Source of the DNA: an uncultured Pseudodesulfovibrio sp.
Lineage (GTDB): Bacteria > Desulfobacterota > Desulfovibrionia > Desulfovibrionales > Desulfovibrionaceae
DNA: 64,000 bases
NCBI RefSeq assembly: GCF_963677845.1
Contig: NZ_OY782498.1
Coordinates: 2,177,518-2,241,517 of the forward strand
Direction: 5' to 3'
Positions 1-64,000 of the stretch are shown here, piece by piece (position 1 is the stretch's first letter; each line of letters starts with the position of its first letter). The notes beneath the pieces were generated by a model. It was not told the origin of the DNA. It searched no databases and saw only the letters and a program-made list of their open reading frames with translations. The position numbers were made by a program, and so were the translations under genes.

Positions 1-1172
1 ATAACGCGACCAGCAATCTCCACTTCCATTGGATTGCCCGACACACTTTGCATGCTGAATTCGTGCTTGTCGCACCCGTCATTAAAAACCTTGGTCAAGA
101 ACACCGCTATTTCATCAACATCATCAGGAACCATAATCTGACCAAGATTTACAACGTCATCCTGATCTGGAAACAAAAGGAATGATTGAGCACGCTCATT
201 GGCGTGTAAAATATCACCAGCTTCATTAACCAAAAAAATTACATCAGGAGAAGATTCGATTAAATCACGATACCGTTGTTCTGTCCGGCGCAAATCGCTG
301 GCGGCCTTGTCCACTCGACGTTTGAGCGAGACATTCCACAAAACAATACCTATAAAAATCAAACCGACTATCGCCACAGCGATGGCAATATGTTTGGCAT
401 AATAAGCAAGGCCGTCCCTTCGCGAATGCTCACCAAACCATTTATCTCGCAACTGAGCCAAATGTCCGGTTTCCCGCAAGTGCCGCACGGCAGACATCAG
501 GTCAGCAGCAAACTGCCTGTCGTGGCGTGAAACAGACAGCCCAAGAGGCACTTCGCCCAAAACCTTCCCTTTTTTCTCGATATTCGAAAAACCATTCTGA
601 TCAATCAGGTAATCCGCCACCCTCTCGGACGGCGCCACAAAAATTTCAACAACACCCTGATCAAGCATACTCAAGGCTTCAAGCGGAGAGGTCACTTTAA
701 TCACATCATTGCCGAACTCGACTTCCGGGCTATAGGGAGCCCCGGTAATAGCCACCACACGCTTGCCAACGAGTTTATTTAAATTATTAACCACTGGACT
801 CTTCGTGTTGACGAAAAGGTGATTACGCAGGCTGTATCCAAGCGGAATAAAAACAAATGAAGAACGGGAAGACGGGCGTGATCCGTGTGCCATGAGGTCA
901 AGTTGCCCGTCTGCATACATGCGAGGGTAATCAACCAGACTATCTACAAGAACAAATTCGATATCCGCATCAAGCAGTTCACCAAGCAAAACCCATTCAT
1001 CGATGGAATAACCACGAACCCCTTGTTCACCATCCTGCATGGCAAGAAATGAAAATGGTGGAGATATAGCCCGAATACCAACTTTGCAAGTCTCACGACA
1101 CCATGCATTGCCAGCTGAAAAAAACAGAACAAACGCCATAAGGATTAGGCTGAGGTAAACAAAGCGGCGCAT
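1..1172 (-). CDS. Periplasmic solute-binding/PAS sensor protein, truncated by window edge
   Basis: About 390 residues are visible; the C-terminus lies beyond position 1. Translating from the ATG at 1172 gives a signal or anchor segment (residues 1-23), a SBP_bac_3-type solute-binding domain (about 28-248, including LDLMAHGSRP and an ending in LRDKWF), a membrane helix at 261-281, a short linker, and a PAS domain starting near 300 (YRDLIESSPDVIFLVNEAGD). This order is known from membrane histidine kinases and diguanylate cyclases that sense amino-acid-like ligands through a periplasmic binding domain; the output domain is not in the window. It lies 148 bp downstream of the selenoprotein gene on the same strand, so it could be the last gene of that operon or separate. 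No clear Shine-Dalgarno sequence precedes the start. Confidence 0.8.
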   Translation of the reverse strand, partial: MRRFVYLSLILMAFVLFFSAGNAWCRETCKVGIRAISPPFSFLAMQDGEQGVRGYSIDEWVLLGELLDADIEFVLVDSLVDYPRMYADGQLDLMAHGSRPSSRSSFVFIPLGYSLRNHLFVNTKSPVVNNLNKLVGKRVVAITGAPYSPEVEFGNDVIKVTSPLEALSMLDQGVVEIFVAPSERVADYLIDQNGFSNIEKKGKVLGEVPLGLSVSRHDRQFAADLMSAVRHLRETGHLAQLRDKWFGEHSRRDGLAYYAKHIAIAVAIVGLIFIGIVLWNVSLKRRVDKAASDLRRTEQRYRDLIESSPDVIFLVNEAGDILHANERAQSFLLFPDQDDVVNLGQIMVPDDVDEIAVFLTKVFNDGCDKHEFSMQSVSGNPMEVEIAGRV

Positions 1173-1320
1173 GCCGGTTCCATAACGCAAAGAACCACTA
1201 TGCACCAGCCCGTACAACGCCCGTTTCCCGAAGACAGGGACTTCCCCCGGCATGTCCATACCAGGGGAAATCTCAGGGAGGAGGTATGATGAATCAATAT
1301 TATTCATCTGGTTATGGTGA

Positions 1321-2019
1321 CTACTTTGCCTGACCAATCAACACGGCCTTATACCCTTTGCCTATGTCATTTCTGGCATCGGAATAGACCATGATGATAT
1401 CCATGAACCGACCGGACTTATTCGGTGTGACTAAGAACTCGACGGGTGCGGTCTGCCCGGCTTCGAGTTTCAGAGAGCCCTGCCAGTACGTTGTTTTAAA
1501 CTTGCGCGACTTGATTGCCGTCACAATCATGGGCGCGTCTCCAGCATTCTTGATCATGATTTTAGCAGGAGTCGCCTTACCGTTGCTCAAACCATCTACT
1601 GAGGTCTTGCGTGGGGTTACTTCCATAACCCCCATGGGGATCGGCTCAACATAACCAACGATATGAATTATCTGCTGGTTCGCTTTACTTTCGCCTGTGC
1701 TGACCGTCACGGTCTTATCGAATTTCCCCGGATACTTGAACGTGTTATAGCTGATGACCATTCCAACAGATTCGCCAGGGTTGATGCTGCTCTGTCCCAG
1801 AGCAGTTGTGGTGCAACTTCACGACGTCGTCACGTTCTTAATCGTGACAACCTCCTTGCTGACATTGGTGAGCATCACCGTTTTGCTGGCAACAGGCCCT
1901 TCGATCATGGAACCGAAATCAACCTTCATATCACTGATGGAAACGGGCTGGGCCGCCATTGCCGAAGAGGCAAACAGCAAACCAAGCACCAGAGCCATAA
2001 GCTGAATTTTCTTGAACAT
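1321..2019 (-). CDS. DUF1573-family exported protein with in-frame TGA read as selenocysteine
   Basis: The frame from ATG 2019 (AAGGACT ribosome site) encodes a signal peptide (residues 1-22, ending AMA) and a DUF1573-type beta domain (SDMKVDFGSMIEGPVASK). It meets TGA at 1819-1821 (codon 67) and continues in the same frame to TAG at 1321, giving 232 residues. Around the TGA the product reads TTS-U-SCTTTALG. DUF1573 proteins normally have a CxC motif followed by Thr here, so TGA replaces the first Cys. No frameshift is needed, and the downstream part (INPGES, then a second Ig-like domain) aligns with the family. A perfect hairpin begins 13 bases after the TGA. The gene ends a seven-gene operon and starts 9 bp after the tetraheme cytochrome. 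Likely location is the periplasm with a redox or metal-linked role; the substrate is unknown. The alternative, a nonsense mutation in a Cys protein, is less likely given the hairpin and Sec use in fdhA. Confidence 0.85.
1787..1805 (-). promoter_or_regulatory. Bacterial SECIS hairpin of the DUF1573 selenoprotein
   Basis: On the minus strand the mRNA forms CUGCUCU-GGGAC-AGAGCAG, a perfect 7-bp stem with a 5-base loop. Twenty bases separate the UGA (1819-1821) from the loop, and the loop starts with G. Both fit the known bacterial SECIS pattern (stem directly after UGA, G among the first loop bases, loop roughly 16-37 bases from UGA). The fdhA hairpin in this window has the same CUCU-GGG-A core. 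Confidence 0.8.
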
Positions 2020-2028
2020 AGTGAGTCC

Positions 2029-2487
2029 TTACTTTTTCCCGTGAACGAACCGGGATTTCAAACTGTAGTCAAAATTCTTATCCTGCCCTTCGGTATGACA
2101 GGTGCGGCAATTATCCTCACCGGGCTTCCCGATAATATCCTTGGGGTCCTCGGACTCGGTATGAGCCAACCCCGGACCATGGCAGGATTCACACTGAACA
2201 TCCTTGAGTTCAGGGGTCAGTTCCATGTCAATGAAGCCGCCGTCCGCATCCATTGCCACCACGTGACATTGGACACATCCTTGCACCTGTTGCTTTTCCT
2301 CGCCCTGCTCCTTGAGGGTCTCGAAAGCGTGCGCATGCGGGGTCGTCTTCCACCCCTCCACGATCTCAGCGTGGCAGTCCGCACACGCTGTGTACCCCAC
2401 GTAATCGCCAAAAAGTTCGGCATTGGCAGCCGAAACCAACGACAAGACAAAGAAAATGGCAACGATGCTGAGCACAAGGCGATTCAT
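2029..2487 (-). CDS. Exported tetraheme c-type cytochrome (cytochrome c554-like)
   Basis: This 152-residue protein has a signal peptide (1-23) and four CxxCH heme sites: C35-H39, C71-H75, C99-H103 and C127-H131. The pattern GYTACADCH, CVQCH, CESCHGPG, CRTCH resembles cytochrome c554/c-prime type domains (CESCHGPG is characteristic) rather than cytochrome c3. It should sit in the periplasm and pass electrons. It is 9 bp downstream of the HhH gene and 9 bp upstream of the selenoprotein gene, so the two are probably co-translated and may be redox partners; that pairing is inference. Confidence 0.9.
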   Translation of the reverse strand: MNRLVLSIVAIFFVLSLVSAANAELFGDYVGYTACADCHAEIVEGWKTTPHAHAFETLKEQGEEKQQVQGCVQCHVVAMDADGGFIDMELTPELKDVQCESCHGPGLAHTESEDPKDIIGKPGEDNCRTCHTEGQDKNFDYSLKSRFVHGKK

Positions 2488-2496
2488 GATATATCC

Positions 2497-2799
2497 CTAA
2501 CAGTTACAAGATGATGCAGGTTCCAAAAACAAGAACTTGCTCAGTTTACGCAATAAGGTGGAATCAATGCCGTCCACATCAAGCAATTCATCCATATCCA
2601 CGAACTCTTCATTTTCAGTACGCAACTCGATAATTGCCTCGGCCATGGGCTGATCAATGCCGTCGATGGCAAGCAACTGCTCCACGGTTGCGGTATTAAG
2701 ATTAAGCTTGCCATCATTGTCACCGGCAAAAGCGGGAACAGAGGCTATGGCAATGGTCAACATAAGGATCAATGCGATGATGATATTTTTCATTTTCAT
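2497..2799 (-). CDS. Exported ComEA-like helix-hairpin-helix protein
   Basis: The product has 100 residues: a signal peptide (1-25, ending AFA) and one ComEA-type double helix-hairpin-helix (LNLNTATVEQLLAIDGI, then DELLDVDGI). It ends in an unusual Cys-Asn-Cys tail. In known ComEA proteins this fold binds DNA at the cell surface during uptake, but no competence genes are seen here. Many small exported HhH proteins of this kind have no assigned role. It sits between a tiny membrane protein and a tetraheme cytochrome, so a redox or metal role for the CxC tail is possible but unproven. The stop is TAG. Confidence 0.8.
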   Translation of the reverse strand: MKMKNIIIALILMLTIAIASVPAFAGDNDGKLNLNTATVEQLLAIDGIDQPMAEAIIELRTENEEFVDMDELLDVDGIDSTLLRKLSKFLFLEPASSCNC

Positions 2800-2810
2800 A
2801 CTCCTAAAGA

Positions 2811-3014
2811 TTACCAGCCGAGATAGTGATGGCTGTACAAAACGGACCAGACCAGACAGGAAACAGTTCCGCTGGCTATTCCGGAAAACACTTTTTTTGC
2901 GAATGATGTGGTGCCCCTATGAGCCTTAAACGCGCCCATATACAAGGCTGCGGAAGACATAAGGACCAACAAAACAGCGACCAATGGCAGAATGACGTAG
3001 TAGATGCCATGCAT
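2811..3014 (-). CDS. Small membrane protein, unknown function
   Basis: A 67-residue protein with two hydrophobic segments (about residues 5-27 and 43-60) and a basic loop between them. A strong ribosome site (GGAGGGC) precedes ATG 3014. Spacing is 12 bp to the gene before and 11 bp to the gene after. I do not recognise the family. Its position in the operon and good initiation signal argue that it is real; it may be a small subunit of the YeiH-like membrane protein or of the electron-transfer partners. Confidence 0.65.
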   Translation of the reverse strand: MHGIYYVILPLVAVLLVLMSSAALYMGAFKAHRGTTSFAKKVFSGIASGTVSCLVWSVLYSHHYLGW

Positions 3015-3026
3015 TGTGAAGCCCTC

Positions 3027-3179
3027 CTAGAGCATACCCATGTATTGGCTGATGGTGATAATGGCCATAATTGCCAAGGCAAAGATCACGCCAAGGCTAT
3101 CCCGGTCCTGTTCTTCCTGTCCTTTATTGTCCATGTAATTGAACCCGGTTTCATCAGTGGTGTGCATATGTCTTTTCAT
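3027..3179 (-). CDS. Small single-span membrane protein, unknown function
   Basis: The start is placed at ATG 3179 because AAGGAGT lies just upstream; a longer frame to 3221 runs into the preceding gene. The product is 50 residues, with a polar His-rich N-terminus (MKRHMHTTDETG) and one membrane helix at the C-terminus (VIFALAIMAIITISQY). It is 11 bp after the YeiH-like gene and 12 bp before the next small membrane gene. No family is recognised. Confidence 0.6.
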   Translation of the reverse strand: MKRHMHTTDETGFNYMDNKGQEEQDRDSLGVIFALAIMAIITISQYMGML

Positions 3180-3190
3180 TGTCAGACTCC

Positions 3191-4351
3191 TTAGGCCGGA
3201 AGCAGGCCGGTTTTGACGCAAAGCAGGATCACTGCCAACAACAGCGCGATACGAATGAATCCGGCAATACAGGTGACCAAAAATCCTTTGAAGCCATGCT
3301 CACCTATGTCACGGAAGGAAAGGGAAAGCCCAAGAGCACCCGCTGCCAGCGAGAAATCCCACTTGACCATTTCAAAAATGGCATGATGTGCAGGCTCCTT
3401 AAAGACATGCAGGCAGGCCAGCACCCAGAAGAAAATGAACACGCCAAGCCACAACGGGAAAGTCTTGATGCCACGGGTGGCACGGACTTCCTCATTATTC
3501 CTGTTCCGCAATTTGCGAATGAACATGACGATAAAGACGTACAGGAAGCCGGCGGGCATAATCACATGGCGACCAACATCAAACCAGCTTGCCCAACGCC
3601 CAGCCTCGTAACTGTTGCCAAAGGCGGCATAAAGGCCTTGTGTGCCGTTACCGACACCGACAACGGATGCCAGCCCAAAATACTTGGCCGGAATACCGAC
3701 CAGATCACCCAAAACTGGCAGAAGCTGCATGGCAATTAGGCCAAAGACAATGACACAGACAAAGGCGTTGACGACCTGACCGCCCTTGGCTTTGATCAGC
3801 GGCATGAGGATGGCGCAGACATGAGGATCACCTGTAGACAGGCCACCCGCGATGATAGAGCCATGCCGGTCGTCCAACTTGAGCAGTCGGGAGACCCCCA
3901 ATGTCACAGAGGCTGTGACAAACAAGGAGCCGGTGCAAATCAAGATGGGGATCAGGCCTATCTTGAAAGCATGACCGATCATGAAATGCGGGGCCAGCAT
4001 GATGATACCCAACGGCATCAACATATGAATGTAGGACAGTCCACGCTTCCAGCTATCCGGCACACCGAAGATGTTCCCAATAAGCAAACCGAGCAGCAGC
4101 GGATTCCAGACAAAGTTAGAGTTCAATATCTGAAAGAATGACTGATGATTCAGCGGACCGATGACTCCGTCGAGCCATGCAAACAGGTTCTGGAGCGTAA
4201 ACGGGTTCGGCACGCCCGCCAGATTATTGCTGAAGATGGCGACAAAGAACATTGCCAGCAAACCGGGCAACACTTCCTTGAGGCTGTAAAGCGAACTGAA
4301 CCAGGATTTCCTGTTCAAGTCGTAATTCAATGTTGCACTCGAAGTATTCAT
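3191..4351 (-). CDS. YeiH/UPF0324-family integral membrane protein (putative sulfate or anion exporter)
   Basis: About 386 residues with around ten membrane segments. The layout matches the YeiH family (Pfam Cons_hypoth698): an early LLLGLLIGNIFG helix, a central IAGGLSTGDPHVCAILMPLIKAKG segment where the family has its conserved GxSICGxSAI region, and a later GVGNGTQGLYAAFG segment. The family is annotated as putative sulfate exporters on weak evidence. The match is distant, so I assign family membership, not substrate. ATG 4351 is preferred over 4363 because AGGA lies 5 bases before it. It follows the 968-residue exported protein by 31 bp and likely supplies the operon's transport function. 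Confidence 0.65.
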   Translation of the reverse strand: MNTSSATLNYDLNRKSWFSSLYSLKEVLPGLLAMFFVAIFSNNLAGVPNPFTLQNLFAWLDGVIGPLNHQSFFQILNSNFVWNPLLLGLLIGNIFGVPDSWKRGLSYIHMLMPLGIIMLAPHFMIGHAFKIGLIPILICTGSLFVTASVTLGVSRLLKLDDRHGSIIAGGLSTGDPHVCAILMPLIKAKGGQVVNAFVCVIVFGLIAMQLLPVLGDLVGIPAKYFGLASVVGVGNGTQGLYAAFGNSYEAGRWASWFDVGRHVIMPAGFLYVFIVMFIRKLRNRNNEEVRATRGIKTFPLWLGVFIFFWVLACLHVFKEPAHHAIFEMVKWDFSLAAGALGLSLSFRDIGEHGFKGFLVTCIAGFIRIALLLAVILLCVKTGLLPA

Positions 4352-4382
4352 TATATTCCTCATTATTTCTTTTGGATGTCCG

Positions 4383-7289
4383 CTATCGACGGATATGGGC
4401 GGAACCGCCTGTATTCACCGAACCACTCAACTTTTCATGCGGAGCGTGCTGTCCGATACGCCAGTAATCCTTGAAAGCGAGACGAGGCAGCATGGAGAGG
4501 CGCAGGAAACCTTCGATAGTCCCGTTAACCCCCACCAGCACGTCGACGTTATTCCTTGGGCGGAAGGCAAGATTCTCGGTGGAATAATGCTTTTTCCTGT
4601 ACTCGGTCTCAATGTGCCATGCGTGGACCATTTCACCATCAAAGCTATCCACCACGATCGTGAACAACGGCTTGCCGCTCTCATCACGAGGGCCTTCGTA
4701 GACAGGATGTTCCTTGTCCAGAATGATAGTCTCAGGGTTGTCCAAAAGGACTTCGTTGAGCTGATAGCAGTGACCACAAACGTCAGGGCGAACCATGAAA
4801 CGCGGATCATGCTCAAACGGTGTATCTCGCTCCAATTCCTGAATGTCGGTGAAGAAGTAGAGATTGACCTTGCCGTCCTTGAAGGGCTTTTTCACATCCA
4901 GTTCAGCCATCACTGAACCATACTTGAACTGCATGGTCTGGGCGACATCCTGATGCTGGGGCAGCAGCTCTTTGGCTGCAGCGTCCAGCGGACCGAGGGT
5001 CTTGGAATCAACATGATTACCGTTGGCATCCAACAGGGTCAGTTCCACGGTTCCGGCTGCGGCATCAAAACCATTCAGCTGCAATGTAAACTCACCAAGC
5101 TTTGCGGTTTCCCCGATAGCCAGAGAGTGCCCCTTGGGCTTGTTGAAGGTGTAGCTGATGGCCTGAATCGACGGCGTGCCGAATTCCTTGATCTTCACGT
5201 AATTGGAACCAATGTACTCCGGCACAATATAGGTTGCCCCTTCCGAGAAGACTTCGGGCATGTAGTAGCGATTGCCCGCCTTTTCATCTTCATTGAAGCC
5301 TTGCGCAAGATAGAAATGTGCGCCCCAGCGGTTGCCGGAATATTTCATGAGAGAAAGAGAAGCCACCGGACGGTCATCCAGATACGTGTGGCCGGTATAC
5401 CGGAGTGCCTTGTTGCGCACGCCAAGCATCTCATCCTGCCAGTACATCAAGTTGCCATCGCCCATGGGCTGATTTTTCCAGAAATCCAAATCCAAGTTTT
5501 TGCGAACAAACGTACCAGAAGTGAATGTTGCCAAATAAGCACGTTTGCCAAGCATGAAGAAGGACTCGCCTGCCAGCGTGCGGATATTTCGCGCATTGCG
5601 GGAGGTGTAGCAGAGGCCGGCAGGCGGAATGACGATACGATTATTTTTGTAATCGACATAACTACCGCGAATAACGATGGCCTCGGCGGACAACAGTTTT
5701 TCCCGTTTACGATTACGCGAAGTTTTGCGCATCAATCCTTTGAGACGAGGCACAAAAGGCGCGGTGTGATCCGGCTCGTAAAAAGATGAATTGGGGACAA
5801 TCTTGGGATAGGAAGTAAAACGAGATTCCTCAACCACTGTGCCGTATGAAGAATCGGCAAGACGTGTAAGGAAACTGCCTTCGATCATCGGCTCAAGAAC
5901 CGGTGAAGAACCGAGAAAGAAATCAAGATTTGTCCTACCTTCGTCGGCCCACATAACCATATTATCCGTCCGCATCATATAATAATCGCGAACGTACAAA
6001 TTACGAACCACGTCGCCTTCAAATTTGTTGGCAACCACTTTAAACGCGGGACGATTCCAAATTTCGGAATATTTCACAGGCCCGTCAAAACTGTCATTCT
6101 CATTGTCGAAAACCAACACGTCATTGTTCTCAATAAGGAGACGCTGCAACATTCCTGTCTTGAGGTTCGGCTCAAGCACAACAGAATACCGAGAATCCAA
6201 GGGCCAGTCCTGACCGTTTTTCACGGTGACGAGGTCGCGATAGACAACAAAGGAAAAATGACCGGTTGAATATCCATGGGACTTGCTGGTGGCCCAAGGA
6301 ACAAAATCAGAATCCTTGAGGAAACTCGGATCCATGACAATCTCAACACGCATATCCAACTCGGGAATCGTCAGGTTGTACTTGTCCTTTTCCCCCATCC
6401 GTGACTTGTACTCCTGCGCAGATGTCGGCTTGACCAATTTCTCGGCCAGCACTTCGCTTCCAGTAAAGTTGGTGACCTTCACCATAAAACCATCAGGCTG
6501 GCGGTAAGCATAGATGCGCTTGTCACCATAGAAACGATAGTCTTCCTGGCGTACTTCCAGAATTATTGGACGCTGCATGGAAAAAGTCGCATCCGTGATT
6601 TCTGGAAATTCAATGGACTCAAACACGGCATCGTCAAAATCGATCTTGCTGGCCACATACTTGCTGGCACCGAAATAATAGGTGTTGTCCAGATAGAAAT
6701 TCTCCAACTGGGAATTCAATCCTTCCTTGAGAGAAAGCTGACGGACCTCTTCACGCTTGGGAAACACGGTTGAAATAGGAAATTCAAGCGGCCATCCACC
6801 AGACGGAGACATCACAGCCAGTTCGGCATACGGCTTTTCATAGTGGTCCGTGGAATAATCGAACCAGAGGCGGTACCCGGTGTCACCCAGCGGTTTCCGG
6901 TCACCCTTCTTGAGAGCGAAATCCTTAAAGACTCGCTTGGTAGAATTAAGGTCTACAAGATACGCGTGTTCGCCCAACACAAGAAATGGATCGCGCATGA
7001 AAGGTCGAGCATCGTGGGATGTTTCGGAAAGGTAGAACAACCCGCCGGGTTGAACTGTGGCTTTGCCATCCTTGATTTCGCTGCCGCGCATGATAATGGC
7101 TTCGGACAAATGCTTTTTCTGTCCGTACTGGTTCTTGTAAACCTTGTTTCGCAAGCCTGCCAGATGCGGCAAAAAAGTCATATCCGCTGCCGGGGACAAC
7201 CCATGCGGATCATTGGCGGCCAAACCTACTGTAGGTATGGCAAAAAGGATCGCCAACGCGATGGCCAGAAGTCGTACTGTGTTTTTCAT
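4383..7289 (-). CDS. Large exported protein with an internal duplication, unknown function
   Basis: A 968-residue protein with a signal peptide (1-24). It contains a duplicated module: residues about 38-114 (FLPHLAGLRNKVYKNQ, AIIMRGSEI, GGLFYLSE, LVLGEHAYLVDL) recur near 509-585 (FVPRLKGLMRKTSRNR, AIVIRGSYV, AGLCYTSR, FMLGKRAYLATF). A single CGHC pair lies near 836-839; without a following His it is not a heme site and could be a disulfide or metal site. No enzyme family is recognised. It is the first gene of the seven-gene operon (ribosome site AGGAAC before ATG 7289), and its upstream region has a perfect palindrome, TGTCCATGGACA, at 7318-7329. Probable location is periplasm or cell surface. 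Confidence 0.8.
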   Translation of the reverse strand: MKNTVRLLAIALAILFAIPTVGLAANDPHGLSPAADMTFLPHLAGLRNKVYKNQYGQKKHLSEAIIMRGSEIKDGKATVQPGGLFYLSETSHDARPFMRDPFLVLGEHAYLVDLNSTKRVFKDFALKKGDRKPLGDTGYRLWFDYSTDHYEKPYAELAVMSPSGGWPLEFPISTVFPKREEVRQLSLKEGLNSQLENFYLDNTYYFGASKYVASKIDFDDAVFESIEFPEITDATFSMQRPIILEVRQEDYRFYGDKRIYAYRQPDGFMVKVTNFTGSEVLAEKLVKPTSAQEYKSRMGEKDKYNLTIPELDMRVEIVMDPSFLKDSDFVPWATSKSHGYSTGHFSFVVYRDLVTVKNGQDWPLDSRYSVVLEPNLKTGMLQRLLIENNDVLVFDNENDSFDGPVKYSEIWNRPAFKVVANKFEGDVVRNLYVRDYYMMRTDNMVMWADEGRTNLDFFLGSSPVLEPMIEGSFLTRLADSSYGTVVEESRFTSYPKIVPNSSFYEPDHTAPFVPRLKGLMRKTSRNRKREKLLSAEAIVIRGSYVDYKNNRIVIPPAGLCYTSRNARNIRTLAGESFFMLGKRAYLATFTSGTFVRKNLDLDFWKNQPMGDGNLMYWQDEMLGVRNKALRYTGHTYLDDRPVASLSLMKYSGNRWGAHFYLAQGFNEDEKAGNRYYMPEVFSEGATYIVPEYIGSNYVKIKEFGTPSIQAISYTFNKPKGHSLAIGETAKLGEFTLQLNGFDAAAGTVELTLLDANGNHVDSKTLGPLDAAAKELLPQHQDVAQTMQFKYGSVMAELDVKKPFKDGKVNLYFFTDIQELERDTPFEHDPRFMVRPDVCGHCYQLNEVLLDNPETIILDKEHPVYEGPRDESGKPLFTIVVDSFDGEMVHAWHIETEYRKKHYSTENLAFRPRNNVDVLVGVNGTIEGFLRLSMLPRLAFKDYWRIGQHAPHEKLSGSVNTGGSAHIRR

Positions 7290-7640
7290 TCTCTTGTTCC
7301 TGAGTGTCTGAATTCAATGTCCATGGACAAATGTCTTCAAACATAGAACAAGAAGCGTACCACTTCATAAAAAAATAATTAAAACCAGTTTTTACAGTAA
7401 CTTAAAAAACAAAATCTCAAATCAACTTTCCAAGACTGTGCAGATGGCCGCACACTCATTTCTCGAGTGTCCCTCAATACGCACAACACACCTCATTCTC
7501 CCAAAAAAGGTTACCAATGAAGCATTCCTTTTATGTAAAAAAAAGAAAGGCAGCGGTCTTTCAAGACCGCTGCCTTCAAATTTCAAACATATACGAACAG
7601 TTTGCCATAAAAATTATTCGCGCTCAGACTTCAAGCACGA
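7290..7640. other. Intergenic region upstream of the selenoprotein operon
   Basis: No gene is supported. It contains the likely promoter of the seven-gene operon, the 12-bp palindrome TGTCCATGGACA at 7318-7329 (possible operator), an A/T-rich stretch at 7365-7415, and the iclR terminator described separately. No clear -35/-10 pair stands out. Confidence 0.5.
7530..7576 (-). terminator. Rho-independent terminator of the first iclR gene
   Basis: A perfect 14-bp stem (7547-7560 with 7563-7576, core GGCAGCGGTCTT, loop TC) is followed on the minus strand by a run of eight T (7537-7544). It lies about 65 bp after the stop of the minus-strand IclR gene. Confidence 0.9.
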
Positions 7641-8432
7641 TCATGTTCGTTCGGCAGGGGGATAACTGCTTGCACCCAACCGAATCGACAGCTGTTCTGC
7701 GGCCTTGAAAAGTTCAAGGCTAGCCGTTTCACGAACACCTGGAGAAAATCTCACGCTGGGAACAGAAACACCTATGGTCGCGACCAACTCATCGTTGTAA
7801 TCAAACACAGGCACTGCGGCGCAACAAACGCCATGGTATATTTCTTCATTGTCATATGAAATGACATTTTCTCGTACGATTTCGATTTCCTTAATAAAAT
7901 CTGCCATTTCAGCTGGCCCGATCTTCCCATCTGATTCTCTTCGGACAGCTTCCAATAAAGAGCCAGATTTCGCAGCATCCATAAAAGCAAGGCACACTTT
8001 TCCAGAAGCCGATTGATAAATTGGAAATGAACGACCAACAATCGAATCCTGACGCAACACCTGCGTTGTCACTTGTCTGTCAACAACAACCATTTCAGTC
8101 CCGGAAGGAGCACAAAGATTAATTGTCTCACCAAGTACCTCAAGCAGTCGCTTGCAATATGGCCGTGCGGCCTCCTGAATACTCGTGTGCTCTGTGACTA
8201 AACTTCCCATTTGGAAAAGCTTGAATGTCAAGGCATATGCACTTTCTTCCTCACCTTGCGAGACATACCCGAGATCCTGCAGGGTCAATAAAAAACGGTG
8301 AACTGTTGTTTTGGGAAGACCAACCGCTTTACTCAACTCTGCCAGTTCCCACTTATGCCGCTTCGTCATCTGTTCTATGACAGAAAACACCTTCACCACA
8401 GATCCGATCGTATAATACGCGTCTTTTGCCAT
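7641..8432 (-). CDS. IclR-family transcriptional regulator (copy 1)
   Basis: About 263 residues. The N-terminal winged helix (residues 8-70, TIGSVVKVFSVIEQM, LPKTTVHRFLLTLQDLGYV) is followed by an IclR effector domain (about 85-255, RQDSIVGRSFPIYQSASGKVCLAF). ATG 8432 is chosen for its GGAGAAAGT ribosome site, over the upstream ATG at 8447. It is similar in layout to the next IclR gene and is probably a tandem paralogue. It lies in the same direction as the BCCT transporter and likely controls that uptake or catabolic set. The effector is unknown. Confidence 0.9.
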   Translation of the reverse strand: MAKDAYYTIGSVVKVFSVIEQMTKRHKWELAELSKAVGLPKTTVHRFLLTLQDLGYVSQGEEESAYALTFKLFQMGSLVTEHTSIQEAARPYCKRLLEVLGETINLCAPSGTEMVVVDRQVTTQVLRQDSIVGRSFPIYQSASGKVCLAFMDAAKSGSLLEAVRRESDGKIGPAEMADFIKEIEIVRENVISYDNEEIYHGVCCAAVPVFDYNDELVATIGVSVPSVRFSPGVRETASLELFKAAEQLSIRLGASSYPPAERT

Positions 8433-8833
8433 ACTTTCTCCACTCACAGCTTCTCAGCCTTGCCTACGGGCGGACTTACAAATTTAACAAGCGACAGCGT
8501 CAATCCGGCAGTCACTTTTGACTTTTACTCTTTAAGACTTCAGCAAAATAGACGATCATACAACGAAACGCCATCCCTCTTTTTGAGAAATATACGTCAT
8601 TCACAATTCTTTATGCAACAAATTCGGCCACCACTCATGAGAAGAGCCTCATACCCTGTAGGAACACACATCGAGGCGCCCAAAAGTCGAGCCAACAAAT
8701 CAAAAAAGGATTTACACAGTGCGCAGCGGTGAAAACCTTATTGAGATTTTCCTAAAACGACAAAAAAATATTCATAGGGGGGGATAAAACAAAAAAAGAA
8801 TTAAACAGCGAAAGCAAGCGATAAATACGGTTT
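8433..8833. other. Intergenic region between the two iclR genes
   Basis: No coding region, stable hairpin or tRNA is evident. It presumably holds the promoter of iclR copy 1 and the 3' end of the copy 2 transcript. Short frames crossing it have no ribosome sites and no recognisable products. Confidence 0.5.
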
Positions 8834-9664
8834 TTACGCAGTCGCTGCTGTCGCAAGACGTTCAGCAATCGCATCAACCTCTAAATGAAAAGAATGATAA
8901 GGTGCTTGAAAAAGTTTTGACGCATCGGCTGCGGCCATAGGTATTTCCTGAAGGAGTTTGCGCGACAAGGATTTGTCCAAGCGCACTGTGGGGACAGAAC
9001 AGCTGATTGTTGCGACTATTTTTCCTAAATCATCAAAAATAGGGGCAGCCACGCAACGTATCCCTTTAAACAATTCTTCAAAATCCAAACCAATGCCTTT
9101 CTCTCGCACTGATTCAAGTCGTGTGAAAAGCGCGTTTATTTTATCGGTATTCATAGCGGCATCACTGCGCCTTAATTCCTTGATAAAAACGCGCAACGCA
9201 TCTTCAGGCAAAAACGCCAAAAAGACCTTTCCCGAGGCGGAAGCATAGGCGGGAAAAGATGTTCCTACAATTGAGTCCATTCGCAAAGCATGACGGGATG
9301 TTGTTTGATGAACAACCACCATGTCTACACCAGAAAGTATACTCAAATTGACTGTTTCATTTACCTCATCACGCAAATTATGAAGAACTGGTTGCACCAG
9401 AGATGCTATGTTGCTTAAGGAAAAAACCTGATTGCCCAATTTATGAAATTTCAACGTCAAGGTATATGCTCCGCCCCGCTGGACCTGTCGGACATATCCC
9501 AGATCTTCCAAAGTACGCAGAATGCGCTGCAACGTCCCTTTGGGAATACAACAAGCCTCATTGAGACTCTTCAGCTTCCAATTTTTTCTGGTCGCCATGG
9601 TCTCTATGACAAAAAGAGCTTTTTCCAAAGAGCGCATCATATAATATTTATCGGCTTGTGGCAT
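8834..9664 (-). CDS. IclR-family transcriptional regulator (copy 2)
   Basis: About 276 residues with an N-terminal winged helix (MRSLEKALFVIETM, IPKGTLQRILRTLEDLGYV) and a C-terminal effector domain (RMDSIVGTSFPAYASASGKVFLAF). ATG 9664 is used because GAGGAAAGA precedes it. The DSIVGxSFPxYxSASGK segment is nearly the same as in the neighbouring copy, so the pair probably arose by tandem duplication and diverged in ligand or DNA specificity. It is immediately downstream of the BCCT gene on the same strand. Confidence 0.9.
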   Translation of the reverse strand: MPQADKYYMMRSLEKALFVIETMATRKNWKLKSLNEACCIPKGTLQRILRTLEDLGYVRQVQRGGAYTLTLKFHKLGNQVFSLSNIASLVQPVLHNLRDEVNETVNLSILSGVDMVVVHQTTSRHALRMDSIVGTSFPAYASASGKVFLAFLPEDALRVFIKELRRSDAAMNTDKINALFTRLESVREKGIGLDFEELFKGIRCVAAPIFDDLGKIVATISCSVPTVRLDKSLSRKLLQEIPMAAADASKLFQAPYHSFHLEVDAIAERLATAATA

Positions 9665-9710
9665 TCTTTCCTCGGAAAACATGATCTTTTAGCTAAACAT
9701 GCTCAAATCC

Positions 9711-9752
9711 AATTTCAAAGGCCTTTCACATATTTGAAAGGCCTTTGAAATT
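9711..9752 (-). terminator. Long perfect hairpin between BCCT gene and iclR copy 2
   Basis: Arms 9711-9728 and 9735-9752 are an exact 18-bp inverted repeat with a 6-base loop, starting 8 bp after the BCCT stop. No strong T-run follows on either strand. It may be a terminator, an attenuator limiting iclR expression, or an mRNA-stabilising structure. Confidence 0.6.
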
Positions 9753-9759
9753 ATCGCTT

Positions 9760-11316
9760 TTACGTATCGTTGTCCATCCAATTGGGCTTATCTAGTAAAT
9801 ATATCCCTTCTTTTACTAGAGAAATACACATGCCGAAGGTAAATATCATCATGGGGAATGCGGCGAGTGATATTAACCCTCGGACAGGTTCAATTCCGCC
9901 ACATATACACAAGACATAGGCGATCAATCCGGTAACGACACCCCAGATAATTTTCAACTTCTTGGGTGGCTCTTCACTTGCACGGACACCTTTGGTCGAT
10001 ATAATTGCTAGAGTTGCGACCAGTGAATCTGTCATTGTGGCAAATGAAAAGACGATGGTAACAACAAACAATCCCATCAAAATCTTGCTGAAAGGGAATT
10101 GGGAAAGGAGGATGTACACCATCGATTCCATCCCATGCTGTTGTATACCTGCCCAAACATCGACCAAACCGGTCCATTGGAAATACACAGCGGTTCCACC
10201 AAACGTCGCGATCCAAAAATGACAAAAGATGGTCGGAGGAATGATATTAACCAAAATAAACTGACGAACCGTTCTCCCCTTGGCCATACGAGCCAGGAAA
10301 TGTCCCAATAATGGAGCAAAAATAAAGAAAATCTCCATATATGGAACAAGCCATTGCATAGGCCATTTATCACTTATCTGCATGGTGTTGAGCAAAGTGC
10401 TATTGCGGAAAAAGTTATTCGCAAAATACCCAAAAGATTCAACGCCCATTCCCAAGATAAATAACGTCGGTCCCACGAAAAGGACGACAGCCATCAGCAG
10501 AAAAAAAGCCCTCGTCGTTCCGGTAGAAAGGATACGCATGCCCTTCTTCAAACCTGAATATGACGATAAAACATAAATGGGAATAATGATCCCTGCTGCA
10601 GCAGCCCAAGTCAAAGGACCTGGAGTATATCCAAAGATAGTACCTGTTCCGCTTCCGATCTGCATAAGCCCGGCGCCCATACTGGTTGCAATCGCACAAC
10701 AAAGGGAAAAAAGACAAAGCGCGTGCACGGTTGAAGCCAAGAGCGGACGCATTTTTACGGGGAAAAGTGCATACATGCCAGCAGCTATTGAGAGTGGGTA
10801 ATTACGATTGTAACTGACCAAGGCAATAGCGACTCCGCAGATAGTGTAGAAACAGTACTGCGCGATAGTCCAATGCAACGTTGTCTGGGCTATGGCAAAA
10901 ACGCCGGCATCTTTTGATCCAGGCTCGATGTGCAAACTCAACGGCGGTTGCATCATATGAAAAATCGGCTCACCCATTGCCCAAAAGAGAATTCCGATCC
11001 CGATACACCCACAAAGAGATAAAGCAAACCACTGCCAGAAAGAGAACTCAGGTTTGGCGTCTTTACCTCCAAACCGAATATTGCCGATTGGAGAAAAAGC
11101 AATGCCTACAGTAAACATCACAATAATAATGGCCAATGAGACTTCCAGCCACCCAAAATTGATATGAATCCATTCCATTGTGGTGCTCAAAATTCCCGCA
11201 AGACCTTCCTGATAGGATAACCCTAAAGTAATTCCGGCGAGCAAGAGTATGAATCCGGGCCAAAAAGTATAGTGATTGAGTTTTCTGTGTTCATCCATTT
11301 TCCCTGCCTCTGACAT
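9760..11316 (-). CDS. BCCT-family betaine/choline/carnitine transporter
   Basis: A 518-residue, 12-helix carrier of normal BCCT length. Diagnostic segments are LFWAMGEPIFHMMQPP in helices 3-4 and the Trp/aromatic-rich GYTPGPLTWAAAAGIIIPIYV and HFWIATFGGTAVYFQ segments. BCCT carriers import quaternary amines such as glycine betaine, proline betaine, choline or carnitine. A GAGAGG ribosome site precedes ATG 11316. Its position next to two IclR regulators and divergent proC suggests uptake of a betaine as nutrient, possibly proline betaine, rather than osmoprotection alone; that is inference. Proteins of the osmotic ProU type are encoded separately at 31.8-34.9 kb. Confidence 0.9.
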   Translation of the reverse strand: MSEAGKMDEHRKLNHYTFWPGFILLLAGITLGLSYQEGLAGILSTTMEWIHINFGWLEVSLAIIIVMFTVGIAFSPIGNIRFGGKDAKPEFSFWQWFALSLCGCIGIGILFWAMGEPIFHMMQPPLSLHIEPGSKDAGVFAIAQTTLHWTIAQYCFYTICGVAIALVSYNRNYPLSIAAGMYALFPVKMRPLLASTVHALCLFSLCCAIATSMGAGLMQIGSGTGTIFGYTPGPLTWAAAAGIIIPIYVLSSYSGLKKGMRILSTGTTRAFFLLMAVVLFVGPTLFILGMGVESFGYFANNFFRNSTLLNTMQISDKWPMQWLVPYMEIFFIFAPLLGHFLARMAKGRTVRQFILVNIIPPTIFCHFWIATFGGTAVYFQWTGLVDVWAGIQQHGMESMVYILLSQFPFSKILMGLFVVTIVFSFATMTDSLVATLAIISTKGVRASEEPPKKLKIIWGVVTGLIAYVLCICGGIEPVRGLISLAAFPMMIFTFGMCISLVKEGIYLLDKPNWMDNDT

Positions 11317-11461
11317 AATGCCTCTCTCGCTGGTTTGTCCTCAGGTTGTTTCTCGTCATTGAGTCAGCTACCGCGACGCAATATTGATCAATTCTTTGAT
11401 TGGAGCAACACCCCTGGTGGAACGTTTTGGGTATAACAGCATCCGATGAAAAGCGCTTTTT

Positions 11462-11476
11462 CGGTACGGTGTACCG
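11462..11476. promoter_or_regulatory. Palindromic operator candidate, copy 1
   Basis: CGGTAC-GGT-GTACCG is a perfect palindrome with a 3-base centre, about 150 bp upstream of the BCCT start. Its GGTAC-N3-GTACC core recurs at 11710-11724. Size and symmetry fit an IclR-family site. Confidence 0.55.
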
Positions 11477-11709
11477 TTTGGTGGTAAGATTAAAAAAACT
11501 ACAAATTCATGTCAATAAGCGTTTTATTTTTTTTAGACATCTGCAAAAAATCAATAATAGCTTCATTTTCTGAAGAAAAAGAATTTTACACACACAACTG
11601 ATAGGGGATGATGTTATCTTTTATTACACCCAAAACCAACTTATTGGGATAGAGTACCACTATGTGGCATCAATGCTTTGACGTAAAAATGAAACTTTTC
11701 TACATAGAT

Positions 11710-11724
11710 TGGTACGTCGTACCA
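11710..11724. promoter_or_regulatory. Palindromic operator candidate, copy 2
   Basis: TGGTAC-GTC-GTACCA is a perfect palindrome about 160 bp upstream of proC. It shares the GGTAC-N3-GTACC core with the site at 11462-11476, so one regulator, plausibly one of the adjacent IclR proteins, may control both divergent units. Confidence 0.55.
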
Positions 11725-11880
11725 TAATGAGCCACGATGACATCGCTAATAATTATTTTATTAGACTCAAAGGACAGACAGTGTCCGCGATAAAAACTCT
11801 CAGATTTGTTTTTTATCGTCTAACAAGGCGGCTAAGCCTAACGATACTTAATTAAAAAAACACAAACAAGGAGGCTTTAA

Positions 11881-12672
11881 ATGAATATCGGTTTTATCGG
11901 GACAGGCAACATGGGAGGAGCCATTATCAGAACACTTTCTGGAGTGGAGAATCTTACAGTGTACGGTCTGAACCGGACCAGAAAGAAATTGGAAGAATTA
12001 GCAAACGAGACTGGCCTTATTCCATGCGACAGCATTAAAGAGTTGACCACAAAATCTGATTTCATTGTCCTGGCAGTCAAACCACAGCAGGCACATGGGA
12101 TATGGTCTGAAATGATCCCAGCTTTAACGAAAGACAAATGTGTGGTGTCCATCGCTGCTGGCTTGACGTTGGATTCACTAAAAAATTGCATTGACAACAT
12201 TTGCCCTGTCATCCGGGTCATGCCGAACACTCCGGTTTTGATTAAAGAAGGAGTCACCGCCATTTGTCTGGATGATGAAACTATTTCAGAACCACAAAAA
12301 ACTTTTATTCAAACCCTTTTCCAAAACTCAGGCGACGTGCATGTTTTGTCTGAGGATCAATTTGACGTGTTTACAGCACTCATTGGATCAGGGCCGGCTT
12401 TTATTTTTTATCTTATCGAAACAATGATTGAATCAGGAGTGGAATTAGGGTTGCATCGAGACGTCTCAACCCGCATGGTCAAGAAACTCTTCAGTGGAGC
12501 CAGCCTCATGGCAGAACACTCAAATGAACACGTCAGCATGCTCAAAGAAATGTCCATTGCTCCAGCCGGAACCACAATTGCCGCTTTAACCCACTTTGAA
12601 AGGACTGCCCTGCGCGGAAATATCATGGATGCAATCCGCATGGCCTACAACCGCAGTATAGAACTCGGTTAA
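11881..12672 (+). CDS. proC: Pyrroline-5-carboxylate reductase
   Basis: A 263-residue cytosolic enzyme that reduces pyrroline-5-carboxylate to proline with NAD(P)H. The N-terminal Rossmann motif is GFIGTGNMGGA (residues 4-14), and the C-terminal dimerisation domain has the family signature region (MLKEMSIAPAGTTIAALTHFE, close to the usual SPGGTTxxGL). Length is normal. AAGGAGG lies 6-7 bases before ATG. It is monocistronic (terminator at 12701-12743) and divergent from the BCCT carrier. Sharing a palindrome with that promoter suggests a role tied to betaine or proline turnover and not only housekeeping synthesis. Confidence 0.93.
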   Translation: MNIGFIGTGNMGGAIIRTLSGVENLTVYGLNRTRKKLEELANETGLIPCDSIKELTTKSDFIVLAVKPQQAHGIWSEMIPALTKDKCVVSIAAGLTLDSLKNCIDNICPVIRVMPNTPVLIKEGVTAICLDDETISEPQKTFIQTLFQNSGDVHVLSEDQFDVFTALIGSGPAFIFYLIETMIESGVELGLHRDVSTRMVKKLFSGASLMAEHSNEHVSMLKEMSIAPAGTTIAALTHFERTALRGNIMDAIRMAYNRSIELG

Positions 12673-12700
12673 CAGCACTATACTTTCAAATCACACGATA

Positions 12701-12743
12701 AGAAAGCACAAGCCTCCTCTGTAAATGGAGGCTTGTGCTTTCT
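12701..12743 (+). terminator. Terminator of proC
   Basis: A perfect 17-bp stem: 12701-12717 (AGAAAGCACAAGCCTCC) pairs with 12727-12743, with a 9-base loop. It lies about 30 bp after the proC stop. The arm ends in TTTCT. Confidence 0.85.
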
Positions 12744-12888
12744 ACAAACACTCATGTCCATACTACCCATTTTCTTCTGCATAAATATTGAAAGCCCCGT
12801 CTCAAGTACCCCAATAAATCCTTTCATATAATTTTATCCGTGTTATCAAAGATATTTTCTCAATCAAAATTGCATAATTTTAAATAGT

Positions 12889-12949
12889 TAAGACAGTCTA
12901 TCTTATCACATAAAAACAGTTGACCAAGATAGTTAACCTTGTTTACTAT
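12889..12949. promoter_or_regulatory. Likely MarR autoregulatory operators
   Basis: Two palindromes precede the MarR start. 12889-12905 is TAAGACAG-T-CTATCTTA (one mismatch). 12929-12949 is ATAGTTAAC-CTT-GTTTACTAT (one mismatch). The second ends 6 bp before ATG 12956. A related GGTTAA-N5-TTAACC palindrome lies before the next operon (13442-13458). Confidence 0.5.
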
Positions 12950-12955
12950 TTGGAC

Positions 12956-13426
12956 ATGAACAATCAAGAAAAAAACCAACTGAACATATACAATCAGTTG
13001 CGCCGGATCATCGAAAAGCACACGCAAATGGACGAACAACCGTTTATGCTGGATAAATCCATGTCACTCTCTCCTCGTGAAGTGAGAACCGTCGACTTCT
13101 TAGGCCAAAACGAAGGCATAAATGTGACCAATGTGGCTACGCACTTCAACTTTACCAAGAGTGCTGCCTCACAATTGATAAACAGGCTGGTTAAACGCGG
13201 TCTTGTTAGCAAAAACATCTCAGAACACAGCGACAAGGAGTTCCACCTATCCCTGTCACCTGAAGGCAAAAAAGCGCATCAGCTCATTCAAGTCATGACA
13301 ACACAACGTCTTGAAATGTTTCTAGATATGACGGAAAGCTTTTCCACACAGCAAATAGCTACTACCTCCGAAGTTCTTGAAAAAGTTGAGGGTATGGTGG
13401 ACGAACGACTCAAACGATTCAAATAA
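12956..13426 (+). CDS. MarR-family transcriptional regulator
   Basis: About 156 residues with a central winged helix (about 45-110): LSPREVRTVDFLGQN, then the recognition helix region FTKSAASQLINRLVKRGLV and the wing DKEFHLSLSPEG. The start is set at ATG 12956 because the longer TTG-initiated frame from 12920 would cover the operator palindrome. It is followed, after a GGTTAA-N5-TTAACC palindrome, by the activase operon, which it probably controls. Confidence 0.88.
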   Translation: MNNQEKNQLNIYNQLRRIIEKHTQMDEQPFMLDKSMSLSPREVRTVDFLGQNEGINVTNVATHFNFTKSAASQLINRLVKRGLVSKNISEHSDKEFHLSLSPEGKKAHQLIQVMTTQRLEMFLDMTESFSTQQIATTSEVLEKVEGMVDERLKRFK

Positions 13427-13441
13427 TTTTTTTATCACAAT

Positions 13442-13458
13442 GGTTAAGCTAATTAACC
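13442..13458 (+). promoter_or_regulatory. Palindrome before the activase operon (MarR site candidate)
   Basis: GGTTAA-GCTAA-TTAACC shares the GTTAA half-site with the palindromes upstream of marR. It lies 80 bp before the first ATG of the operon, where it could block RNA polymerase. Confidence 0.5.
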
Positions 13459-13537
13459 TTTTTAGCTCATATTCTTAGACTCACGCATCAGATGACAACA
13501 AAAGAGCAACACCCCAAGAATATAGAAGGAGTACCTT

Positions 13538-13765
13538 ATGATTGGCCACAAACTCTATGGCAAAACAAACGCAAAACCTTTTGACCTCCAGCTAAAGAGT
13601 GACACACGCCCGCATGGTGCTGACATTGTGAGGTCAGCAAGAAGACAAAACGGCTCTTGCCACATCAACAAATTGAGAATGAGTGCCAATCTCGAAGATG
13701 AGCCAACCGTGGACACTTTGAATATTGGGCAGAAAATCTACCGCCAAGGAGACCTCTATGCATAG
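13538..13765 (+). CDS. Small protein preceding the activase gene, unknown
   Basis: A 75-residue frame with a strong AAGGAG ribosome site 8 bases before ATG 13538. It overlaps the next gene by 8 bp, as expected for translational coupling. The product is basic and polar with no signal or membrane segment (MIGHKLYGKTNAKPFDLQLK at its start). I do not recognise it. It could be a small partner protein or only a leader that couples translation. Confidence 0.45.
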   Translation: MIGHKLYGKTNAKPFDLQLKSDTRPHGADIVRSARRQNGSCHINKLRMSANLEDEPTVDTLNIGQKIYRQGDLYA

Positions 13766-16700
13766 TCTTGGAATCGACATTGGGTACGCATCAATCAAGG
13801 CAGCGGTATTGGATAGCAAAGGAACAATCATTCATACGGAATACATACTTCACAAGGGGCATGTAACTCAAAAGACAAGGCAACTCCTCAAACGGCTTAT
13901 CCAATTACCGGAAGTACCCCATATCACCTATGGTGCGGTTACAGGCAGTGGTAGCGCCATCTTCACAGGTTCTGGGGTGATGCTTGAGGTCAACGAAGTT
14001 GCCACTCTGGTTGAAGGGGCATTGCGATTAGACAACACTTGCACTTCCATTATCGAAATGGGGGGGCAGACGGCCAAATTTATAACCGGATTCACCGCTG
14101 AAGACAAAACCGATGTCAAAGTCTCCATGACCTCAAATTGTTCATCAGGGACAGGATCATTCCTTGAAGAACAGGTTTCCCGCCTTGGGTTGAGTATAGA
14201 AGAATATTCTGCTTTTGCTGCCCAAGCCACCTTTATACCGCGCATAGCTGGACGGTGCAGTGTCTTCGCCAAAACAGATATCATCCACCACCAGCAGGAA
14301 GGAGTTGCAGCTTCAGATATCCTGGCCGGATTAGCCCATGCAGTGGTCAAAAACTACCGCAATGCAGTCATGCGAGGACTTCCTCGAACCCCTCCCCTAT
14401 TGTTTGTAGGCGGCGTTTCCTTGAACAGCGCCATAAATGACGCAATATGTTCGGTTCTCGGGCTGACAGCGAAAACACTTCGCGTCCATGAGCACTCAAA
14501 TGTAGCCGGAGCTATCGGAGCAGCTATTCTTGCAGCCAAGGAAAAACTCCCCGTGGACCTATTGTCTATATCCGCGTCAATGCACCAGACTGAACCTTTC
14601 AATATTTACATGCAGGACACCGTGAACCTTGAACCGCTGTCTGGGTTCGGCACAAACGATTCCTTTGGCAAACATCAATGCCATCAGCTGACGGGAGGCG
14701 GCCAAACCCCATGCTGGCTCGGTATAGATGTTGGATCCACCAGTACCAATCTGGTTCTCACCGATGCAACCAACACAATCGTTGCCTTCCGCTACTTGAG
14801 AACCGCAGGCGATCCCATTCACGCTGTATGCACAGGGCTGGCCGAACTAAAAAAAGAACTCGGTAACAAAATCCGTGTTGAGGGCGTCGCCACCACAGGA
14901 TCAGGCCGTTATATGACGGGCCGTCTCGTCGGTGCAGATGTTGTTCGTGACGAAATCACAGCACAAGCCAGAGCGGCAACAGCTCTTGACCCGAATGTGG
15001 ACACCATCTTTGAAATCGGAGGGCAGGATTCTAAATTCATCTCCCTGAAAAATGGAGCTGTCACCGACTTTCAAATGAACAAGATATGTGCTGCCGGCAC
15101 AGGATCTTTTATTGAAGAACAAGCCAAAAAACTCGGAATTCCGTTGCATGAAATAGGTCCCAGTGCCTTGGCTGCCGAGTCTCCAATCAGCTTGGGAGAA
15201 CGCTGCACTGTTTTCATGGAAAGCAGTATTGCCGCCCACCTTGCTCATGGCGCGAACACCGAAGATCTCTCAGCCGGACTCTGCTATTCCATCATCAAAA
15301 ACTACATGAATCGTGTTGTATCCCAAAAGACTGTGGGGGAAAAAATATTCCTTCAAGGGGGAGTGGCCCACAATCAGGGCGTCGTGAATGCCTTCCGTGC
15401 CGTAACAGGCAAAGAAATCATCGTCCCGCCATTCTTCAGTGTCACCGGAGCATACGGAGCCGCTATTCTGGCCCGAGAAGCGTTGGCGACTGAAGAAAAA
15501 ACAGAAACGAAATTCAAAGGATTTTCTCCAAGTTCAAAAGTAGAGGAAATCTCTGTCCCTTCTCAAAGCCAAACCAAAGCTCTTGAATTCAACCGCAGGG
15601 TACAGGAATTTATTTTTGAAGGGTATGAAACTACAATGAATCCCACAAAAAAGACTGTGGGCATTCCACGCGCACTATTCACATACGGCATGTTTCCACT
15701 GTTCTATCCCTTTTTCCGCGCCTTGGACTGCAACGTCTTATTATCCGAACCGACCTCAGAAGAAACCATCCGTCAGGCACAGGAATATTCTCTGGATGAA
15801 ACATGCTACCCGGTTAAACTGATCAATGGACACGCTGCTGAGTTGGTCGAAAAAGGGGTAGACTTTCTTTTCTTCCCAAACCTTCACACTGTCTCCCACC
15901 CTGGATCAAAAGCCCGACAAAACTATGGTTGCGCATACATGCAACTGGCCTTTGAAGTCATCAACAAGGCTATGGATCTGAAAAATAAAGGCATCAAGCT
16001 ACTATCACCGACCATCGCCTTCAACCAAGGGAAAGAATTCATGAACAAGGTCTTCATGGATCTGGGGTGGGAGGTCGGCGCAAATCAGGAACAGGTCCAG
16101 CACGCCCTGCAAACGGCCATGCAATCTTTCAAGGCTTTTGAAGCCAAAGTTGAAGCGCAAGGAAAGGCCCTCGCAGACATCCCACAGGACCAAAAAACTT
16201 TTGTACTTATATCCAAAATATATGGCGTGGCCGATCCAGTTCTGAATCTTGGCATCGCGGATACGCTTGCACAAATGGGATACCAAACTCTACCCTTTTA
16301 TGATCTGCCAGAGGTAGATATTTTCCACCAGCATCCGAACATGTACTGGCCTTTTGGACAGCACATTCTCGCGGCTGCTGGATTAATCGCCAAACAGGAC
16401 AACCTTCATGCGATCTTCCTGACACATCATGGTTGCGGACCGGATACGGTACTCGCCCACTACTTTAAGGAAATCATGGGGAATAAACCGTATTTGACTA
16501 TCGAGGTAGATGAGCACTCTTCTTCCGTCGGCGTCATTACTCGAGTGGAAGCGTTTGTAAACAGCTTGGACAAAGGGAACAACCGGCACGCATCCCTCCC
16601 CAAAGAGCACCTGAAAAAGCTTGATAAAACCGTAGACATTAACTCGGAATTATCTCTCCCAACAGGCAAAATATTACTACCAAACCTGTATCCCTATTCC

Positions 16701-17747
16701 AACCTCATGTGCGAAATCATGCGCAAAGGCGGATATGATGCAACCCTGATCAAAGAAACCTGTGCGGCCTCTATTGATCTCGGCCGACAGCATACAACGA
16801 CCAATGAGTACTTCTCCATGTCTACCTTACTGGGCGACTTGTTACACACTTTAAACGCCCCCGACAGTACAACACCAGATCAACTTTCCGTCATGCTCCC
16901 ACAAAATGAAGGGGCTGAAGTCGATGGTCAATATGCTCGTTTCATACGCACGAAACTTGATGAGAACGGCTTTAACAAGGTCGATATCCTGGCACCGTTC
17001 ATGGAAAACCTGTTGGATATGGGAAAACCTCAAGCACAAGCCCTGTTCCTGTGCCTCCTTGCTGGAGATCTGGTCCGACTCGCCCCCAGAGAGCATCGGG
17101 ACTATCTTATTGAAACACTTCAAACCATGGCACATGACGATGAACTCAACCAACAATCACTGGTCTCCATCGCCCATCATGTCCAGATTTGGATTGAAAA
17201 GCTCAAATACCAAAAACGCATTTTCGCATTGGGCGAACCGTTAGTCCTCTTTAACGACACCTTGAACAACAACACATTCAAAAGGTTGGAAGACGACGGA
17301 CACCATGTCGTATTTGCTCCGTTCAGTGAGTATATATGGGGCTTCATGCGAGATACCCTAAAACACAGCCCCTATCCCAGAGCACAACATAGACGAAGCC
17401 TGCTGCGAGAATTCCAAAGACTCATCCGGGTCATCAGCGAAGCCCTTGGCAAACAAAGTCACTTTGAATCCGATCTGGAAGCTCTGATGATCAGGGCCAA
17501 CCACAATCTCGGATATTACGCAGGAGCCTTTGGCCGCTATCGAAGCGTAAAAACCATGGGCAACCTCCCGCAAGTAGACGGTGTAATCTCCGTCGCCTCC
17601 ATGTACGAAAACACGGGAATTTCCCTCGATATTCTTCAGGGGCACGCCAACGGGAAAAAGAAAACACCGACATTGAACCTGACTTTTGACGGAAACAAAA
17701 ACGAAAACGATCTAATCAAAACAGACTCGTTTATCTACTACTTATAA
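13758..17747 (+). CDS. Double-domain acyl-CoA dehydratase activase-type ATPase (BcrA/BadF family, full-length fusion)
   Basis: ATG 13758 (AAGGAGA before it) gives 1329 residues. Two BcrAD/BadFG ATPase domains occur in tandem: residues 3-265 (LGIDIGYASIKAAVLD) and about 320-585 (LGIDVGSTSTNLVLTD). Each has the two Cys that in the family bind a [4Fe-4S] cluster across the dimer (NCSSGTGSF and RCSVF; ICAAGTGSF and RCTVF). A DUF2229-type region follows (from about 631, GIPRALFTYGMFPLFYPFF), then a COG3581-like C-terminal part (about 968-1329). In the known family the ATPase drives low-potential electrons into 2-hydroxyacyl-CoA dehydratases or benzoyl-CoA reductase. No dehydratase subunit gene is nearby, so the target protein is unknown. 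The flavodoxin-like protein downstream could be its electron donor. Confidence 0.88.
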   Translation: MHSLGIDIGYASIKAAVLDSKGTIIHTEYILHKGHVTQKTRQLLKRLIQLPEVPHITYGAVTGSGSAIFTGSGVMLEVNEVATLVEGALRLDNTCTSIIEMGGQTAKFITGFTAEDKTDVKVSMTSNCSSGTGSFLEEQVSRLGLSIEEYSAFAAQATFIPRIAGRCSVFAKTDIIHHQQEGVAASDILAGLAHAVVKNYRNAVMRGLPRTPPLLFVGGVSLNSAINDAICSVLGLTAKTLRVHEHSNVAGAIGAAILAAKEKLPVDLLSISASMHQTEPFNIYMQDTVNLEPLSGFGTNDSFGKHQCHQLTGGGQTPCWLGIDVGSTSTNLVLTDATNTIVAFRYLRTAGDPIHAVCTGLAELKKELGNKIRVEGVATTGSGRYMTGRLVGADVVRDEITAQARAATALDPNVDTIFEIGGQDSKFISLKNGAVTDFQMNKICAAGTGSFIEEQAKKLGIPLHEIGPSALAAESPISLGERCTVFMESSIAAHLAHGANTEDLSAGLCYSIIKNYMNRVVSQKTVGEKIFLQGGVAHNQGVVNAFRAVTGKEIIVPPFFSVTGAYGAAILAREALATEEKTETKFKGFSPSSKVEEISVPSQSQTKALEFNRRVQEFIFEGYETTMNPTKKTVGIPRALFTYGMFPLFYPFFRALDCNVLLSEPTSEETIRQAQEYSLDETCYPVKLINGHAAELVEKGVDFLFFPNLHTVSHPGSKARQNYGCAYMQLAFEVINKAMDLKNKGIKLLSPTIAFNQGKEFMNKVFMDLGWEVGANQEQVQHALQTAMQSFKAFEAKVEAQGKALADIPQDQKTFVLISKIYGVADPVLNLGIADTLAQMGYQTLPFYDLPEVDIFHQHPNMYWPFGQHILAAAGLIAKQDNLHAIFLTHHGCGPDTVLAHYFKEIMGNKPYLTIEVDEHSSSVGVITRVEAFVNSLDKGNNRHASLPKEHLKKLDKTVDINSELSLPTGKILLPNLYPYSNLMCEIMRKGGYDATLIKETCAASIDLGRQHTTTNEYFSMSTLLGDLLHTLNAPDSTTPDQLSVMLPQNEGAEVDGQYARFIRTKLDENGFNKVDILAPFMENLLDMGKPQAQALFLCLLAGDLVRLAPREHRDYLIETLQTMAHDDELNQQSLVSIAHHVQIWIEKLKYQKRIFALGEPLVLFNDTLNNNTFKRLEDDGHHVVFAPFSEYIWGFMRDTLKHSPYPRAQHRRSLLREFQRLIRVISEALGKQSHFESDLEALMIRANHNLGYYAGAFGRYRSVKTMGNLPQVDGVISVASMYENTGISLDILQGHANGKKKTPTLNLTFDGNKNENDLIKTDSFIYYL

Positions 17748-17772
17748 GGCAACAAGCCTCCTCTCCAACTCA

Positions 17773-17812
17773 GGCGGTTGTTGGCCGCAGATAATTTTGG
17801 ACAACAACCGCC
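17773..17812 (+). repeat. Intercistronic hairpin after the activase gene
   Basis: GGCGGTTGTTG (17773-17783) pairs exactly with CAACAACCGCC (17802-17812) over an 18-base loop. No T-run follows, so it is more likely an mRNA-processing or stability element, or a partial attenuator, than a full terminator. Confidence 0.55.
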
Positions 17813-17856
17813 GCTTTGAGGACACCCTTATCAACCATACAAATCGAGGAAAAATC

Positions 17857-18417
17857 ATGCCCCATGTACTCAACGTATATTCTTCTCTCAACGGACAAAC
17901 TGAAAAGGTAAGCCGTGAGATCAAACGCGCCTGCACAGATAAAGGATGTTCCGTGGATTCGATCAACATTCACAACAATGAAAAGGTCCTCTCATTGTTG
18001 GAACCGGACATCACGTTCATAGGTTCAGGAATTTACACATGGCTACCGAGCAAAAAAATGCTCAAGTGGATCGAACGGCAATTAGACCACGCTCGAACAA
18101 AAGGGCTCATCCTCCCCGGCTCTCCACGCCTCTCAAACAAATTTGCCTGCGTTTACTGCACATATGCAGGCCCACACACAGGTGAGGCAGAGGCTATTCC
18201 TGCTCTGAAATACATGGGCCAGTTGTTCGACCATCTAGGTATCTCCGTTGCCGCTGAATGGAGCATCCCCGGCGCTTTCGTCCCTGAAAAAATGCGGGGA
18301 ATGAATACATCAGGACGACTCGGCGACATAACGGGCCGCCCCAACAAGAACGATTTGAAGACAGTGTATGAAGGGACTGTCGGGATGATCAATTCCCTTT
18401 TTCCATCAACAACATAA
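17857..18417 (+). CDS. Flavodoxin-like protein
   Basis: About 186 residues from ATG 17857 (GAGGAAAAATC before it). The N-terminal beta strand and phosphate-binding loop (VLNVYSSLNGQTEKVSREI) and a later SGIYTWLPSKKMLKWI segment match flavodoxin or flavodoxin-type oxidoreductase folds that bind FMN. It may carry electrons for the preceding activase, which needs a low-potential donor. It contains Cys residues near VYCTYAGPHTG, which are not typical of simple flavodoxins. Confidence 0.75.
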   Translation: MPHVLNVYSSLNGQTEKVSREIKRACTDKGCSVDSINIHNNEKVLSLLEPDITFIGSGIYTWLPSKKMLKWIERQLDHARTKGLILPGSPRLSNKFACVYCTYAGPHTGEAEAIPALKYMGQLFDHLGISVAAEWSIPGAFVPEKMRGMNTSGRLGDITGRPNKNDLKTVYEGTVGMINSLFPSTT

Positions 18418-18465
18418 CAAATACTCTGGATGACCAGAAATTCCATATTAAGGAGAAAACACACT

Positions 18466-19059
18466 ATGTCTGAAGTACACAAGTCACATTGTCGCGGCGA
18501 ACAAGCAAACGCCAAAGGATATGGTCCGACCAGCCTATGGCTCCATGAGCCGAAAACATTGATCGACCAACTCAATCTTTATCAGGGCATGGTCCTGTTG
18601 GATGCAGGATGCGGGGCCGGAGAATATTCCCTGCTGGCAGCGCCGCAAGTGGGAGACAAAGGGCAAGTCATCGCTTTGGACACCACACCACTTTCAATAG
18701 AAAAACTCGCTATGACATCCAAAAGAGAAGGTATAACCAACGTACGAGGTCATGTCTGCGATATCACTGGGCACCTCCCCTTAGCTTCCAGAAGTGTGGA
18801 CCTGATATTGTTGAGCACCGTGCTTCATATCCGTGCTGTACGCGATCGAGCTTCGAACATGTTCCATGAGTTTCGACGAGTGCTACGCCCCGAAGGGAAA
18901 GTTGCCGTTATCGAGTGCAAAAAAGAAGAAACCAATTTCGGCCCCCCTCTTCACTCTCGACTTGCCCCAGAGGAGGTCGAAGCCTTGGCGGCCTCAAGCG
19001 GCTTGCAAAAAACATCATTGGTCCTTTTCGACCACACTTACTTGCTCAATCTCGCATAG
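18466..19059 (+). CDS. Class I SAM-dependent methyltransferase
   Basis: About 197 residues from ATG 18466 (AAGGAGA before it). The SAM site is clear: LLDAGCGAGEYSLLAAPQVG (motif I), VIALDTTPLS (motif II), VDLILLSTVLHI (motif IV) and the FRRVLRPEGKVAVIECK strand. This resembles the UbiE/Methyltransf_11 group. It is last in the operon with the activase and flavodoxin. The substrate cannot be told from sequence; it could act on a metabolite of the pathway or on its cofactor. Confidence 0.85.
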   Translation: MSEVHKSHCRGEQANAKGYGPTSLWLHEPKTLIDQLNLYQGMVLLDAGCGAGEYSLLAAPQVGDKGQVIALDTTPLSIEKLAMTSKREGITNVRGHVCDITGHLPLASRSVDLILLSTVLHIRAVRDRASNMFHEFRRVLRPEGKVAVIECKKEETNFGPPLHSRLAPEEVEALAASSGLQKTSLVLFDHTYLLNLA

Positions 19060-19132
19060 ACACAAAATATTCGACGCTTACCGACCTCGCTTCCATTTCA
19101 ATTCAAAGAAACGTAGGCTTATGGGGAAATAA

Positions 19133-19180
19133 AAAGGAGAAAGACAAGTGGGATCTAGCACCCACTCGTCTTCCTCCTTT
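19133..19180. terminator. Bidirectional terminator between methyltransferase and MFS genes
   Basis: A 20-bp stem (19133-19152 with 19161-19180) is perfect apart from two positions that are A:C on the plus strand but G:U on the minus strand. It is flanked by T-runs on both strands, so it suits the convergent genes on each side, and the MFS gene in particular. Confidence 0.8.
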
Positions 19181-19203
19181 CATTCTAAATCAAAACGCCC
19201 CAT

Positions 19204-20493
19204 CTACCTTCTTGACACTTCCTCCAAAGGACTCCCAACAACCTTTGCAAAAGCGGCATGTTGCCCCCCTTTCCGCGACAGCCAAAGCGCAGTCTCTGCG
19301 ATGATAAAGCCAACAACCATAAGACCGGTCAACAACGTATAAAGGAAAGGGAATCCGCTGATATCACCTAATTTTCCCGTCAATGGTGCAGCAACGAGTG
19401 GAACCAGAATAAACAGACTGCTCAGCACAGCAAATCCGGTGCCCGAATTGCGTCCAACGCTGACACGCATCATTAATGTGAAGCCCCATACATTGATGCC
19501 TCCCATAAGGATATTATCAACAGATAAAATAACACCAGCTTCCCAAAGAGTAACAACACCGGCTAAAGACAGACGAACAGCGTAAACCCCAAGCAGAATA
19601 GTACCGATACAAAACAATCGAAGAAAGGCGCGAGGCCCAAAACGGTTAAGAAACCACGCCGTGGCAACGGTTCCCGCCATCCCCAAAGGGACCGCGTAAT
19701 GCATCATGATTTTGCCCAAAGTGACAGAATTCAATCCGAGATCCACAAACAACGGAGCGCGCATCTGGATGCTGCTAAAAGCAAAGGCCGTCGGAGCAAT
19801 GAGGACAGGCAATAGCCAGAGGACATCCCTTCTACGCAAAAAAGCCCGGACTCCGGCAGGCTGTTCCTTTTGTTTCGAGTATTTACGATAAACCGGTAAA
19901 ATCTCCCTATGAAACAATACAGGAAGGCTGAACAAAAATACCACGATAGACAGAACAATGCACAAGGCCTTCCACCCCAAAGAATGATGTAAGGTAAGCA
20001 TCAATCCACCACCGAGAAACAACCCAACATACCGCGCTCCTGCCTGAATTGTATTACCCCATGAACGCTCATGTTCTTCCAGTATATCCGAGGCATAGCC
20101 GTCCACGGCAATATCATTTGTTGCCATCACGGTATTCAACAGCAACAACACCAGAAACATTGAATTATAGGCCGTGTCCGGCGGGGTCTGCGCAGCAACC
20201 AACAAAAGAATTGCAGCGAACCATTGCAAAGGGAATATCCACGAGCGCCGACGTCCCAGAATAGGGATGTAATGATGATCTACCCAAGAGGCGTAAAGGA
20301 ACTTGAAAGCCCATGGAAGATGCAGGATAAAAAGCCCACCGATACGGACCAGAGACACATTGTCTTCACGCATGATCACCGGCAGGCTGCCAAAGATATA
20401 CCCCAAGGGGATAGCTTGGCAAAAATACATGGTGGCCAGCAAAAACATTTTGTGGGCCGTATGAAACTTCGGCCCATTAAACAGCTTGGTCAT
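19204..20493 (-). CDS. MFS transporter, RhtX/FptX-like siderophore or AmpG-like permease
   Basis: About 429 residues and twelve membrane segments. The N-terminal region (FCQAIPLGYIFGSLPVIMRE, then WAFKFLYASWVDHH) is typical of the AmpG/RhtX/FptX branch, whose members import muropeptides or Fe-siderophores across the inner membrane. The neighbouring TonB receptor and AraC regulator favour siderophore import. ATG 20493 is used; a GTG at 20514 is possible. The gene follows the receptor within 26 bp or less and is probably in one operon with it. Confidence 0.8.
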   Translation of the reverse strand: MTKLFNGPKFHTAHKMFLLATMYFCQAIPLGYIFGSLPVIMREDNVSLVRIGGLFILHLPWAFKFLYASWVDHHYIPILGRRRSWIFPLQWFAAILLLVAAQTPPDTAYNSMFLVLLLLNTVMATNDIAVDGYASDILEEHERSWGNTIQAGARYVGLFLGGGLMLTLHHSLGWKALCIVLSIVVFLFSLPVLFHREILPVYRKYSKQKEQPAGVRAFLRRRDVLWLLPVLIAPTAFAFSSIQMRAPLFVDLGLNSVTLGKIMMHYAVPLGMAGTVATAWFLNRFGPRAFLRLFCIGTILLGVYAVRLSLAGVVTLWEAGVILSVDNILMGGINVWGFTLMMRVSVGRNSGTGFAVLSSLFILVPLVAAPLTGKLGDISGFPFLYTLLTGLMVVGFIIAETALWLSRKGGQHAAFAKVVGSPLEEVSRR

Positions 20494-20519
20494 ATTAATT
20501 CTATCCCGACTCACGCCCG

Positions 20520-22649
20520 TTAAAAGGTATAATCCACCGAGATTCCGAAAGTCCGAGGCTTACCATCTTCTGCCAAGCCTGCCGTGGTATTTTCAAACGC
20601 CACATACTGACGATCAAGCAGGTTCTTGGCCCATAGGCTGCATTCCAATTGTTTCCACCGGGCACCCAAGCGCATATTCACCAGTTCATACGCTTCCTGT
20701 TTGACGGTATTGGCGTTGTCAAAATACTGAGGTCCGACGCCACTCACTCCGACACGTCCAAACAAATCCCAATCCACAGTGACCTGATCTCGATAATCCA
20801 ACGCCACTTCGTAGGAGTATTCCGGGACACAAAAAACCTGTTTACCCGCATAATCCACGCCAAGAACCTCATCCTCGTACTCATCAAAACGCGCATCAAT
20901 CCATGAAGCATTTCCGCTCAATGTCAACGATGAGGTCAGTTTGAAACGACTCTCCAATTCAAGCCCAGCCCGATGGGACTTACCAGCGTTCGCCAGATAT
21001 CCCTGTTTGACCGAGACCTCAAATAATGGAAGTTGCTCGCTGTCGATGGTCGTATAAAATGCCGAAAGGTTGACCATCAAACGCTTATCAAGCGCAAATG
21101 ACTTCACACCGACTTCATACAGCCAACTTTCTTCTTCGCCATACGCTTCGTCTCCAGCCGGAGCAGACGCATCGTTGAACCCGCCATTCTTGTGCGCCTT
21201 AGCCACAGCAGCATATGTCATGACATCTTCGGAGAAATGCCAGGCAAGAGACAACTTGGGGAGCAAAGCAGTATAATCTTCCTCCCGGTCAAAACCAGAA
21301 ACCACCGTTGACGTTCCATCCGCCTGAACATTCGTCCGCGTAGAATCGCCTTCGGCATGCTCATATTCACCACGCAATCCTAAAGTCAGATCCAATTTGG
21401 AAAACAACGTATATGTCCCTTCTCCAAACAACGCGCATCCGGTATTCTGGCGATCCGTATCAAATTGCACCATCATTCCGGGACTTGGCGCGTCAGCGCC
21501 AAAGATATTGTCCACTCTAGTTTCGGAATCCAGATGGAAAAGATACAATCCGGCAATCCATTTCAATGGCCCGTTCCCGTCCGGTGACATCATGCGAAAT
21601 TCTTGGGAAAAATCCTTGTCCACCTGACGGTAGCTCTTTCGCATGAAATCCAGTGGAGAAAAATCAGCATCAATCCATTCGGAACTGTCGTAGCCTCTGT
21701 ATCCAGTGATTGACTGAACCGTGCCAAGGGCCGTTGTCCACTTCGAATCCAAGCCGGCACCCCAAAAATCGACATCCTGACTGCCTTCAAAATCGTGAGA
21801 ATAGTGATATTCGTCATCAGCAGGGAAAATATTACCTTGGACATAGGCGTTGCGTTCGGTCCGTCGGCAAGGAAAAGCTCCGTCGTCACGATGCTGGGCA
21901 TCCAAAGACAACGTCATGTCCCAATCCTCGGAAGGCAAATAACGCAACTTCACACGCCCGGCCTTGCCTTCTTTGCTGCGGCCATCATCTCCGCCGGTAT
22001 CGACATCATTTTCCATGAAGCCTTCTTCGACGTCACCTAACCCATAAAGTCCCAGAAAGAGCTTGTCTTCAATCAGGGGGCCACTGACGTTGGCTCGCAA
22101 CTCCTTGGCTCCCAAATTGCCAAACGTGGTTCCTATAGTGGACGTAAATTCATTGCCTGGCTGGGCTGTATAAATATTGATAACGCCACCGGTTGTATTT
22201 CGCCCGTACAAGGTCCCTTGCGCCCCTCTGAGCACCTCGATGCGATCCACATCAAAAAGAGGAAAACCAAACATGTACGACTTCGAATAACTGACGCCAT
22301 CTACATTGAATCCAGTGCCGGGGCCTTCTCCAGGCAGGCTCTTGATACCGCGCAAGAAAAGTAGTCCATGCCTGCTGCTCCCGAAATCATGAAATTCTAA
22401 ATTGGGTACATGCTCGGCGAGATCACTCATATCGGCGATGCCCATTTCCCGAATATCATTCTGCTCCAAAACAGTAATACTGGCAGGCACATTCTGAGCT
22501 TCTTCGGACCGTTTTTCCGCTTTGACTACAACCGGCTCCAAAATCAGATCATTACTGACAGTTTTTTCATCTCCAGAAGCGGCCCACGCTTCTGGGCAAA
22601 TCCCCATTATAAAAACAGAAAATACAAAACTCCATATAACTACACGCAT
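20520..22649 (-). CDS. TonB-dependent outer-membrane receptor
   Basis: About 709 residues. A signal peptide (ending AWA) leads to a plug domain with a TonB-box-like start (LEPVVVKAEKR, about residues 35-45) and classic plug motifs (VDRIEVLRGAQGTLYGRNTTGGVINIYT), then a 22-strand type barrel ending in a C-terminal Phe (FGISVDYTF), as required for outer-membrane insertion. It likely binds a ferric siderophore or similar ligand. ATG 22649 is used; GTG 22658 is the alternative. It is transcribed with the MFS permease, with the PchR-like AraC gene just upstream. Confidence 0.93.
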   Translation of the reverse strand: MRVVIWSFVFSVFIMGICPEAWAASGDEKTVSNDLILEPVVVKAEKRSEEAQNVPASITVLEQNDIREMGIADMSDLAEHVPNLEFHDFGSSRHGLLFLRGIKSLPGEGPGTGFNVDGVSYSKSYMFGFPLFDVDRIEVLRGAQGTLYGRNTTGGVINIYTAQPGNEFTSTIGTTFGNLGAKELRANVSGPLIEDKLFLGLYGLGDVEEGFMENDVDTGGDDGRSKEGKAGRVKLRYLPSEDWDMTLSLDAQHRDDGAFPCRRTERNAYVQGNIFPADDEYHYSHDFEGSQDVDFWGAGLDSKWTTALGTVQSITGYRGYDSSEWIDADFSPLDFMRKSYRQVDKDFSQEFRMMSPDGNGPLKWIAGLYLFHLDSETRVDNIFGADAPSPGMMVQFDTDRQNTGCALFGEGTYTLFSKLDLTLGLRGEYEHAEGDSTRTNVQADGTSTVVSGFDREEDYTALLPKLSLAWHFSEDVMTYAAVAKAHKNGGFNDASAPAGDEAYGEEESWLYEVGVKSFALDKRLMVNLSAFYTTIDSEQLPLFEVSVKQGYLANAGKSHRAGLELESRFKLTSSLTLSGNASWIDARFDEYEDEVLGVDYAGKQVFCVPEYSYEVALDYRDQVTVDWDLFGRVGVSGVGPQYFDNANTVKQEAYELVNMRLGARWKQLECSLWAKNLLDRQYVAFENTTAGLAEDGKPRTFGISVDYTF

Positions 22650-22847
22650 TTCATCCACTCTCTTCTTTCAAAATCCACAGGCCGTGTCATGACGGCAAAA
22701 CTCTTTAGCCACGTTGGGATAGCGACTAAGATTGTAGGAAAGCAGAGCTATGAATTTCTACTCGAAGAACAAGTTTTATTGCCCCAACAACAAAATAGAT
22801 CCAACCAATGCGTAAAGACTTTAAACGAAGGACGGAATTCCCTGCTG

Positions 22848-23894
22848 CTAAAAAGTATGGAGATGTTCACGAAGAGATTTAAGATAGGCTTTCGGCAATA
22901 CGCCAAAACGCTTTTTATACGCGGCGGAAAAATGACTCAAATTGGTGTATCCGATATCCCAAGCCACCTGACTGACATTCATATTTCCTTCGGCAAAAAA
23001 CAACTTGGCTCTTTGCAGACGATACTCTTTGACAAAGGCAAAGACGGACATACCGAAAAGAGTCTTGAACCCAGCTTGTACGGTTGCAATGGGCATATGA
23101 TATTGCGCTGAAATCTCGGAAAGAGTCGGTGGTGATGCGTAATTTTTCTCCAGCTCTTCGCGAACGGCATGCAAGACATCCCGCAACCGGGGGCACACAG
23201 ACGGCACCGCGCTCATGCCTGGTGAATCTGTAAGAGCAAGCGCCAGCAGTTCGAGGACCTTTCCCTCTATATACATCTTGATATCGGAACGTTTTTTAAT
23301 GCTATAAAACAACTCATTGGCTACCGCTTGCACAAGAGCTGTCTGTCGACGGTGATGCACAAAAGCACTGTTTCTTTTATTTTCCAAGACCTTAAGCAAA
23401 CAGGGTGAGACTCGCTCCAAATTCCATCCAAGCATCTCTCCAAGAGTGGAAGGCAACACATGCAAATGTATGACACGTGTTTTCCTCCGGGCAGGCAAAT
23501 GAAACGAGCCATTCATTTCCGATACGTACCCTACGCCATACTCCCCTGCTCGATTCTCGAATTCAACGGGACCTCGAGCCAACGAATTCACTGTGTTGAC
23601 AAATGTTCCTTCCAAAAAAAAACCAAAATCAATCAAGGCATTGTCTTTGCCAAACTCCAATGAAAAATCATGAGACAACGATGCGTCAAAGACACTGACA
23701 AATAAACCTTCGCTCAATTGTTCTTCCTGCCACAAACGACCAAACCATTCCTTTTTATCTTCAATATTCAAGGTCGGAAAATTCCGCACCAACGTGGACG
23801 ACGCAACGCTGGTTGAAGAACACGAACTGCTGGAAACCTGGTCGGCATTTGAAAACAAAAGAAAGGCTCCTATTGTAAAGATTTTGATTTTCAT
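22848..23894 (-). CDS. AraC-family regulator, PchR-like
   Basis: About 348 residues. The C-terminal 100 residues hold two helix-turn-helix motifs (PTLSEISAQYHMPIATVQAGFKTLFG and NVSQVAWDIGYTNLSHFSAAYKKRFG). The middle part resembles PchR-type ligand domains. PchR proteins activate siderophore uptake genes when bound to their ferri-siderophore, which fits the receptor and permease downstream. The first 45 residues look like a leader (FTIGAFLLFS, then Ser-rich) and start signals are weak, so the true start may be internal or the N-terminus unusual. Confidence 0.85.
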   Translation of the reverse strand: MKIKIFTIGAFLLFSNADQVSSSSCSSTSVASSTLVRNFPTLNIEDKKEWFGRLWQEEQLSEGLFVSVFDASLSHDFSLEFGKDNALIDFGFFLEGTFVNTVNSLARGPVEFENRAGEYGVGYVSEMNGSFHLPARRKTRVIHLHVLPSTLGEMLGWNLERVSPCLLKVLENKRNSAFVHHRRQTALVQAVANELFYSIKKRSDIKMYIEGKVLELLALALTDSPGMSAVPSVCPRLRDVLHAVREELEKNYASPPTLSEISAQYHMPIATVQAGFKTLFGMSVFAFVKEYRLQRAKLFFAEGNMNVSQVAWDIGYTNLSHFSAAYKKRFGVLPKAYLKSLREHLHTF

Positions 23895-23999
23895 TATCAA
23901 TTAAGAGGTAAATAAAAAAACAGTCATTTTCTGTCAACCAGAAAGAGCTGTTCCCCTGTATGAACGCGTCCTCCTGATACAAGAAGGACGCGCTTGCCA

Positions 24000-25277
24000 T
24001 TAAAAACTATAGCGAAATGAAGTGAATATATTGGTATTTTTTTCAAACTGACCAAAAAACGTGCTCTGAGACTCTCCCATAAATATATTCGCGCCCAAGC
24101 CTACCACAATTGCATCCGAGACCTTGTAGCTCATGTTTGGTCGCAAATATGCGTCCTTATCGCTCGGCGAATAATAGGTGTCCAATGAAAGGGTAAAATT
24201 TTGATTCATCAGGAGCTGCGTCAATTGCAACGTCACTACATGCCGGAATTCATCCCGTGGATCACCAGAAGTCAGTTGTTCACGATACTCATCGTAATCG
24301 AGCATATGCTCTACATAATATTGAGCATTCGCATTGAAATCCTGCCACACTTCCTGTGCATACCCTACAAGATAGCGCATTTCTGAATTACGAACGGAAA
24401 CGTTCTTCCCTCCTCTGCTTTCCGGCGAATGGTAATAGACAAATTCCACATTACCGATCCCCGGTCCTACTGCACCTCGAATGCTCCCGCCATACGCGTT
24501 CAACTCCGGGAATATTGATTTACCATTGGAACTGACCCCATTGGGGCTTTTCCAGAACCCTCTATAGAGATAGAGAGCCAATTCATAGTTATCGATATTA
24601 CGATAGATTCGCGCGGCAAATTCATCATCTTGAAACCACCGGTCCGGCGTGTCAGTCTTGAGTACATGATCGTTACCCACCAGAGCTTGGCGTGAAGCAT
24701 CCCAGTACGATATGTACTCACCATTAATGTATCTGTCCGACTCCAATTTTGGAGTGTACACAAGATCAACATTGGCAATATCGCTAAACAATCCAACCTT
24801 CACAGAGGAAGTCGGAGCTTTGAGATATTCCGCATCCCTCCCAATAAAAAACGACTGCCAATCCTTGGGGAACAAATCATTGAGAAAAACCAACCCGCCC
24901 GTACCCCAAGTTAATATTTGCCTGCCAGCCTTAACATCCAAAAAATCATACGGTCTGGCAAAGGCCCATGCTTCCCTCGTCTCATAGGCCACACACTCCG
25001 CAACTAAGTCTCCCCGAATATCCCCCCTGTACTTGAAATCCATGTTTTCCGTGCTGGTAAACGCTTCCAGCTGTAGTCTGGTTTCACCAATGGAGATATC
25101 TTTCTCTTCCGGGTCATTTTGTGTGCGCGCGCCCATACGGGTTTCCCAAAACCCATACAATTCCAGTTGCTCCAACATCTCCCCCATGGGAGAAAGTTCC
25201 TCTTCCGCCTGCACTGAGGCCGGTATGGCCAGGGCTGCAAACAGCCCCAGCCATACGGCTACCCAAAATCCTTTCAT
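24000..25277 (-). CDS. Outer-membrane beta-barrel protein (DUF1302-like) of the RND operon
   Basis: A 425-residue protein with a signal peptide (1-24), many alternating amphipathic strands, and a C-terminal aromatic strand (NIFTSFRYSF) typical of outer-membrane barrels. Segments such as FLDVKAGRQILTWGTGG resemble DUF1302-type exporters that accompany COG1033 RND proteins. Its start overlaps the stop of the LolA-like gene by 4 bp (ATGA), so the two are co-translated. It probably forms the outer-membrane part or acceptor of the exporter. Confidence 0.75.
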   Translation of the reverse strand: MKGFWVAVWLGLFAALAIPASVQAEEELSPMGEMLEQLELYGFWETRMGARTQNDPEEKDISIGETRLQLEAFTSTENMDFKYRGDIRGDLVAECVAYETREAWAFARPYDFLDVKAGRQILTWGTGGLVFLNDLFPKDWQSFFIGRDAEYLKAPTSSVKVGLFSDIANVDLVYTPKLESDRYINGEYISYWDASRQALVGNDHVLKTDTPDRWFQDDEFAARIYRNIDNYELALYLYRGFWKSPNGVSSNGKSIFPELNAYGGSIRGAVGPGIGNVEFVYYHSPESRGGKNVSVRNSEMRYLVGYAQEVWQDFNANAQYYVEHMLDYDEYREQLTSGDPRDEFRHVVTLQLTQLLMNQNFTLSLDTYYSPSDKDAYLRPNMSYKVSDAIVVGLGANIFMGESQSTFFGQFEKNTNIFTSFRYSF

Positions 25278-26095
25278 CGCATCACCTCTCTGGGCGGTCT
25301 CCTGAGGTAACGTTCTCCGAAGATATTTTCCTTGAGAGGGATATCATAACGAATATTGGTAAACGTCATGATTGTTGAACTTCCGGTTTCAAGATTTTTA
25401 AATCGAGATTCCGTGACGGTGGGGAACTCTTTTTCTCCGTCACCTGAAAGAATTTTTTCTACCTTGAGGACGTCCATCACGCGATACAACATGTCGCCCT
25501 TGAAGTACTCCAACTTCATGGGGATAAACGTTTCACGATCAATATACGCCATGTAATGGGAGAACTCGACACTCGACGGGACCTTGGGCGTATTCTTGAT
25601 CACCAGATACCCATCCACATTGTCCTGCCGTTCGTGCACATCCTCATGCATGTTGCGCCCGGATATATCCTCATAAAGGAAATCAGATCCTGCGAAACTT
25701 GTACGTTTGTCACCGGCAGCGATTCTTTTCACCAGATCCAGTCCCGGCATATACAGCCAACGGGCATCGTCCTGCCCCGGTTCCACTGTTTTGTGCACAA
25801 GAAACGACATTTTGCGGACATCCGCCGGAGACCTGAAATAGGTCATATACCTCTGAGCCTGATCGCCTCCTGGCATATCCTTTCTCAAGATATTCAACTC
25901 TCTTTTGCGAACACGATCCTGACTATCAGTAATTGTCAGAGTAACCCTCCCTTTGCAGGTCTCTCCCAAATAAAGAGCCGCATGGTTGGCCTTCCTGACA
26001 ATGGTGTCGGCATCCAGAGTATTCGTCGCAAAGGCAGCACTTGCCATCAAAAGCAGTGTCATGATCACCGCCACTCCAAATAAGACTTTTTTCAT
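25274..26095 (-). CDS. Periplasmic LolA-like outer-membrane lipoprotein-sorting protein
   Basis: About 273 residues from ATG 26095, with a signal peptide (ending AFA). The body matches the LolA-like family found beside COG1033 transporters: ADTIVRKANHAALYLGE, DMPGGDQAQRYMTYF, then MSFLVHKTVEPGQDDARWLYMPGLDLVKRI. Members carry hydrophobic ligands through the periplasm. It lies between the RND gene (37 bp gap) and the barrel gene (4-bp overlap) and likely shuttles the exported lipid or other hydrophobic substrate. Confidence 0.82.
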   Translation of the reverse strand: MKKVLFGVAVIMTLLLMASAAFATNTLDADTIVRKANHAALYLGETCKGRVTLTITDSQDRVRKRELNILRKDMPGGDQAQRYMTYFRSPADVRKMSFLVHKTVEPGQDDARWLYMPGLDLVKRIAAGDKRTSFAGSDFLYEDISGRNMHEDVHERQDNVDGYLVIKNTPKVPSSVEFSHYMAYIDRETFIPMKLEYFKGDMLYRVMDVLKVEKILSGDGEKEFPTVTESRFKNLETGSSTIMTFTNIRYDIPLKENIFGERYLRRPPREVMR

Positions 26096-26132
26096 TTCCA
26101 ATCTCTCTTTTTTATAAGGTATATTCATTGTT

Positions 26133-28772
26133 TCATGACTGTTGCCGTGCTGGCTCGTCAGGGAAAAACCATCGTGTTGCAATCGTTATTATGGCGGGCA
26201 TGGCGACAAGGGTCAGCACACCTGAGAGCATCATTATGGCCGACAGAAGCATGCTTGTTGTCTGATAAGGGACAAGGGATGAGATCAACAAAGGCAAGAA
26301 GCCAATGGCAATGACAAGCACATTTCGACTGATGGCTCTTGCAGGAGCACCAAACATGCGAGGCAATGTTTTTTCCCATGAGCCAGTCGTTGAGTGAATG
26401 GAACGGCATCGCTCCACAAAATGAATCGCAAAGTCAACGGACATGCCAAGTGTCAGCACACCGAGAACAGCCACGGGCATGTCATAATCTTTGCCGATGA
26501 TGCCGATAAATCCATAAATGAGTGAGATGGTCATGGTCAGCGGAATCATGCACAACAACCCCCACTTCAAAGAACGGAATAAAAAGACGGTCATAAGAAG
26601 AACAATGCCGAAGCTGCCGACAAATGAACGCAACATACCCTCAACCATCTGGCTCTGCCAGGCGACATTGATGTAGGTAAGCCCAGCCCATCGGTGGGAC
26701 AATTCAACTGGCGGTGGATTACTTCTGAAGTACCCGTCAACAAACGTCTCAACGGCCTCCATCACCTTATTGTCACCGCTTGCGAGTTGGAAAACCGTGC
26801 AGGCACTGGAGTAATCTGGCGTTACAAAATGCCACAGATCATGTGGACGATGGCTCTGCTGGTACTGCATGTAGCATTCACCAACGCTTTGTAATTTTTC
26901 CGGGATACGATAATTGGAATTCTTACCGTCGATCATTTCCTGATTAATCTTGCTGACCACGTCTGCGGAAGAAACACTTTTCCCGACCAGTCCTTGACTT
27001 TGAAGCTGATCCTGCAAGCGGACAATATAGTCGAGTACCTCCGGCTGTTTAAAAGGCTTCCTCCTTTCTTTTTCAAGGCTGAAGAAATTGCGGTATTCCT
27101 CAAAGGCAAAATAATCGTCATCAGACTCCGCCGCTTCGGCACGCTTTGCAGCAAGCGCGATGGCCGAATCCAAAAAAGACTCACCCTGAGCATAGGAAGT
27201 TTTCGCCCGCAGTATTTTCATTAACTGGTCCGCCAAACGGCCAGACTGGTTGCCCCCCTCGACCTCGCGAGAGAAAGCGGTAAAACGACGACTGATTTCA
27301 TACTGTTCTTTATCAGTGACTGTCTGACCTTTTTCGCCTTCAAGTATGAGATAGGCGGGATAAGTCCCCTCAAAATGCTTATTCAAAGAGGTGTCCGCTT
27401 TACGTATGGGGTGGCTTTCAGCAAACCATTTCACAGGGTTATCATTAATCCTGATTTTACTGATACCCCACACCGAAATCACCAAAAGAACTCCAAACAA
27501 AAGCATGAGAGGTTTTGCATGTTTGAAAGAGACCTGCCCAGTACGGACAAGCAATTTGGAAAGGGGGGAGGGATTTTGTTCCAATTTTACGGCAAAGCCA
27601 AAATTAGCAAAGGCCCTTTTAGGAAGTGCCATGATAAACGCCGGTACAAACATTATGGTCAACAGCCATGCAATCATAATCCCCGCTCCCACGAACACAC
27701 CGAAAACCTGCACCGGTGGTATGGGGGTCAGAGCCAAAGACATGAAGCCGGCGGCCGAAGTAAGTGACGTATAAAGCATGGGCATAAAAAGCGTTCCCAA
27801 CACTTCTCGTATTGTCGTATTACGTCCTTTTTCAGCTGTGTATGAGTCAAAAAATTCCGAAAGAATATGAATAGAGTCCACTACCGCAATCGACATAAGA
27901 AAGACCGGTATCATGGAGCTCATAATATGGACTTTAAAACCAAGCCCGATCATAAATCCCATTGTTATGACGACCGAAAACGTCGCAATAATCATGGGCA
28001 AAATAGTCAACGATAGTTTTCTGAAAAAGAAATATAAAAGAAGAAAAATGGTAGCCATGGCCAATGGGGAAGACACCATCATTTCCGTGAACATTTCAAC
28101 GCCAATGGCATCCTGTGCCACCGGAAGGCCCGTGATATGGACCTCATCATCCATACCCATTGTCGCGACTTTTTCATTCAGCGCATTATACACTCTGTAA
28201 CTCAACCGCTTGTCAGTCAGCGGCAAGTACAGGCATATGGCTTCTCCATCAGCAGAGGCCAACCGCCCCGCCAGCATCGGATTGGACATTATTCGTTCGC
28301 GTACACGTAAGGCTTCTTCGCGAGTGTCTGGAGGATGAGGCATGAGCCAATCAAACGAAACTGTCCCCGGCTCGGCCTGACTTATGTGCTCCACAAGTGA
28401 CGGAGAAATCATGTCAACACTGATGACGCCTTCACTTTTCCCTAAAGCGTCATCAGACTTCCACCGCAGAGTCTTCGCATATCGAGCAAGCTCATAAATA
28501 TTACTCAAGGTTTTCGGATTGAAAACTCCGTCAGGATGCTTTTCATTCACAATTCCGAGGACAACAATTTCAGAGAGATTAAACGTTTCTTTGGCCTGAT
28601 TGTGAAACAATCTGGACGGCTCGTTTTCCGGCAGCATATGCTCCGGGTCCGTATCGATTTGCACCTGAGGGAAAAACGATCCCGCAATAACAGCCACAAG
28701 GAACGTCATCAGAATTGTTGTTTTGTAATGGCTGACAGCAAAAGCCACCATTGAATTCTTGATTCGTTTCAT
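26133..28772 (-). CDS. RND/MMPL superfamily exporter (COG1033)
   Basis: About 879 residues from ATG 28772 (GAGGAAAGAA before it). Two repeats, each with one helix, a large periplasmic domain and five helices: DTDPEHMLPENEPSRLFHNQ opens the first periplasmic loop, and the SSD-like helices include MIPVFLMSIAVVDSIHILSEF and LGVLTLGMSVDFAIHFVERC with Asp residues for proton coupling. Members export hydrophobic molecules such as hopanoids or lipids. The operon continues with the LolA-like and barrel genes, and a divergent TetR gene probably represses all three. Confidence 0.9.
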   Translation of the reverse strand: MKRIKNSMVAFAVSHYKTTILMTFLVAVIAGSFFPQVQIDTDPEHMLPENEPSRLFHNQAKETFNLSEIVVLGIVNEKHPDGVFNPKTLSNIYELARYAKTLRWKSDDALGKSEGVISVDMISPSLVEHISQAEPGTVSFDWLMPHPPDTREEALRVRERIMSNPMLAGRLASADGEAICLYLPLTDKRLSYRVYNALNEKVATMGMDDEVHITGLPVAQDAIGVEMFTEMMVSSPLAMATIFLLLYFFFRKLSLTILPMIIATFSVVITMGFMIGLGFKVHIMSSMIPVFLMSIAVVDSIHILSEFFDSYTAEKGRNTTIREVLGTLFMPMLYTSLTSAAGFMSLALTPIPPVQVFGVFVGAGIMIAWLLTIMFVPAFIMALPKRAFANFGFAVKLEQNPSPLSKLLVRTGQVSFKHAKPLMLLFGVLLVISVWGISKIRINDNPVKWFAESHPIRKADTSLNKHFEGTYPAYLILEGEKGQTVTDKEQYEISRRFTAFSREVEGGNQSGRLADQLMKILRAKTSYAQGESFLDSAIALAAKRAEAAESDDDYFAFEEYRNFFSLEKERRKPFKQPEVLDYIVRLQDQLQSQGLVGKSVSSADVVSKINQEMIDGKNSNYRIPEKLQSVGECYMQYQQSHRPHDLWHFVTPDYSSACTVFQLASGDNKVMEAVETFVDGYFRSNPPPVELSHRWAGLTYINVAWQSQMVEGMLRSFVGSFGIVLLMTVFLFRSLKWGLLCMIPLTMTISLIYGFIGIIGKDYDMPVAVLGVLTLGMSVDFAIHFVERCRSIHSTTGSWEKTLPRMFGAPARAISRNVLVIAIGFLPLLISSLVPYQTTSMLLSAIMMLSGVLTLVAMPAIITIATRWFFPDEPARQQS

Positions 28773-29118
28773 TTCTTTCCTCAACAAGATTTAATAGATG
28801 GCCCGACTTGACTTTCTCGTCGGGGTTGGCTTCAAAGTAAAATAGTAAAGTGACTTAACCATTGTCGTAAAAAAAGAGACATTGATCACCAAAGCCCCCT
28901 TCAGTGATTTTGATTATCAATGCTTCTGCAGGGACAGGTATACGGACGCGTTTACTCAAAGTCAAGCAAAAAGCCCCATCCGTCAGTTCACGCCAAACGA
29001 ATCATTTTTCCAATATAAACAAACTATTACTGTAATAGTCACGGTAAAATCCATAGAAATATACATTATGTCGCATCAAGTCTGGACGAATAATACGCCG
29101 ACCATTATAAGGATTGAT
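28773..29118. other. Divergent regulatory region between RND operon and tetR
   Basis: No gene is supported; an upstream-extended frame of tetR covers part of it but has no family match. It contains a perfect palindrome (29023-29039) and a small inverted repeat CCCGAC/GTCGGG (28802-28824) near the RND start. Both promoters should lie here. Confidence 0.5.
29023..29039. promoter_or_regulatory. TetR operator candidate
   Basis: ACTATTAC-T-GTAATAGT is a perfect 8+1+8 palindrome in the divergent region, 80 bp before tetR. Symmetry and size fit a TetR-family site controlling tetR and the RND operon. Confidence 0.6.
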
Positions 29119-29715
29119 ATGAAAACAATGAGCAAAAAACAGTTGGATATTATCCTTGCAGCAAGCATTGAATTCGAAAGACACGGGTTTTCCGGCACAA
29201 GTATGGAAAAAATTGCAACTGAAGCCGAAGTGTCCAAAAGAACACTGTACAAGTATTACGGAAGCAAAGAAGCCGTCTTTTCAGCTATAATACAACACCT
29301 CCAGCAAAGCGCCATATTGGAGCAATGTCCTCAGTACCGGCCAGAAGTCCCTCTCAGAGAACAGCTTGTAGAAGTCATTTACACCATGCTTCTCCACCTG
29401 AACGAAGAAGAACACATTCGGCTTGCCCGAATAATAATTTCGGAAGTGGGCAGAAAACCAGAACTCAGTGACATTCTTTCCGACACTGTCGATTTTACAA
29501 GCAACGCACCATTTGAATGGATACGCTCGGCTATTGATGATGGCAGCCTGCGTCAGGTCGACCCAACAAAAGCACTGACACATCTGACCGGTCTGATAAA
29601 ATCAACTGGCTTATGGCCACAAATCATCTTCTATGCCCCACCCTTAAACAGAACAGAGATGCGGGATTATTCAGCAGAATACGCCGACTTTTTCTTGAGT
29701 TATTACCAGAATTAA
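29119..29715 (+). CDS. TetR-family transcriptional regulator
   Basis: About 198 residues from ATG 29119 (AAGGA five bases before it). The longer frame from 28882 is rejected because it would cover the operator and adds no conserved sequence. The N-terminal HTH is canonical (ILAASIEFERHGFSGTSMEKIATEAEVSKRTLYKYYGSKEAVF). The C-terminal domain has the AefR/TetR_C_7-like layout. It is divergent from, and probably represses, the RND exporter operon. Confidence 0.9.
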   Translation: MKTMSKKQLDIILAASIEFERHGFSGTSMEKIATEAEVSKRTLYKYYGSKEAVFSAIIQHLQQSAILEQCPQYRPEVPLREQLVEVIYTMLLHLNEEEHIRLARIIISEVGRKPELSDILSDTVDFTSNAPFEWIRSAIDDGSLRQVDPTKALTHLTGLIKSTGLWPQIIFYAPPLNRTEMRDYSAEYADFFLSYYQN

Positions 29716-29812
29716 GAGCACTGAAATTTCCTACGAAATATCTACAATAAACAATTCATGTTGGTAGCCACTACAAAAGACCAATGAATAAAAACCATTT
29801 TTTTATTGACAA

Positions 29813-29829
29813 CGTATGGAGTCCATACG
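29813..29829. promoter_or_regulatory. MarR operator, copy 1
   Basis: CGTATGG-AGT-CCATACG is a perfect 7+3+7 palindrome placed directly after a TTGACA box (29806-29811), so a bound repressor would block that promoter. The same arms recur at 30294-30310. Confidence 0.75.
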
Positions 29830-29840
29830 ATGCTTCTTGC

Positions 29841-30278
29841 ATGAATCCCATAATCGAAAAATACATGATGCTGGTTGAAAAAATTTCAAATACGACAAAA
29901 ACATTCAAAACCTTTGACACGAATGTGAATATATACCGTAGCGAAATCCATATTATTCAATTAATCGGTGACCGTGAAGGAATGCACATTTCGGAAATAT
30001 CCCGACTGATCGGTGTAACCAAGGGGACAGTCTCACAAATAGTAAAACGGCTGGAGAAAAAAGGATTGGCTGAAAAACACATAGATAAAGACAATAACAC
30101 CCGCCAGCTCGTCAACTTAACTGACAAAGGAATTATTGCATATAATGCCCACGTCAATTTCCATATGCACCAACACAAAAAGATGGAAATTTTCTTGCAA
30201 TCATTAACACCTGAAAACCGAATAGTTTTGAATAGCTTTCTTGAGAAGGCCTACGATATGATCGAAGATCATTTGTAA
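29841..30278 (+). CDS. MarR-family transcriptional regulator of the adjacent MFS pump
   Basis: About 145 residues from ATG 29841. A start at 29784 would add 19 residues but would place the TTGACA box and operator inside the gene. The winged helix is clear (MHISEISRLIGVTKGTVSQIVKRLEKKGLAEKHIDKDNNTRQLVNLTDKG). With identical operators before itself and before the MFS gene 50 bp downstream, it is likely an autorepressor that is released by a pump substrate. If the TTGACA promoter is real, the leader is very short and no Shine-Dalgarno is visible. Confidence 0.88.
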   Translation: MNPIIEKYMMLVEKISNTTKTFKTFDTNVNIYRSEIHIIQLIGDREGMHISEISRLIGVTKGTVSQIVKRLEKKGLAEKHIDKDNNTRQLVNLTDKGIIAYNAHVNFHMHQHKKMEIFLQSLTPENRIVLNSFLEKAYDMIEDHL

Positions 30279-30293
30279 TTTTTTTACCCCAAA

Positions 30294-30310
30294 CGTATGG
30301 ACACCATACG
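30294..30310 (+). promoter_or_regulatory. MarR operator, copy 2
   Basis: CGTATGG-ACA-CCATACG lies in the 50-bp gap between the MarR and MFS genes, with the same arms as the site at 29813-29829. Confidence 0.75.
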
Positions 30311-30328
30311 ATAGTTCAAAGGAAGAAA

Positions 30329-31528
30329 ATGATAAAAAATGAAAAACGAATTATCTGGATTGCGGCACTCATCCAACTCGTCAACCTTATTGACTTCATG
30401 ATGGTTATGCCATTGGGACCGGACATATCAAAAGACTTACCGATAACAAACTCCGACATAGGCCTTATCTGCGGATGCTATACTCTGGCCGTTGGCTTAT
30501 CGGGTATAATCTGCGCAAAATTTCTTGATAAATTTGATCGAAAAAAAGTTGCTCTTGTGACTGTTTTCGGCCTCTCCATTGCCACACTCAGCACGACTCT
30601 TTGCTGGAATTTACCAACAATGATCGGTGCTCGAATTATTGCAGGACTATTCGGTGGGCCTGCTGCGGCTATTGCTTTTTCCATCGTTTGCGATGTGGTC
30701 CCCCCAGAAAGACGGGGCAAGGCAATGGCCATTATTATGGGAACTTTTTCAATATCATCCATCGCCGCCATTCCGTTTGGATTGGAATTGGCTGAAAAAG
30801 GCTCCTGGAGAACACCTTTCTATGCCATTTCCCTCCTCGGCTTCATTGCATTTTGGCTTGTTAGTCAATTTACCCCTTCCATGAAAGGACACTTAAAAGG
30901 AATCAAGCAGCCAATTTCTCTTTTTAAGATACTTTCCAATACCAAGTACATGTTGGCTTTTTTCATGATGACAACAGCCATGATCTCATCATACGCAATC
31001 ATTCCAAACATTTCTGCCTACTTTCAACTCAATCTCGATTACCCTCGGTCTTCACTTGGATTTTTATATCTTGTGGGTGGAATTTTCAGCCTTATTTTGA
31101 TCCAAATCGGAGGGAGGGCTTCAGACAAAATCGGTCCGATCCCAACAAATATCGTGGGAACCATTCTGCTGGTACTTTTTCTCTATGACGGTTTTATGCA
31201 TCAACCACAGTCCTCCCTTTTAATTGTTTTTATCATGTTTATGGGAATGGTATGCTTTAGAAATATTTCAGCAACGACTGAAGCCTCCAAGCTTCCAAAG
31301 CCCTATGAACGCGCTGCTTTTATGTCCCTTTTCTCCTCCATGCAACATTTAGGAAACGGAATTGGAGCATTGTTATCTTCGGTAATCCTGACGACTGGCC
31401 CTCATGGGAATTTAATCAACATGAGATGGGTTGCCCTCCTTGCAATAGGAATGGCTTTATTCCAACCTCTCGTTCTTATACTAATACGTCAATCAAATAG
31501 TTCCCAAGGAAAAGCAGTAATAGCGTAA
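30329..31528 (+). CDS. MFS efflux transporter (DHA type)
   Basis: A 399-residue, 12-helix carrier. Helix 1 and the helix 2-3 loop carry MFS signatures (DFMMVMPLGPDI, AKFLDKFDRKKVALV), and helix 5 carries a motif C-like segment (GLFGGPAAAIAFSIVCDVVPPERRGKAMAIIMG). This resembles drug/sugar-efflux DHA1 proteins. AAGGAAG precedes the ATG. It is controlled with the upstream MarR gene and closed by a strong terminator. Confidence 0.87.
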   Translation: MIKNEKRIIWIAALIQLVNLIDFMMVMPLGPDISKDLPITNSDIGLICGCYTLAVGLSGIICAKFLDKFDRKKVALVTVFGLSIATLSTTLCWNLPTMIGARIIAGLFGGPAAAIAFSIVCDVVPPERRGKAMAIIMGTFSISSIAAIPFGLELAEKGSWRTPFYAISLLGFIAFWLVSQFTPSMKGHLKGIKQPISLFKILSNTKYMLAFFMMTTAMISSYAIIPNISAYFQLNLDYPRSSLGFLYLVGGIFSLILIQIGGRASDKIGPIPTNIVGTILLVLFLYDGFMHQPQSSLLIVFIMFMGMVCFRNISATTEASKLPKPYERAAFMSLFSSMQHLGNGIGALLSSVILTTGPHGNLINMRWVALLAIGMALFQPLVLILIRQSNSSQGKAVIA

Positions 31529-31612
31529 ATACACTTGAATACCCAAAAGTGCTTCCTAGATTTATTAACTTAGAAGGCCCATTACTCAATAAACCGCTTC
31601 ATTATCATTAAA

Positions 31613-31650
31613 AAAGAGAGAATTCAGATAATCATCTGAATCCTCTCTTT
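31613..31650 (+). terminator. Terminator of the MFS gene
   Basis: AAAGAGAG-A-ATTCAGAT pairs with ATCTGAAT-C-CTCTCTTT around an AATC loop (one internal mismatch), followed by AATTTTCCTTT. Confidence 0.85.
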
Positions 31651-31674
31651 AATTTTCCTTTGTAATGCACGGCT

Positions 31675-31716
31675 AAAAAAAGACCGACCACACTGAGTAA
31701 AATCAGCATGGTCGGT
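31675..31716 (-). terminator. Terminator of the proVWX operon
   Basis: On the minus strand ACCGACCA (31683-31690) and CTGA pair with TCAG and TGGTCGGT (31709-31716). This is followed by a run of seven T (31676-31682). It lies about 75 bp after the proX stop. Confidence 0.85.
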
Positions 31717-31790
31717 TTATTAAGAACTAAACCTTATACAGAGATCGTCTCAAGATGAGGAGCCCCCTGCAGTGAAGCTTGAAGAACTTT

Positions 31791-32795
31791 TTATAGAGCA
31801 GCCTTACGGGCGCTGTCGAGCCAGCCGTCCCATTTAGCTTGATTGTTGGCAATCCATTCATCCACATGCTTTGCGATATCCCTATCGGACTTCTCGCCTT
31901 CGTTCATGCGGGTATTCTGAGCGCTGACGTCACCAATGGTCAGTTTGAAATTGGTCAGGAAGGTTGCTGCTGCCGGGTTTTCTTCAAGGAATTTCTTATT
32001 CGCCACAACGGTAATGTCGTAGACCATGAAACCATTCCGCAAGGGATCAGAAACAGCGCCTTCGATACCGGAGACTTCCCCGGCGGTATCACCATCGGCA
32101 GGAACATTGATCCACATGACGTCCTTACCGGGCTTAAACTTGAAGACAGTCCAGTTGGGAGTCCAAGTATAAAAGAAAACAGGCTTGCCTGCTTTGTAAG
32201 CACCCAAGGCAGATGCCATGCCAGCTTCATAAGCGGCCTTAACTGGATTGATGTGATCGCTCAGGTCAAATGCCTTCATGTGCTGGGCAATGACTTTTTC
32301 ACAACCCCAGCCCGGAGGGCATGCAATAAGGTCGGCTTTGCCATCATCGTTCAAGTCAAATGCTTTTTTAACTTCTGGACGTTTGAAGTCGTCGAGAGAT
32401 TTGATATTATACTTTTCAACTTCTTTTTTTGAGACGAGGTAGCCCTGCAGTCCGCCAGCTTTGATGATGGGATCAAGGATCACAGCTTTCTTTTCAAAAT
32501 TCTTGGGAAGTTGTTCGTTGTGCAGAGGGAAGTTGCCATTGCACCAATAGTCGATGTCACCCAAATAGATGGACTTGTAGGCAATGGGGTTGGTAAGATC
32601 TTTTGCCTTTTTGATTTTGTAGCCCAAGTCTTCCAAACCGCGGCGAGCCAAAGCTTCCTGGAAAAATCCGGTATTCCAGGTTGCCCGGGCAGGCGTCAGC
32701 GTAACACCTTTACCCGGCTTCATTTCCATTGCCATGGCAGAGGACACGATCAGAACCGCACAAATTGCGGCGAGGGTCATCTTCAACAGTTTCAT
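31791..32795 (-). CDS. proX: Glycine betaine/proline ABC transporter substrate-binding protein
   Basis: A 334-residue periplasmic protein with a signal peptide (1-22). ProX features include WCNGNFPLHNEQ, LIACPPGWGCEKV and PVFFYTWTPNWTVFKF, whose Trp residues form the aromatic cage for the quaternary ammonium group in the family. It is the last gene of proVWX, 25 bp after proW. Its likely ligand is glycine betaine or proline betaine. Confidence 0.93.
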   Translation of the reverse strand: MKLLKMTLAAICAVLIVSSAMAMEMKPGKGVTLTPARATWNTGFFQEALARRGLEDLGYKIKKAKDLTNPIAYKSIYLGDIDYWCNGNFPLHNEQLPKNFEKKAVILDPIIKAGGLQGYLVSKKEVEKYNIKSLDDFKRPEVKKAFDLNDDGKADLIACPPGWGCEKVIAQHMKAFDLSDHINPVKAAYEAGMASALGAYKAGKPVFFYTWTPNWTVFKFKPGKDVMWINVPADGDTAGEVSGIEGAVSDPLRNGFMVYDITVVANKKFLEENPAAATFLTNFKLTIGDVSAQNTRMNEGEKSDRDIAKHVDEWIANNQAKWDGWLDSARKAAL

Positions 32796-32820
32796 GGAAC
32801 CTCCTCAGATTCTATTTATA

Positions 32821-33651
32821 TTACTTTTTTTGAGCAATTGATTGGGTGATGCGATCCAGCACGATGGCCATGAGCACAATACCGACGCCACCGACCACAG
32901 CACGGCCGATATCCAACGTATTTAAGCCGAGAATAACTGGAGAGCCAAGGCCGCCGGCACCAATAAGTGCCGCGATGACCACCATGGAAAGTGCCATCAT
33001 TATGGTTTGGTTCAGGCCAGCCAAAATGGTCGGCATGGCAAGAGGAATTTGTACTTTAATCAAAACTTGCCAACGGCTGGCTCCAAAAGCCTGAGCGGCT
33101 TCGACCAATTCCGGGTGAACTTGTCGTATTCCCAATCCAGTCAGTCTGATTATCGGGGGCAATGCAAAAATAATGGTTGCAAGAACACCGGCCACATTGC
33201 CCACGGAAAAGAGCATGACAATAGGAACCAAATAGACAAAAGCAGGGGTGGTTTGCATAGCGTCTAACACTGGTCTAAGCGCGGCTTCGAAATTATCACT
33301 TCGACCAGCCATGATGCCAAGCGGTACACCTATTACGGTGCAAACGATCACTGACGCCAATACCATGGCCAAAGTCACCATGGCATCTTCCCAAAGTCCC
33401 AAAAATCCAATCAGTAGCATCGCCAGATAGCTGAATACCGCGAGTCGTTTTCCAGAGAATTTTAATGCAACAAGGGCAATGATAAGTATCACAATAAGCG
33501 GATGCAGACTGGTAAGCCCCTGTTCAAATCCGTTAAGCATTTGTTCGATAGGCCACTTGAGAAGTTGAAAAACTTCCCTATAATCGTCCACAAGCCAGTC
33601 GACAAGAGTGGTAACCCATCGATCAAGAGGAATTATCGCTTCTTCAAACAT
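32821..33651 (-). CDS. proW: Glycine betaine/proline ABC transporter permease
   Basis: A 276-residue inner-membrane protein with about six helices and the binding-protein-dependent permease EAA loop (LTGLGIRQVHPELVEAAQAFGASRWQVLIKVQIPLAMPTILAG). The N-terminal tail (IPLDRWVTTLVDWLVDDYREVFQLL) is typical of ProW. It lies 3 bp after proV and precedes proX. Confidence 0.94.
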   Translation of the reverse strand: MFEEAIIPLDRWVTTLVDWLVDDYREVFQLLKWPIEQMLNGFEQGLTSLHPLIVILIIALVALKFSGKRLAVFSYLAMLLIGFLGLWEDAMVTLAMVLASVIVCTVIGVPLGIMAGRSDNFEAALRPVLDAMQTTPAFVYLVPIVMLFSVGNVAGVLATIIFALPPIIRLTGLGIRQVHPELVEAAQAFGASRWQVLIKVQIPLAMPTILAGLNQTIMMALSMVVIAALIGAGGLGSPVILGLNTLDIGRAVVGGVGIVLMAIVLDRITQSIAQKK

Positions 33652-33653
33652 CG

Positions 33654-34871
33654 TTATACTCCCGGATTCTGGATAGCTTCTTCCGCATAATGCAGAGTTC
33701 GCAAAAAGCGGTTTTTGGAAACCACCCCTTTATAGACACCGTCAGCATCAATCACTGGGACGGGCCAAGGGCTGGACGCTATCATGGGAAGGATATCCTG
33801 CATTGATTCATCAAAATTAACCGGTTCGGCATCTTCAATGTAGGCTTGGCTGACAGGTTGATCCGGCAGTCCTTTCTCCAATGATTCCCGGATACTTTCG
33901 GACGATATGACACCAAGCAATCGATGCTTTGTGTCGAGAACATACCCATTCTCTCGATCGCTTCTGCTAAGTATTTCATGAGCCGTGCGAAGACTTCCTT
34001 CCCGGGTAATGACAATGGTAGGGTGCGTATCGCTGACGATATCCCCTGCACTGATAACATTAGTTGGGTCAACGCCCCGAAAAAAGGCCCGAACGTAATC
34101 ATTTGCCGGATTTTGTAAAATTTCATCAGGAGTACCCACCTGCACGACATTGCCACCTTCCATGATGGCTATTCGGTCGCCAATACGAAGGGCTTCGTCG
34201 AGATCGTGAGAGATGAAAACAATAGTGCGCTCCTGTTCTTCCTGCAATTTGAGCAATTCGTCCTGCATCTCGGTTCTAATAAGTGGATCCAATGCAGAGA
34301 AAGCCTCATCCATCAGTAAAATGTCAGGGTCAACGGCCAAGCCTCGAGCCAACCCGACGCGCTGTTGCATGCCGCCACTGAGTTGATCGGGGTATTGATC
34401 TTCCCAACCCGCCAAGCCTACCTGCGTCAGAGCCTCTTGGGCTCGTTGGTAACGCTTTTCTTTGTCTACTCCGGCCAACTCCAGGCCGAATGCAGCATTA
34501 TCAAGGACAGTTTGGTGGGGCATAAGTGCAAACGACTGAAAAACCATGCTCATGTTGTAGAGTCGGAATTTGACCAGCTCTTGATTGTTCATTGCTGTGA
34601 TATCTTGCCCATCTACATAAACCTGCCCTGCGGTCGGTTCAATGAGCCTGTTAAGCATGCGGACGATGGTGGACTTGCCTGAGCCGGATAAACCCATGAT
34701 GACAAAGATCTCTCCTGCTTCAATCGAAAAAGAGGCATTGTTCACACCTACAGTCATGCCTGTTTTGTCAAGGACAGACTGTTTGTCAAAACCGTCATTA
34801 AGCATGGTCAGAGCTTTTTGTGGCTTGTTGCCAAATATTTTGTAAAGATTTTCAACGCGAATTTTTTCCAT
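33654..34871 (-). CDS. proV: Glycine betaine/proline ABC transporter ATP-binding protein
   Basis: About 405 residues from ATG 34871 (GGAG before it). The ATPase domain (1-270) has Walker A GLSGSGKST, signature LSGGMQQRVGLAR, Walker B ILLMDEAFSALD, and the family's YVRAFFRGVDPTNV linker. Two C-terminal CBS repeats (about 285-400) sense ionic strength in homologues such as OpuA. The operon order is proV-proW-proX. It provides osmotically controlled betaine uptake, and so complements the BCCT carrier. Confidence 0.95.
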   Translation of the reverse strand: MEKIRVENLYKIFGNKPQKALTMLNDGFDKQSVLDKTGMTVGVNNASFSIEAGEIFVIMGLSGSGKSTIVRMLNRLIEPTAGQVYVDGQDITAMNNQELVKFRLYNMSMVFQSFALMPHQTVLDNAAFGLELAGVDKEKRYQRAQEALTQVGLAGWEDQYPDQLSGGMQQRVGLARGLAVDPDILLMDEAFSALDPLIRTEMQDELLKLQEEQERTIVFISHDLDEALRIGDRIAIMEGGNVVQVGTPDEILQNPANDYVRAFFRGVDPTNVISAGDIVSDTHPTIVITREGSLRTAHEILSRSDRENGYVLDTKHRLLGVISSESIRESLEKGLPDQPVSQAYIEDAEPVNFDESMQDILPMIASSPWPVPVIDADGVYKGVVSKNRFLRTLHYAEEAIQNPGV

Positions 34872-35419
34872 TAATTCTCCATGCTTCAATAGTGCACGCT
34901 CATCAGGAATGAAGGTTGTTCAACTTTCATTTGAGTTGTCGAGCAGCACATTCGACTCATTCTGCCAGACAGTTGAGGCCTTCGCCGTCCGTTCGAGTCG
35001 GGGTGTTATGTTGGGTTTGGTATACACATAAGGTGTCGAAGGGATATGAAAACCAACCAATAAGGAACGTTTTCAATTCATTAATCTTAAATGTTAGACC
35101 ACATTCAATCAAGGGGGTGTATCGGGTATGTTTCAGGCATTCGGGTATACCCGACTAGGCTGACCATTACATGCTTTGATGGATTCTATGAAAGGATATT
35201 GGGGCATGACAAAATACATTTGATAGCCAACACTTTTTCTTAAATAACATGCCCAAAAAGAACAGAACGGGAAGCTTGGTTACGGTAAAAAGACGTGTTG
35301 AAAAGTTTTGTATCTTAACAAGAGGTAATCAGCGAAAAAACACAATGCACACTTCTAAATGATCATGAAAACAAATAAGTGCACGATCAGCAAAAGCGTG
35401 GACAGCTTGTAATGCCTAC
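34872..35419. other. Regulatory region upstream of proVWX
   Basis: 547 bp without a convincing gene (an 80-codon frame at 34916 has no ribosome site or family). It holds the proV promoter, a TCGGGTAT direct repeat/palindrome at 35122-35154, and the 3' end of the LuxR-type gene transcript. Confidence 0.5.
35122..35154. promoter_or_regulatory. Tandem half-site plus palindrome upstream of proV
   Basis: TCGGGTAT at 35122-35129 recurs 19 bp later inside the perfect palindrome TCGGGTATACCCGA (35141-35154). It is about 270 bp upstream of proV and 270 bp downstream of the PAS-LuxR gene. It is a binding-site candidate for a dimeric regulator. Confidence 0.5.
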
Positions 35420-36634
35420 CTAGGAGAGCGAGGGCTTCTGACGAAGATAGGTGAACAAGGACACTTTTGACCCTCGTAGCCCAAGTTTTTTCCGTATATT
35501 TTTCCGGTGGGTTTGAACGGTTTCAAATGACATTGTAAGAAGTTGAGCGATATCCTTTCCATTCCTACCAAGCTGAACAAGTTGACAAATTTCCATTTCA
35601 CGGGGAGAGAGTCGTAACAGTTCAGAATCAAATTCGCCGGATGAATCGCTTGCAATATCTACAAGTTGGTCTTCAATGACGGCCTTGTAGCCTTCTCGCA
35701 CTTCGGCTGTATCTGAAGAGGTAAGTCGCTCCAAAGCTGGAAGCATTTGTTTCTTTACTTGGCTGGTTAATTGTTCACGCATCTCCTGACGGTCTTGTTC
35801 CACTGATTTGATAACTTGTTTAAGGGCGATATCTTTCTCTTTCACTTCAGCTTGTTTTTCCTGCAAATGTTCCTTGAGCTCCACGTGTGCAGTCAGGTCA
35901 TGAAGAATCAGTTGAAAGAGAGAATAATCGGAAAAAACAATTTTTCGCAGTGTAGCCGCAACAGGAAAACCCTCTCCATCCCCGTCGATCGCTACTATAT
36001 TCCCTGTCCATGTCCCCTGCGCATCAAGTGTATGCATGGAATTGCGAAGAGTCGCGAAAAAACGTCTGCCAAGTAATCTTTTGAAATTTTCACCAGCTAA
36101 AATTTGTCCCGAATTAATATGTTGGTTTTGTGCAGCTTTGTTTGCAGCAACGATAAGTCCGTCTTCATCAAGAAGAAACGTTGCATCCAGCGCAGTGTCA
36201 AAAAAAGCATTAAATAATGTAATGGAATCCGACCAAGCGATTATTTTTTCTTCAAGTCGTTCTTCATAATTTTCACAAAGAGCTTCAACGGGACGGTTAT
36301 CTGTGGCCGCGATGACAAAACCGTTTTGCGAAGAATCAACTGAAGGCAATGGAATAATTCTGAGCAGAAAGCTATTATGGTCGTCACAAAAGACTTCCCG
36401 TACGTGAAGAGGCGGGTATTTATTTAACGTACTTTCCAGAGAATTCGTACCTAAAGGCAATACGTCCCAGAAAAAAAGTCCGCATGTCTCTACATTGGGT
36501 AAATATGAGAAACTGGCACCATTCGACTCAACCACTATTCCTCGACTATCTGTATAAAGAAATATGTCATTCAAGACCGCGACAACGTCGCTTGGTTCAG
36601 TCAGTGTTATTGTTTGTAATTTAGAATCATCCAT
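35420..36634 (-). CDS. PAS-containing LuxR-type transcriptional regulator
   Basis: About 404 residues. An N-terminal PAS-like region (about 15-115) is followed by a second PAS domain (about 140-260, ALDATFLLDEDGLIVAANKAA), a coiled coil (about 262-310, QEKQAEVKEKDIALKQVIK), and a C-terminal LuxR helix-turn-helix (about 345-400, RLSPREMEICQLVQLGRNGKDIAQLLTMSFETVQTHRKNIRKKLGL). No receiver or membrane segment is seen, so it senses a cytosolic signal or a partner kinase. ATG 36634 is preferred over TTG 36637. It may control proVWX or the isethionate genes. Confidence 0.88.
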   Translation of the reverse strand: MDDSKLQTITLTEPSDVVAVLNDIFLYTDSRGIVVESNGASFSYLPNVETCGLFFWDVLPLGTNSLESTLNKYPPLHVREVFCDDHNSFLLRIIPLPSVDSSQNGFVIAATDNRPVEALCENYEERLEEKIIAWSDSITLFNAFFDTALDATFLLDEDGLIVAANKAAQNQHINSGQILAGENFKRLLGRRFFATLRNSMHTLDAQGTWTGNIVAIDGDGEGFPVAATLRKIVFSDYSLFQLILHDLTAHVELKEHLQEKQAEVKEKDIALKQVIKSVEQDRQEMREQLTSQVKKQMLPALERLTSSDTAEVREGYKAVIEDQLVDIASDSSGEFDSELLRLSPREMEICQLVQLGRNGKDIAQLLTMSFETVQTHRKNIRKKLGLRGSKVSLFTYLRQKPSLS

Positions 36635-36761
36635 CAATCTTGATTAGCACGCAGTTGAATCAATGAAAACCTTGCTAATAAGGACCAAAAAAACGTTATC
36701 CCCTTAAACCAAAAACATCACTTTTCAATAAAACATTAAATGAAATTATTACGTTGAAGAA

Positions 36762-37487
36762 TTAAAGACAAGATAATGAAATAGACGCCCCTGAAATCAA
36801 GACAAGTAATATGATGGCTTTTTCATACGCTCTTTGTGAAAAAAAACGAGAAATGAAAAGCCCTGCGGTACCACCTATTAAAGCTCCGGGGCAGCCGGCG
36901 GCATAGTACATCAATGTTTGGTAGTTTTGAGTTCCAGCCATGATCTGGCCGGTTAGTATAGTCATTCCAGTCATGATAAAACATGCTGCAAGACCACCTT
37001 TCGCTTCTTTCTGTGACCATCCTGATTTGAAAACGTATAGGGCAAGCGGCGGGCCGTTAAAACCGAAAAGGGCACCGAGAGTGGTGGATCCAAATCCTGC
37101 GAGCACCCCCCAACCAGGGGCCAATCTGGCGTGTTTTATTTTTTGGTCCAACAAACAATAAATGGCATAGGCGATCATGAATACCCCCATGCCCAGCTTC
37201 AGCGTATTGTTATCCGCTATCTGCATGAGTTGAAGCCCCACAAAAGTACCGAGTACTCCGCCGAAAAACAGATAACGCAGCCGTTTCCATTGAATATAAT
37301 GACGAAAATTCCATCCCATTTGCAAATTGAGAGTCAGGACGATCAGCGTTGATGCTGGAACCGCAATTTCAAGGGGAACCAAGGCAGCAATAAATGGCAT
37401 CGCAACCATGGCGGCCCCGAAACCGGTTATGTTGTTGATCAAGCCTCCGAGAAACCAAGCGAAGAAAAAAATCAAGGTGTTATGCAT
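36762..37487 (-). CDS. TauE/SafE-family sulfite or sulfonate exporter (TSUP)
   Basis: A 241-residue membrane protein with about eight helices. TSUP signatures are the N-terminal GGLINNITGFGAAMVAMPF and the second-half repeat GFGSTTLGALFGFNGPPLALY. Family members export sulfite, sulfoacetate or other organosulfur anions. Next to isethionate lyase, export of surplus sulfite is the likely role. A sigma-54 -24/-12 site (37500-37515) lies directly before the start codon, so the transcript would be nearly leaderless; no Shine-Dalgarno is visible. Confidence 0.85.
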   Translation of the reverse strand: MHNTLIFFFAWFLGGLINNITGFGAAMVAMPFIAALVPLEIAVPASTLIVLTLNLQMGWNFRHYIQWKRLRYLFFGGVLGTFVGLQLMQIADNNTLKLGMGVFMIAYAIYCLLDQKIKHARLAPGWGVLAGFGSTTLGALFGFNGPPLALYVFKSGWSQKEAKGGLAACFIMTGMTILTGQIMAGTQNYQTLMYYAAGCPGALIGGTAGLFISRFFSQRAYEKAIILLVLISGASISLSCL

Positions 37488-37499
37488 GGAATCAGCCCA

Positions 37500-37515
37500 A
37501 GCAATTACCCTGCCA
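37500..37515 (-). promoter_or_regulatory. Sigma-54 promoter of the TauE-like gene
   Basis: On the minus strand TGGCAG-GGTAA-TTGCT matches the -24/-12 consensus (GG and GC at the right spacing). Expected transcription start is near 37489, about 2 bases before the ATG. Confidence 0.65.
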
Positions 37516-37639
37516 AATATAAAATAAAGGCTCTACTTGCCCCTCTCAGGGCTTTGTGACAAAGTGCACGAGGCTGTTGCAGTAACGCAACAAGTTGTCA
37601 TTCAACACACAGGATTCGAATCTCCAAGAGTATGTTATT

Positions 37640-39013
37640 ATGATTAACAAATATTGGTCACAAATCGTTGAAACAATGGAAGAAGCTGTGTCCATTAGTG
37701 ATCCGGACGGGGTTATTCTCTATTTGAATAAACGTCATGAATTAATTACCGGCATTCCTTCTTTTGAACTGCTTGGCAAGTCTGTGCATGAATTGGTGCG
37801 CCGGGGACTGTTCGACGTTGTCCTGAATCCTGACATTATGCGTAACAAGCAATCCGAAACACGGGTGCAAGAACTCGGTAATGGACGCAAAGTGGTACTT
37901 GATGGGCATCCGGTATTTGACGAGAATGACGAGGTCGCACTTGTTGTCACTTATCTCCGTGACATTACAAAACTGACAGAAATGCGTGAACAAATGTCTT
38001 CCCAGCAGGAGCTTTTGGAAGCGTATCAAAAACTTCAGAGTTTCGACAGCGCCCTTGAAAAAGTACCGCCGGTTGTTCAAAGCAAGCCCATGAAACGATT
38101 ATATGGACAATTGGGCATTATTGCGGAAACAGATGCAACGGTTTTACTTCTGGGTGAAACCGGCGTGGGTAAGGATGTTTTTGCACGCAAGCTACACAGG
38201 CTCAGCGAAAGAGTCGACAAAGCCTTTGTGAAGGCTGACTGTGGTAGTATGCCGGAAAATCTCATTGAAACTGAGTTGTTTGGTTATGCTCCAGGTACGT
38301 TTTCCGGTGGAAATAAAAATGGAAAAATAGGCCTTGTTGAAACGGCTTCAGGCGGCACACTGTTTCTTGATGAAATAGGCGAATTGCCACTTCTCATGCA
38401 GACGAAATTGCTCAGACTTTTGCAGGACAGGGAAATCGTCCGTGTTGGAGCAACCACGCCTCAAAGTGTAAATGTGCGTATTGTGGCCGCAACCAATAAA
38501 TCACTGGAAAAAGAAGTTGAAGCTGGTCGTTTCCGAAGTGACTTGTATTATCGTCTAAAAGTTGCGGTCATCGATATCCCGCCCTTGAGAAAACGCAAGG
38601 CCGACATCTTGCCGATGGCACGTCTTTTCCTCAAATCTTTTTGTCATAAATATCAACGGGACGTGACATTCAACCAAGAAACGGAAGACGCATTTCTCAA
38701 CCACACATGGCCAGGTAATGTCCGGGAATTGGAGAATCTTATCCTTGGTTGTGTCGTTACATCCAAGAAAAATGTTGTCGAAGTTGCAGACCTGCCGTTT
38801 ACTCCGACGGCTGAGATACGAGTCTCTACCGGAGAGGGGTTGGGTGGTATGGAGATTACCGGAAAGTCCATGAAGAAAATTCTTGAAGAAGTGGAAAAAA
38901 CCATCATCCTGAATGGTATGGAACGTGTGGGGAACATGGCCAAGCTTGCCAAGGAGTTGAACCTTGATCGTACCACCGTATTTCGTAAGCTGAAAAAATA
39001 CAAAGCCCAATAA
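37640..39013 (+). CDS. Sigma-54-dependent PAS/AAA+/Fis transcriptional activator
   Basis: About 457 residues from ATG 37640. N-terminal PAS (about 8-115, VSISDPDGVILYLNKRHELITGI), coiled coil, AAA+ domain (about 150-375) with Walker A GETGVGKD and Walker B GGTLFLDEIGE, and a C-terminal Fis-type HTH (MAKLAKELNLDRTTVFRKLKKY). The sigma-54 contact loop reads GTFSGG instead of the usual GAFTGA. It lies between tauE and islB, and -24/-12 promoters precede tauE, islA and the amidohydrolase gene, so it is very probably the activator of isethionate use. It lacks a receiver domain; the PAS domain may sense the substrate or a product. Confidence 0.93.
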   Translation: MINKYWSQIVETMEEAVSISDPDGVILYLNKRHELITGIPSFELLGKSVHELVRRGLFDVVLNPDIMRNKQSETRVQELGNGRKVVLDGHPVFDENDEVALVVTYLRDITKLTEMREQMSSQQELLEAYQKLQSFDSALEKVPPVVQSKPMKRLYGQLGIIAETDATVLLLGETGVGKDVFARKLHRLSERVDKAFVKADCGSMPENLIETELFGYAPGTFSGGNKNGKIGLVETASGGTLFLDEIGELPLLMQTKLLRLLQDREIVRVGATTPQSVNVRIVAATNKSLEKEVEAGRFRSDLYYRLKVAVIDIPPLRKRKADILPMARLFLKSFCHKYQRDVTFNQETEDAFLNHTWPGNVRELENLILGCVVTSKKNVVEVADLPFTPTAEIRVSTGEGLGGMEITGKSMKKILEEVEKTIILNGMERVGNMAKLAKELNLDRTTVFRKLKKYKAQ

Positions 39014-39041
39014 ATATCTCAGCTCATTCATTTTTAAATGC

Positions 39042-39077
39042 GACGCGCCCTCGATCTCAAGAGATCGGGGGCGCGTC
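39042..39077. terminator. Terminator between convergent activator and islB genes
   Basis: A 17-bp GC-rich stem (39042-39058 with 39061-39077, one T:G pair) with an AA loop, placed about 30 bp after the activator stop and about 40 bp from the islB stop. A second short hairpin (GGACCCTG-CAA-CAGGGTCC, 39098-39116) lies just after the islB stop. Confidence 0.8.
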
Positions 39078-39118
39078 TTATTCAGGGGAGGAGGCATGGA
39101 CCCTGCAACAGGGTCCTG

Positions 39119-40042
39119 TTATGCGTTTCGAAATCTATCGTTCGCCTCTTTTTCAATCGGGCGAAGTTTACCCATAATCTCTGTGTCGAGAGCCATACCT
39201 TCGTAGGGGAATTCCATGCCGAGGTAGGCGTATTTGGGTTGTCCCATACGATGATAGGGAAGCAACTCGTATGTAATATTCGGGCGCACCGGAATGAAGT
39301 CAATAATACTCTGAATTTCTTCAACTGTATCGTTGAATTCTGGAATAATCGGCGTACGCATCAGGATGGGCAGGTTCGGAAAATCGTCCACCAAGCGTTT
39401 GATATTATCGAGAATGCGCCGATTACTGACACCAGTACCCTTTTTGTGTTTCTCGTCATCGTGAGCTTTAATATCAATAATTAACTCATCAAGAAATTCA
39501 CAGACAGATTTGAGATCTTCATAGGACGCGTAACCGCACGTTTCCATGGCGGTCTTGATACGACGTTTTTTAGCTTCCTTGAGTAATGCCAAAGCAAAGT
39601 GAGGCTGAGACAATGCTTCTCCACCGCTCAAGGTCATCCCCCCACCTGATCGGGCATAAAAGGCCGCTTCTTTTTCCACCTCATCTACGACTTCGCGAAC
39701 AGTCATTCTCTTGCCGTAAACACAGAGGGCGTCGGAAGCACAATTGTCCGCACAGGTATGACACTGAACACATTTTTCAGGGTCAATGGATATCAACTTG
39801 TCTTCGGTGGAAGAAATCGCGCTTTCCGGGCACATTCGTATGCAACGTGTACATTTATCAGTAGTCAGACACTTGCCCGGATTATATCCCATTTGAGGTT
39901 TCATGAGTTGAGACTCAGGGTTGCTACACCAAGCGCAACGGAGTGGACACCCTTTCATGAACACAATGGTTCGAATACCGGCTCCATCATGCACGGAAAA
40001 ATTTTGTATATTGAAGACAATGCCTTCATTCGGGTTACTCAT
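39119..40042 (-). CDS. islB: Glycyl-radical enzyme activase for isethionate sulfite-lyase
   Basis: About 307 residues from ATG 40042 (AAGGAAATAGTC before it). Radical SAM enzyme with CPLRCAWC (CxxxCxxC cluster), a ferredoxin-like insert with two CxxCxxC-type clusters (CTRCIRMCPES, CVQCHTCADNC), and SGGEAL for SAM binding. It uses SAM and an electron to place the glycyl radical on IslA. It is 130 bp downstream of islA in the same direction, after a GC-rich hairpin that may lower its level relative to IslA. Confidence 0.92.
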   Translation of the reverse strand: MSNPNEGIVFNIQNFSVHDGAGIRTIVFMKGCPLRCAWCSNPESQLMKPQMGYNPGKCLTTDKCTRCIRMCPESAISSTEDKLISIDPEKCVQCHTCADNCASDALCVYGKRMTVREVVDEVEKEAAFYARSGGGMTLSGGEALSQPHFALALLKEAKKRRIKTAMETCGYASYEDLKSVCEFLDELIIDIKAHDDEKHKKGTGVSNRRILDNIKRLVDDFPNLPILMRTPIIPEFNDTVEEIQSIIDFIPVRPNITYELLPYHRMGQPKYAYLGMEFPYEGMALDTEIMGKLRPIEKEANDRFRNA

Positions 40043-40127
40043 GACTATTTCCTTCTTGAGTAGATAATTCATTAAGGCCGGGAAAAAGCGTGCAATGTGT
40101 AGTGGCTGCCCCGAAGATTTATAAAAT

Positions 40128-40156
40128 GCGGGGGACAGGTAGAACCTGCCCCCCGC
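40128..40156 (-). terminator. Attenuator-like hairpin between islA and islB
   Basis: On the minus strand GCGGGGGGCAGGU pairs with ACCUGUCCCCCGC around a 3-base loop (one G:U), followed by ATTTTAT. It sits 17 bp after the islA stop, inside the operon, so partial termination is likely. Confidence 0.7.
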
Positions 40157-40172
40157 GATATCACTGTATCAA

Positions 40173-42644
40173 TTACATCTGTACGTGTTCAGTACGGTTG
40201 ATGATGTCGTTCTGCAAGTCGCGGGAAAGGTCGCAGAAGTATGCGGAGTAACCGGCGATACGAACGAGCAGGCTGCGGTACTTGTCAGGATTGGCCTGAG
40301 CTTCCAGCAGGGTTTTCTTGTTGATGATGTTGAACTGAAGATGCCAGAGATGCAGGTCGCACCAAGTACGAATCAGGTCAACGATCTTCTGGGTACCGGC
40401 TTCGCCTTCGACAACCTTCGGAGAAAGCTTGACGTTCAGCAGGCGAGAAGCACGGTTTTTCATGCCACGGTTTTTGGAGTGGTAGTTGGACATAAGAACT
40501 GCAGTCGGGCCTTTCTGATCTGCGCCGTGGGATGCGGAAGCACCATCGGACAGAGCGGTCCATGCTTCACGACCATTCGGGGTTGCGGAAACAACCTTAC
40601 CAAAAGGAACGTGAGAGGTAATGGGCACGTAGCGAACGTCGAGGTTCACGCCGCGTTCTTCGGAGTACTTGTGAGCGTATTCCTGGCAAACGCTGTCGAT
40701 TTCCTTGGCAATTGCGTCGGCGTAGGAGTCATTGTTTCCGTAGCAAGGAGCGGAACGCAGGATCTCGCGAGTTTCCTCGTGTCCTTCAAAGTTCACCTTC
40801 AGGGCGTCCACGACTTCCTGCATGGTCAGCTTCTTGTCTTCGAAGACCAGCTTCTTGATAGCGGAAAGGGAATCAACCACGGTGCCGTAACCGAGGAACT
40901 CGAAGTAGGAGTACTCGAGGCCGCCCGGAATGGTCTGGCTTTGCAAGTCCATGCCTTCCTTCATGCACAGGTCATGCAGAACGGAAGCAAGAGGAGAAGC
41001 AAAGTGTTCGGGACGCAGGCTGTCAACAATGTACTGCTGACGGAAGGCCTTCACCAACAGGTTGTTGTGTTGCTTCAGGTAGGCTTCGTAGAATTCGTCC
41101 CAGCTCTTGAACTCACCGGCTTCACCTGTTTCCAGACCGACAACTTCATCGCCGTACTTAAGCATACGACCGTTGTGCATGGTCATTTCCATGGCAGTGG
41201 CGAAGTTGATGTAGACACAACCGGAAGTGTAGGTCTCGCAGTTGGGCATACGGGCTTCGGTGCAACCAGATACGGAGTAGTCCATGGCCTGATCAAAAGG
41301 TGCGCCCTTGGCGGTGTACAGCGGAATGATTTCTTCGTCGTTGATAAGTTTCGGGAAACCGGAACCATCTTTGATGGTCTCAGCAATCTCGGCGAGGAAA
41401 CGCTCAGGAGAGTTGGAGTGGATGCGGGTTGCGAGGTCAGGGTAGTTCAGCGGGAACTCACGCTTGGACTCAAGGAACAGGTAGGTCAGTTCGTTGGTAG
41501 CGTCGTCGCCTTCAGGAGTCTGACCACCGATGGTGACAGCTTCCCAGTGAGCATAACCTTCGTTGAATTCGTTACCTGTGGGGTTGATGTACAGGTCGAT
41601 GAACTGAGCCATCTCAACCCACATGTTTTCCAGAAGCTCCTTGGCCTGCTCAGAGGTCAATGTGCCGGCCTTGATGTCCTGCTCATAGAAGGGGAACAAG
41701 TACTGGTCCATACGGCCATTGGAAATAATAGCGGAAGCCTTCTGCTCAATACGGGAGAACATCTGTACGAACCACTGAGACTGAATAGCGTCGCGGAAGT
41801 CCTTGGCGGGCTCGGCGGGCATACGTTCGCAACGATCTGCCATTGCAAGCAGCTCGGCCTTACGGATTTTGTCGGTCTCGGCTTCTGCCTGCTCGCGAGC
41901 GAGGTCTGCGTGACGACGTGCCCAGAGGACAATAGCGTCGCAGATGATGACCATGGCTTCGTAGAAAGGACGTTTTTCCCATGTCTGTACAGGGCTTTCA
42001 GCATCCAGTTCAGCCATTTTTTCAAGAGCTTCACGCTTGATGTCGTTGAAGCCGCGTTTCAGGACCTTGTCGTAGTCATGGACCCACTGGAGAGCGGAAC
42101 GATAGGAAGATGTTTCGGAAACGACAAACTTGGACTTCAGGCCATGATCATCGTCGTAGGTGACACCGCGCAGGTCGTCAGGCATGGCGCCGTTCAGGTG
42201 CTCATGGTAGGTCTTGCCTTCCCAGTAAGGAGCGATTTCAGTAACAACGATGTCCACTTCTTCAGGGGTAATCTTGAAGGGGCTCTTTTCGCGCTTGTCC
42301 AGATCCTTAAGAATGGAATAAAAATCACCGTCGATTTCCGGGTACAGGATGCCGTAACGACCCAGCTTGCCGGAACGGCCGGCGATGAGGGACTTGGGGG
42401 TGATGTATACAGACATTTTCTCGGCACAATTTTTCAGTGCCTTGGCCCAACGCAAAACCAGCGGCTGACCTTCAGTCTTCTTCATGGATTCGGTGAAGAA
42501 GCGGGCGCGTTCGATATCAATGAACGGAGTGGTCATGTGGAAGGAGTCAAGCATTTCGTATACGCGCTCGCGACCCTCTCGGGTGTCGATGCTATTCGCG
42601 ATACGTTCTTCCTGTGGGGAAAGACAGCAGTCAAAGTTGGTCAT
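40173..42644 (-). CDS. islA: Isethionate sulfite-lyase (glycyl radical enzyme)
   Basis: About 823 residues from ATG 42644 (AGGAG before it). Catalyses radical C-S cleavage of isethionate to acetaldehyde and sulfite. The active site has Cys461 and Glu463 (SGCTEAR), and the glycyl radical site is Gly798 in [11 protein letters not shown]. As I recall, the Bilophila enzyme uses R189, Q193, W374, C468, E470, R678 and G805. Here R182, Q186, W367, C461, E463, R671 and G798 are all present with a constant offset of 7. This supports isethionate over choline, glycerol or DHPS as substrate. A sigma-54 promoter lies at 42740-42755. The TRAP carrier and sulfite exporter nearby fit. Confidence 0.93.
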
Positions 42645-42739
42645 GATGGTTCTCCTAGTAAATGAGATTGTGTTAAACTCAATATTTTTTTTTGCCAATG
42701 TTGTGTTAAATCCATGCGCTCACAACGCTATCCCCCTTG

Positions 42740-42755
42740 AGCAACTACAGTGCCA
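42740..42755 (-). promoter_or_regulatory. Sigma-54 promoter of islA
   Basis: On the minus strand TGGCAC-TGTAG-TTGCT is a full match to the -24/-12 consensus. Expected start is near 42728, giving an 84-base leader to islA. Confidence 0.85.
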
Positions 42756-43092
42756 AACGTATAACCAGTTGATTTTAATAGTTTATCCCTATTCCACTCC
42801 TCACCCCGCCCCCCTTGGGAAAAAAAGCACTTGTGTTGCTCGAATGCAACAAAATTATTAAATAACAATAAATATCAGACTGTTATTTATTGCGTTGCAT
42901 CGTTGCACAGCGTGATCAACTGCAACTAAATAGGAAAGAAAATGGGAGGCAACATAAATTCAGAAATTTTAATTGGGTAAAAAAAAACAGTTGCCCCCTT
43001 TTTCTTATGTAATGGGCAGGTGAATCGGCGCGTGAATATTGTCACAGAAGGGTAAAAAGGGTGGCTGAACATGATGGCGTGAGAAGAAGCGA

Positions 43093-43108
43093 TGGCATCG
43101 CGCTTGCT
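43093..43108 (+). promoter_or_regulatory. Sigma-54 promoter of the amidohydrolase gene
   Basis: TGGCAT-CGCGC-TTGCT matches the -24/-12 consensus. Expected start is near 43118, 37 bases before GTG 43155. This excludes the upstream ATG at 43092 as the real start. Confidence 0.8.
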
Positions 43109-43154
43109 ATTTACGGAACAATCTCATGCACACAACTATCAAGGAGAATACACC

Positions 43155-43985
43155 GTGCAAATAATTGATTTTCGTTTTCGTCCTAACACTCAGGCTACCA
43201 TTGACGGTTTCACCAATAGCACCATGTTCAAAGGCATGTTTGCCAAAATCGACTTAACTCATCTCGTGGCACAGGAAGTCCCGGAAGTTGTCGAAATGAT
43301 CAAAAAACAAAACGTCGTAAAGGCCGTCATTACTGGTCGCGATTGTTCCATGACCTACGATGCCGCTGCTAACAACGAAGGCGTCATCTCTTTTGTAAAA
43401 GACTTCCCGGAAATCTTTCTTGGCTTCATGGGCGTTGACCCTCACAAAGGAATGGACGGCATTTATGAATTGACGCGCCAGATTACTGAAGAAGGAATGC
43501 ACGGTGCGGCCATCGACCCGTATCTGGCAAAGATTTTTGTCAATGACGCCAAGTACTACCCAATTTACAGCAAATGCTGCGAGTTGGATATTCCCATTGT
43601 TGTTGCCACAGGACCGGGAACATTGGTTCCTGGTGCCGTTATGGAACACTCTGCTCCGCGTTACATCGACTATGTCGCTCGTGACTTCCCGCAATTGAAG
43701 ATCATCATCAGTCATGGCGGATATCCTTGGGTTGAAGAGGCAATCATGGTCACGGAACGCAACGAGAACGTGTACATGGAGTTATCCGAGTATGAGCGCC
43801 ACCCCGGCGGAGAATCATACGTAAAAGCCGCTATCAACTTAATCGGTGACAAACTCCTCTTTGCAAGTGCTCACCCCGGCGCAGACATTCGTGACGCTAT
43901 CGCCATGTACAAAGAGTTTGGACTTTCCCAAGAAATCATGGAGCAGATCATGTATAAAAATGCGGAAAAGGTTCTCGGACTCTAA
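43155..43985 (+). CDS. Amidohydrolase-family TIM-barrel protein co-regulated with islA
   Basis: About 276 residues from GTG 43155, which has AAGGAG 9 bases upstream. It matches the amidohydrolase_2 (PF04909) family: an N-terminal IIDFRFRP strand, GFMGVDPHKG, IIISHGGYPWVEEA and a C-terminal LLFASAHPGADIRDAI segment. The usual D-x-H metal pair at the N-terminus reads DFR here, and SAHPG replaces the more usual GSD or GTD, so some metal ligands are missing or changed. The family includes decarboxylases and lactonases. Its own sigma-54 promoter links it to isethionate use, but isethionate cleavage needs no such enzyme, so its role is open. Confidence 0.8.
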   Translation: MQIIDFRFRPNTQATIDGFTNSTMFKGMFAKIDLTHLVAQEVPEVVEMIKKQNVVKAVITGRDCSMTYDAAANNEGVISFVKDFPEIFLGFMGVDPHKGMDGIYELTRQITEEGMHGAAIDPYLAKIFVNDAKYYPIYSKCCELDIPIVVATGPGTLVPGAVMEHSAPRYIDYVARDFPQLKIIISHGGYPWVEEAIMVTERNENVYMELSEYERHPGGESYVKAAINLIGDKLLFASAHPGADIRDAIAMYKEFGLSQEIMEQIMYKNAEKVLGL

Positions 43986-44008
43986 CTAACACGCTTTCTA
44001 TTCCAATG

Positions 44009-44042
44009 AAAAAAGGAGGAGTTTCGACTCCTCCTTTTTTTT
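44009..44042 (+). terminator. Terminator of the amidohydrolase gene
   Basis: AAAAAAGGAGGAGT (44009-44022), loop TTCG, and ACTCCTCCTTTTTT form a perfect stem with T-runs, 23 bp after the stop. Confidence 0.95.
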
Positions 44043-44191
44043 GTTGAGTAATTTGATCAAGAATATTATCAGGTCTCTGTTGCGTCGGTGCAACTGTTTC
44101 CTGCCTGCAACAATTTTGTATTTTTACATTTATTTAAATAGTTTACATTCACGATTAGGCATCTCTCCATTCCAATGTTGTCGGATTGCCA

Positions 44192-44219
44192 CACTACTGT
44201 GAAACTTTTCACAGTAGTG
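44192..44219. promoter_or_regulatory. Perfect palindrome upstream of the TRAP genes
   Basis: CACTACTGTGAAA (44192-44204) and TTTCACAGTAGTG (44207-44219) are exact inverted repeats with a 2-base centre. It is A/T-balanced with no T-run, so it looks like an operator more than a terminator. It is about 510 bp upstream of dctP. Confidence 0.45.
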
Positions 44220-44731
44220 GATTCGTACTTCAAACAAAAAAAATTGCCAGTTTACTGATTCTATTTTCAACAATAACAAAAAACTTTTTTCCGACCTGAT
44301 ATTTCATATTATTAAACACTGAAATAATTGTACTTATTTTCACAACAAGGCCTCCTAGTAATCATTTTCACATGCAAGGCACACCCTTTGCACATCGTGA
44401 AAAAACGCACACTGGTTTTTCCGATGAGAAAACACCATTTTCTCTTTCCAAAATGATTGTGGCCCTTGGTGCCAACGCAAAATGGAAAATGAAAAACTAG
44501 ATGTCACACTGACCACTAGGCATTGGGCCATAGGTTTGAACATTGCTAATTTTAAATGACTTGGGAAGAAAATCACAGTCAATTGGCTTCAATTTTTGCT
44601 GTCTGTGGAGGGCAAGGATGACAATTGATAATGCCACTGAAAAAGAAAGTGGACCTATGACTGATGATAAACATTCTCTCAAACTCGATTACTGAAATCA
44701 TACTTTTTAACCCGTCAAACTGGAGTGCAAA

Positions 44732-45733
44732 ATGAAAAAAGTTCTAATTCCGCTTATAGCCGCAGTTCTGTTGGTATGCTCTACTTCTGCTTTTGCGGAA
44801 GATTATCAGAGAACCATGATCATGGCAGCTACAGCCAACCCGTCCGGAAGCCTTCATGCAGTTGCATTGGAAAAGTTCAAGGAAATTGTTGAACAGGAAT
44901 CCGCTGGCAAAGTTCAGGTCAATCTTTTCCTGGGTGGCTCGATGGGCTCGGAACAAGCGAACGTAAAACAGCTTCGTGGCTCTGAAATTCATGTAGCAGT
45001 TTTGGCGGCTGGCAACTTAACTCCGTTTGCCCCGTCCGCTACAATTTCCATTCTTCCTTATCTCTTCCCGAAAATCGAAAACGCTTACACACTCCTGAGC
45101 AATGAAGAATTCGTTAAGGGACTCGGCGACTCGGTTGCCGCAGAAAGCAAGACCCGTCCTTTGGGTTGGCTTATCGGTGGTTATCGTGTGCTGACCAACT
45201 CCAAGCACAGCATCACCAAGCTGGCAGACTTGCAGGGTCTTAAAATTCGTGTGCCTAAAGTCCGCATTCAGCTTGATTCCTTCCGTTCCTGGGGCGTAGA
45301 GCCGCATCCTTTGGCTTGGTCCGAGACCTTCAACGCTCTGCAACAGGGTGTCGCAGATGGTCAGGAAAACCCCCACTCCATCAATCAGGACCAGAAGTTC
45401 TGGGAAGTACAGAAATACATCACAGACCTGCATTACATGCTGTGGGTCGGTCCTCTGCTCGTTTCTGAAAAGTGGTTCCAGCGTCTGCCTGAAAACACTC
45501 AGGCCCTCGTTCAGAAAGCTGCCACCGAGGCTTGCCAATACGAATGGGAATGGGTTGCAAAACAGAATCAGGTCGCCTTGGACAATTGCATCAAGCACGG
45601 CATGGAGCTGAACGAACTCACCGATGAAGCTGAGTGGATGACCAAGGCCCGTGCCTTATGGCCCGAATACTACGAAGCCATTGGTGGAAAGGACAAAGTC
45701 GACAACGCCCTGAAGATTATGGGTCAGAACTAG
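44732..45733 (+). CDS. dctP: TRAP transporter substrate-binding protein (DctP), likely isethionate
   Basis: A 333-residue periplasmic protein with a signal peptide (1-22, ending AFA). The family core is present: ANPSGSLHAVALEKFKEIVEQES, VNLFLGGSMGSEQANVKQL, LQGLKIRVP with the carboxylate-binding Arg, and GVADGQENPHS. GGAG lies before the ATG. It heads the dctPQM operon, and its location beside islA and tauE suggests isethionate, though other sulfonates or carboxylates are possible. A GC-rich hairpin after it may raise its level over the membrane subunits. Confidence 0.92.
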   Translation: MKKVLIPLIAAVLLVCSTSAFAEDYQRTMIMAATANPSGSLHAVALEKFKEIVEQESAGKVQVNLFLGGSMGSEQANVKQLRGSEIHVAVLAAGNLTPFAPSATISILPYLFPKIENAYTLLSNEEFVKGLGDSVAAESKTRPLGWLIGGYRVLTNSKHSITKLADLQGLKIRVPKVRIQLDSFRSWGVEPHPLAWSETFNALQQGVADGQENPHSINQDQKFWEVQKYITDLHYMLWVGPLLVSEKWFQRLPENTQALVQKAATEACQYEWEWVAKQNQVALDNCIKHGMELNELTDEAEWMTKARALWPEYYEAIGGKDKVDNALKIMGQN

Positions 45734-45746
45734 ACGAGTATTGAAA

Positions 45747-45766
45747 GGGCGGGCTACGGCCCGCCC
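45747..45766 (+). terminator. Intercistronic hairpin after dctP
   Basis: GGGCGGGC-TACG-GCCCGCCC forms a perfect 8-bp stem with a 4-base loop between dctP and dctQ. There is no T-run, so it is probably a partial terminator or a stability element that gives more binding protein than permease. Confidence 0.6.
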
Positions 45767-45791
45767 ATAACCTCCTACTCACAATTAAAAT

Positions 45792-46301
45792 ATGACTATT
45801 ATAAAAAAAATCTTTGCAAACTTTGAAGAAAGTGCCTGCATGGCTCTGATGGCGACTATGGTGTTCGCCCTCACTCTCCAAGTCTTCATGCGCTTTGTTC
45901 TGAGCTCCTCTCTCGCTTGGACTGAAGAGCTGTCCCGTTACAGCTTCATCTGGTCCGTCTACATGGGAGGCGTACTGGCCGTAAAACATAGCCAGCATGT
46001 GCGCATCACGGCCCAGTTTTTGGTTTTCCCCCCAAAGATCAGAGTCGGCGTGACTATCTTCACGGACCTACTCTGGATCGCGGCAAACTTTTTTATCGCT
46101 TATCAATCGGGTTTGGCTTTGCAGAGCGCATTTGAATTTCCCGAAGTTTCCCCAACGTTAGGTATTGTCAAAGGGTATGTTGAAGCCATGCTGCCAGCAT
46201 GCTTTCTGCTCATGAACCTGAGATTGGTTATGAAATATTGGGAACTGATCAAGAACCATGATTTGATGAGTCTTGCTAAAATCGGTGGAGGGGAAGCGTA
46301 A
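45792..46301 (+). CDS. dctQ: TRAP transporter small membrane subunit (DctQ)
   Basis: A 169-residue protein with four membrane helices. The family signature SSSLAWTEELSRYSFIWSVYMGGVLAVKHSQHVRI occurs at about residues 38-75. Its stop overlaps the dctM start by one base (TAATG), so translation is coupled. It forms the membrane complex with DctM. Confidence 0.92.
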   Translation: MTIIKKIFANFEESACMALMATMVFALTLQVFMRFVLSSSLAWTEELSRYSFIWSVYMGGVLAVKHSQHVRITAQFLVFPPKIRVGVTIFTDLLWIAANFFIAYQSGLALQSAFEFPEVSPTLGIVKGYVEAMLPACFLLMNLRLVMKYWELIKNHDLMSLAKIGGGEA

Positions 46302-47599
46302 TGTCTACTCTCGCTATTACCATCTTATCCCTGATTGTCTGTTTTTTCATTGGCATGCCCATCTTCATGTCCTTGATCATTTCAGCCGTCATCGCCATTA
46401 CGACGTGTGGCTATCTTCCGATGTCCATCATTCACAACTCTTTGTTTGATGGCGTGAACCTGTTCCCGCTCCTTGCAATTCCTTGTTTCGTCATTGCCGG
46501 AACGCTAATGGAATACGGTAACATTACGAAACAGATTATTGATGTCGTGAAACAGCTCGTCGGCCGTTTGCCTGGCGGACTCGGCATTACAACTATTCTG
46601 GCGTGTACTTTCTTTGCTGCCATCTCAGGCTCCGGCCCGGGAACTGTTGCTGCAATCGGCACCCTGATGATCCCATCCATGGTTCGTAACGGATACACCC
46701 CGTCTTACGCTGCGGCATCGGCTTCGTCCGGTGGTACCATCGGTATCCTGCTGCCGCCGAGTAACCCCATGATCATCTTTGCCATCCTGGCCAACGTATC
46801 TGTTACCGCCATGTTCACAGCAGGCATTCTGCCCGGCCTGATGGTTGCAGTGTGTATGACTTCCATGGCTATGCTCAAAGCGAAGCTGGAAGGTGTCAAA
46901 GCCGACGTGGAACAACCACCATTCAACTTGAAAGTCTTTTTAAAAAGCCTTTCCAAAGGCGGTTTCGCCCTTGCGACGCCTTTTATTATCCTGGGCTCCA
47001 TTTACACAGGTATGGCAACGCCGGTTGAAGCTTCCGTTATCGCCATTGTCTGGGCTCTGTTCGTCGGTATCGTAATCAACAAAGCGCTGAGGTGGAAACA
47101 CATCAAGTTGTCTCTGCTGGAAGGAGCTATGCTCTGCGGTACGGTCCTCTTTATTGTCGGTGCATCCACGCTTTTCGGCAAGATACTGACCTATGAACAG
47201 GCGCCGCTGCGTTTGGCAAATATGGTTTTCGGAGTATCGAAAGATCCTGAGATCGTCCTTTTGATGATTGTTGGTATCCTTTACTTCCTGGGCATGTTCA
47301 TGGAGACCCTCTCCACAATGATCATCCTGGCCCCGGTGCTCCTGCCTATGGTTGTCGGTCTTGGTATCGACCCAATTCACTTCGGTGTTATCATGGTTAT
47401 CACCAACGAAGTTGCTATGTTGACTCCTCCTTTGGGTGTCAACCTCTTCGTGGCTTCCCGTATTGCAAACCTGTCTGTGGAAAAAATATCCCTCGCAGTT
47501 TTGCCATACCTATTTGTCCTTACGATGTGCATTCTCATTGTAATTTACTGCCCATTCCTCAGCACATGGCTTCCCTCTGTGCTCGGCGCGGGACAGTAG
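46301..47599 (+). CDS. dctM: TRAP transporter large membrane subunit (DctM)
   Basis: A 432-residue, 12-helix permease of normal family length. Signatures include SGSGPGTVAAIGTLMIPSMVRNGY, GGTIGILLPPSNPMIIFA and NEVAMLTPPLGVNLFVA. It is a Na+-coupled secondary carrier working with DctP and DctQ. GGAGGGG lies before the ATG. Confidence 0.94.
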   Translation: MSTLAITILSLIVCFFIGMPIFMSLIISAVIAITTCGYLPMSIIHNSLFDGVNLFPLLAIPCFVIAGTLMEYGNITKQIIDVVKQLVGRLPGGLGITTILACTFFAAISGSGPGTVAAIGTLMIPSMVRNGYTPSYAAASASSGGTIGILLPPSNPMIIFAILANVSVTAMFTAGILPGLMVAVCMTSMAMLKAKLEGVKADVEQPPFNLKVFLKSLSKGGFALATPFIILGSIYTGMATPVEASVIAIVWALFVGIVINKALRWKHIKLSLLEGAMLCGTVLFIVGASTLFGKILTYEQAPLRLANMVFGVSKDPEIVLLMIVGILYFLGMFMETLSTMIILAPVLLPMVVGLGIDPIHFGVIMVITNEVAMLTPPLGVNLFVASRIANLSVEKISLAVLPYLFVLTMCILIVIYCPFLSTWLPSVLGAGQ

Positions 47600-47622
47600 C
47601 TCAACCACCAACAAACCACATC

Positions 47623-47649
47623 CGGCCCCGTCAGTTTCTGGCGGGGCCG
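47623..47649 (+). terminator. Intercistronic hairpin between dctM and the aldo/keto reductase gene
   Basis: CGGCCCCGTCA pairs with TGGCGGGGCCG around GTTTC (one G:U), followed by TTTCC. It probably stops part of the transcription before the reductase gene. Confidence 0.65.
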
Positions 47650-47666
47650 TTTCCGTAGGGGGAATC

Positions 47667-48611
47667 GTGAAATATCTGACACTGCACACTGACAGCAAAA
47701 TGCCTGCCCTCGGCCTCGGAACATGGCAGGCAGCAAAAGGAGAGGTCGGTCAAGCCGTCTCCAAGGCCCTCAGCATAGGCTATCGCCATATTGACTGCGC
47801 CCATGTTTACGGCAATGAAACGGAAATCGGAGAAGCCCTGACATCCACGCATGTCCCCCGTCAAGAACTGTGGATTACGTCCAAACTTTGGAATAATTCC
47901 CAACGGCCTCAAGATGTACGGACAGCTTTGGTCAATTCTCTTAAGGCGCTTTGCCTTGACTATCTCGATCTTTATCTCATTCATTGGCCCGTACAAATTT
48001 CACATATGGTTATGTACCCACAGTCCGCCACCGACCTTATTCCATGGACAACGGAACACGCTCTTGAAACGTGGGGCGCACTTGAAGAATGCGTAAAGGA
48101 AGGACTGGTGAGTCACATCGGGACATCCAATTTCAGCACCAAGAAAACTCAGATTCTACTCGACAATGGCACAATTCGGCCGGCGGTAAGCCAAGTGGAA
48201 ATGCACCCTTATCTTCAACAGAACAGGATGCGTAAATTCTGTGCTGATAACGGTATTATCGTGACTGGCTTTGCTCCTCTTGGCTCCAAACATCGCCCCG
48301 CGCACCAAATCAAAGAAGGCGAACCAAGTCTTCTTGATCATCCAGACATCATCGCCATAGCAAAAAAGCATGACACGACACCCGCCTCTGTTTTGTTGGG
48401 GTGGGCAGTGACTCGCAACACGTCCGTTATTCCCAAATCCACCAATCCCATGCGGTTGCAGCAAAATCTGGCCGCCGCTGACATTGTGCTCGACGAAAAA
48501 GACATGACGGTGATCAACGGGCTTGATGCCGGCTACCGTTTTCTCGACGGCTCTCACTGGATGATGGAAGGCTCTTCGTATACGTCGGAAAATTTGTGGG
48601 ACGGCGAATAA
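47667..48611 (+). CDS. Aldo/keto reductase
   Basis: A 314-residue NAD(P)H-dependent carbonyl reductase of the AKR fold. The catalytic tetrad is visible: Asp and Tyr in HIDCAHVYGNE, Lys in WITSKLW, His in YLIHWPV. The cofactor loop is present in IPKSTNPMRLQQN. It starts at GTG 47667 with GGGGGAA before it. Following the TRAP genes in an isethionate locus, it might reduce an aldehyde such as acetaldehyde or sulfoacetaldehyde (the latter would make isethionate). That assignment is inference; AKR substrates cannot be read from sequence. Confidence 0.88.
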   Translation: MKYLTLHTDSKMPALGLGTWQAAKGEVGQAVSKALSIGYRHIDCAHVYGNETEIGEALTSTHVPRQELWITSKLWNNSQRPQDVRTALVNSLKALCLDYLDLYLIHWPVQISHMVMYPQSATDLIPWTTEHALETWGALEECVKEGLVSHIGTSNFSTKKTQILLDNGTIRPAVSQVEMHPYLQQNRMRKFCADNGIIVTGFAPLGSKHRPAHQIKEGEPSLLDHPDIIAIAKKHDTTPASVLLGWAVTRNTSVIPKSTNPMRLQQNLAAADIVLDEKDMTVINGLDAGYRFLDGSHWMMEGSSYTSENLWDGE

Positions 48612-48668
48612 CTTTTTTAAAGTTGTGCACCGGATTTATTTCTTGATTTCAGCAAAATGAGGAAAAAT

Positions 48669-50558
48669 ATGACCATAAGCGCAAAAAATAAAATAGTTCT
48701 GAGTGTGTTTCTTTTTTTCACGATCATCATTTTAACTATGACAGTGTTTTCCTATAGAAGTTTCAGCAACTCATCTTATGATAATCATATGAAGGAACTG
48801 GACACTGCTTCCTTGGCAGTCGGTAAGGCTGTCAAAGAAAAGACAAACACTTACTTCAGCGAACTGGAACTCATATCCAATCTCTATAACGGCGGAACCG
48901 CTTCAGATGAACAGGAACAGCTTGCCTACCGAGTGAATCTGCTTGGTCAACTCGCAAAACAGGCTGGCGTCAAGGATACATATTACTGCCTTAGCGATGG
49001 AAGCACTTTTTCGATTGGCGCCAAAGGCAAGGTTCCAAATTTTAACGCCAAGAAAGTAGGTCGAGAATGGTTTAGACGTGTTTTCAACGGAGAAAAACGT
49101 ATTGTAACCACACCGTATGTTTCTTCCATCGGTCAGACCGTTATGGCCGTAGCCGTACCCATCACCGTTTCCGGGCAGACCGAAGGCGTTCTTTGTCTTA
49201 ATCTGCCATTAACAACCATCACTGAAATCACGCAGAATACACTTAATTTTAAAAATATTTTCCTTTCACGCCCGGATGGCTACATCATGGCAAGTGTGGA
49301 CAAAGAGCAAATCGGCAAAAGCCTTTGGGAAGAGGTCCCTTCTCTTGCTAATTTCAAGGATTCCAACTCAGCCGACAGAATCCGTTTTGTAATGAATGGA
49401 GTAGACTATGAGGGCAGTGTCTACGTTATTGATTCTCTTGGTTGGAAGGTCTGGACCTATGAAAAGATAGATATAATTCAGGCCGATTCCATTGATAATC
49501 TGATTTTCAACATTATTACGGCGATTGTCGCTTTAATCCTGTCTGCTCTGATTCTCACTTTTCTCGTAAAGACCGTTATTTTTAAGCCGCTAGAGACAGT
49601 CGACACGGGACTCAGTCGGATTGAGCAAGGTGATTTAACCCATATTGAAAAAGGGAAAATCCAGAACGACGAAATCGGAAAGCTGATGCAATCCCTTAAG
49701 AACATGGGACAACAGCTTTTGTCAGTTGTCGGTGAAGTCCGTTCTACAGTTTTATCGGTCAGTGGAGGCGCTGAAGAGCTTTCTTCTACGGCGCAAGTTC
49801 TGGCACAGGGGGCAACGGAACAGGCTGCAAGTATCGAAGAAGTCTCGGCGTCCATGGAAGAAATGGTTTCCAACATTAGCCAAAATGCCGAGAATTCGCG
49901 TGAAACTGAACGCATATCCCGTAAGTCTGCCATAGAAGCGGAAAAAGGCGGCAAGGCTGTTGCAAAAACTGTCGAAGCCATGCGAGACATCGCTGACAAA
50001 ATATCTGTAATCGAGGAAATCGCCCGTCAAACCAATCTTCTTGCTTTAAATGCCGCCATTGAGGCAGCCCGCGCCGGCGAACATGGCAAAGGGTTTGCCG
50101 TGGTTGCAGCCGAAGTACGAAAGTTGGCTGAACGTTCCGGTATGGCCGCTGCCGAGATCAGCGATTTGTCGGCATCCAGTGTCGCCGTAGCCGAAGAAGC
50201 CGGTGAAATGCTAGGTAAAATGGTCCCTGACATTCAGCACACTTCGGAGCTGATTCAGGAGATAGCTGCGGCAAGCGATGAACAGAATGCCGGAGCTGAG
50301 ACCGTGAATCGGGCTATTCATCAACTTGATCAGGTAATCCAGCAGGCTGCAGCGGCCTCGGAGGAGATGTCATCGACTTCTGAACAACTGAGTTCACAAG
50401 CTGCACATCTCAGCGAAACAGTGGCTTTCTTCAATATCGGCCACGCGAATGGCGAAGTTCGTTCGCAAACGACGACGATTGTCAGACGGAATGATTCGCC
50501 TGCACAACTTCCTACGGGAACACAGACCGCTGGTCACGACGGATACGAACGGTTTTAA
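48669..50558 (+). CDS. Methyl-accepting chemotaxis protein with dCACHE sensor
   Basis: About 629 residues from ATG 48669 (GAGG before it). Membrane helix (about 9-30), periplasmic dCACHE_1-like domain (about 35-275, with the [22 protein letters not shown] and [11 protein letters not shown] segments), second helix (about 280-303), HAMP (about 304-356), and signalling domain (about 370-600) with the conserved hairpin [41 protein letters not shown]. No C-terminal CheR pentapeptide is seen. Its place after the TRAP operon suggests it detects a sulfonate or related compound, which is inference. Confidence 0.92.
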
Positions 50559-50628
50559 CAACATAACCACACCTCAAAAAAATATGGTAATTATCTAAAA
50601 CTCAAACTCTTTTCTGGTTAAACTTTAA

Positions 50629-50681
50629 AATTCAACCCCACGTCCTCTCGAATATCATTCAAGAGGACGTGGGGTTGAATT
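50629..50681. terminator. Bidirectional terminator between MCP and flippase-like genes
   Basis: A perfect 20-bp stem (50629-50648 with 50662-50681, core CAACCCCACGTCCTCT) with a 13-base loop. On the minus strand it is followed by AATTTTAAAGTTT, and it serves the two convergent genes. Confidence 0.85.
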
Positions 50682-50801
50682 CAACTAACTAACCATAAAA
50701 ATATTCCGTTCGTTTATCCCCATTTGCTCAACGCATGTACGACATATTTTATAATCTGATATCAGACACTTATACTTGTCATTGTTATCGACACAATATT
50801 A

Positions 50802-51842
50802 TTAGCGAGCTCTGCCTATTCTCGTAATTTTCTTAACGCCAACAAAACAACCCCATAGACACAACGGGATAACAATGCTCAAGCTTAGAAACAGACAACT
50901 TACAGTCAAACTTCTACTCGCCGCCTCAGCCGCAGGGATTCCCGCCAGCACATACATTGAAGATTGTCCAATCTCGACGAGCCCAAGGCCTCCGATAGTC
51001 TGAATAGGCACTATGCCGACAAGAGTCATTCCACTAGAGACTGCAATGGCAAGCACCACGCTGACCTCCATACCAATCCCTCGCATCAAACAATAAAACA
51101 CACCATAGTAGCAGCTCCAAATCAAAAGACTCTGCCAAAAAAGTGTCAACTCGGACACCTTATGCTCATCTTCATCAATACGGACGACAGATCGATCCAA
51201 AACTTCAGTAAAATGACGCAGAAAAGAAAGCCCCGGCAACAATGCAGCTAGCTTAAAAACCTTTTGAATCAAGCCGAGTATACGTTTGGGGGACAACATA
51301 AAAAACGCCACACCAAGCCCTGCAGCGATACAAACATACACTTTTAGCCACGTGTATTGGGTAACCACAATCCATCCACCGCACATTATAAAACTGATGG
51401 CAATAATACGCAGATCCCACAATCTGAAACGTAAGAAAACACCCAGATTTTTTTCAAATGACGCATCAAGTTTCTTTTTGGCCAACCAAAAGTAGGCAGC
51501 TTCTCCCATACGGAATGGTAACAATTTGATGAGGGCCTGAAACATGAAGCTCACCTCAACGGCAGCTCCATAGACAGGAAGTACGGCTCCATTTTCATCA
51601 GGTAAAAGGTGTGCCAACCTCAAGCCTGCACTCAATTGAATAGCAACCATAAAGCACGCACTAGCGATGAACCATGGAAGAGATATATGGATAAAAGAAT
51701 CTTGAAGTAAGTCCCAATCAGCATTCCATATGACAATTCCCAAAAGGAAAAAAGAACCGATAAAAGAAATAGCCACGGCCTTGGCAAAAGTCGATTTGGA
51801 AACGCCCAATTTAGAAACGACGTTAGTAGAAGGCCCAGTCAT
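50802..51842 (-). CDS. Flippase-like/LPG_synthase_TM-family membrane protein
   Basis: A 346-residue protein with about eight helices. The pattern resembles the UPF0104 (lysylphosphatidylglycerol synthase TM) family: LLPFRMGEAAYFWLAKK early and the conserved VGIVPIQTIGGLGLVEIGQSSMYVLAG segment late. These proteins accompany glycolipid or glycan pathways and are suspected lipid flippases. It is divergent from two GT2 glycosyltransferases, which suggests a lipid-linked sugar pathway. Confidence 0.8.
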   Translation of the reverse strand: MTGPSTNVVSKLGVSKSTFAKAVAISFIGSFFLLGIVIWNADWDLLQDSFIHISLPWFIASACFMVAIQLSAGLRLAHLLPDENGAVLPVYGAAVEVSFMFQALIKLLPFRMGEAAYFWLAKKKLDASFEKNLGVFLRFRLWDLRIIAISFIMCGGWIVVTQYTWLKVYVCIAAGLGVAFFMLSPKRILGLIQKVFKLAALLPGLSFLRHFTEVLDRSVVRIDEDEHKVSELTLFWQSLLIWSCYYGVFYCLMRGIGMEVSVVLAIAVSSGMTLVGIVPIQTIGGLGLVEIGQSSMYVLAGIPAAEAASRSLTVSCLFLSLSIVIPLCLWGCFVGVKKITRIGRAR

Positions 51843-52091
51843 CTATTCTCCGAAAAACAAAATTAGGAATGAGTATTGCGAGTATCAGAATAATTTGATG
51901 AATCAATAGCACCACCCTCACACGAAAAGCAAGAAAGCAACACCCCTTCGATTCCAATTCACTTGACAAAAGCAAAGAAAATCCAGAAATTACATAAAAT
52001 CTTTGAATTAGCTTTTTAGCCGTTGCATCTTCACATAAACCGAACAGAAAAAAGCGGCACACTCAACACTTAACCATGCAAAATACCATCT

Positions 52092-52835
52092 ATGTTTTCA
52101 TCAAGTTTGTGGCTAGTTATCCCCTGTTTCAACGAAGAAAAACGACTCCCTATAGAGGCGATCTTTCGGTTTTTGGAGAATTCGTCAAAAACACATATTT
52201 GTATGGTTGACGATGGCAGTTGTGATGCGACCCATGATATTCTTCTTAAAATACAACAAAAACATCCTTGTGCCGTAACGGTTCTCAAGCATCAAGAAAA
52301 TAAAGGAAAAGCGGAAGCGGTACGTACGGGCATTTTGCATGGATTGTCGACATCAGAAGCTAACTGCGTGGGATATTGGGACGCAGATTTGGCCACCCCT
52401 TTCCGTGAACTGCAAATATTCGCGCGCGAAGCAAATGATACGCCTAACTGGAATATATTAATGGGGTGTCGACACCAACGACTTGGCACAGATATTCAAC
52501 GCACAATAAGTCGACATTATCTAGGCAGAATATTTGCAACATTTGTTTCACAAATCCTCACCATACCGGTCTACGACACCCAATGCGGTGCAAAAATTTT
52601 CCGAGCAGATAAGGCATTGGCTCTCTTCTCCCTGCCCTTTATTTCTCCATGGATATTCGATGTAGAAATTCTAGCTCGTTTTCTCATCATTCATGGCCGG
52701 TGCACGGCACTTGAAACCATACGAGAAGTCCCTCTTCAACACTGGTACGATATTGATGGTTCCAAGCTGTCTCCCATGGATTACGTAGCATCACTGATGG
52801 ACCTCATTAAAATCAAACGCAACTATAGTATTTAG
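52092..52835 (+). CDS. GT2 glycosyltransferase (dolichyl/polyprenyl-phosphate glucosyltransferase-like)
   Basis: A 247-residue single GT-A domain without membrane helices. LVIPCFNEEKRLP is the nucleotide-binding strand, VDDGS the first acidic motif, KGKAEAVRTGI the basic loop and YWDADLATP the metal-binding DxD, as in DPG/DPM-type enzymes. VYDTQCGAKIFRA is typical of polyprenyl-phosphate glycosyltransferases. It likely transfers a sugar from UDP or GDP to a lipid phosphate carrier. It forms a pair with the next gene and is divergent from the flippase-like gene. Confidence 0.88.
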   Translation: MFSSSLWLVIPCFNEEKRLPIEAIFRFLENSSKTHICMVDDGSCDATHDILLKIQQKHPCAVTVLKHQENKGKAEAVRTGILHGLSTSEANCVGYWDADLATPFRELQIFAREANDTPNWNILMGCRHQRLGTDIQRTISRHYLGRIFATFVSQILTIPVYDTQCGAKIFRADKALALFSLPFISPWIFDVEILARFLIIHGRCTALETIREVPLQHWYDIDGSKLSPMDYVASLMDLIKIKRNYSI

Positions 52836-52884
52836 TTACCACGTCATTTCGACAACATACACAACAGACAAAACGGGACCCCCA

Positions 52885-53664
52885 ATGCTGAACGGGAAAA
52901 AAGTCGTCATAGTCATGCCTGCATACAATGCGGCGAGCACACTTAAAAAGACTTATGATGAAATACCTAACGGCTACGTGGATGAAGCCATCCTAGTCGA
53001 TGACCAAAGCAGAGATAATACAGCCGAAATTGCCAAGATATTAGGTATCAAAACATTCGTTCATCCGCAAAATGTAGGCTATGGCGGCAATCAAAAGACA
53101 TGCTATGCCAAAGCCCTCGAATGCGGCGCAGACATCGTTGTCATGCTCCACCCAGACTATCAATACACCCCGAAACTCATTCCGGCCATGGTCTCCCCTA
53201 TTGCCGAAGGCGTTCACGACTGCATGCTTGGTTCTCGCATTCTCGGGAAAGGAGCACGAACTGGAGGCATGCCTTTGTACAAATATATATCCAACCGCTT
53301 CCTTACCTTGATCCAAAACCTGCTTATCAACGAAAAATTGTCCGAATACCACACCGGCTACCGTGCATTCTCTCGTGAAATTCTTGAAACACTTCCCCTC
53401 GATCAAAATTCTGATGATTTCATTTTTGACAACCAAATGTTATGCCAGACCGTATACGCTGGGTTCAAAATCGGCGAAGTAACCTGCCCAACGAAGTATG
53501 AAAAAGATTCGTCCTCCATCAGTTTCCTGCGGTCCTGCAAATATGGTATTGGGGTCCTCAAATGTTCACTAGACACTTTCCTGCATCGCCTAAATATCAG
53601 AAAGACACTTTTGCTAACGCCCATTGATGACGCAAAAAAAAAGAATAAGAAAAATAATCGTTAA
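52885..53664 (+). CDS. GT2 glycosyltransferase (polyprenyl-phosphate glycosyltransferase type)
   Basis: A 259-residue GT-A enzyme: VVIVMPAYNAASTLKKTY, VDDQSRDNT (first Asp motif), NVGYGGNQKTCYAKAL, and VMLHPDYQYTP where the DxD reads HPDYQ, a known variant in this subfamily. YHTGYRAFSREILETLP and a Lys/Asn-rich tail follow. It starts 49 bp after the other GT2 gene and probably works in the same lipid-sugar pathway. Confidence 0.88.
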   Translation: MLNGKKVVIVMPAYNAASTLKKTYDEIPNGYVDEAILVDDQSRDNTAEIAKILGIKTFVHPQNVGYGGNQKTCYAKALECGADIVVMLHPDYQYTPKLIPAMVSPIAEGVHDCMLGSRILGKGARTGGMPLYKYISNRFLTLIQNLLINEKLSEYHTGYRAFSREILETLPLDQNSDDFIFDNQMLCQTVYAGFKIGEVTCPTKYEKDSSSISFLRSCKYGIGVLKCSLDTFLHRLNIRKTLLLTPIDDAKKKNKKNNR

Positions 53665-53923
53665 ACAAACACCCAGATAAGAAAGGACCGTTGACAGATA
53701 TCTCCAGCATTCATGCATGAACAATCCTGTACACCCTGGGGCTGCACCCGCCACAGGAGACTCCTTTTATCTAACGCCCCCAAATGTTCTAGCCTGAATA
53801 TTTGACGCCTGAGCCATAAAGAAAACAGTGTATTTTGGTATTAGAAAGTCTTTGAGTTATACAGCGACAGACATTCTCTCCGAAGAAAAAGGCAATTCCA
53901 TCTATCCTGTTTCGTAAATAAAT

Positions 53924-53957
53924 AGGCCCCACGTAGATAGCACACTACGTGGGGCCT
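53924..53957 (-). terminator. Strong GC hairpin, terminator-like on the minus strand
   Basis: AGGCCCCACGTAG (53924-53936) pairs exactly with CTACGTGGGGCCT (53945-53957) over an 8-base loop; ATTTATTTA follows on the minus strand. It may end a transcript from the remnant region upstream or be a leftover of a lost gene. Confidence 0.6.
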
Positions 53958-54160
53958 GAAGAAACTCCGTTAGTCATGTGTCGCAAGGTCCGGCGCGACA
54001 ACTTACGGAGGTGTTTCATCAATCTCTTCAAAATCCTCGCGGGGCTGTCTTGCTTCGAACCGATCAAACCATTACGCACGAGCAATATGAGGTGGCCTTG
54101 ATTGCTGCAACGTCTTGCCAGCAAACATTTTGAGCAAACTGTAAAACGGAATAAAAGAAA

Positions 54161-54189
54161 CCCGGAGCGGAGAGGTACTCCGCCCCGAG
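54161..54189 (-). terminator. Terminator of the formate dehydrogenase operon
   Basis: On the minus strand CGGGGCGGAG pairs with CTCCGCTCCG (one mismatch) over a 5-base loop and is followed by GGTTTCTTTTATT. It lies about 120 bp after the cytochrome c3 stop. Confidence 0.75.
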
Positions 54190-54307
54190 TGTTTATGTTT
54201 TAGTAGTAGCTGTCGGCATCGGTCAGCATTCAGTAGATGATACGTATTTCGTATACATCAGTGATCTCAGCATAAAGATGCCACGAAGCCCTTATACTGT
54301 TATTTTT

Positions 54308-54724
54308 CTAGTACAACCCATTGGGGTGACACGAGGAGTTAGCGCAACCAGTCAAGTCCTTGTCGCCAGCAAACTCTTCTTGATGACAAGAGAGACAAGA
54401 CGCTTTTCCAGTGCCTTTCACATGCATTGCACGGAAGTAGGACTTATGCCCCTGAGCATCCGGAGTCACATCGGTATGGCAGTTCGCGCACGACTCAGGT
54501 TCATCTGCTACTTCGTTTTTGTGATGACAGGTGAAGCAATCAATGTCCTCATGACTGGAATGGTTGAAGACAACCCCGAGGTTGCGCTTGCTGTTTCCTT
54601 CAATGACATTAATTTCAAGGTCATCATCAGGAGCATCAATAGCTGAGACCAGCTCCGTCTGAGCAAAGGCCAATACTGCGGTAAAACAAACACACAGCAG
54701 GGACATGATGAATACTTTTTTCAT
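54308..54724 (-). CDS. Tetraheme cytochrome c3 of the formate dehydrogenase operon
   Basis: A 138-residue periplasmic protein with a signal peptide (1-21). Four heme sites: C63-H67, C79-H83, C110-H114, and C127-ANSS-C132-H133, where the four-residue spacing is a known cytochrome c3 variant. It has the extra axial His residues of the family (FNHSSHEDIDC, HHKN). It takes electrons from FdhAB to the periplasmic cytochrome pool. It is the last gene of the operon, 24 bp after fdhB. Confidence 0.92.
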   Translation of the reverse strand: MKKVFIMSLLCVCFTAVLAFAQTELVSAIDAPDDDLEINVIEGNSKRNLGVVFNHSSHEDIDCFTCHHKNEVADEPESCANCHTDVTPDAQGHKSYFRAMHVKGTGKASCLSCHQEEFAGDKDLTGCANSSCHPNGLY

Positions 54725-54748
54725 ACTATTTCCTTTACGTATGTATGT

Positions 54749-55501
54749 TTACGCTTTTGCCTTTGAGCCAAAGCGACCGGCAAGCAAATCACGGCGATTG
54801 ACGCCACTTTTGGCCTGTGCATTTTTCATCATTTTGCTTCCATCCAAAGATGCAAGCAAATTACCATTGTAGCTTTCTGGCGAAGCAGTACATAAGTAAA
54901 TGACACGAACAGACTCAGGGTCTGCAAGGTAAGCATCCGGGTTGGTTTTCTTCACTTCTGCCAAACGTTTTTCCGCGAGGGCGATCATATCTTCACGATC
55001 CCCAAAGTTCATAGTGCCAGTAGGACAACTTTGAACACAGGCAGGAAGAAGGCCAGCTTCTACGCGGTCCAAGCACATATCGCACTTGAACCATTCTCCG
55101 CTCTCTTCGTCCATGCGGGGTACGTTATACGGACACAATTCTTCACTGGTAACCTTGTCACCAATGCCCGAAGTGCGGCTATTCATAACAACAGCCCCAG
55201 TTTTGGGATCTTGTTCAATACCATTTTCGCAGTACATATTCCCGATGGACTTACAAGGAGGTTCGAGACAATGACGGCACTGTTCTGGGAAAAAATTCCA
55301 TTGCAGTTTGCCATTGGCATCACGCTCTTCGTGAAAACGAACAAGACGGATAGTCTTGGAAGACAAGTCTTGTGGATTCTGGTGGGAGCCAACATTGCGC
55401 GTTTTTTCGGCAGGGAGATTTTTCCACTGCTTACATGCAACCTGACAACCTCGACACGCGGTGCAAAGAGTCAGATCAACAAAAAAGCTTTTACCACTCA
55501 T
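54749..55501 (-). CDS. fdhB: Formate dehydrogenase iron-sulfur subunit
   Basis: A 250-residue protein with Cys sets for four [4Fe-4S] clusters: CTACRGCQVACKQW, CRHCLEPPCKS, and CPYNVPRMDEESGEWFKCDMCLDRV with CVQSCPTGTMNFG. It has no signal peptide or C-terminal membrane helix, so it is probably exported with FdhA through Tat and stays soluble in the periplasm. Its start codon overlaps the fdhA stop region (both at 55501), so translation is coupled. Confidence 0.93.
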   Translation of the reverse strand: MSGKSFFVDLTLCTACRGCQVACKQWKNLPAEKTRNVGSHQNPQDLSSKTIRLVRFHEERDANGKLQWNFFPEQCRHCLEPPCKSIGNMYCENGIEQDPKTGAVVMNSRTSGIGDKVTSEELCPYNVPRMDEESGEWFKCDMCLDRVEAGLLPACVQSCPTGTMNFGDREDMIALAEKRLAEVKKTNPDAYLADPESVRVIYLCTASPESYNGNLLASLDGSKMMKNAQAKSGVNRRDLLAGRFGSKAKA

Positions 55502-58500
55502 TATTTATCCCCTTCTTTCCACTTGCGTAAGTTGACCATGAACGCTTTGTATTCAGGAATACCGGTATTTGGGTCACCAACGTTTGGTGTTACAATGTTT
55601 GCAGAATCGCCACCGTCGACAGGTTTCACCCAGCCGTAGTGCCAAGGCATACCGACCATATGAACGTCGTTACCATCAATGTTGAATGGCTGAACTCGTT
55701 CGGTAACCATTGCAATTGCCCATAAGGAACCACGAACACTTTCAATGGTGACTTTTTCACCATTTTCAATACCGCGAAGTTCAGCAAGTTGTGGACTGAT
55801 CTCAACAAACATCTGTGGTTCAGCCTCTACCAACCAGTCACACCAGCGAGTCATAGACCCTGTTTGCCAGTGTTCGGTCACGCGATACGTAGTACCAACG
55901 AACGGGTAGCGTGGATCACATACGGCTTTTTCTTCGCTTTTCACCTGAACCGCTGTCGGATTGTGGAGCGTGCCAGAGAAAGGATGCTTTTCAACAGGAC
56001 ATTCCAATGGTTCATAGTATTCGGGCAGGGGCCCATCAGCGCGACCTGGCCCAAAGAGCTGACCGAAGCCGTTTTTGCGCATGATAAACGGATGCTTGGT
56101 GCCTGGGGCCCAACCACCGTCAGGGACGTCGCCTTCCCATTTCTTACCATTCCATTTGATAACAACTCGTTCCGGGTTCCAAGGTTTGCCCTTTGGATCG
56201 ACGGATGCTCTATTATAGAGGATGCGGCGGTTAACAGGCCAACACCATGTCCAATTCGGGAACAAACCAATCTTCTCCTGAAGAGAAGACTGGCTGGAAT
56301 TATGGCGTTCAGATTTATTTTCAGTGTCACTCACGGAGTTACAATAGAGCCAGTTACCGGATGTGGTGGAGCCATCATCCTGAAGGTATGCAAAGCTGGG
56401 AACCTGCTGCCCTTTCTTAAACTGCTTACCTTTGACGACAGTATCTTTGGTGAACCAACCGTTAATGAGCCTTGCGGTTTGTTGTGCGCTGAACTCCATG
56501 TGACCATGAGTATTTTCCACACACATATTGTCGAAGCTCATGCGGGTGATTGGTTCAGGATATGCTCCACCGTCTTTCTCATAAAGATGGGCCATTTCTT
56601 CCCACAATTCGTGGAAGTAGTGACCATCAGTGAGTACGCCATCTTTGGGTTCTGGCCCAGCATAGCGCCACTGCATCCAACGACCAGAGTTTGAAACCGA
56701 ACCTTCTTTTTCGAGTGCTGTTGCACAAGGGATAAAGAATGTTTCAGTTTTAACTTTGGCAGGATCCATCCCTGGACCTTTCCAAAAGCTCGAGGTTTCA
56801 CAGTCAAAGACGTTGACGTTGACCATCCAATCCAGCTCAGAAAGAGCCTTACGTGTCTTTACAGCGTCAGGACTGGAGCATGCGGGGTTCATGCCCCAAA
56901 TCCATGCACCAGTGAATCCGCCATTGTACATGCGGTCGATAAGTGGAATCCACGAGTATTCGCTTGCCTTATGGTTTTCCAACTTTGGCAGGTAGCTATA
57001 AGCATTTCTTGGATCATCATCAGAGTACATAGCTTTGAGCAAGCTTGCAGAGTACTTAGGATAATTTTGCCACCAGTTTGCACTCTTTGGGTCCTTGGTT
57101 ACAGGCGCAAATTTCTTGTTGTACTGGTCAAGAGTGTCCAGTCCAGCAAGTGGAGTTGCAATATAACCAGGGAGGATATGATACAGGAGAGCGTAGTCAG
57201 TAGACCCCTGAACATTGCACTCGCCGCGCAGTGCGTTAACACCACCACCAGCGATACCGATGTTGCCAAGCATGAGCTGAATCATGGCCATGGCGCGGAT
57301 GTTCTGCACCCCAACGGAGTGCTGAGTCCAACCCATCGCGTACATGATAGTACCAGCTTTTTTCGCAGTACCAGTAGCAGAGTACAATTTGTAGAGTTCA
57401 ATCAAATCTTCAGGGGAAATACCCGACATTTTTGAAACGTTATCTAACGTATAACGTTCGTAATGTTTTTTCATAATCTGAAAAACACAACGGGGGTGTT
57501 CCAAGGATTTGTCCATTTTGGCGACGCCATTGGCGTCCTTTTCAAATGCCCATTTTGATTTATCATAAGAGGCAGTTTCAGGATCAAACCCAGAGAAGAT
57601 GCCATCCTCGTATTTGTACTCTTTACCAACGATAAAAGAAGCGTTGGTGTAATCGCGCATATATTCGAGAAAATAACGTTTATTATCAATAATATACTTA
57701 ATCATACCGCCAAGAACAGCGATATCGGAACCAGAACGAAGCGCAATATGCTTGTCGGAACGAGCGGAGGTACGTGTGAAACGTGGATCAACATGAATGA
57801 TCTTTCCGCCCTTGGCTTGCGCTTTTAAAGCCCATTTAAAGGAAATGGGATGATTTTCGGCAGCATTGCTGCCCATAATCAAAATACAATCACTGTTCTG
57901 TAAATCATTCCAGTGGTTGGTCATCGCACCGCGTCCGAACGACTCTCCCAGAGCCGCAACAGTTGCACTGTGTCAGATACGTGCCTGATGTTCGAGGTAT
58001 ACAATGCCTTGAGAACGCATAAATGCGTGCATGGCGTAACATTCTTCGTTGTCCAATGCAGCAGAACCAAGCGAAGCTACACCCATGTTGCGGTTAACAA
58101 CTTGACCTTTATCGTTCTTTTCTTGGAAAGATTTATCGCGGGATTCTTTAGCAAGCTTGGCGATGCGTTTTTTACACCAGTCCCAGCTTTTCTCTTCCCA
58201 CTCACCAGAATACGGTGCGCGGTAGAGGCATTTACCGGTACGCAATTCATTTTCAGTCATCTGAATAGAACTTGCGCCCTTTGCACAGAGAGAACCTTCA
58301 TTAATGGGGTGGTCGGGATTTCCTTCCACGTTGATGGCTCTTTTGGTCTCTAAAGAGGTAGTAACCACCAATCCACAACCAACAGAACAATAAGCACAAA
58401 CAGAAGTCGTTTGCTTGCTCCATTGAGGCTTCATCTGAGCGAATTTATCGACCGCTGTCCTTTTACATCCAGCACCGAGGCCAGCAAAGGCTACGCCAAG

Positions 58501-58548
58501 CGCTGCTGATGAAGACAGCTTTACAAAGTCACGACGATTCAATTTCAT
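55501..58548 (-). CDS. fdhA: Selenocysteine formate dehydrogenase catalytic subunit
   Basis: A 1015-residue Mo/W-bis-MGD enzyme oxidising formate to CO2. A Tat signal (MKLNRRDFVKLSSSAALG) is followed by the [4Fe-4S] motif (CAYCSVGCGLVV, then LCAKGASS). The in-frame TGA at 57973-57975 encodes Sec192 in HQARI-U-HSATVAALGESFGRGAMTNHW, the catalytic position of the family, so the two apparent frames are one gene. A SECIS hairpin follows. Later segments (GSNAAENHPISFKWA, GMNPACSSPDAV, QTGSMTRW) match Desulfovibrio FdhA. AAGGATTACGGA precedes the ATG. The operon order is small ORF, fdhA, fdhB, cytochrome c3. Confidence 0.97.
57940..57956 (-). promoter_or_regulatory. SECIS hairpin of fdhA
   Basis: On the minus strand CGGCUCU-GGG-AGAGUCG forms a 7-bp stem (one G:U) with its loop 23 bases after the UGA. 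It shares the CUCU-GGG-A core with the DUF1573 hairpin. Confidence 0.8.
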
Positions 58549-58569
58549 TCCGTAATCCTTGATCTGTTA

Positions 58570-58800
58570 TTATCTTCCACGAATTTCACAGCCGAGTACT
58601 GTGAGAAGTCTATAGCCAAAGAGCGCCACAGGAGGCTCATGAAAAGCCATGCCATCGCAAAAAGAAACTGGAGCCCAAGTAAAAACTTGAACATCCAGCG
58701 TTTCGGCATACTTTTCACACGCCTCAAGAGACACCCCAAGCCCCCCGAAAGGGAGATCGGCTGTGCTCTGCGCCGTTATCGGTTTTCCATTGTGTGCCAT
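58570..58800 (-). CDS. Small protein heading the formate dehydrogenase operon, unknown
   Basis: A 76-residue frame with an excellent AAGGAGG ribosome site before ATG 58800, ending 21 bp before fdhA. The product (MAHNGKPITAQSTADLPFGG at its start) has no signal peptide or membrane segment, and has three Cys residues. I do not recognise the family. Position and initiation signal suggest a real operon member, maybe a chaperone-like or regulatory protein, or a translated leader. Confidence 0.55.
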   Translation of the reverse strand: MAHNGKPITAQSTADLPFGGLGVSLEACEKYAETLDVQVFTWAPVSFCDGMAFHEPPVALFGYRLLTVLGCEIRGR

Positions 58801-59024
58801 AATGCACCTCCTTAGCCTTGCTTTTTATACTTCGTGTACAAAAGGCGTAGATAGATAGGGGGAATCCAAGAGAGCGGCAAAAGAAAGCAACTTACACAAG
58901 GTTATGCACCACTTAGGAGCGGCTCTACTTATAGACTCTGATGATTTCTACAAAATAAAAACGAGACTGCTTATAGCTCCTGAATATTTCGATAGAATCA
59001 AAGTCATATGGCGACTCAAAACCA

Positions 59025-59060
59025 CAAAAAAAGGGTTCCAAGTATCTCACTTGGAACCCT
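59025..59060 (-). terminator. Terminator following the tRNA-Ala fragment
   Basis: AGGGTTCCAAGT (59049-59060 on the minus strand) pairs exactly with ACTTGGAACCCT (59032-59043) over a 5-base loop, followed by seven T. It sits 11 bp after the tRNA CCA end, as in a native tRNA gene. Confidence 0.9.
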
Positions 59061-59071
59061 GAACTTTCTTG

Positions 59072-59121
59072 TGGTGGACCAGAAGGGAATCGAACCCACG
59101 CCCTCTTGAATGCCATTCAAT
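59072..59121 (-). pseudogene. 3' half of tRNA-Ala(GGC), 5' half missing
   Basis: On the minus strand the sequence runs from the anticodon stem (ATTGA-ATGGCAT-TCAAG, anticodon GGC with U33 and A37) through a five-base variable loop, the T arm (GTGGG-TTCGATT-CCCTT) and the acceptor strand to ACCA. U70, the tRNA-Ala identity pair position, is present. The bases before the anticodon stem do not form D or acceptor arms, so the gene is a fragment. Such 3' fragments are typical attachment-site copies left by tRNA-targeting integrases. Confidence 0.85.
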
Positions 59122-59473
59122 CTCATAAAATTTTAGTTGATTGGAATACTTATATTTTTAGACTAAAAACATACAACGACGATATATTTTCAGGCAGTGG
59201 TGCAAAAAGATTTAAATTACATCAGATGTATTCATCGCAAACTCTCGTGTTAAAAATTGAACACGAAAAGGTGTCCAAAATAGACTAAAAAAACGCACGC
59301 CTCATCGAAAATCAACCAGCCAACGGCAGTGCCATATTGCTTGTCAGCCACCAAACTCGCCAACTCGAAACGTTCAACTGCCGTACAATTCGAATCAAGA
59401 CAGCCCCAATCACCCACCGTCTCGATAGGGCCACCCTCCCCGTAGACCCGCTCCTTTCAGCCACAATGCAAGG

Positions 59474-59935
59474 CTAAAACCCTACTGCTGACAAAATTCT
59501 CGCAGATGCGACACCACTGGCAATATGCTTACGCGTCCCATCGGACAAATCCAAATTTTCGACAATTTGCAAAGGAGCACTTTCGTAGGCATTCTTCAAC
59601 ATCGTTTCAAAACTATGCCGAAGACGTTCAAAAGCGGCCTTTACATCAACAAAATCATTTGATTGCCCACGCCAAGGCAGCGTCAGGGATTCTGAGATTC
59701 TTCCCATTTTATGCGATGGGGTCATAAGCCGATACCATTCAAGTGTCCCATTACCTCGTTCATCTTCGCCTGGGTAACAAAACGAACGCCAAGAAGAGGG
59801 TGGCCGGGCAATGGCAGTGTCAACGACCACATGAGGAACGGCCAAGTCCACTTCAAACGATTCCAATTCAATAGAATACTTCAGTACAGGACGATGGTTG
59901 CCCCTCTTTTTTTGCACAGTCCATTCAATCTTCAT
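59474..59935 (-). CDS. Hypothetical protein of the MoxR/VWA operon
   Basis: A 153-residue soluble protein without signal or membrane segments. It lies 15 bp after the VWA gene and is co-oriented, so it is probably the third member of that set. No domain is recognised. It may be a substrate or partner of the MoxR/VWA chaperone pair. Confidence 0.65.
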   Translation of the reverse strand: MKIEWTVQKKRGNHRPVLKYSIELESFEVDLAVPHVVVDTAIARPPSSWRSFCYPGEDERGNGTLEWYRLMTPSHKMGRISESLTLPWRGQSNDFVDVKAAFERLRHSFETMLKNAYESAPLQIVENLDLSDGTRKHIASGVASARILSAVGF

Positions 59936-59950
59936 CTTGCCTCCTTCTTA

Positions 59951-61258
59951 TCAAATAATTTCAAGAATATCGCCAAAAGGAGGGACCTTGCCCCCTTGAC
60001 CAATTTGCGCCCATAAAACAGGATATTCCGGTTCATTCTTGGGGTAACGCATGCACTCCAAATCTGTCAGGTAAACCAAGCACACCGGGTCGATCCCTTC
60101 CTGCTCCACCCATTGAAACGCAGGACGGTAATCTGTTCCTCCACCACCTTCCGGAGCGAGATTTAATGGCAAATCAGCCCGCCCAAAAAAATCCGAGCCG
60201 GCAACTTGCGCATCACAATACACAACATGAATATTAGTATCGAAGGATTCCAGAATGCCGGATACTTCCGCAGCGAACTGATTCATCTCGGATTCGGACA
60301 CACTACCAGAGGTGTCAAAAACCAAAACAACCTCGGGCAGCTTTTGATGTGACAATGACGGAAGAATCACATCCAGATATAAAAAACGTTTATTTGGCGG
60401 GGTCCAACTATAGTCGTCCCGAGCACGGTCACAAATGTACCGCGAAAGCAATTCCTGCCAATCAAGCTTTGGATTCAACATATCATCCACAAGGCGTGCG
60501 AGATTCCCTGGCAGATCACCAATCTCCCGCGCAGTCTGAGCCGCTTGTGCAAGAGCCAGCTCCCACGATTCATCCGTACCGGATTCGTCAGAGGCTCCAC
60601 CCTCTAGTTCCCGCTCGCCGTCACGAACTTCACCACTCCCTCCGGGATCACCAGACTGGTCGTTCCCTGACTCTTCGGCATCATCACCTTCCATGCCTTC
60701 TTCCATGGAACCATCGCCGTCACTTTCACCGGCCCCGGATTCGGACCCTTCTCCCAAATCTTCGCCATCTCCAGCCTTCCCTTCAAGCCCATCCCATTCC
60801 ACTTCGCCATCCGACTCTCCTTCTCCGTCCGACAAAAAAGGACGATCCTCTTCTGCCTTATGAGAATGTAGTTCAGCATAGATTTCATCGGCACTCAGAC
60901 CATGAAAGGCTGGGGCATCCAAATATTTGGGTGGCAATTGAATACCGGCATCCAGCAAAATCCAATTGATTGCGTGGTCACAAGCCATATTCCACAGATC
61001 GTGACTACGCCCGTTCCGCCGGGTGTGATGCTGACAGGCTGGGTGCATGACCGTATGCGCCATGAGCCCCTGCACCTGCTCATCACGCAGTCCGGCGACA
61101 TAAGCAGGATTGTAGCCTAGGGTTCGACCATCGGTCCAAGCTGTCGCACAATGCCGATCCTCTTTCGGTTCCATGCGCAAACACAACGAACCGAAAAAGG
61201 GCTGCTCCAACAATAAATTTGTACGAGCTTTCAAGATTTTTTTTCGAGCTGTATTCAT
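59951..61258 (-). CDS. VWA-like protein with DUF2201 putative metallopeptidase N-domain
   Basis: About 435 residues from ATG 61258. The N-terminal part (about 1-125) matches DUF2201; its metal site reads AHTVMHPACQHH, so the His residues remain but the Glu of the usual HExxH is Thr. A long acidic Ser/Gly/Glu/Asp-rich linker (about 150-225) follows, then a VWA-like domain (about 290-435) with VLVFDTSGSVSES, a full MIDAS DxSxS, and GGGGTDYRPAF. It partners with the adjacent MoxR ATPase, as in other MoxR-VWA pairs that act in protein or metal-centre maturation. Confidence 0.85.
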   Translation of the reverse strand: MNTARKKILKARTNLLLEQPFFGSLCLRMEPKEDRHCATAWTDGRTLGYNPAYVAGLRDEQVQGLMAHTVMHPACQHHTRRNGRSHDLWNMACDHAINWILLDAGIQLPPKYLDAPAFHGLSADEIYAELHSHKAEEDRPFLSDGEGESDGEVEWDGLEGKAGDGEDLGEGSESGAGESDGDGSMEEGMEGDDAEESGNDQSGDPGGSGEVRDGERELEGGASDESGTDESWELALAQAAQTAREIGDLPGNLARLVDDMLNPKLDWQELLSRYICDRARDDYSWTPPNKRFLYLDVILPSLSHQKLPEVVLVFDTSGSVSESEMNQFAAEVSGILESFDTNIHVVYCDAQVAGSDFFGRADLPLNLAPEGGGGTDYRPAFQWVEQEGIDPVCLVYLTDLECMRYPKNEPEYPVLWAQIGQGGKVPPFGDILEII

Positions 61259-61264
61259 GATCAC

Positions 61265-62245
61265 CTAAAAAAGAACATCCGAATTCGCAGTAGCCCAATT
61301 CGAAAAAGCTGGTGTTTCCACGATGCCTCTATGCTTTTTCGCAGCATCCCTGACTAAAAGGACACCAAACTCCGAAGGCAATCTGGAAGCATATGTAACG
61401 ATGCTCTCCGCTGTTTCCTCTCCGGCTCTTTTTGCCAAAGCCTCACACAATGCATATAAAGTTGCAGGTTCTTCCGGGACATCTGCCATGCGAGGTTGGT
61501 CTATAACAACGTCTGGATCAGGTAGTTGCCTGAACATACGAACAAATCCTTCAAACTCAGCAGCCGCACCCGGACCAACTGTTCCCTTTAACAAGCTCAA
61601 CTCCACCTCCGGGGCCGGAGCCGCTGCAAGTATACGGGCAGCGAATTCCCATGATCTTGGTGAAGGGAATGCTTTTTCATTCTGTTTGGGATCAAAATTA
61701 TGCAAAAGGTTTGGCCTGAACCTGATGAATGAAAGGACTTCTTCAGAGAACCCCTGCCCTTCGGCCCATTCAAGCCAGATGTCCACATCGACGGAAAAAT
61801 CAAGGTGCACGAATCTATTCGCCAAAGCAGAAGGCATACGGTGAGTCACTGCACGATCAGTCTCCCGGTTGCCAGCTGCAACCACGGTCCAACCATCTGG
61901 CAATGAATACTCACCAACCTTACGATCAAGAACCAATTGATAACAGGCAGCCTGCACCAATGGAGGTGCAGCGTTCAATTCATCAAGGAAGAGGACGCCT
62001 TCACCTTCTGTCGGTAAGAATGAAGGGGGACTCCAATGGGCCACATTGTCTTTTACCGATGGCAATCCACGAAGATCCACGGGATCCAACAGTACGGCAC
62101 GGACATCAGTCAATTGACGTTTCATTTCGTCTGCAACCTGTGCGATCACCTGACTTTTACCGACACCAGGAGCTCCCCAGATAAAGACAGGCTGTTTCAA
62201 GGAAATAAGGGTCTTCAAAGAAGACTTAATTTGCTTTGGATTCAT
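61265..62245 (-). CDS. MoxR-type AAA+ ATPase
   Basis: About 326 residues from ATG 62245 (GGGGAATAT before it). Walker A GAPGVGKSQV, Walker B GVLFLDELNAAPP, sensor 1 WTVVAAGNRETDR, as in the MoxR/AAA_5 group. It lies between the SiaC-like gene and the VWA gene and likely remodels targets through the VWA protein. An extended start at 62347 would overlap the SiaC gene. Confidence 0.9.
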   Translation of the reverse strand: MNPKQIKSSLKTLISLKQPVFIWGAPGVGKSQVIAQVADEMKRQLTDVRAVLLDPVDLRGLPSVKDNVAHWSPPSFLPTEGEGVLFLDELNAAPPLVQAACYQLVLDRKVGEYSLPDGWTVVAAGNRETDRAVTHRMPSALANRFVHLDFSVDVDIWLEWAEGQGFSEEVLSFIRFRPNLLHNFDPKQNEKAFPSPRSWEFAARILAAAPAPEVELSLLKGTVGPGAAAEFEGFVRMFRQLPDPDVVIDQPRMADVPEEPATLYALCEALAKRAGEETAESIVTYASRLPSEFGVLLVRDAAKKHRGIVETPAFSNWATANSDVLF

Positions 62246-62255
62246 ATATTCCCCG

Positions 62256-62642
62256 CTAATTAGCGAATTCGACAAGGTTAAATTTGATCTGTTCAACGTC
62301 TCCCATAAACTCTTCACCGCACTCCATGGCTGACTCATTTTCTTCATGATATCGCCAGTTCACAACGATATTTCTACCCTTTTCGGCATAGCCATCAAGC
62401 ATCTCAAAAAAATCCATAAAAGTTTTAGAAGAGGAAGAGTTAAAATAAATAATCTCCATATCAATCTCGACACGATCGCCATTGATGGAATCAAAGAACC
62501 CCTCTAGCCACTCAAACATCGGACTATAAAAAGCCCAGCAATTTTCCGGATAGGATTCTCCTTTGATCTCAAAAGACATCTCATCAGGATCAAAACGAAT
62601 ATGTGGCGACGAATTGGTCGCCTCAACGCAATATTTCGTCAT
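62256..62642 (-). CDS. siaC: SiaC-like protein (DUF1987)
   Basis: A 128-residue protein. The N-terminal segment (IRFDPDEMSFEIKGESYPENCWAFYSPMFEWL) matches DUF1987/SiaC, including the conserved Thr/Ser region after YFNSSSSKTFMDFFEML, where SiaC is phosphorylated in Pseudomonas. AGGAG precedes the ATG. It is third in the order siaA-siaB-siaC, and works there as the phospho-switch partner protein. Confidence 0.85.
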   Translation of the reverse strand: MTKYCVEATNSSPHIRFDPDEMSFEIKGESYPENCWAFYSPMFEWLEGFFDSINGDRVEIDMEIIYFNSSSSKTFMDFFEMLDGYAEKGRNIVVNWRYHEENESAMECGEEFMGDVEQIKFNLVEFAN

Positions 62643-62652
62643 ATCTAATCTC

Positions 62653-63207
62653 CTATTGTGTCACGACTTTCATAGAAAAAAACGAGGTGTCGCCATCCAA
62701 TGGGACAATATCGAAATCCATAGGAGAAGAGGCCTTACGCGCCATCTCGACAAACCCCAGTCCGGCACCTTTATTCGTGACACAATCAGGGCCTTTCCTG
62801 CGCTCCCTGTAATAAACTTTCAATTCACTCTTGCTCATTGAACGAAGCGTCTGAATATATTCTGAAAGCTCTTCACAATCAGCAGAATTCACCTTATTCC
62901 CACATGCCACGAAGAAACGGCCATCTTCCTCACGGCCAACGACAATCTGACCATGGGCGATCTCTCCTTGTTGATTCATATTGTCCTCTTGTCGCTCGGA
63001 TGAATACCGTACGATATTTTGCATCTGCTCGACCAAAACAGCAAAAACACGCTGTACCGACCCCATCCCTGCGTCCTCTGCACGCATTTTGGACCGCATG
63101 AGTTCGGCCAACCCTTCCACGATAGACTGAGAAACAGGACCATTAAAATATAAAATCACACCTTCTTGTTCCATTTCTTCGTAATATTTAAATAAATTCG
63201 TTCTCAT
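62653..63207 (-). CDS. siaB: SiaB-like kinase (DUF6272)
   Basis: A 184-residue protein matching SiaB-type kinases (GHKL-related): VQRVFAVLVEQMQNIVRYSSER has the ATP-domain N-box type helix with Glu and Asn, and NKGAGLGFVEMARKAS is the glycine-rich lid. In Pseudomonas SiaB phosphorylates SiaC and SiaA removes the phosphate. It overlaps the siaA end by 20 bp and starts after GGGGAAG. Confidence 0.85.
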   Translation of the reverse strand: MRTNLFKYYEEMEQEGVILYFNGPVSQSIVEGLAELMRSKMRAEDAGMGSVQRVFAVLVEQMQNIVRYSSERQEDNMNQQGEIAHGQIVVGREEDGRFFVACGNKVNSADCEELSEYIQTLRSMSKSELKVYYRERRKGPDCVTNKGAGLGFVEMARKASSPMDFDIVPLDGDTSFFSMKVVTQ

Positions 63208-64000
63208 TTAAATCTTCCCCTTTGAATTCAAAACCCAGAACAGTCACATCATCCCGACGGGTTTCGCTCCCCTGAAACTTCCCCAATGTCTGCATGAGTT
63301 CATGACCTTGCCCCGCAATCGGAGCGTCCCACTTTTTTTCTATGAACGACATGAACCGCCGCCGCCCAAAAGAAAATCCTTTTTCAAAACCAACCTGATC
63401 AACATACCCATCCGAAGTGAGATAGAATCGTGTGCGGCCGGTAAACGGGATAACAACATCCGTAAAAACAAATTCCCGAGGCGACCGGACGTATCCAATG
63501 CCACAACGCTCTCCTTTGACGCACTTGGCCCCCTCATCTCCCAAAACATACAGAGGAGAATTCGCACCAGCGAAAGTGACGGTATGACCAGAGATATCAA
63601 CGTGACACAACGCGCAATCCATACCATCGTCGGATTTCGCATCCTGATCGTTCTGCCCAAGGGCATCCTTAATAAGAAGATTCATTCGGCCAAGAATTGC
63701 TGCAGGACTGACAGTCCCATCCGCCGAGGCTTTTTCCAGCAAGGAAATAACAATAAGTGTCATAAACGCCCCAGGCACGCCGTGTCCGGTGCAATCAATG
63801 ACCCCAAGAAAAAAACCTTTCTCCGTGCGCTTCAACCAGTAAGCATCTCCCCCCACGGTATCCCGCTGATCCCAAACAAGAAAATGATTCGGGATATAAT
63901 CATACAAATTTACCTGACTAGGGAGAAAAGAAGTCTGTATCAGGCTGGCACAAGCCAAACTTTCTTCAATCTGTCTATGAGCATCCGCAAGATCCGCTAT
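63188..64000 (-). CDS. siaA: SiaA-like PP2C/SpoIIE phosphatase, cut by window edge
   Basis: The frame is open through position 64000, so the N-terminus is missing; a TTG near 63958 is not the true start. The visible 270 residues are a SpoIIE/PP2C domain: HRQIEESLACASLIQTSFLP, then VGGDAYW with the metal Asp, FLGVIDCTGHGVPGAFMTLI, ANSPLYVL, and TRRDDVTVLGFEF. SiaA proteins usually have a membrane/HAMP sensor region upstream. It dephosphorylates the SiaC-type partner in known systems. Confidence 0.88.
   Translation of the reverse strand: MADLADAHRQIEESLACASLIQTSFLPSQVNLYDYIPNHFLVWDQRDTVGGDAYWLKRTEKGFFLGVIDCTGHGVPGAFMTLIVISLLEKASADGTVSPAAILGRMNLLIKDALGQNDQDAKSDDGMDCALCHVDISGHTVTFAGANSPLYVLGDEGAKCVKGERCGIGYVRSPREFVFTDVVIPFTGRTRFYLTSDGYVDQVGFEKGFSFGRRRFMSFIEKKWDAPIAGQGHELMQTLGKFQGSETRRDDVTVLGFEFKGEDLNENEFI

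What the first reader, a model, noticed from the sequence alone, without database searches (positions are those of the whole stretch)
1321..2019. DUF1573 selenoprotein: TGA at the first Cys of the CxC motif, with SECIS hairpin
The DUF1573 frame is interrupted by one TGA (1819-1821) that falls on the first Cys of the family CxC-T motif. The reading frame then continues without shift into normal family sequence. A 7-bp perfect hairpin with G-first loop starts 13 bases later, within the spacing known for bacterial SECIS. The fdhA gene in the same window proves the host decodes UGA as Sec and has a hairpin with the same CUCU-GGG-A core. I do not recall DUF1573 among described selenoprotein families, so this may be a new one, with a U-x-C redox motif in the periplasm.
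Basis: partly seen in the sequence, partly recalled or inferred. Interest (0 to 1): 0.92.

Follow-up and report, generated by a model that had tools for sequence, protein, structure and literature searches.

The report
DUF1573 selenoprotein in conserved redox operon

Summary
On the minus strand, window 2019-1321 encodes a 232-codon DUF1573 protein with one in-frame UGA (1819-1821) at the first Cys of its C-x-C motif, followed by an 8-bp SECIS hairpin. In all 19 rows of this branch the site is UGA (12) or Cys (7); the UGA rows keep the hairpin with compensatory changes, the Cys rows lack it, and selA, selB, selC and selD are present. The novelty claim is not right: DUF1573 (OS_HP2, pfam07610) is a listed selenoprotein family. 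New here: the gene belongs to a separate branch (50 bits against the cut-off of 100 of NCBI's OS_HP2 model) and to a conserved operon: a 968-residue secreted protein with invariant CGHC, a YeiH-type transporter, a small membrane protein, a secreted helix-hairpin-helix protein that ends in Cys-Asn-Cys, and a tetrahaem cytochrome. In 5 of 6 distant relatives of the 968-residue protein UGA stands at the first Cys of that site, a probable further selenoprotein family. I propose a periplasmic selenol/thiol electron relay; partners and substrate are inferred, not shown.

The parts
1321..2019 (-). DUF1573 selenoprotein gene (232 codons; Sec at codon 67), two Ig/ASH-like domains
1819..1821 (-). in-frame UGA (Sec) at the first position of the U/C-x-C motif
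1787..1805 (-). SECIS hairpin, 8 bp, loop GGA, starting 13 bases after the UGA
2029..2487 (-). small tetrahaem cytochrome c (Cytochrome_C554 type; four CxxCH by inspection), ends 9 bases before the DUF1573 start codon
2497..2799 (-). ComEA-like helix-hairpin-helix protein (secreted by inspection) ending in invariant Cys-Asn-Cys
2811..2957 (-). small membrane protein (F15), conserved in the operon; its start is uncertain and may lie about 50 bases further upstream
3191..4363 (-). YeiH-type transporter (PF03601, 87.6 bits; NCBI's YeiH model only 40.1 of 232.6)
4383..7289 (-). 968-residue protein (F4; secreted by inspection) with two related halves and invariant CGHC (residues 838-841); no family model; most distant relatives found have UxxC
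1..1295 (-). the part inside the window of the sensor histidine kinase gene (SBP_bac_3, PAS, HisKA, HATPase) that follows; an NtrC-type regulator and arylsulfotransferase-like genes lie beyond the window

Best explanation
The UGA at 1819-1821 is read as selenocysteine with the help of the SECIS hairpin at 1787-1805, giving a 232-residue exported protein of two Ig-like domains whose first domain carries a Sec-x-Cys pair in a loop (shown by sequence, as far as sequence can). The pair is a redox site, interchangeable with Cys-x-Cys in other members (UGA/Cys exchange is shown; redox use is inferred from it). It works as a periplasmic selenol/thiol carrier encoded with a tetrahaem cytochrome c, exchanging electrons with that cytochrome and with the dithiol sites of its operon partners: the Cys-Asn-Cys tail of the helix-hairpin-helix protein and/or the CGHC site of the 968-residue protein (inferred from conserved gene order and conserved sites only). 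The operon, with a YeiH-type transporter, arylsulfotransferase-like proteins and a two-component system with a periplasmic solute-sensing domain, probably serves handling of a sulfur compound (inferred, weakest step). Confidence by step: Sec decoding 0.97; redox role of the U/C-x-C site 0.8; relay within the operon 0.4; sulfur-compound substrate 0.25 (lowered from 0.3 on re-checking, see full report).
For: UGA in 9 of 15 matches among 60 genomes of the group, the window's own included, and Cys codons in the other 6 at the same site; no TAA or TAG inside any of the 15. Of 57 genes looked at in the site's column, 20 have UGA and 37 a Cys codon. SECIS kept in the 12 UGA rows of this branch with compensatory change, absent in the 7 Cys rows (41% paired). 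Constraint after the UGA: dN/dS 0.10, 0.10 and 0.11 against G025, G035 and G015; G025 and G035 gave the same figures and are not independent; G011 was saturated. selA, selB, selC, selD present, selD itself with an in-frame UGA. Operon: cytochrome directly upstream in 17 of 17 loci of the branch; HHH, small membrane protein, YeiH and F4 in 16 of 17. F4 full length in 12 of 60 genomes, the same 12 that hold this branch. HHH ends in CNC in 16 of 16, one HHH protein in CTC in each of two distant systems. CGHC in 15 of 15 F4 rows, UGA at its first Cys in 5 of 6 distant relatives.
Against: No protein-level evidence of Sec. G106 carries the UGA form, but no tRNA-Sec was found there (98% complete, 350 contigs). 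tRNA-Sec is also present in the 4 genomes with only Cys forms, so its presence does not discriminate. Folding energy alone is not unusual in most UGA rows of the branch (z -3.3 to +1.0). Of 8 UGA rows outside the branch, 7 lack a hairpin that my strict scan tells from shuffles (P 0.115-0.91; the doubtful G351 has 0.04). No interaction, redox potential or substrate was tested; the F4 model is unusable (pLDDT 48). In G085 and G352 F4, YeiH and HHH occur without a detected cytochrome of this type or this DUF1573 branch nearby, and L081 (G383) has the cytochrome and DUF1573 without the rest, so the parts do not always go together. A second F4-like protein of G112 lacks the thiol pair.
Confidence: 0.8

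Rival explanations
1. Sec is incorporated, but the U/C-x-C pair binds a metal or a chalcogen species instead of carrying electrons.
For: C-x-C pairs often bind metals (recalled); the neighbouring HHH protein ends in C-x-C too; several listed selenoprotein families are metal-related, such as mercuric transport proteins and E1-E2 ATPases (PMC9312934, table passage).
Against: Cytochrome gene directly upstream in 17 of 17 loci; CGHC/UxxC in a partner is a dithiol-redox pattern.
Confidence: 0.15
2. The UGA is a true stop: the gene is decayed or makes a short product, with possible restart at the ATG of the 146-residue downstream frame.
For: A downstream frame with an ATG exists (1321-1761).
Against: UGA kept at one column in 12 loci of the branch (11 distinct sequences), covarying hairpin, constraint after the UGA, and no other kind of stop inside the 15 rows.
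Confidence: 0.02
3. Sequencing or assembly error at 1819-1821.
For: One base change separates TGA from a Cys codon.
Against: The same codon in separate genomes G025, G035, G011, G015, G010, G007, G038 and others.
Confidence: 0.01
4. The protein is mainly a structural Ig-like adaptor, and Sec protects a thiol from over-oxidation without any relay.
For: DUF1573 scores with ASH/HYDIN and choice-of-anchor D Ig-like models; the best structural matches are ASH-type domains of cilia proteins.
Against: U or C stands at the motif in at least one domain of all 57 genes looked at, although many are distant.
Confidence: 0.12

Closest known systems
OS_HP2 / DUF1573 selenoprotein family (pfam07610; NCBIfam NF041425)
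   Same: Same domain, UGA at the same first Cys of C-x-C; listed as UxC (PMC2398784) and UGC (PMC9312934, PMC13188914).
   Different: Separate branch (support 100/99); U-S-C or U-A-C in place of U-G-C; 43.2-60.3 bits against cut-off 100 for the 5 members scored (one of them a Cys form), while 5 of 6 UGA members outside the branch pass and the sixth has 97.2; own operon.
SECIS-dependent selenoproteins FdhA and SelD of the same genome
   Same: UGA followed by a G-loop hairpin at like spacing.
   Different: DUF1573 has an Ig-like scaffold and no known enzymatic activity.
Thioredoxin-like selenoproteins Sec.1 and Sec.2 (table rows in PMC9312934)
   Same: CxU / UxC redox motif.
   Different: Thioredoxin family (pfam13192), not Ig-like.
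SoxY-type carriers with a C-terminal Cys arm (recalled, not tested here)
   Same: The HHH partner ends in a C-x-C tail that could serve as a swinging arm.
   Different: HHH fold; no sequence relation was sought.

Membership tests
DUF1573 (PF07610) | Score over the curated cut-off | tested here: met
   85.2 bits against 26.1
OS_HP2 (seleno)protein, NCBIfam NF041425 | Score over the curated cut-off of 100 bits | tested here: not met
   50 bits; 43.2-60.3 for 4 further members of the branch
OS_HP2 (seleno)protein, NCBIfam NF041425 | Sec at the first position of C-x-C in DUF1573 | tested here: met
   UGA at that column
Bacterial selenoprotein | In-frame UGA aligned with Cys of homologues | tested here: met
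Bacterial selenoprotein | SECIS hairpin downstream of the UGA, conserved in UGA forms | tested here: met
Bacterial selenoprotein | selA, selB, selC, selD in the genome | tested here: met
Bacterial selenoprotein | Selenium in the purified protein | not testable with these tools
   needs 75Se labelling or mass spectrometry
Sulfur-carrier system of Sox type | Sequence relation to SoxY or its partners | not tested
   only an analogy drawn from the C-terminal C-x-C tail

The most novel reading that the evidence does not exclude
The operon encodes an undescribed periplasmic selenol/thiol relay in which three secreted proteins carry paired thiols (DUF1573 U/C-x-C, HHH C-terminal C-x-C, F4 CGHC) wired to a tetrahaem cytochrome; two of the three have selenocysteine versions in different lineages, and F4-like proteins are a new selenoprotein family. 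In Pseudodesulfovibrio the Sec and Cys forms are exchanged by recombination of the first domain on a shared second domain.
Probability: 0.38. Interest if true: 0.78.

Novelty: new variant of a known kind. Interest (0 to 1): 0.55.

Why it matters
The selenoprotein form of DUF1573 is broader than the curated family model, so genes of this branch may be missed or called truncated in annotation. A selenoprotein of unknown function gets a fixed set of redox neighbours, which makes its role testable, and a further selenoprotein candidate without any family model comes to light. The tandem Sec and Cys copies with exchanged second domains are a natural experiment on why bacteria keep or drop selenocysteine.

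Tried and rejected
Pseudogene, stop-codon and sequencing-error readings: rejected (see rivals). New-family claim: rejected. Folding energy as a SECIS test: uninformative in most rows. F4 fold: too poor to search. Fold search of DUF1573 gave Ig/ASH-type domains in the rows shown; the sequence search against solved structures had its best hit at E 0.028. Papers on an operon of this kind: searches found none; one search gave one listing that did not look related and was not read. SECIS of the F4-like UGA: strong in G142 (P 0.008), weak in the other four (P 0.22-0.78). Nucleotide windows for the G007 Sec copy are out of register and were not used.

Rows and their fate: the site's column was read in 71 domain rows of 61 frames. 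2 rows had a gap there; 6 rows had Asn (4), Gly or Ser; all 8 are further domains or hits in frames of which another row has U or C. 4 frames are the same genes seen in overlapping loci. That leaves 57 genes (20 UGA, 37 Cys) and the 59 rows of the tree. G351 (L078) has UGA at the column but no second Cys and is doubtful. One search dropped identical stretches (G035 equals G025). One search found 78 of 395 genomes with a match; I read the site only in rows with a fetched locus, so the other stop-free rows and one weak UGA row of G106 (C32) were not examined. L035 (a 5-kb contig that starts inside the cytochrome) was left out of the operon counts, and L034, L036, L037 are records of genomes already counted.

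Full report
Observation. The gene lies on the minus strand, 2019 to 1321. With TGA read as a residue it gives 232 residues with a signal-like start (by eye), one Sec at residue 67 in the context VTTS-U-SCTTT, and a normal TAG end. PF07610 covers residues 28-122 at 85.2 bits. The hairpin begins 13 bases after the TGA: eight pairs with loop GGA.

Homologues. Among 60 genomes (own included), 13 have a match, in 15 rows; 9 rows have one TGA and 6 have no stop inside. Alignment puts each TGA at the same column, where the other 6 have TGC or TGT. One of the 9, G046, is distant and belongs outside the window's branch. In the class, 13 of 348 genomes have the branch at E up to 1e-20. In an even draw of the phylum, 78 of 395 genomes have some DUF1573-like match at E up to 0.001, and 11 of the listed rows have one TGA inside; ten of these I fetched and read. 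In all, the site was read in 57 genes: 20 have UGA and 37 a Cys codon (dropped rows are told under tried and rejected).

SECIS. In 12 UGA loci of this branch (11 distinct) the eight-pair stem is formed in 96.6% of cells; 6 of 8 pairs change on both sides in at least one sequence, 0 of 500 shuffles reach the covariation score (0.489 against 0.164), and no slid register exceeds 0.136. In 7 Cys sequences the same columns pair in 41%. Sequence by sequence, 0 to 4% of 200 shuffles reach the hairpin of the 11 distinct UGA rows, and 30 to 92% that of the 7 Cys rows. Folding energy alone does not tell them apart (z -3.3 to +1.0 in the UGA rows). Outside the branch, 7 of 8 UGA rows have no hairpin that this scan tells from shuffles. 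Constraint after the UGA is strong: dN/dS 0.10 to 0.11 against G025, G035 and G015, the first two with the same figures; G011 was saturated.

Machinery. selB (398 bits, cut-off 242), tRNA-Sec (81.8, cut-off 47), selA (615, cut-off 268) and selD (342, cut-off 125; itself with an in-frame TGA) are in the genome. tRNA-Sec was found in 28 of 29 genomes checked; the miss is G106, which has the UGA form. Since the four Cys-only genomes have it too, this is a compatibility test only.

What is known. DUF1573 is listed as a selenoprotein family: OS_HP2, pfam07610, UxC in the 2008 ocean-survey table (PMC2398784, one passage read), UGC in a 2022 review table (PMC9312934, passages) and in a 2026 review table (PMC13188914, passages). 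The 2007 paper credited there was not held. DUF1573 occurs in 3 papers of the library, and at least one of DUF1573, PF07610 and pfam07610 in 4; PMC10434189 among them was seen in the listing only. So the claim of a new family fails.

Where it differs. On a tree of 59 domain rows the window gene falls in a branch of 19 rows (12 UGA, 7 Cys; support 100/99) apart from the other 40 rows, which hold the U-G-C type; the Sec/Cys label needs 7 changes and starred branches force at least 4. G383 (L081) sits in the branch on a very long end branch and its place is unsure. NCBI's OS_HP2 model gives 5 of 6 UGA members outside the branch 106.6-128.4 bits and the sixth 97.2, but the window protein 50 and four others of the branch 43.2-60.3, all under its cut-off of 100.

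Operon. In 17 loci of the branch I looked for the window's neighbours by tblastn. The tetrahaem cytochrome lies directly upstream in 17 of 17. The HHH protein, the small membrane protein, YeiH and F4 lie further upstream in the same order in 16 of 17 (the exception is L081; F4 is cut by the locus end in three). Kinase and NtrC-type regulator are within the fetched stretch in 14 of 17, in G106 on the other strand, with one more weak partial regulator hit in L039; arylsulfotransferase-like genes in 14 of 17. Some stretches reach only 5 kb. None of these partners was found near 7 UGA loci outside the branch (L029, L073-L077, L079), several of which are short. F4 is full length in 12 of 60 genomes, exactly the 12 with this branch; a thirteenth has a 38-residue fragment.

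Partner sites. The HHH protein ends in Cys-Asn-Cys in 16 of 16 loci. In G085 and G352 one HHH protein ends in Cys-Thr-Cys; a second one of G352 ends in a single Cys. F4 has an invariant CGHC in 15 of 15 rows and no Pfam, NCBIfam or PDB match. In an even draw of the phylum 10 of 395 genomes have F4-like sequence: four with full-length Cys forms, one with fragments off the site, and five (G255, G231, G112, G341: U-S-T-C; G142: U-P-Q-C) with an in-frame TGA at the first Cys of the site. In the first four, which are of one family, about 105 codons follow, with dN/dS 0.06 to 0.15 after the TGA against 0.36 to 0.60 before it. A second, more distant copy in G112 has no such pair, so the site is not general in the superfamily. 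No Pfam model matches the two proteins tried, and no NCBIfam model the three tried beyond a 14-bit hit. This is a candidate new selenoprotein family; the hairpin is clear only in G142.

Sulfur link. Arylsulfotransferase-like genes and a YeiH-type transporter point to sulfur compounds, but both names rest on family resemblance; NCBI's YeiH model is far under its cut-off. In G085 and G352 the F4-YeiH-HHH set lies beside genes of a molybdopterin oxidoreductase with iron-sulfur subunit, with NrfD in G085. On re-checking, the best NCBIfam model for both catalytic subunits is formate dehydrogenase alpha, and no model passes its cut-off; thiosulfate reductase PhsA is third.

Sec and Cys copies. G010 and G007 carry both forms in tandem. 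Within each genome the last part (alignment columns 141-234) is 91% and 96% identical, while columns 26-100 are 60% and 49%. Trees agree: first halves split into a UGA and a Cys side (100/100, 74 columns), while second halves group the tandem copies of both kinds together (95/99) and put the Cys protein of G021 with UGA strains (90/92, short of a star). On the F4 tree the tandem strains lie among Cys-only strains. So first domains of the two kinds appear to be exchanged by recombination on a shared second domain. The direction of change is not settled.

Structure. AlphaFold2 on 14 sequences gives two beta domains at mean pLDDT 89, residue 67 lying between strands 62-65 and 70-74. Foldseek lists mainly ASH/Ig-like domains of cilia proteins and CEP192, with a Porphyromonas protein of unknown function (2qsv) among them.

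Conclusion. The selenoprotein reading is sound. The family is known; I found neither the branch nor its operon described (NCBIfam and Pfam). Shown by sequence: UGA/Cys exchange, SECIS, machinery, operon, invariant thiol sites. Inferred: Sec insertion in vivo, export, redox role, partners, substrate.

Noticed in passing
window 4383-7289 and loci L115-L119: F4, a 968-residue protein without any family model, has an invariant CGHC; in 5 of 6 distant relatives an in-frame TGA stands at its first Cys (UxxC), a candidate new selenoprotein family.
   Followed up: partly
window 2497-2799: ComEA-like helix-hairpin-helix protein whose C-terminal Cys-Asn-Cys is invariant in 16 of 16 loci, with Cys-Thr-Cys in two distant ones.
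   Followed up: partly
L026 (G010) and L027 (G007): Tandem Sec and Cys copies of DUF1573 with near-identical second halves within each genome, a sign of gene conversion.
   Followed up: yes
L083 (own genome, C1:3423424-3424353): selD of this genome itself has an in-frame TGA near the start of the match, followed by a G-loop hairpin.
   Followed up: partly
window 55501-58548: FdhA with in-frame TGA at codon 192 and a SECIS-like hairpin.
   Followed up: partly
L084 1274-6213: Three arylsulfotransferase-like genes in a row beyond the operon's regulator (two confirmed as PF05935, the third by similarity); their role in a sulfate reducer is unclear.
   Followed up: no
L078 (G351): DUF1573-like sequence with TGA at the motif column but Cys before it and no second Cys (C-U-G-A).
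   Followed up: no
L040: A metagenome-assembled record titled Acidobacteria carries F4 to DUF1573 of the operon with the UGA form; transfer and wrong binning could not be told apart.
   Followed up: no
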